DNA from: Candidatus Poribacteria bacterium
Lineage (GTDB): Bacteria > Poribacteria > WGA-4E > WGA-3G
Reading direction: 5' to 3'
Length of the DNA stretch: 19,832 bases
Assembly (NCBI GenBank): GCA_009835515.1
Contig: VXXH01000058.1
Span: 1-19,832 of the forward strand
Shown here in pieces: positions 1 to 19,832 of this stretch; position 1 is the first letter of the stretch; each line of letters begins with the position of its first letter. A model generated the notes under the pieces. It was given only the letters and a program-made list of their open reading frames with translations. It did not search any database and was not told the origin of the DNA. Position numbers and translations under genes: made by a program.

Positions 1-178
1 GCTCGAAACTCCCCATGTTCTCCGCTTCCTGACGCATTTTTGCGGAGACAGGTTCAATGGTGATAAAGATACCGACCTTTGCATTGTGCTGGTCCATGAC
101 GTGGCAAAAAGCGCGCACTTGCGTAATGGTGGGTTTACCGGTTTTGACTTCAGCGAGGATACGTGCGTTTGTCGCCAT
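1..178 (-). CDS. Restriction-endonuclease-like C-terminal fragment of a DNA methyltransferase (partial, runs off window)
   Basis: An open frame begins at ATG 178 and runs without a stop past the window edge (about 59 codons visible). It reads MATNARILAEVKTG, then KPTITQVRAFCHVMDQ, then VGIFITIEPVSAKMRQEAEN. The EVK followed by a GIFITxEP-like strand and a helix resembles the second half of the PD-(D/E)XK endonuclease module often joined to the C-terminus of beta-class DNA methyltransferases, where the usual motif is (Q/E)VK. It overlaps the end of the methyltransferase frame by 29 bases and is offset from it. An in-frame TGA lies just upstream (184-182), so it cannot start earlier unless a frameshift is read through. 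The first part of the nuclease domain, which would carry the catalytic Asp, is absent. It is either a separately started fragment or, more likely, the out-of-frame tail of a broken fusion gene. The assignment is from motif memory. Confidence 0.55.
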   Translation of the reverse strand, partial: MATNARILAEVKTGKPTITQVRAFCHVMDQHNAKVGIFITIEPVSAKMRQEAENMGSFE

Positions 179-1418
179 CTTTCAAGAGTTTTCGGACTTC
201 CTGCATGTTCGTCGGATAGCCTTCGATTTGGTAGTCTATTGAGGGTTCCAAGCCGTGTCGGTCTGCTAATCGCTGTCGCATCGGATCGAGTGCGAGGATT
301 GTGATGTCAATGCCCATCCATTGGCGTTGGAGGGTATGGGCGGCATCAATCGTCGTGCCGCAACCGCAGAAGGGATCGAGGACGATGTCGCCTTCGTTGC
401 TGGAGGCTTTTATCATGCGTTCGTAGAGTGTGATCGGTTTTTGTGTCGGATAACCGAGCCGTTCTTTGGAAGCGCGCGCAAGTGGATTTATGTCTGTGAT
501 AACATCGTGTACTCTGTTTCCTTTTGTCGTAGATAAATACCGTTTGAACCCTGGTACTTTGCCCCTTGGAGGCCAATAAATCAATCCACTCGCGTCTAAT
601 ACCTCAAGTTTTTCGTGAACGGAAAGGGATTCATAGTTTTCAGGCGGTTCAACACCTTCCGGCCACGCCTCTCTACGCGGTGTCCGCCAATGATTACCCA
701 CAGCACTTGGATCTACACCTCGCCATGATTTTCCAGATTCACCTTCTCGCGTAACACCCGATGCGTATAGATTATCAACTCGGTAAAGCCCGTTCTCATC
801 TTCATACTTATACTTTAGCTTTACATACGCTGGATCGTGCGCTGTATAGACAGGGTTCAACACAGTTCGCTTACTTTTACTGTAGAACAGAATCGTATCG
901 TGGACTCTGCCGTACTGCTTACCGTCGTTATGTGCATTCGTGCGCTGCCAGATAATCTCGTTCCTGAAATTGTCTACGCCAAACACAGCGTCCATGATGC
1001 CTTTGAGATAGTGGCTCGCGGTCGGGTCGCAGTGGAGATAGATGCTGCCGGTGGGTGTGAGGACTCGGTGCATCTCAGCGAGGCGGGGTCCCATAAAGGC
1101 GAGGTAGGCAAGAATCGCGCCGCTGTTCCCGGACACAGCGTTTTGGAGTACTAAATCGTACCCTTTGAGGCAGTTGTCGAGTGCTTTGTAGGTTTCATTG
1201 GTATAAGCACGGTGTTCGATGTCGGCACGAGCGTCCTGTGCGGCGGTGTCCCACGTCCATGTATCGGTAAACGCTTTTTTCTCTGCGAGGGAGTCGCCGA
1301 TGAAGGCGTTGTAGTCGCGCCCGGAGTTGAAGGGTGGATCGGTGCATATCAGGTGGACGCGTTGGTCATTGAGTTCGCGTAGGATTTCGAGGTTATCGCC
1401 GAAGTAGAGTTTGTTCAT
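150..1418 (-). CDS. Site-specific DNA methyltransferase, beta-class (N6-adenine or N4-cytosine)
   Basis: This 422-aa protein transfers a methyl group from S-adenosylmethionine to an exocyclic amino group in DNA. Motif IV (TDPPF, residues 26-30) lies near the N-terminus and the SAM-binding motif (DPFCGCGT, 348-355) near the C-terminus. That IV-then-I order defines the beta class. GYPTQKP (322-328) just before motif I is typical of the family. The region between (about 155-300) would hold target recognition. The start MNKLYFGDNL is family-like, but no Shine-Dalgarno is visible: a heptamer repeat abuts the ATG directly. Homologues of this type often continue into a nuclease-like domain. Here the frame stops at residue 422 after KDGDKRTYPR, and nuclease-like sequence resumes in another frame (ATG 178). 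Target sequence and base specificity cannot be read from the sequence. The methylase domain itself looks intact. Confidence 0.9.
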   Translation of the reverse strand: MNKLYFGDNLEILRELNDQRVHLICTDPPFNSGRDYNAFIGDSLAEKKAFTDTWTWDTAAQDARADIEHRAYTNETYKALDNCLKGYDLVLQNAVSGNSGAILAYLAFMGPRLAEMHRVLTPTGSIYLHCDPTASHYLKGIMDAVFGVDNFRNEIIWQRTNAHNDGKQYGRVHDTILFYSKSKRTVLNPVYTAHDPAYVKLKYKYEDENGLYRVDNLYASGVTREGESGKSWRGVDPSAVGNHWRTPRREAWPEGVEPPENYESLSVHEKLEVLDASGLIYWPPRGKVPGFKRYLSTTKGNRVHDVITDINPLARASKERLGYPTQKPITLYERMIKASSNEGDIVLDPFCGCGTTIDAAHTLQRQWMGIDITILALDPMRQRLADRHGLEPSIDYQIEGYPTNMQEVRKLLKDGDKRTYPR

Positions 1419-1453
1419 GATTGGTTGTCGGTTATCAGTTATCGGTTGTCAGA
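1419..1453. repeat. Heptanucleotide tandem repeat, copy 1 (5 units)
   Basis: Five consecutive 7-bp units: GATTGGT, TGTCGGT, TATCAGT, TATCGGT, TGTCAGA. The first unit abuts the methyltransferase start codon (1418-1416), so the leader where a ribosome-binding site would be expected consists of repeat. Related arrays occur at 2697, 4847 and 8593. They resemble the short tandemly repeated repetitive sequences described from cyanobacteria; any functional equivalence is inference. Confidence 0.8.
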
Positions 1454-1516
1454 TTAGCAGCTTGCGATCGTTATGTATTGGGTTTGGCAGTTCCTGTTTT
1501 ATGTTTCTAAACTATA

Positions 1517-1619
1517 ATAGGACTTACGCAAATTGAACAGAAAATCGTTATTTGGCTGTATTTAACCCCCTAAATCCCCCTTATCAGGGGGACTTTAAGA
1601 GAAAATGCGTAAGCCTTAT
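1517..1619. mobile_element. MITE-like palindromic element, about 103 bp, no coding capacity
   Basis: Terminal inverted repeats ATAGGACTTACGCA (1517-1530) and TGCGTAAGCCTTAT (1606-1619) match at 12 of 14 positions and include an exact CTTACGCA/TGCGTAAG core. In the middle lies a hairpin, CCCCC (1576-1580), loop TTATCA, GGGGG (1587-1591). No transposase fits inside, so it would have to be mobilised in trans. Its right end overlaps the 3' end of a decayed small gene (1584-1821) and supplies that frame's stop codon. No clear target-site duplication was identified. A non-mobile palindromic repeat is the alternative. Confidence 0.55.
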
Positions 1620-1821
1620 ATAATATGTTTCTCCTGCCGCAAGTGCATCGCGGATGTCCGCAAAGAGATTATATGCTTCCTCAAATTCAGCAATGACGCG
1701 TTTGGAACCATCCTGCGCTGTTAAGACGAGTTGACTTTTCCCAGGGTCCTTCCGCTTCTACTCTCAAATTTTGGTACTGATGGAAATTTATGATTTCTAA
1801 GTCATCCGTCACGATGTACAT
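1584..1821 (-). pseudogene. Small hypothetical gene, frameshifted and interrupted at its 3' end
   Basis: From ATG 1821 the frame reads MYIVTDDLEIINFHQYQ, then NLRVEAEGP, and soon meets a stop. Dropping one base in the CCC run near 1744-1746 gives a much longer continuation in the next frame: GKSQLVLTAQDGSKRV, then IAEFEEAYNLFADIRDALAA, then GETYYI. That is a compact alpha/beta-looking peptide of about 65-70 aa. The continuation then runs into the MITE-like element and ends at a TGA inside it (1586-1584). I do not recognise the family. The composition and unbroken reading either side of a single shift support a real former gene. A sequencing error at the C run could also explain the shift, in which case only the 3' end is altered by the insertion. 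Confidence 0.5.
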
Positions 1822-1856
1822 AATTGTTATGTGAGTTTGATAAGACGTTTACACTT

Positions 1857-1911
1857 GTAGCGTAACTATTAGTTTGCGCCGTATATGCCTCAAACGAATA
1901 GTTTGTGCTAC
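1857..1911. repeat. Imperfect palindrome with GTAGC/GCTAC ends
   Basis: The left arm starting GTAGCGTAACTATTAGTTTG (1857-1876) pairs with CAAACGAATAGTTTGTGCTAC-type sequence (1891-1911) with a few mismatches and one extra base, leaving a loop of about 14 nt. A related GTAGCATA/TATGCTAC pattern occurs at 2792-2826, so it may belong to a dispersed repeat family of this genome. Confidence 0.6.
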
Positions 1912-2118
1912 AACTTATGTCTTTGATAGACGAGAATGGAACCTTTTATCGTTTAGCCGAGTTGTATGATTTCTATCCCAAATGTTCCACTGAATCACGC
2001 TGATATGATAACACGTACACGGACAGAAAGACAAGGAAAAGATAGTTATGTACAGGCCGATTCAGTTTGAAGAAACCGTCGAGTTTCACATCTTTTTTCA
2101 GAATCCGGTTCGGTTAGG

Positions 2119-2146
2119 GGATTTAGTCTGGGAATAGACTAAATCC
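2119..2146. repeat. Perfect 10-bp inverted repeat, 8-nt loop
   Basis: GGATTTAGTC (2119-2128) and GACTAAATCC (2137-2146) are exact reverse complements separated by TGGGAATA. There is no T-run on either side, so it is not a typical intrinsic terminator. It lies about 65 bp upstream of the archease promoter and could be a repeat or a protein-binding site. Confidence 0.65.
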
Positions 2147-2209
2147 GTTCCTTGTATTACATTCCGAACCTACCGGCCTGGTCTGAGGGAGATATACCTA
2201 TTTCAAAAA

Positions 2210-2238
2210 TTGACAGAATCAGGTTTTCAGGGTATGAT
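2210..2238 (+). promoter_or_regulatory. Sigma70-type promoter of the archease gene
   Basis: TTGACA (2210-2215), a 17-nt spacer and TATGAT (2233-2238) form a near-consensus housekeeping promoter. Transcription would begin near 2245. This excludes an upstream ATG at 2210 as the archease start and leaves a leader of about 34 nt carrying GGAG (2270-2273). Confidence 0.8.
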
Positions 2239-2278
2239 GTTGCGGGTGAGAAGAAAGGATAACGATGATGGAGATAAC

Positions 2279-2698
2279 ATGAAACCTTATGAATACCTTG
2301 AGCATACGGCGGATATGGGGTTGGTGGTTCGCGGTAAGAGTCTATCCGAACTTTTGACACATGCGGCGCAAGGGCTCTTTGAGACGATAGCGGTTGTGGA
2401 TACAGTTGATGAGACGGAATCGATCGAGATTTACCTCACGGCTGAGTCTGTGGAAGATCTGTTTGTGGCGTGGCTCGATGAACTCATCTTTCGGCACGAA
2501 ACGGAGGAAATCTTCTTTAAGCGCGCAGCGATTCATCAGTGTAGCGAAACGGAGATGTCGGCAACGGTCTACGGTGAATCGGTAAATTTTGATAAACACG
2601 CGGTTTATACCGAGATTAAGAGTGTCACATATCACCAATTGCAGGTTGTTCAAAAGGGTGATGGGAGTTGGTTTGCACAGGTTATCTTTGATCTTTGA
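2279..2698 (+). CDS. Archease (RtcB RNA ligase activator family)
   Basis: A 139-aa cytoplasmic protein of the archease family, the usual family length. It opens with YEYLEHTADMGL, the conserved N-terminal HTAD segment, has a central LFVAWLDELIF helix, and ends with KSVTYHQL followed by WFAQVIFDL, the typical C-terminal signature with its final acidic residue. Archease binds metal and promotes guanylylation and turnover of the RNA ligase RtcB, which joins 2',3'-cyclic-phosphate or 3'-phosphate ends to 5'-OH ends in tRNA splicing or RNA repair. ATG 2279 was chosen over an in-frame ATG at 2210 because the -35/-10 pair lies between them and GGAG sits 5 bp upstream. It is the only plus-strand gene here and no rtcB is visible, so the partner must be encoded elsewhere. 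A hairpin follows 22 bp after the stop. Confidence 0.9.
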   Translation: MKPYEYLEHTADMGLVVRGKSLSELLTHAAQGLFETIAVVDTVDETESIEIYLTAESVEDLFVAWLDELIFRHETEEIFFKRAAIHQCSETEMSATVYGESVNFDKHAVYTEIKSVTYHQLQVVQKGDGSWFAQVIFDL

Positions 2699-2731
2699 TC
2701 AGTTATCAGTTATCGGTTGTCAGTTGTCAGT
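2697..2731. repeat. Heptanucleotide tandem repeat, copy 2 (5 units)
   Basis: Units GATCAGT, TATCAGT, TATCGGT, TGTCAGT, TGTCAGT run from within the archease stop codon to the hairpin at 2721. Three units are identical to or one base from those of copy 1 (1419-1453), in the same orientation. Confidence 0.85.
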
Positions 2732-2753
2732 TAAAGAAGTTAACTGACGACTG
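2721..2753. terminator. Hairpin after the archease gene (possible terminator or RNA 3'-end structure)
   Basis: A 14-bp stem with one T-G wobble pairs 2721-2734 with 2740-2753 around the loop AGAAG; its inner 9 bp (GTCAGTTAA/TTAACTGAC) are perfect. It starts 22 bp after the archease stop and is partly built from the last heptamer units. No T-tract follows on the plus strand, so the hairpin is clear but its role in termination is only inferred. Confidence 0.45.
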
Positions 2754-2802
2754 GCTGGCTGCCGGAAACCAACGACTACGAACTAACACGTTATGCTACG
2801 AT

Positions 2803-2823
2803 GCACAGCCTAACAGGCTATGC
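2803..2823 (-). terminator. Short hairpin downstream of the DUF6785-like gene
   Basis: In the minus-strand transcript, GCATAGCCT and AGGCTGTGC pair (9 bp including one G-U) around a 3-nt loop, 14 bp past the stop codon at 2838. No U-tract follows. It could stabilise or end the transcript, or be part of the TATGCTAC repeat family (direct copies at 2792-2799 and 2819-2826). Confidence 0.35.
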
Positions 2824-2837
2824 TACAGGGATGACGA

Positions 2838-4763
2838 CTACGGATAGAACTGATACATCGTTGTGTTTAGGAGGACGTTTAGGAGGCTCCAGGTGCTGCC
2901 CATCAGGTAATCGCCGAGGACTAATCCTAAGAAAAATGGAATGACGCGCCGGTAACTTTGGATGCCACCGTGTCGGAGGATGAGCCATTTTAGGGTCAAT
3001 GCGATGAGCAACGGAATCCAGAGGTCGGACATCTCTTGGTTGCTCGCCATGACATAGCCGAGCGGATGCAGCGGTAGCCAGAAGAATTTCACACGTAGAT
3101 AGGTTAGAATCATCATGACGGTGAATCCGATGCCCATGAATATTACGCCGAGCCAATCCGTGCCAACGGGGTAGGATATCCAATTTGTCAGTCGTCCGAA
3201 GTATTGCCTACCGTAGCCGAGTGCCCACGGTCCATAGTAGCCGGAATCGGCACCGAATTGGTAATAGAGATGGAGTTGTACCCAGAAAGCGACGAACACT
3301 CCGAAAATGGTGGCGATGAGGATCGTCAGGAGCATCCGGCGTTGGTTAATATTGGCAACCTCTGCGATTTTAAACGCTTCTAATTGGTGGGGCATCTGCT
3401 GTGGACGGTAATCTCGGTTGAAAAAGCAGACCGAGAGTGCAGTAAGGTTCCGTGCGCCGAGACGATGCGTCCCCAGAATCGTGTTTAGGATGTATCGGGG
3501 TGCCTGCCAGTGATAGGCGTGGACAAAGATACCGGACTCCGCTCGGATGCGTGTAGTCACCAGCGGCGTTATGAGAAATAACACAGCAAAAGTGAGCGCG
3601 AGCCAAGGTGCCATGCCTGCTTTGTAGAGGAGAAATGCAAAGAGTAGGATACCAAGCACGAAACCCCATACAGCCACCCGATACGGCATCGGTTCATCGT
3701 GCTGTTGTTGTGCTGGTGGTTCTCGTCCGCGAGACGGCAGCACGCTTTTCAGAACGGTTGTGAAATGCCGTTTGCCCGTCCAACCAAAGAAAAAACAGAG
3801 TCCCACAAAAGCACCGATCGTCTGTTCGTTAAGGTAAGGGAAGCGTGGAATGGCATTCCACCCGACCGCTTGCGCTAAAGCGACTTCGTTTCGGTAGAGG
3901 AAATAGAAAAAGGTTGTCGAGAAAAGGACATCCAACGGCATAAGGAACATGATGCCGATCGCGAACGGGTAAAAGGCGGTGATGATGGTGCCGTAGTAAC
4001 TGAACGGGGGTTCGTGGAATCTGAAGAAACGGCGTGTCACAGGGATATGCGGAAGGACAGGATAGAGATGGCTTAACCCGTTGAATAGGCTGATACCGGC
4101 AGCGATTGCGAAGCCGATCCACATCCGTTTATTTCTGAAGAACGCGGAAGCCGGATTTGTCATTGCTAACGGGAGCTGAATAATCGGGAAGGTGAGGCGT
4201 TCGCGCTGTGCCCACTGCCGACGGAGGATGGTGTTGAGGCAGAGGAAAATGAACGCTATCACTGTAAAGAGCAACAGCCATGCCCCGACCACCGGTAGCC
4301 AGACTTGTAGATGCAGCGGACGGTATAGGCTTGATTCGCCTTGGTAATAGCCGCGGAGTGCGTCTCTATCTGAAACCGTGAGCCATTGTGGGAGGTGGTG
4401 CCAAAATAGGGTGCGCCATTCGTTTTCTTCCGTTGCGAACCAGAAACTGTGTCCGAGTACAGAGAGAATCGCTTGCAGGACATCGCAGCCAGCGAGCGTT
4501 GTAGCGAAACTGAGTGTCACATAGAGGAGTAAGAGTTCGCCTTGCCCGAGGGCAAAATCGCTTTTTAGGAGACGGATGACGGCGTTAATGAGCATCACCG
4601 CCGTGAGGATGAAAATCACATTGGAGAGTGGGACGACCCATGTCGGAAAGGTATAGCGTACGACTTCCATCTGAATGAGGAAGTAGCAGTTAATCGGTGC
4701 GGTAATAGCAAAGATGACCAAAACACGCCATGTGAGGGCGCGCTGTTGCTGGGGAGAAGTCAA
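2838..4763 (-). CDS. Polytopic inner-membrane protein, DUF6785/DUF6784-like
   Basis: This 641-aa very hydrophobic protein has about a dozen predicted membrane segments. The first are near residues 12-31 and 42-63, with further groups around 155-178, 212-232, 255-300 and throughout the C-terminal half. A conserved-looking cytoplasmic stretch, RERLTFPIIQLPLAMT (residues 187-202), is the part I associate with the DUF6785 family, which is common in Poribacteria and Planctomycetes and is distantly OPT-transporter-like. Substrate and function are unknown. The frame opens with TTG at 4763; no ATG precedes it, and the next in-frame Met (residue 32) would remove the first helix. GAGG (4774-4777) lies 10 bp upstream and a good promoter candidate lies at 4806-4834. 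A solute-transport role is inference only. Confidence 0.75.
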   Translation of the reverse strand: MTSPQQQRALTWRVLVIFAITAPINCYFLIQMEVVRYTFPTWVVPLSNVIFILTAVMLINAVIRLLKSDFALGQGELLLLYVTLSFATTLAGCDVLQAILSVLGHSFWFATEENEWRTLFWHHLPQWLTVSDRDALRGYYQGESSLYRPLHLQVWLPVVGAWLLLFTVIAFIFLCLNTILRRQWAQRERLTFPIIQLPLAMTNPASAFFRNKRMWIGFAIAAGISLFNGLSHLYPVLPHIPVTRRFFRFHEPPFSYYGTIITAFYPFAIGIMFLMPLDVLFSTTFFYFLYRNEVALAQAVGWNAIPRFPYLNEQTIGAFVGLCFFFGWTGKRHFTTVLKSVLPSRGREPPAQQQHDEPMPYRVAVWGFVLGILLFAFLLYKAGMAPWLALTFAVLFLITPLVTTRIRAESGIFVHAYHWQAPRYILNTILGTHRLGARNLTALSVCFFNRDYRPQQMPHQLEAFKIAEVANINQRRMLLTILIATIFGVFVAFWVQLHLYYQFGADSGYYGPWALGYGRQYFGRLTNWISYPVGTDWLGVIFMGIGFTVMMILTYLRVKFFWLPLHPLGYVMASNQEMSDLWIPLLIALTLKWLILRHGGIQSYRRVIPFFLGLVLGDYLMGSTWSLLNVLLNTTMYQFYP

Positions 4764-4805
4764 TGTTGTTTTGCCTCTGTTTCGCGTCTGTAGGATGTCC
4801 AGTTG

Positions 4806-4834
4806 ATTGTAGCAGATATGCGATGTAGAGACAA
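4806..4834 (-). promoter_or_regulatory. Sigma70-type promoter of the DUF6785-like gene
   Basis: Read on the minus strand: TTGTCT (4834-4829), exactly 17 nt, then TACAAT (4811-4806). Transcription would start near 4799, giving a leader of about 36 nt to the TTG start at 4763. Confidence 0.65.
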
Positions 4835-4846
4835 GTGATTTTTGGC

Positions 4847-4867
4847 TGTCAGTTGTCAGTGATCAGT
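4847..4867. repeat. Heptanucleotide tandem repeat, copy 3 (3 units)
   Basis: Units TGTCAGT, TGTCAGT, GATCAGT. It has the same consensus and orientation as the other copies and sits just upstream of the promoter at 4806-4834. Confidence 0.75.
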
Positions 4868-4931
4868 TCCGTTTGATCACAACCGTAATCACGGGAATCA
4901 CAGAAATCAAATAAATCACAGTTCAGATTTT

Positions 4932-4963
4932 CGGTAGATACGGTTGGGGAACCGCACCTACCG
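4932..4963. repeat. Palindromic repeat, CGGTAGxTxCGGTT/AACCGCACCTACCG type
   Basis: Arms 4932-4945 and 4950-4963 are complementary at 12 of 14 positions around a GGGG loop. A similar GGTGCGGTT/AACCCGCACC palindrome lies at 9062-9101, and a fragment (GAACCTACCGG) near 2166-2176. It lies between two genes that are both on the minus strand. Probably a dispersed intergenic palindrome of this genome. Confidence 0.65.
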
Positions 4964-5002
4964 GACCTGAGAGCCAAAACAGAGAAAATATCCGTGAAGG
5001 TT

Positions 5003-6274
5003 CTACCACTTCCCGTGGACCGGGGCTTCTCTTGCTTTTTCAAAGAGGTCTGACCATTCCTCGGAGCCGTCATCGAAGGTTAACGCTAAGCGCGCATCTT
5101 CTACTTGTGCCTCGCCATTACCGGCATTGAAGTAGCTCAACCCATCACCCGCCATGTGGATGCAGCTGCCGTCAGGATAGACAGCCGTCTTGATGATGCG
5201 CGGCACAGGATGGATCGTGTAGCCGTCAGCGTCTAACTTCTCAGCAGGCACGCGGCAGCGTTCGATTGCGTCTTCGTCAACTTCGACACCTAACCCAGGC
5301 GCGTCAGAGATCTGATGACATCCATCTGTCGCTTGCACGGGTTGTGTGAGTAGATGCTCACTATAGAGATTAATACAGGTGATTGCGGGCCATGTCGCAT
5401 GCGTGAGCACGCTGCCGAGATGGCCCGCCCAAGTGGTCGTCAAACCGTTGCCGACGATTTGGAGCCAAAACGGCATATCCGCTGCCGCACTGAGCTGCCC
5501 TTCACGCATCACCTGAGACTTGCCTCCACCGATGACAAACCCAGTGTTTACGTCCTCACGTATACAGGTCGTATAGGGTGGCGATCCGAAGTGCATCGCG
5601 ATCTGGCAACCAACCTCTTGGCGGATCTGCTTGTTGCCTTCAACATCGCTTTGCGGGATGGGGGTCTCAAACATTGCGACGTTTGGGTGTGTGGCAAGTT
5701 TTTGTAGGATAGGGATAGCGGTTTCTGCATCGCGCCAAGAACCGTTTGGATCGAGGTCAAGTTTGAAATCCGCTGGCACGACCTTAGCGACCGCTTCCAC
5801 CTGCGCGTTGATATCCCACCACGGGCGCGGTTTGTTCTTGAAACTGGTATAGCCGTTTTTCACAGCATCTGCGGCTTCCGCCGCCCAGTTTTCTGGAGAG
5901 GAGTCGATACTCCACCACGAAATCGGGACAGCGTCTCGGCATTGATTGCCGAGGAGTCGGTAGACGGGGACCTCCAAAATCTTGCCGACGACATCAAAGA
6001 GTGCCATCTGTAAACCAGCACCGAGTGAATCGTCGTTCATCAATTGGGCAGGACTTTGCCCGATGACGCGTTCAACACTCGCATCGCTGACACGGGAATA
6101 GGTGTAGTGGACGACGGTCTCGCCCCAACCGACGTGTCCGGTATCGGTTGTGACCTTACACAATTCCAGGAGCGACCAGTTGTAAACGGTTGAGACACTC
6201 TGCGTGGTAATCTGCTGTTGACGCGGGGTAAAAGGGACATCTACAAGGACACGTTCAACGTTTGTGACTTTCAT
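5003..6274 (-). CDS. Mandelate racemase/muconate lactonizing enzyme family protein (enolase superfamily)
   Basis: A 423-aa enzyme with the two-domain enolase-superfamily plan: an N-terminal capping domain (about 1-120) and a (beta/alpha)7-beta barrel. Visible barrel features are SFKNKP (a KxK-like site, K146/K148), DLDPNG (D175, metal ligand on strand 3) and MFETPIP (E203, metal ligand on strand 4). Members abstract the proton alpha to a carboxylate and act on sugar acids or related compounds; the substrate cannot be read here. The usual strand-5 ligand (I-A-L-x-E/D) is replaced by QIAMHFG (H228, F229). This may mark a divergent subgroup or a changed metal site. The start at 6274 rather than an upstream in-frame ATG at 6313 is favoured by AAGGAG 7 bp upstream and by MKVTNVERVLVDVPF, which resembles family N-termini. 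Promoter candidate at 6366-6374. Confidence 0.85.
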   Translation of the reverse strand: MKVTNVERVLVDVPFTPRQQQITTQSVSTVYNWSLLELCKVTTDTGHVGWGETVVHYTYSRVSDASVERVIGQSPAQLMNDDSLGAGLQMALFDVVGKILEVPVYRLLGNQCRDAVPISWWSIDSSPENWAAEAADAVKNGYTSFKNKPRPWWDINAQVEAVAKVVPADFKLDLDPNGSWRDAETAIPILQKLATHPNVAMFETPIPQSDVEGNKQIRQEVGCQIAMHFGSPPYTTCIREDVNTGFVIGGGKSQVMREGQLSAAADMPFWLQIVGNGLTTTWAGHLGSVLTHATWPAITCINLYSEHLLTQPVQATDGCHQISDAPGLGVEVDEDAIERCRVPAEKLDADGYTIHPVPRIIKTAVYPDGSCIHMAGDGLSYFNAGNGEAQVEDARLALTFDDGSEEWSDLFEKAREAPVHGKW

Positions 6275-6303
6275 AGGTGGACTCCTTCGGTGATAATGAG
6301 CGG

Positions 6304-6325
6304 TGTGAGGCACGCGGGCCTCACA
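6304..6325. repeat. Perfect 8-bp inverted repeat in the leader of the enolase-superfamily gene
   Basis: TGTGAGGC (6304-6311), loop ACGCGG, GCCTCACA (6318-6325). It lies between the likely promoter and the start codon, so it would form a hairpin in the 5' leader. It could be a repeat unit or an operator. Confidence 0.55.
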
Positions 6326-6365
6326 TTACACAGTTATAAAGGTGGCGAAAGGTTTTAATTGCCTC

Positions 6366-6374
6366 ATTATACCA
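6366..6374 (-). promoter_or_regulatory. Extended -10 promoter element for the enolase-superfamily gene
   Basis: On the minus strand the sequence reads TGGTATAAT, i.e. TGn followed by consensus TATAAT (6371-6366). No good -35 lies at 17 nt. The leader to ATG 6274 would be about 85 nt and contains the hairpin at 6304-6325. Confidence 0.5.
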
Positions 6375-6432
6375 CAAGGAGCCCTTTTTCTACTACAGAA
6401 TCCCCTATTTCTTCTGTCAAACCCACGTCTGA

Positions 6433-7260
6433 TTAGTAAGTTGTCTTGATCTCACTCCATGTCGTTGTGAGTTTGTCTTTGACATCAACATCAAATCCGG
6501 CACCACTTGTGACGAGAATGCTGTCGATTCTGCCATTGCCCCAACTCTCGTGCCAGACTCCGACGGTACCGGCACTTTTGTACGTGGCTTTGTCAGATTC
6601 AAGGACAGGATCACCGAGCGTACTGGAATCTGCGAACAGGTCTTTGACTTCCGCAAGTTCCATATACCAAACCTTAACGTTGCTGCCTTTGACTTCAACC
6701 CGTCCGAGGTAGGGAACAGAGTTATCTTGTGTCAGTCCCCCGCCTAAGCCGTGGTCCACACCGAGTATTTCTTTCCCACCGTTTTCACAACCGCAATCAC
6801 TGAGGCACTGTCCGGAGGGGCAGCACCCATCTGCGAGATCACCGAGGATGACTTTGGATGTCTCATTATATCCAAAGACAACGAGATAGCCTTTATCGTC
6901 GCCTTTTCTGCGGAATTGAACACCGAAACTGTCATCATCACCGAAAGAGAAGACGACTTGAATAATACCGTCGGTGAAATCGTCGACATCGGGGAGCGGT
7001 GTATTGCCGGAGATGCCACATCCCTCAGCGGTTTGTGTCATCGATTTTTTACCGCCGATATTGCCGCCTTTGAAATCTCCTTCAGCCCAGATAGTTCCGG
7101 CGTTTTCCGGTTTGTATTTCTTGACATCGTTCACACCAGCATTCGGTTTTGCCTCCTTAGAACCGGGCTCAAAATCGGCGTAAAACACGATGTTTCCGGC
7201 GGCGTGGAAGGAAAAAAGTAGACTCAAGATGAGCGTTGAGAGCAAAAGACGTATTTTCAT
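6433..7260 (-). CDS. Secreted LamG/concanavalin A-like protein with Cys-rich loop (paralogue A)
   Basis: A 275-aa protein with a Sec signal peptide (KIR, then a hydrophobic core at residues 4-20, cleavage near FHAAG), so exported. The mature part looks like a single beta-sandwich of the concanavalin A/LamG or DUF1080 kind: FGVQFRRKGDDKGYLVVFGY (112-131) and TVGVWHESWGNGRIDSILV (232-250) resemble the core strands. Six cysteines are visible: C81 in EGCGISGN and a cluster in DGCCPSGQC followed by LSDCGCENGG (146-158). They suggest disulfides or a metal-binding loop. The tail, KLTTTWSEIKTTY, is shared with the upstream paralogue. GAGGAGGT lies 5 bp before the ATG. A second copy lies at 7546-8370 on the same strand, 285 bp away. 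Ligand and function are unknown; carbohydrate or surface binding is inferred from the fold only. Confidence 0.75.
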   Translation of the reverse strand: MKIRLLLSTLILSLLFSFHAAGNIVFYADFEPGSKEAKPNAGVNDVKKYKPENAGTIWAEGDFKGGNIGGKKSMTQTAEGCGISGNTPLPDVDDFTDGIIQVVFSFGDDDSFGVQFRRKGDDKGYLVVFGYNETSKVILGDLADGCCPSGQCLSDCGCENGGKEILGVDHGLGGGLTQDNSVPYLGRVEVKGSNVKVWYMELAEVKDLFADSSTLGDPVLESDKATYKSAGTVGVWHESWGNGRIDSILVTSGAGFDVDVKDKLTTTWSEIKTTY

Positions 7261-7467
7261 AAGATACCTCCTCTGTTTTTTGCGTAGTTTGCAAGCCGAA
7301 ACTTGCTATACGAAAGGAACGGGTTTTGTTGCCGTCTACTCGGACGAGGCAACAGGATGGCAAGGCTTTAAACGGCGACTTCTGCGCCGAAAATAACCTC
7401 GCCGTAGAACTCATCGGGATGGGGTGAGGCAAAAAACGCTTCACCCTATAAAGACAGGTAGTGCAGT

Positions 7468-7501
7468 GCGGGGAGAGTGAGGTTTGGGAACCTCACCCCG
7501 C
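7468..7501. repeat. Strong hairpin of the GAGGTT-type palindrome family
   Basis: The inner stem GTGAGGTT (7477-7484)/AACCTCAC (7489-7496) is perfect around TGGG, and an outer stem GCGGG (7468-7472)/CCCGC (7497-7501) continues it across a 4-nt bulge. It lies 45 bp downstream of the stop of paralogue B. No U-tract follows, so it may act as a 3'-end stabiliser or be a repeat. Related palindromes are at 8721, 12270 and 15371. Confidence 0.6.
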
Positions 7502-7545
7502 AGTGCGAATTGATTTGATGGTATTAGTCTACACACGGATGAAGA

Positions 7546-8370
7546 CTAATAACTGCTTTTAACTTCGCCCCATGTCGTGGAGAGCTTGGCATGGGGATCA
7601 ACTGCTACGGTGCCGCCTGGTCCGGTGACGAGAATGCTACCGATTCTGCCGTTGCCCCAACTTTCGTGCCAGACACCAACAGAGCCAGGTCCAAGGTCAT
7701 CTGCGCCGTCGTATTCTACGACTGGATCACCGAGTTCTGCGGAATCTACAAAGAGACTCGGCACATCCGCGAGCGGCATGTACCAGACTTCGATAAGGGT
7801 ATCAGTGACTTGAACACGTGCGAAATAGGCGACAGAGTTGTCTTGTGTGAGATCAGCGCCTAAGCCGTGATCGACACCGAGCAGCTCATTTCCGCCGTTT
7901 TCGCATGAACATTGGTCGAGACATTGACCGGAGGGGCAGCATCCGTCTGCGAGGCTGCCGATGATAATTTGGGGTGTTTCGTTATAGCCGAATGCGACGA
8001 GGTATCCCCTATCGTCGCCGACACGCCGGAACTGGAAACCGACACCGTCGTCGTCTTGCCAAGAGAATACGCCTTGGATGATGCCGTCGGAGAAGTCATC
8101 AACACCGGGCAGTGGCGTGTTACCGGAGATGCCGCATCCCTCTTGGGTTTGATGCAAAGCACCCTCACCGCCGGGGAATTCTGTCGCTTCTGCCCAAATG
8201 GTGCCCTCGTTTTCCGACACCCAATTCGCGGGGTCATTGACGCTGGCATCTGGGACGGCATCTTTGGAGGCGGTTTCAAAATCAGCAAAGAAAATTACCT
8301 GTGCACTCGCGTGGCCAATTAGCATGACCGAAAACAGCGCGATGAACATCAGCAGGTGGGTTCGTTTCAT
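7546..8370 (-). CDS. Secreted LamG/concanavalin A-like protein with Cys-rich loop (paralogue B)
   Basis: A 274-aa exported protein: KR followed by a hydrophobic stretch and a clear signal peptidase site (GHASA-Q, near residue 23). It aligns with paralogue A along its whole length. Shared blocks include EGCGISGNTPLP, FQFRRVGDDRGYLVAFGYN, LADGCCPSGQC, CENGG, LGVDHGLG, LTQDNSV, VGVWHESWGNGRI and the C-terminal KLSTTWGEVKSSY. All six cysteines are conserved, which supports a structural or ligand-binding role for the loop. AAGGAG lies 7 bp upstream of ATG 8370. The pair probably arose by tandem duplication and has since diverged substantially, so both copies are likely maintained. No catalytic residues can be named. 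Export to the periplasm or outside is the safest conclusion. Confidence 0.75.
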   Translation of the reverse strand: MKRTHLLMFIALFSVMLIGHASAQVIFFADFETASKDAVPDASVNDPANWVSENEGTIWAEATEFPGGEGALHQTQEGCGISGNTPLPGVDDFSDGIIQGVFSWQDDDGVGFQFRRVGDDRGYLVAFGYNETPQIIIGSLADGCCPSGQCLDQCSCENGGNELLGVDHGLGADLTQDNSVAYFARVQVTDTLIEVWYMPLADVPSLFVDSAELGDPVVEYDGADDLGPGSVGVWHESWGNGRIGSILVTGPGGTVAVDPHAKLSTTWGEVKSSY

Positions 8371-8592
8371 AATATCGCTCCTTGTATTGATTGTTTGTGT
8401 GCAAGCTGCGCAACAGGACTCTCATCATACGCGCTTGCGAATTCGCGCGAAACTACTTCTATAGTAAAAATTTAGGTGATCTGCACAAAGTCGTTTGCGT
8501 CGCGAAGGGCAGACTTTCACAGATGGGGTGGTTCCTAATGAAACCGTTACTGAAAAACATAACAAAAACGCGAATTTTTGTCAATAAAAAGT

Positions 8593-8634
8593 TTTCAGTT
8601 GTCAGTTTTCGGCAATCGGCAGTCAGTCATCAGA
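8593..8634. repeat. Heptanucleotide tandem repeat, copy 4 (6 units)
   Basis: Units TTTCAGT, TGTCAGT, TTTCGGC, AATCGGC, AGTCAGT, CATCAGA. This is the most degenerate copy, but the TC(A/G)G core recurs every 7 bp in the same orientation as the other three. Confidence 0.7.
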
Positions 8635-8680
8635 AGATGACTATACGCGATAAATGCCTCTTCTTAAAGTAACGAAGGGA

Positions 8681-8708
8681 TAAGTCCCTTGGTTGCACAC
8701 GGGACTTA
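8681..8708. repeat. Perfect 8-bp inverted repeat
   Basis: TAAGTCCC (8681-8688) and GGGACTTA (8701-8708) around a 12-nt loop. The arms resemble the GGACTTA end of the MITE-like element at 1517-1619, so this could be a relic of the same family. Confidence 0.45.
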
Positions 8709-8785
8709 CTGAGTGTGGTAGTGAGTTTGGAAACTTCGTCAGCGATGAGGGGGAATGTGAGGGTTGCTGATTACTGGTTGCTCAT

Positions 8786-9013
8786 TCATCTTTTTCGCTG
8801 AGCGATGCTTGCCCAGTGCCATAGGAGAATGGTACCGTCCACCATACTCCCACTGGCAAGCGTTCTCCCATCTGATGAGAACTTCAGGACTTCAACTCGT
8901 TCCGTATGGGGTTTGATAGTGGATTTGAGGGTATAGGTGATTGCACGAAATAGGGCAGACTTGATAAATCGTTGGTGAGATAGATCGGTAGTGTTTGATT
9001 TCGCGTGTTCTCG
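8786..9013 (-). pseudogene. C-terminal remnant of a WD40-repeat protein
   Basis: A minus-strand frame with no evident start codon reads IKPHTERVEVLKFSSDGRT, then LASGSMVDGTILLWHWASI, then AQRKR and a stop at 8788-8786. This is a textbook final WD40 blade (H-x-x-x-V, F-S-x-D-G-x-x-L-A-S-G-S, D-G-T-I-x-L-W). The SMVDGT segment carries one residue more than the usual S-x-D-G-T spacing. Upstream the frame stays open to a TAG at 9016-9014 (TDLSHQRFIKSALFRAITYT and on) but lacks further blades. Only one of the usual seven is left, so this is the tail of a deleted or truncated gene, not a working protein. Poribacteria-like genomes carry many WD40 genes, so a recombination source is plausible. Confidence 0.6.
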
Positions 9014-9061
9014 CTAATATCTACACGAAATCCGCTGAGAGATATAGAGATATGGGGTTTT

Positions 9062-9101
9062 GAGAGGCGGCTTGGTGCGGTTGGAACCCGCACCTAACCT
9101 C
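9062..9101. repeat. Palindromic repeat GGTGCGGTT/AACCCGCACC, downstream of the first sigma-propeller gene
   Basis: The core arms at 9074-9082 and 9085-9094 match except for one extra C, and GAGG (9062-9065)/CCTC (9098-9101) close the outside. It is related to the palindrome at 4932-4963. It lies 35 bp past the stop of the gene at 9136; no U-tract follows. Confidence 0.6.
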
Positions 9102-9135
9102 TTTAACCCCACAAGTCAAAAAAAGGAGATACTTA

Positions 9136-12006
9136 TCAATCGTCGCGTTGAAAGCGGAGCACGCCGTTTTGTTTTGTGCCGATGTAGAACGTATCCCCAT
9201 CAATAGCAAAAGAGGTTGCTGTGTGTGGCAGTTCTGAAGTAATCTGTTTCCATGTGTTTGTTTGGTTATTTACCTGATAAACACCACTATCAGACACGCC
9301 GTAAGTTGTCGCGCCATTGACTGCGATCCGGTCCATGATAAGTCTGTTCCCATCAATATCGGTGACTACGTGCCATGTCTCGCCATCGCGTGAACTCATG
9401 ACTCCCATATCGGTTGAGACATAGACAGTTGACCCAGCGAAAAACATTTCTCTGAAATAGCCGAATGGAAATACGAGGTTTGCGGTCATGTCGCGCCAAG
9501 TGTCGCCACCATCTTCGGACAGGAAAAGATCGCCTTCTCGTTTTCCGGCATAGACGGTGTTCCCCGAAACGGCAAGGGTGAGACCTTTCCCCTCAATAGG
9601 TGAGATGCCTTTGATGTCTTCTAAACCAGTGTCGTGCCATGCCGTTTCGCCGCGTCGCCATCTGTAAAGTTTATGTCTATATTCCATGAAGACGGTATCG
9701 TCAGCGACGGTAAACGTTCCATTCGTCTGCCATTCTTCAAAGACGCGGTGTTGGTTAGCCTTCCACTGCTCCTGTACTTTATTAACATCCTCACCGTTCT
9801 TTCTCGCATCCATACGTTTGTTCCACCATTCCTTGTGTAAGGTATCTTCTTCAAAATCTGGTACACCTTCAACGGGTAGAAACACATCACCTGCATCAGA
9901 GAGACGAAAGAGCGTGACACCATCGAGTTCACTGTTACTTACATAGAGCACACCGTTGGTTGTTACGATTTCCGCCTTCTCTCCTTCAAGAGAAGTTTTT
10001 TCGTTCGTATTTAAACCGATGGATTCCCATGTCTCGCCGTCATCTGTGGATTTGAGCGTTTCCTCAGGTGTTAGGGCGTAGAGAACGTTTTCGAGAGCAA
10101 CCAGACTTGGCACATGGGAATTCACCATTCCGCTCATAAAGGGTTGCCATGTGACACCCCTATCTGTTGAACGTGTTATTCCGGCGTGATAGGTTTTGTA
10201 AAGATTATTTTCATCCAACGCGATAGTAGGATACGCGCCATACGCACTTCGGTCGCCGCCAGGATCCGTCCATGTTTCGCCACCGTCATCAGAACGTAAA
10301 ACGCCACCGTTACCCATCAACATAAGCACATCTCTGAATGGAACAACTTCGACTGTAGTTATTAGTTTGACTGGATACTCGTGTGTATTTGGTGTAATAT
10401 CTATCCAAAAATCGCCGAGGTCGGTCGAATAGAAAACGGCGGCATGCGGACCATCCGGAGGGCTTGCGATTGTTCCGACGTAGAGTCTATCTTCAGCAGT
10501 TGCCAACGATTTGATGCCGTGCGAAGTTGGCACCGGCAATTTTTCCCAATTGTCAGTAAATCGGAAGAGTCCTTGACTTGTTCCGACAAATAGTGTGTTA
10601 TCAATAGCGAGTGCGTCCCATATACGGAAATTGGGGGCACCCGCCTCTGGGACGTTATCGGCTTGCAAATCCTTTCCTATGGGTTCCCACTGGTTCCCGA
10701 CATCTTCGGAACGAAAGACTTCCGTTTGGAGGACGAGGTATATTGCTGTATCTGTGATAATTAACGCTCTTGCGCGTCCTTCAGGTCGCTTGCCGAGGCT
10801 ATTCCATGTTTCACCGTCATTGATTGAGACCAAGAGTTCATTAGGTGTGAGGAGATAGAGGGTGTCGTCACGTTCTGCCATGACCAAATTGAACTCTCGA
10901 TTTGGACCGCTGGCACTGACGAGTGTCCACCCATCTGTCTTTTCTGTGAGTTGATAGAGTCCTGTTTTTGCAATCGCGTAGAGGGTTTGATCGGATGCGA
11001 GAAAGAGTCCAGCACTTGAAACACCACCGGGGCCCTTCGTCTGAATCCATTCAGGTTTTGCTGCTGGCAGGTCGGTTTCTTCAGCATGTGCAGCTGCGAC
11101 AAGAAGTGATTCCGCTTGGAATCCAGATGCCCCGTTTTTACCCGGTGTATCAGTCTTCCCGAATTGGGTCAGGGCATCGGATTTACGTTCCAATTCAAAA
11201 ACAATAGGCGCGTCAACGAGTTCTATTGTCATCTCCGATGTTGCATCCAAGCTGTAAGGTTGCTGAAAACGGGATAATGCACGAGGTCCCATTCCGACCA
11301 TCAAGAGAACCAAAAAGGTTGATGCGAAAGAGAGTCCCCACGGTAGCCATGGCTTACTCACGGAAGGCGAAGTGGGTTTGATGCGCGCGATTTCACGCAT
11401 GACATCCTGGGTTAAAGTCGGCGGCAATTGGAATACACCTGAAACATTGTGGAGCAAGTGTTCTTGCGCTTTCAATCGCTTGCGAGCGCGGCGGAGCCGA
11501 CTCCGAACCGTGTTCGGTGATACCCCCAAAAATGCGCTAACCTCCTCACTCGTCATTTCTGCGAGATAATACAGGGTTACAACGGTGCGTTCGCTCTCTG
11601 GAAGCTTTTGGAGGAGGCGTTTGACGAGTTCGCGCTGGTGTTCAATAGATGCTTCCTCGCCACGTGCTGCCTCATATCGGGCATAACATAATGCCTCTAA
11701 TTCGGTTGTGGATATCGCATTCAGGGATGTCGTTGATACCTGCTTCTTTCGGAGCCATGTGATACAGTGCCGCGTGGTGATGACATAGAGCCACCCCGGA
11801 AAACGATCGAGCGGTTTCAGTGTCGATAACTTTTTGTACACCTTAAGGAAGATATCTTGTGTGAGTTCTTCGGCGGTATGGAAATCACCTATCTTCCGCC
11901 AGACAAGGGTATGAACCCATTTCTGGTATTTGTTGACGAGCGTTGTAAACGCTCCCTCGTCTCCATCCAAAGTCCGTTGAATTAATGCAGCATCACTCTC
12001 TCTCAT
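9136..12006 (-). CDS. ECF sigma factor / transmembrane helix / Asp-box beta-propeller fusion, paralogue 1
   Basis: 956 aa in three parts. Residues 5-95 are sigma region 2 (DGDEGAFTTLVNKYQ, ELTQDIFLKVYKKL, FPGWLYVITTRHCITWLRKK). Residues 125-180 are sigma region 4 with its helix-turn-helix (LPESERTVVTLYYLAEM, VSAFLGVSPNTVRSRLRRAR). One hydrophobic helix (LPWGLSFASTFLVLLMVGMG, about 221-240) follows. The rest (about 325-953) is a repeat region with Asp-box motifs S-x-D-x-G-x-x-W near 394, 433, 527, 572, 613, 653, 830 and 871, as in BNR, Ycf48 and sortilin propellers. A charged helical insert (about 718-760) interrupts it. With the sigma part in the cytoplasm, the propeller must face outward. 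No anti-sigma gene is adjacent, so the C-terminal part may restrain the sigma part. GGAGG sits 7 bp upstream of the ATG; a promoter with the shared dyad lies at 12042-12088. Confidence 0.85.
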   Translation of the reverse strand: MRESDAALIQRTLDGDEGAFTTLVNKYQKWVHTLVWRKIGDFHTAEELTQDIFLKVYKKLSTLKPLDRFPGWLYVITTRHCITWLRKKQVSTTSLNAISTTELEALCYARYEAARGEEASIEHQRELVKRLLQKLPESERTVVTLYYLAEMTSEEVSAFLGVSPNTVRSRLRRARKRLKAQEHLLHNVSGVFQLPPTLTQDVMREIARIKPTSPSVSKPWLPWGLSFASTFLVLLMVGMGPRALSRFQQPYSLDATSEMTIELVDAPIVFELERKSDALTQFGKTDTPGKNGASGFQAESLLVAAAHAEETDLPAAKPEWIQTKGPGGVSSAGLFLASDQTLYAIAKTGLYQLTEKTDGWTLVSASGPNREFNLVMAERDDTLYLLTPNELLVSINDGETWNSLGKRPEGRARALIITDTAIYLVLQTEVFRSEDVGNQWEPIGKDLQADNVPEAGAPNFRIWDALAIDNTLFVGTSQGLFRFTDNWEKLPVPTSHGIKSLATAEDRLYVGTIASPPDGPHAAVFYSTDLGDFWIDITPNTHEYPVKLITTVEVVPFRDVLMLMGNGGVLRSDDGGETWTDPGGDRSAYGAYPTIALDENNLYKTYHAGITRSTDRGVTWQPFMSGMVNSHVPSLVALENVLYALTPEETLKSTDDGETWESIGLNTNEKTSLEGEKAEIVTTNGVLYVSNSELDGVTLFRLSDAGDVFLPVEGVPDFEEDTLHKEWWNKRMDARKNGEDVNKVQEQWKANQHRVFEEWQTNGTFTVADDTVFMEYRHKLYRWRRGETAWHDTGLEDIKGISPIEGKGLTLAVSGNTVYAGKREGDLFLSEDGGDTWRDMTANLVFPFGYFREMFFAGSTVYVSTDMGVMSSRDGETWHVVTDIDGNRLIMDRIAVNGATTYGVSDSGVYQVNNQTNTWKQITSELPHTATSFAIDGDTFYIGTKQNGVLRFQRDD

Positions 12007-12041
12007 CTGTCTTCCTCCGAAAAAATAAAGAATAAGGCTTC

Positions 12042-12088
12042 ATTATATAGTAACGTACTTTGGAGGTCGAAATGGTGCATAAAATGCA
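12042..12088 (-). promoter_or_regulatory. Promoter and conserved TGCATAAAATGCA dyad of sigma-propeller gene 1
   Basis: On the minus strand: dyad (12088-12076), 4 bp, TTCGAC (12071-12066), 18 nt, TATAAT (12047-12042, within TATATAAT). The dyad TGCAT-TTT-ATGCA and its AATT flank recur at the same place before both other sigma-propeller genes. The leader is about 30 nt with GGAGG at 12014-12018. Confidence 0.65.
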
Positions 12089-12309
12089 ATTTTCGGAAGA
12101 TTTAGGATTTATAGTGGATTCTGCAAATATGTTGAACACTTTTAAGAAGATAACCCCTTAGAAGAAACACCCCAGCAAAACATCTCCCTTATCAGAGGGA
12201 ATAGGATCGGAAGTGCTTCGATTTGGTGTGTTTCAATAATTATGGGCTTTACTATAATATGGGGTGGAAACGAGGATTGGAAATCTCGTCACCGAAGCAT
12301 ATTGATCTG
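12089..12309. other. Intergenic region between sigma-propeller genes 1 and 2
   Basis: No gene seen. GAAACAC (12164-12170) and GTGTTTC (12228-12234) form an inverted pair around a small hairpin TCCCT-TATCAG-AGGGA (12185-12200). The latter shares its CCCTTATCAGxGGG core with the MITE-like element at 1517-1619. A GAGG-type palindrome follows at 12270-12289, just before the stop of gene 2. Confidence 0.5.
12270..12289. repeat. GAGGTT-type palindrome after sigma-propeller gene 2
   Basis: ACGAGGATT (12270-12278) and AAATCTCGT (12281-12289) pair at 8 of 9 positions around GG. It sits 21 bp past the stop codon of gene 2, the same relative position as the palindrome after gene 3. Confidence 0.55.
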
Positions 12310-15261
12310 TTAGAGTCCATACAGCGGCAAGCTTAAAAGCCCGCGGTGTTCTGTGCCCATATAGAGAACATTCCTCGCAACAACAATGGAAGTTACCTGT
12401 CCAAGGACTTCTGAAGTAATTGACTCCCAGATGCCTGTCCTATTATTCAATTGATAAACACCTGTTTGGGAAACACCGTACAGGGTTGTGTCATCGACTG
12501 CTAATTGGCGTATGGCAATCGGTGTATATTTTGGATCGGTGAGTGTGTGCCAGTTTTCGCCATCGTTCGACATAGCAGTGCCGTCTTTTGTTGAAACGTA
12601 TACCGTGTTACCCACAAAGAATATCTCTCTGAAGTGCGGTATTTTCTTTACGAGTTGGTACTGCGATTCCGCTTTATTAAGGCGGAAGGGGAAATCTGGG
12701 GTAATATCTTTCCAAGTGTCCCCACCATCCAAGGATTGGAAAAGACCGCCGTCACTTTTTCCGAGATAGATGACCTTTCCTGAGACAGCGAATTGGAAAC
12801 CGTCAGTCGCATAGAAGTCCCTGAATACGGGTACGTCGTGCATACCGGTGTCGTGCCATTCTGGATTTCCACGGGTCCATCGGTAGAGTTTCCGTTCGTA
12901 TTCAATGTAGAACGTGTTTTCGCTGATAGCGAACTCACCCGTCGTTCTCACAACGGCTTCCTCAATGCCGAGTTGATAGCGAGCGAGATCTGTATCATTC
13001 AGGTCAATAGTGCCAGTTGTCCTGATTGTCTGTTCCAACCATTTGCCGTGGCTTGGATCTACGTAAACCGGCATTCCTTCAATATGCATCAGTGTATCGG
13101 CATCCGGAGGTAAATGGAGCAAACAGTTTGTACTTCCACCCTGATTCGTTCTGACATAAAGTGAATCCGCCACGACTGTCATATTTGACAACTTTAGCGC
13201 GCCAAGCGGTTTATTTCTCGGGAGTCGTAGATTTGTGTCGAGTTGTGTCCATTGATTCCCGCCGTCAATGGATTTAGCGATACCTTTATTGGTTACAGCG
13301 TAGAGCACGTTGTTAACCAGTGCGAGATCAAGAATGTGAGGTTCTGCTATACCTGCTGCGAACAGATGCCAACTATTGCCACCATCTGTTGAACGTCCAG
13401 GTCTATTCCCTCCAATAAAAAAAGTATTCGCATCTAAAGCGACCGCGGGGAAAATGCCGAGTGTGAGCGCGTGTTTATGAATACCGAGGTATTCCCATGT
13501 GTCGCCAGCATCTCTTGAACGTAAAACGCCAGCACCCAGTCCAAGTCCTAAGAGGGTTTCACCTGCCGCCACAAGTTTTACAGATCCTGATCCAATTGTC
13601 AGTGGTGACCTTCTTGTCAGTGGTACCATTCCTAATTTTAGATTTATGGGGGTTATGTCAACCCAGGACGCTCCGAAATCACTTGAGGCAAAGAGGGAAC
13701 CGGATTTCTGATCTCTCTGCTTTGGGACACTGATGTAAATTTTGTCGCCAGCGACTGCCAATGCGTCAATAGATTGTGCTTGTGCAACGGATAATTTCTC
13801 CCATACGCCTGAGTTGAGTCGGTAGAGTCCGTGTTTTGTTCCCAAAAAGAGGGCATTTTCAATGGCAACTGCAGCGTGTATCTTCGGTGCTACCAAACCA
13901 TTGTTAAACGCGTGCCATGTGCCGCCAGCATCTGTTGAACGAAACACGCCGTCTGCGAGGACGAGGTACATTTCAATCTGTGCATCCTTCGACCAGCGTA
14001 GTCTGCTGGGGATAAGCAGGGCGATGGCGCGTCCGCGTGGCCGTGGACCGAGGAAATGCAACGTCACACCCCGATCTGTTGACGCGAGTAAATTAGTTTC
14101 CGTGGCAATATAGAGGGTATCCTTCCCCTCTGCCATCGGCGTACTATGAGATATAAAGGGCAGTGCGGCGTTAATGAGTGTCCATCCAGTGTTGTCATCT
14201 GCTAATCGGTAGAGTCGGGTGTCTCCAACAGCATAGACCTCTTTTTGCGATGTGACAAATAGGTTCTTGATACCGCCACCCTCTGGCCCTCTTGTTGGCA
14301 TCCATTGCGGTTCTGTCTCCTGTCTCTCTACGGTATCTACTTGTGCTGCTGCCAACAGTCCGGCATTGGCTTTCGGACCTGCACCGCTGCCTCTCCCCGG
14401 CGCATCACTCTTTCCAAACCGATTTCTTACATCCAGTTCTCGTTTTAGTTCAAATACAACGGGTGCGTCAACCAACTCAACCGTCATCTCCGATGTCGCG
14501 TCCAAGTTATAGGGTTGCTGAAAACGGGATAATGCACGAGGTCCCATTCCGACCATCAAGAGAACCAAGAACGTTGACGCGAAAGAGAGTCCCCACGGTA
14601 GCCATGGCTTGCTTACGGAAGGCGATATCGGTTTGATCTTAACAATTTCGCGCATGATGTTCTCGGTTAGATTGGTGGGTATTTGGAAACTGCCGAGAAC
14701 CTCTTGAATCATGAGTTCTTCCTTTTCCAACCGTTCGCGGGCACGGCGGAGCCGACTTCTAATTGTGTTTGACGATACTCCCAAAAATGCGCTAATGTCT
14801 TCACTCTTCATTTCTGCGAGATAATACAGGGTTACAACGGTGCGTTCGCTCTCCGGCAGCTTTTGGAGGAGACGTTTGACGAGTTCGCGCTGGTGTTCAA
14901 TTGCTGTTTCTTCACCACAGTTCGCTTCATATTGCGCGTAGCAGACTTCTTCGAGTTCGGCTGTGGACATGGCATCCAAAGATTTCGTCGGTAGCTGCTT
15001 TTTCCGCAGCCATGAAACGCAGTCCCGTGTGGCAATCACATAGAGCCATCCCGGAAAAAGTTCTGGACGTTTCAGCGTGGAGAGTCTCTTGTAAACTTTC
15101 AGAAAGACATCTTGTGTGATTTCCTCAGCGATATGGAAATCACTTATCTTTCGCCAGACGAGGGCATGCACCGATTTCTGGTATTTGTTAACGAGCGTGG
15201 TAAATGCACCTTGATCACCGTCTAAAGTCCGTTGAATGAGATCAACATCATTTGCCTTCAT
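12310..15261 (-). CDS. ECF sigma factor / transmembrane helix / Asp-box beta-propeller fusion, paralogue 2
   Basis: 983 aa with the same plan as its neighbours: sigma region 2 (DGDQGAFTTLVNKYQ, EITQDVFLKVYKRL), sigma region 4 (MKSEDISAFLGVSSNTIRSR), a membrane helix identical in sequence to that of paralogue 1 (LPWGLSFASTFLVLLMVGMG, about 221-240), then about 650 residues of Asp-box propeller (for example STDAGGTW, SSDFGASW, SRDAGDTW, STDGGNSW, SIDGGNQW, SLDGGDTW). The propeller is clearly the most divergent of the three: it has extra insertions, lacks the QTNTWKQI tail and ends VLYMGTEHRGLLSLPLYGL. It could therefore sense a different ligand while the sigma part reads similar promoters. GAGGAG lies 5 bp before ATG 15261 and the dyad promoter at 15291-15336. 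It lies 303 bp upstream of gene 1; each gene having its own promoter argues against a single operon. Confidence 0.85.
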   Translation of the reverse strand: MKANDVDLIQRTLDGDQGAFTTLVNKYQKSVHALVWRKISDFHIAEEITQDVFLKVYKRLSTLKRPELFPGWLYVIATRDCVSWLRKKQLPTKSLDAMSTAELEEVCYAQYEANCGEETAIEHQRELVKRLLQKLPESERTVVTLYYLAEMKSEDISAFLGVSSNTIRSRLRRARERLEKEELMIQEVLGSFQIPTNLTENIMREIVKIKPISPSVSKPWLPWGLSFASTFLVLLMVGMGPRALSRFQQPYNLDATSEMTVELVDAPVVFELKRELDVRNRFGKSDAPGRGSGAGPKANAGLLAAAQVDTVERQETEPQWMPTRGPEGGGIKNLFVTSQKEVYAVGDTRLYRLADDNTGWTLINAALPFISHSTPMAEGKDTLYIATETNLLASTDRGVTLHFLGPRPRGRAIALLIPSRLRWSKDAQIEMYLVLADGVFRSTDAGGTWHAFNNGLVAPKIHAAVAIENALFLGTKHGLYRLNSGVWEKLSVAQAQSIDALAVAGDKIYISVPKQRDQKSGSLFASSDFGASWVDITPINLKLGMVPLTRRSPLTIGSGSVKLVAAGETLLGLGLGAGVLRSRDAGDTWEYLGIHKHALTLGIFPAVALDANTFFIGGNRPGRSTDGGNSWHLFAAGIAEPHILDLALVNNVLYAVTNKGIAKSIDGGNQWTQLDTNLRLPRNKPLGALKLSNMTVVADSLYVRTNQGGSTNCLLHLPPDADTLMHIEGMPVYVDPSHGKWLEQTIRTTGTIDLNDTDLARYQLGIEEAVVRTTGEFAISENTFYIEYERKLYRWTRGNPEWHDTGMHDVPVFRDFYATDGFQFAVSGKVIYLGKSDGGLFQSLDGGDTWKDITPDFPFRLNKAESQYQLVKKIPHFREIFFVGNTVYVSTKDGTAMSNDGENWHTLTDPKYTPIAIRQLAVDDTTLYGVSQTGVYQLNNRTGIWESITSEVLGQVTSIVVARNVLYMGTEHRGLLSLPLYGL

Positions 15262-15290
15262 TATATCTCCTCACAAAGAATAGGGGTTTC

Positions 15291-15336
15291 ATGATATAGT
15301 GACGCATATAGGAATCAAAATGGTGCATAAAATGCA
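15291..15336 (-). promoter_or_regulatory. Promoter and conserved TGCATAAAATGCA dyad of sigma-propeller gene 2
   Basis: On the minus strand: dyad (15336-15324), 5 bp, TTGATT (15318-15313), 16 nt, TATCAT (15296-15291). The -35 differs from the TTCGAC of genes 1 and 3 while the dyad is identical, so the dyad is conserved better than the -35. Confidence 0.65.
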
Positions 15337-15370
15337 ATTCTTCGGAAAGTTGTGCCTTTAATAATGCAAA

Positions 15371-15391
15371 GGCGAGGTTGCAAACCTCGCC
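15371..15391. repeat. GAGGTT-type palindrome after sigma-propeller gene 3
   Basis: GGCGAGGTT (15371-15379) and AACCTCGCC (15383-15391), a perfect 9-bp stem with loop GCA, 49 bp past the stop of gene 3. On the minus strand it is not followed by a T-run. It is the best-preserved member of the palindrome family (7477, 8721, 12270). Confidence 0.7.
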
Positions 15392-15439
15392 AGCAAAAGG
15401 AAAATTAAGGGCATATAAATGGAGAAAAAAAGAAAATAT

Positions 15440-18337
15440 TTACCGACTGTCACGCTGAAAGCGGAGGACACCGTTTTGCTTTGTGCCGATGTAAAACGTA
15501 TCGCCATCAACAGCGAATGAGGTCGCTATGTGTGGCAGTTCTGGGGCAATCTGTTTCCATGTATTTGTCTGGTGATCTACCCGATAAACGCCACTATCAC
15601 ACACGCCGTAAGCCGTTGTGTCATCAACTGCGATCCTATCCATGATAAGTCTATTCCCATCTGCATCGGTGAGTGCGTGCCATGTCTCGCCATCGCGTGA
15701 ACGCATGACTCCCATATCCGTTGAGACATAGGCGGTTGATCCAGCGAACAGTATCTCCTTGAAGTGTCCAAACGGAAATACAAGGTTCGCGGTGACATCA
15801 CTCCAAGTGTCTCCACCATCTTGGGAGAAAAAAAGATCTCCTTCCCGTTTTCCGGCATAGACGGTGTCCTCTGAAACGGCAAGGGTAAACCCTTTTCCAT
15901 AAATAGGAGACATCCCTTCAATATCTTCCAAACCTGTGTCGTGCCATGCCGTTTCACCGCGTCGCCATCTGAAAAGTTTACGCCTGTACTCCATGAAGAC
16001 AGTATCATCGGTGACCGTAAACATTCCATTTGTTCGCCACTCTTCCATGACGCGGTGCCGGTCAGCCTTCCACTGCTCCTGCACTTTATCAATATCAACG
16101 TTGTTGTTTTCCGCTTCCATGAATTTTTTCATTTGTTCTGTGTGTAGGGTGTCTTCTTCAAAATCCGGTACACCTTCAACGGGTTGGAACACATCACCGG
16201 CATTAGAGAGGCGAAAAAGTGTGACACCATCAAGCTCACTGTTGCTTGCATAGAGCACGCCGCCGGCTGTTGCGACTTTCGCTCCTGGTCTTTTCAGTGG
16301 AACATTCCCGTTAGCATTCAAGCCGACAGATTTCCACGACTCACCACCATCTGCGGATTTGAACATTTCTGTAGGTGTTAGCGCGTAGAGAACGTTTTTG
16401 ACCGTAATCAGATTTGGCACATCAGAATTTACCATTCCAGCCATAAAGGGGTGCCACGTGGCACCGCCATTTGTTGAGCGTGTTATTCCGGATGGATTGG
16501 TTATATAAAAATTACTTTCGTCCACTGCAACAACAGGAAACGCGCCTAATACCCCGCGATCGCGTCTCGGATCTATCCATGTCTCGCCACGGTCATAAGA
16601 GACGAGTACGCCGCCAGCACCAACCAACATCAGGGTCCCTCCGACTGGAACAACCTCAACAGCGGCTATTATCTTATGTAAATGCTTGTCGGTATCCGGT
16701 GTAATATCTGTCCAAGAATCACCGAGGTCCGTCGAATAGAAAACGGCGGCATATAGGCTCCTACCTGCTCCAGGCTCTTGACCGACATTAGTTGTTCCGA
16801 CATAGATTCTATCTCCAGCGACTGCCAACGATTTGATACCCTGTGAAGTTGGCACCGACAATTTTTCCCACGTGTCGGTAAACTGAAAAAGTCCTTGACT
16901 TGTTCCGACAAATAGCGTGTTATCAATGGCGAGTGCATTCCATATAAGGAAACCCAATTTGGGATCCGGCATGTTATTGATTTTCAAGGTTTGTCCAATT
17001 GACTCCCATTGGTGCCCGACATCTTCAGAACGAAATACTTCTGTGCTGAGGACGAGGTACATCGCTGTATCTGTGATAATCAACGTAACCACACGGCCTT
17101 CGGGGCGCGCGCCGAGACTGTTCCATGTCTTACCCGCATCAATTGAGGCTAAAAGTTCATTGGAGGTGAGGAGATAAAGGGTGTCCCCGTATTCTGCCAT
17201 AACCGTATTGAAAGCCGCATTGAACTCTCGATTTGGACCACTGGCACTGACGAGTGTCCACGCGTCCGATTCTTCTGCGAGTCGATAAAGCCCCGTTTTC
17301 GCAACAGCGTAGAGGGTCTGGTCAGATGCGAGAAAGAGTCCAGCCCTTGAAACGCCGCCCGGTCCCTTCGTCTGAACCCACTGCGGTTCTGCTGTTGAAA
17401 GGTCGGTCTCCTCTACTTGCGCCGCTGCGATGAGGAGCGGTTCCGCTTGGAATTCAGAGGCACTGTCTTTCCCAAGGATATCGGCTTTGCCGAATCGCGT
17501 CAGAGCGTCGGATTTACGTGCCAATTCAAGGACAATAGGGGCGTCAACGAGTTCTATTGTCATTTCGGATGCTGCGTCTAAATTATAGGGTTGCTGAAAA
17601 CGGGATAATGCCCGCGTGCCGAATCCCATTATCAAGATAACCAAAAAAGTTGATACGAAAGAGAGTCCCCACGGTATCCAAGGTTTGCTCGCGGAAGGGG
17701 ATGTCGGTTTGAGACGTGTGATTTCGCGCACGATATTCTCTGTTAGATTTGGGGCGAGTTGGAAATTGCTCAGGACCTCCTGAATCATGGATTCCTCCTT
17801 TTTTAGTCGTTGCCGGGCGCGCAGCAGCCGACTCCTCACAGTGTTCGGCGACACGCCTAAGAACATGCTAATCTCTTCACCTGTCATTTCTGCGAGATAA
17901 TACAACGTTACAACGGTACGTTCACTCTCTGGAAGTTTTTGCAGAAGGCGTTTGACGAGTTCGCTCCGGTGTTCAATCGCTGTTTCTTCGCAGCGGTTCA
18001 CCTCATATTGTGTATAACATAACTCCTCTAACTGCCCTGTGGACATGGCATCCAAAGATTTCGTCGGGAGCTGCTTTTTTCGTAGCCATGCGATACAACG
18101 ACGCGTGGCAATTACATAGAGCCATCCGGGAAAATGATCTCGGTGTTTCAGCGTCGAGAGTCTCTTGTAAACCTTCAGAAAGACATCTTGCGTGATTTCT
18201 TCGGCGATGTGGAAATCACCGATCTTCCGCCACACAAGGGCGTGCACCGATTTTTGATATTTATTGACGAGCGTGGTGAAGGCATCTTGATCACCGTCTA
18301 ATATACGTTGAATGAGGTCAGCGTCGCTGGTATTCAT
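15440..18337 (-). CDS. ECF sigma factor / transmembrane helix / Asp-box beta-propeller fusion, paralogue 3
   Basis: 965 aa. Sigma region 2 (DGDQDAFTTLVNKYQ, EITQDVFLKVYKRL) and region 4 (MTGEEISMFLGVSPNTVRSR) are closest to paralogue 2. The membrane helix (IPWGLSFVSTFLVILIMGFG) is the odd one of the three. The propeller is closest to paralogue 1, with the same order of blades (SEDVGHQW, STDLGDSW, SADGGESW, SQDGGDTW, RDGETW) and nearly the same end (QTNTWKQI, YIGTKQNGVLRFQRD). An acidic/helical insert (DIDKVQEQWKADRHRVMEEW) interrupts the propeller as in paralogue 1. The second of two adjacent ATGs (18337) was chosen: GAGGAG is then 5 bp upstream, against 2 bp for ATG 18340, and the N-terminus aligns with the other two. 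Dyad promoter at 18367-18413. It lies 174 bp downstream of the sigma54 activator. Confidence 0.85.
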   Translation of the reverse strand: MNTSDADLIQRILDGDQDAFTTLVNKYQKSVHALVWRKIGDFHIAEEITQDVFLKVYKRLSTLKHRDHFPGWLYVIATRRCIAWLRKKQLPTKSLDAMSTGQLEELCYTQYEVNRCEETAIEHRSELVKRLLQKLPESERTVVTLYYLAEMTGEEISMFLGVSPNTVRSRLLRARQRLKKEESMIQEVLSNFQLAPNLTENIVREITRLKPTSPSASKPWIPWGLSFVSTFLVILIMGFGTRALSRFQQPYNLDAASEMTIELVDAPIVLELARKSDALTRFGKADILGKDSASEFQAEPLLIAAAQVEETDLSTAEPQWVQTKGPGGVSRAGLFLASDQTLYAVAKTGLYRLAEESDAWTLVSASGPNREFNAAFNTVMAEYGDTLYLLTSNELLASIDAGKTWNSLGARPEGRVVTLIITDTAMYLVLSTEVFRSEDVGHQWESIGQTLKINNMPDPKLGFLIWNALAIDNTLFVGTSQGLFQFTDTWEKLSVPTSQGIKSLAVAGDRIYVGTTNVGQEPGAGRSLYAAVFYSTDLGDSWTDITPDTDKHLHKIIAAVEVVPVGGTLMLVGAGGVLVSYDRGETWIDPRRDRGVLGAFPVVAVDESNFYITNPSGITRSTNGGATWHPFMAGMVNSDVPNLITVKNVLYALTPTEMFKSADGGESWKSVGLNANGNVPLKRPGAKVATAGGVLYASNSELDGVTLFRLSNAGDVFQPVEGVPDFEEDTLHTEQMKKFMEAENNNVDIDKVQEQWKADRHRVMEEWRTNGMFTVTDDTVFMEYRRKLFRWRRGETAWHDTGLEDIEGMSPIYGKGFTLAVSEDTVYAGKREGDLFFSQDGGDTWSDVTANLVFPFGHFKEILFAGSTAYVSTDMGVMRSRDGETWHALTDADGNRLIMDRIAVDDTTAYGVCDSGVYRVDHQTNTWKQIAPELPHIATSFAVDGDTFYIGTKQNGVLRFQRDSR

Positions 18338-18366
18338 CATGTCTCCTCTAAAAAAATAGGGGTTTC

Positions 18367-18413
18367 ATGATATTATAGACGCGTAGAGGGGTCGAAATGT
18401 TGCATAAAATGCA
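18367..18413 (-). promoter_or_regulatory. Promoter and conserved TGCATAAAATGCA dyad of sigma-propeller gene 3
   Basis: On the minus strand: dyad (18413-18401), 4 bp, TTCGAC (18396-18391), then TATCAT (18372-18367) at 18 nt; an overlapping TATAAT (18377-18372) lies only 13 nt from the -35. The AATCCTAAA block further upstream (near 18425-18435) is shared with gene 1, so the conserved upstream region extends beyond the dyad. Confidence 0.6.
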
Positions 18414-18511
18414 ATTTGCGGGAGGTTTAGGATTTAATAGGGTAGGAGAAACGAGAAATTGAGTTAGCGAAAGACGGACAGGACAGAAAAGGGCAAGACG
18501 GAAAATTTGCC

Positions 18512-19819
18512 CTATACCGCAGAGGAGCCGTTTTCTGATATTTCATAGTCTTTCAATCTATTTTGCAAGGTCCGAATGCTTATACCCAATATCTCCGCGG
18601 TTTTCGTTCGATTGCCGTCCTGCCATGCTAAAGTATCACGAATAAAGGCTTCTTCCACGGTTTTAAGGCTCGCGCCGAGCGGAACAGTCACTGCGTGTTG
18701 GTTTTCGGGTGCTTGAATTTCTTCGGGCACGCTGACACGCGGCTTTTGGAATGCAAGAATTTCTTCGGGGAGGTCCGTCGGTAAGATGCCATTGCCTTCA
18801 GCAAAAAGGAGCGCGTGGATTAGGACGTTTTCCAACTCTCGCACATTGCCGGGCCATGGATAGTTTTGGAGACATGTAAGTGTTTCGGGAAGTATTTTAC
18901 GCACGGCGCGCGCGTAGCTTCTACCATGTTTTTCGATAAGGTGTTCTGCCAAGACCTGGATATCTTCCTGCCGTTCACGTAATGGTGGTATAGAAATAGA
19001 AACAGCATTTAATCGGTAATAGAGGTCCTTGCGAAAAGTGCCATTTTCAACGGCGTGTGCGAGGTTACAATGTGTAGCCGCTACAATTCGGATGTCCACT
19101 GGAATTGGCTTTGTGCCGCCGAGGCGTTCAATCTTGCCTGTCTCAACTGCCCGTAATAATTTGACTTGCAAAGATAGCGGCATATCGCCGATTTCATCAA
19201 GGAATAGCGTGTTGTTGTGTGCTCTTTCAAATTTGCCGATGTGTTGTGTTCTCGCACCGGTAAACGCCCCTCTTTCATGTCCAAAAAGTTCACTTTCCAA
19301 AAGTGGACCTGGAATGGCTGCACAATTGAGAGAAATCATTTCGTTCGCCGAACGGTCGCTATTTTGGTGTAAAGCTTGTGCTATCAACTCTTTGCCGGTC
19401 CCTGTCTCCCCGCAAATCAGCACTTTTGCCACTGTGTTTGCAACCTTATCAATTTGCCTGAGAATTTCAATAACGCGTGGACTTCTCCCAATAATACCGG
19501 CGTAATTTCCTTGTAATTCACTCCTTGAAAGCGTCCGAGAAGTTTTAAATTGCACGGTTCCTGCTTTTTTAATCTTGCGTGTATCTTCTATCCGCTGTGG
19601 TATCGGGTGGTCATTTCCATCCTCAGAAACCAACAGGATTGCCTCGGACTCAACATTCGCGAGTTGTGCAGCTCTGTCCTTTGCCACAATAGCAGGATCG
19701 TAACCATCTTTTTCGAGGAGATTTTCCAAATTTCTCACGGTGTCATTAGACACATCACCCAGAATAAAAACGTTCGCTTTATCATGGGATTTGCCATTTC
19801 TTGTTCTGTGAATCATCAT
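18512..19819 (-). CDS. Sigma54-dependent transcriptional activator (NtrC-like bEBP), Fis-type DNA-binding domain
   Basis: About 435 aa. The central AAA+ domain is complete: Walker A GETGTGKE (about 139-146), the sigma54-contacting GAFTGA loop (186-191), Walker B LFLDEIGD (207-214), the arginine-finger segment FRKDLYYRLN and PWPGNVREL. A C-terminal Fis helix-turn-helix (TAEILGISIRTLQNRL, about 409-424) binds enhancer-like sites. Such proteins hydrolyse ATP to open promoters held by RpoN. The N-terminal 100 residues (ANVFILGDV, VRNLENLLEKDGYDPAIV, AILLVSEDGND) look like a receiver domain but are short, and the usual phospho-acceptor Asp strand is not evident, so control by phosphorylation is doubtful. 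ATG 19819 was chosen because GGAG (19829-19832) is 9 bp upstream; an in-frame GTG at 19825 is only 3 bp from it. It is transcribed toward the sigma-propeller array. Confidence 0.85.
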   Translation of the reverse strand: MMIHRTRNGKSHDKANVFILGDVSNDTVRNLENLLEKDGYDPAIVAKDRAAQLANVESEAILLVSEDGNDHPIPQRIEDTRKIKKAGTVQFKTSRTLSRSELQGNYAGIIGRSPRVIEILRQIDKVANTVAKVLICGETGTGKELIAQALHQNSDRSANEMISLNCAAIPGPLLESELFGHERGAFTGARTQHIGKFERAHNNTLFLDEIGDMPLSLQVKLLRAVETGKIERLGGTKPIPVDIRIVAATHCNLAHAVENGTFRKDLYYRLNAVSISIPPLRERQEDIQVLAEHLIEKHGRSYARAVRKILPETLTCLQNYPWPGNVRELENVLIHALLFAEGNGILPTDLPEEILAFQKPRVSVPEEIQAPENQHAVTVPLGASLKTVEEAFIRDTLAWQDGNRTKTAEILGISIRTLQNRLKDYEISENGSSAV

Positions 19820-19832
19820 TTTCACTCTCTCC

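Follow-up and report, generated by a model that had tools for sequence, protein, structure and literature searches.

One-chain ECF sigma factors with a common membrane cassette and varied C-terminal parts in Candidatus Poribacteria

The window analysed here, a stretch of 19,832 nucleotides from a Candidatus Poribacteria genome (contig VXXH01000058.1), carries three minus-strand genes, each encoding in order sigma2 and sigma4 regions, a hydrophobic helix (at about residues 221-240), a stalk that is conserved and a double propeller of Asp-box type. They belong to a large family of ECF sigma factors in which a similar sigma part, anchor and stalk, and in many cases a similar promoter, stand in front of C-terminal parts that are often unlike. 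The one-chain architecture, the size of the family, the junctions of the cassette and the promoter with its statistics are read from the sequences themselves; the account that we favour with moderate confidence is that the proteins would be exchangeable one-chain receptors feeding shared promoters, with the sigma part freed by proteolysis. Family size, C-terminal variety, changes of sensor behind similar chassis and the promoter statistics all lie beyond the reach of the window by itself.

The three window genes

Sigma70_r2 and Sigma70_r4_2 exceed the cut-off in all three window proteins, as does TIGR02937, and gene A aligns over the SigW and RpoE structures in the PDB. In every case the sigma part and its C-terminal extension form one chain, within a single open reading frame. 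Gene A has a second in-frame ATG at 18337, from which its residues are numbered here. The features, from gene A to gene C, are these:

18373..18404, minus strand: gene A ECF-type promoter, TGCAAC-N17-CGTC
15440..18340, minus strand: gene A, sigma2-sigma4, transmembrane helix, stalk and Asp-box double propeller, 966 aa
17792..18337, minus strand: gene A sigma2 and sigma4, residues 1-182 (Pfam; PDB matches to SigW/RpoE)
17618..17677, minus strand: gene A predicted membrane helix, residues about 221-240 (hydropathy; family profile)
17513..17617, minus strand: gene A stalk with the conserved motif RFQQPY...SE.T.E..DAP, at about residues 241-275, presumably extracytoplasmic
15443..17392, minus strand: gene A double propeller, residues 316-965
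15295..15327, minus strand: gene B ECF-type promoter, TGCACC-N17-CGTC
12310..15261, minus strand: gene B, architecture as in gene A, 983 aa
14716..15261, minus strand: gene B sigma2 and sigma4 (Pfam)
14437..14601, minus strand: gene B predicted membrane helix and stalk (hydropathy; family profile)
12313..14316, minus strand: gene B propeller region
12046..12079, minus strand: gene C ECF-type promoter, TGCACC with the variant -10 CGTT
9136..12006, minus strand: gene C, architecture as in gene A, 956 aa
11461..12006, minus strand: gene C sigma2 and sigma4 (Pfam)
11182..11346, minus strand: gene C predicted membrane helix and stalk (hydropathy; family profile)
9139..11061, minus strand: gene C propeller region, which compared with congeners is either replaced or much diverged

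The sequence-only reading had described three tandem genes whose products join sigma2, sigma4, a predicted helix near residues 221-240 and a large Asp-box propeller part on one chain, and Pfam and hydropathy agree with it throughout. Its structural expectation was borne out for the propeller part, which has the GH74-like fold of a double propeller. The chassis model gave no clear picture of the juxtamembrane segment or the membrane helix, so that no claim of autoinhibition is made. A remnant anti-sigma element may sit in the juxtamembrane segment, a stretch in which the models have too little certainty. Structural matches of the propeller include the Bacteroides double-propeller sensor structures 3ott, 3va6, 4a2l and 4a2m (TMq 0.19-0.24 among the matches listed); GH74 xyloglucanases match at 13-19% identity among those listed, and single-protein PDB searches with the ectodomains gave weak Ycf48/BNR matches and nothing stronger. 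A comparison of GH74 catalytic residues was dropped, the profile alignment to 2cn2 being too patchy. As background, OXG-RCBH is assigned to GH74 and the label ECF01-Gob is in use; one gene is read as IS200-like. Searches for Rfam families and tRNAs gave no match within the window.

The absence of an adjacent anti-sigma gene, also part of the earlier description, holds in that no zf-HC2 gene lies beside the window genes. Matches to zf-HC2, the one anti-sigma family sought genome-wide, number four in the window's own genome and seven (at six loci) in the congener G005; each either shares a contig with a compact ECF gene or lies less than about 1 kb from one, and a zf-HC2 anti-sigma gene near the window genes was accordingly discarded. 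Within the three window proteins, zf-HC2 gave no match at E 1e-3 and no Pfam anti-sigma domain was recognised.

A large family around a common chassis

The picture of three isolated genes had to be abandoned, the family being far larger, with dozens of members per genome. A profile of the window sigma parts, searched against the window and 46 loci of its own genome, found 38 members including the three. A search of related genomes, which the sequence-only reading had proposed, was made with a wider profile built on loci of the own genome and of G005 (one contig, 6.66 Mb, 102 Sigma70_r2 matches): at E < 1e-60 it gives 73 non-identical members in G005 and 40 in the own genome, an incomplete MAG (881 contigs, 78.6% complete) in which seven members have cut 5' ends. 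An anchor is predicted by a hydropathy threshold in 86 of these 113 proteins (32 of 40 own, 54 of 73 in G005); the remaining 27 fall below the threshold, two of them, both from G005, at the borderline.

Full-length protein searches found a match in all 60 related genomes, weak in the distant ones, where the matches may perhaps stem from the sigma part by itself. Sigma70_r2 counts per genome run from 34 to at least 80 within the genus and from 14 to 49 in other families of the order. With a 319-position chassis profile and a coverage of at least 270 positions, two matches each were found in G036, G038 and G047 and none in the other nine of the 12 outgroup genomes, among the matches listed. The best protein from each of those three genomes (L168-L170) has the helix and, in the part available, 3-5 Asp-box motifs, which suggests that the Asp-box form is old and that the great expansion is a feature of the genus. 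At least 6479 relatives are present in the protein database (scoring covered the 7998 candidates with the most words in common).

Mean column entropy over 38 rows is lowest in sigma2 (1.0) and sigma4 (0.96), against 1.95 in the membrane helix and 2.08 in the linker, and dN/dS of the sigma part is 0.04-0.13 in four ortholog pairs, indicating purifying selection. The sigma4 recognition helix is near-invariant across the family; cysteine is conserved at one position, C81 (in 104 of 106 rows), and the column ranking second has it in 27 of 106. Members with unlike C-termini have in common the stalk motif RFQ.PY...A..SE.T, and R246, F247, Q248, P250, Y251, E258 and T260 are each kept in at least 90% of 60 rows with differing C-terminal parts. 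An N-in/C-out topology would be expected because there is one helix and the sigma part must be cytoplasmic; the two flanks of the helix differ little in charge (K+R 2.31 ahead of it and 1.69 behind, 80 members). One natural variant bears on the role of the anchor: L015, of the own genome, is 79% identical to L095 of G005 and cleanly lacks 82 residues, comprising the juxtamembrane segment, helix and stalk, yet retains its sigma part, WD40 part and promoter, so a soluble form exists.

Beyond the stalk, blastp sorts the 113 C-termini into 23 clusters, the largest being Asp-box (44) and WD40 (26). Pfam matches on representatives of smaller clusters include M61, LRR with or without GHL15, Kelch, M16, redoxin, transglutaminase, PD40 with S9 peptidase, PD40, Reg_prop, CarboxypepD_reg, methyltransferase and DnaN; in L093, L105, L082, L091 and L097 no Pfam match above cut-off was found beyond the sigma part.

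As a separate observation, sigma parts are also fused to DnaN and to FtsZ. A literature search for sigma factors with an FtsZ domain found none among the papers listed. The gene of L031 extends past the end of its contig. A bolder proposal, doubtful as it stands, is that the family is a recombining sigma receptor repertoire in which sensors would be attached to a fixed promoter-sigma-anchor-stalk cassette and replaced even among close strains, feeding shared promoters, with soluble branches using copies of the cell's own DnaN, FtsZ and DNA polymerase III parts as sensors or decoys. Were it correct, those branches would read replication and division, or phage proteins attacking them, directly into transcription.

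Changes of the putative sensor and a shared promoter type

On a tree of 106 of the 113 sigma parts, with classes taken from the blastp clusters, the C-terminal class changes at least 31 times, against a minimum of 14 and against 60 in shuffles; nine singletons were merged into one class, which can only undercount the changes. The classes are, on this tree, clustered and yet repeatedly changed. Among pairs with sigma parts at least 80% identical, 23 of 96 differ in C-terminal class, the extreme being Asp-box L016 and Kelch L092, whose sigma parts are 98% identical.

Ten chosen pairs, five of different class and five of the same class, were compared at the DNA level. In all five different-class pairs the identical stretch opens 56-243 bases ahead of the start codon (in one pair a contig end sets the limit) and closes somewhere from nt +632 to +936, in or just past the anchor and stalk; in some pairs the junction falls within the anchor. 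Three of the five same-class pairs match throughout the gene, and in two the match breaks off, at +813 (gene B with gene C) and +834 (L090 with L089).

Gene C itself provides an example. Relative to its G005 counterpart, residues 1-270 are 91% identical (sigma2, sigma4 and anchor 87-96%) and the propeller about 38%; dS is 0.24-0.85 in the chassis and 2.2-2.5 (saturated) past the stalk, and because dS rises too, the idea that the contrast comes from nothing but positive selection acting on the sensor was set aside. Relative to the counterpart in G020 the figures are 97% for residues 1-270 and 79% for the propeller, which is closer to that of L047 (83%). At the DNA level the upstream flank and chassis of gene C match G020 at 96-100% to about +680 and at 72-94% beyond, and the 3' flank past the stop codon differs too, so the changed tract reaches past the sensor. 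Gene B is 99-100% identical to its G020 counterpart over its whole length.

Much the same junctions would be produced if gene conversion homogenised promoter, sigma part and anchor among paralogs, so that the exchange of sensors was only apparent, an explanation that would leave the receptor model unaffected and that we consider possible though somewhat doubtful. The tandem arrays, the secondary DNA matches between neighbours, and one array in which L094_3804 and L094_10403 have chassis 97% and propellers 56% identical are all in keeping with it, as are the two same-class pairs that lose identity, and the junction pattern it predicts is identical to that of sensor replacement. The three same-class pairs with a match kept through the gene speak against it, as does the G020 comparison, where gene B and the chassis of gene C are both well conserved and the tract past about +680 has diverged. 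Replacement of the sensor and conversion of the chassis leave similar patterns, and the G020 case favours a change on the sensor side.

Upstream regions of the family have in common TGCAMC..TTT, followed 17-18 bases on by CGTC. The pattern TGCAMC-N17/18-CGTC, composed after 31 of the upstream regions had been read, occurs in 36 of 103 family upstreams (10 of the 113 members were left out, seven with cut 5' ends and three with fewer than 60 bases upstream), against a mean of 0.66 and a maximum of 3 in 100 shuffles and one match on the reverse strand; one of the 36, in L111 at -28, is questionable, as it runs into the ribosome-binding region. All three window genes carry the promoter, gene C in its CGTT variant. 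Across the own genome there are 26 matches against 9 to reversed-pattern controls (two overlapping at one site), and five of the 26 are followed by chassis genes, of which one is broken. A stricter pattern gives 23 matches against 2 controls in G005, where chassis genes follow nine; other G005 genes behind the promoter encode two ABC ATPases, a STAS, a TPR and a DUF3108-like protein and an ordinary ECF factor.

A second -35 form (P2), defined after the fact, is present in 11 of 106 upstreams, and its bearers have a SVAAIKNRLYRAR-like sigma4 helix where the others have S.NTIKSRL.RAR. This agreement is as would be expected if each sigma reads its own promoter, and counts as one event only, because all 11 bearers lie in one clade of 13 rows. 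Neither form is found in 59 of 106 upstreams, including 26 of 40 from Asp-box members, so that the expression of many members may depend on other promoters or on their place in an operon. The earlier suggestion that three copies provide parallel inputs is made likely by the near-invariance of the sigma4 recognition helices together with the shared promoter type.

A possible mechanism and its relation to known systems

In the receptor model, a cytoplasmic ECF sigma would be tethered through a short juxtamembrane segment and one helix to a stalk and an extracytoplasmic sensor, for the window genes the Asp-box double propeller with its GH74-like fold, whose targets might be glycans or proteins in the cell's surroundings. 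Signals received there would be relayed through the common stalk, and the stalk or helix most likely be cut by a site-1 protease and then by an RseP-type site-2 protease, leaving sigma free for RNA polymerase; IutY is a precedent for such release (PMC8999054). An M50 site-2 protease is present in all seven genomes and also in all 14 controls, so its presence says little. Freed sigmas would recognise TGCAMC-N17/18-CGTC at many family genes and also at certain genes for ABC transporters and secreted proteins. Different sensors would in this way act on a single regulon or a few common ones, and positive feedback would result. The sensor would be the evolving part, changed by recombination behind a similar promoter-sigma-anchor-stalk cassette. 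Topology, signals, sensing by the C-terminal part, proteolysis, feedback and the direction of exchange are what we infer, and our confidence is lessened because some junctions lie within the anchor, because gene C is changed in its 3' flank as well, and because the promoter is missing from the majority of Asp-box members.

A sigma factor active while still membrane-bound, in the manner of ToxR or CadC, with ligand dimerising or reorienting the chains and RNA polymerase recruited without proteolysis, seems to us unlikely. One chain, one helix and a conserved stalk would suit dimer signalling, and membrane-bound one-component activators are known (PMC7593790); a tethered sigma would, however, have to serve promoters at several chromosomal places, and L015, which lacks exactly the juxtamembrane segment, helix and stalk, indicates that a free form occurs naturally. 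Still less probable is a cargo role, in which the C-terminal part would not sense anything but act as enzyme, adhesin or scaffold, with expression coupled to the sigma on the same chain. Many C-termini do look enzyme- or housekeeping-like (M61, M16, S9, redoxin, transglutaminase, methyltransferase, DnaN) and autoregulated promoters would suit such cargo, but the retention of anchor and stalk over unlike C-termini and the purifying selection on the sigma part point to a regulated sigma output. Chimeric contigs in a genome as fragmented as the window's are scarcely credible as a family-wide explanation, since one-contig G005, G020 and other named Poribacteria MAGs have the same architectures and class differences.

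If the receptor model is correct, a single chromosome with 73 sigma fusions, 54 of them with a predicted anchor, would amount to a modular receptor platform made by nature, into which sensors are plugged and from which a common output comes. Two testable questions follow: by what means an extended ECF sigma is switched when it has no anti-sigma factor as a separate protein, and whether many sigmas converge on one promoter class.

A literature search for Poribacteria sigma factors with a propeller or WD40 part found none. The sequence-only reading went too far in placing one-chain ECF sigma and regulator outside known systems: PMC8999054 gives at least 26 ECF groups with extensions, membrane ones included (IutY of ECF243, SCO4117 of ECF52), and WD40-ECF paralogs are reported from Planctomycetes (PMC8567305). 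A published group may cover the window proteins, the ECF classification of Casas-Pastor 2021 being used here as cited in PMC8999054.

Among the closest known systems are the Planctomycetes ECF sigma factors with WD40-type C-terminal extensions (ECF57; paralogs in Gemmataceae), which also join an ECF sigma to C-terminal propeller repeats and have many young paralogs (PMC8999054; PMC8567305). ECF57 is described with two conserved cysteines that may link sigma2 and sigma4 (PMC8999054), in contrast to the one column, C81, seen here, and the candidate assignment to ECF57 was rejected on that difference; a predicted membrane helix and stalk common to 86 of 113 members, with 23 C-terminal clusters, also set the present family apart. 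IutY of Pseudomonas putida (ECF243) likewise unites sigma and membrane regulator in one chain, with sigma freed by Prc and RseP, but is fused to an anti-sigma factor of cell-surface signalling (PMC8999054), whereas the proteins described here have large ectodomains without a Pfam-recognised anti-sigma domain. SCO4117 of Streptomyces coelicolor (ECF52) combines sigma, a membrane part and an extracytoplasmic carbohydrate-binding domain; ECF48, ECF52 and ECF53 are described with a zinc-finger domain in the extension (PMC8999054), unlike the window proteins, which gave no zf-HC2 match, and membership in ECF52 was set aside on this point. Bacteroides BT4663 and BT4673 also couple a periplasmic double-propeller ectodomain to control of transcription, with a two-component output there and a sigma factor here, and the GH74 xyloglucanases differ in that the window propellers are attached to a sigma factor. 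Extended ECF sigmas are thus already known; new are the scale, the exchange and the DnaN and FtsZ side fusions, and what distinguishes this family from the known extended ECF sigmas is a common membrane cassette with many changeable C-termini.

Sigma factors joined to FtsZ and to the sliding clamp

An FtsZ/tubulin GTPase domain, with its GGGTG[TA]G loop retained, is attached to a diverged ECF sigma factor at four loci, two in the genome of the window and two in G005, its one-contig congener. The protein encoded at L104 is a single open reading frame of 1411 aa, which continues beyond the FtsZ domain into FtsZ_C and a part of the DNA polymerase III alpha subunit (PHP, PDIDID, finger and HHH).

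The sliding clamp of DNA polymerase III, DnaN, is likewise fused to an ECF sigma factor in all six genomes of the genus that were examined, that of the window included, and in these the fusions coexist with stand-alone dnaN frames of about 370 aa. The sigma portion is diverged in the fusions of G021 and G028, and the L112 chain is shorter, the third clamp domain being absent. In G044, from a different family of the same order, stand-alone DnaN alone was seen, with no sigma fusion.

Sigma fusions by locus
L035:4048-5241, minus, FtsZ, genome of the window
L038:4994-6349, minus, FtsZ, genome of the window
L115:475-1683, minus, FtsZ, G005
L104:647-4882, plus, FtsZ, G005
L002:5322-7055, minus, DnaN, genome of the window
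L115:8284-10011, minus, DnaN, G005
L112:458-1825, minus, DnaN, G005
L152 (G017), L153 (G010), L154 (G021), L155 (G028), DnaN

Neighbors of the array and a C-terminal tag

Genes on either side of the array:
18512-19825, minus, Sigma54-dependent activator, directly upstream
7546-8370, minus, downstream, carrying the C-terminal tag TTWGx[ILV]K
6433-7260, minus, downstream, paralog of the preceding

The paralogs, about 275 aa each, have no match in Pfam or NCBIfam. Genome-wide, the tag, which may be a sorting signal, has 51 DNA matches in G000 and 55 in G005, and none in reversed controls; tagged frames adjoin the chassis genes at L033, L088 and L092 on their upstream side.

In G005 the ECF-type promoter motif (TGCAMC-N17/18-CGTC) also lies about 200 bases upstream of a STAS-domain gene (L134:1733-2074, plus).

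Variant chassis genes and a further ECF expansion

Compared with L095, the family member at L015 (2872-5376, plus) naturally lacks precisely the membrane helix together with the juxtamembrane segment before it and the stalk after it. The chassis gene at L012 (1375-2554, minus) is split into two overlapping frames of 131 and 287 aa and is probably a decaying copy.

In a different family of the same class there is a further ECF expansion, with Sigma70_r2 counts of 72 in G057 and at least 80 in G056. The best G057 matches to the 319-position chassis profile stop near position 208, and one weaker match extends to 241.
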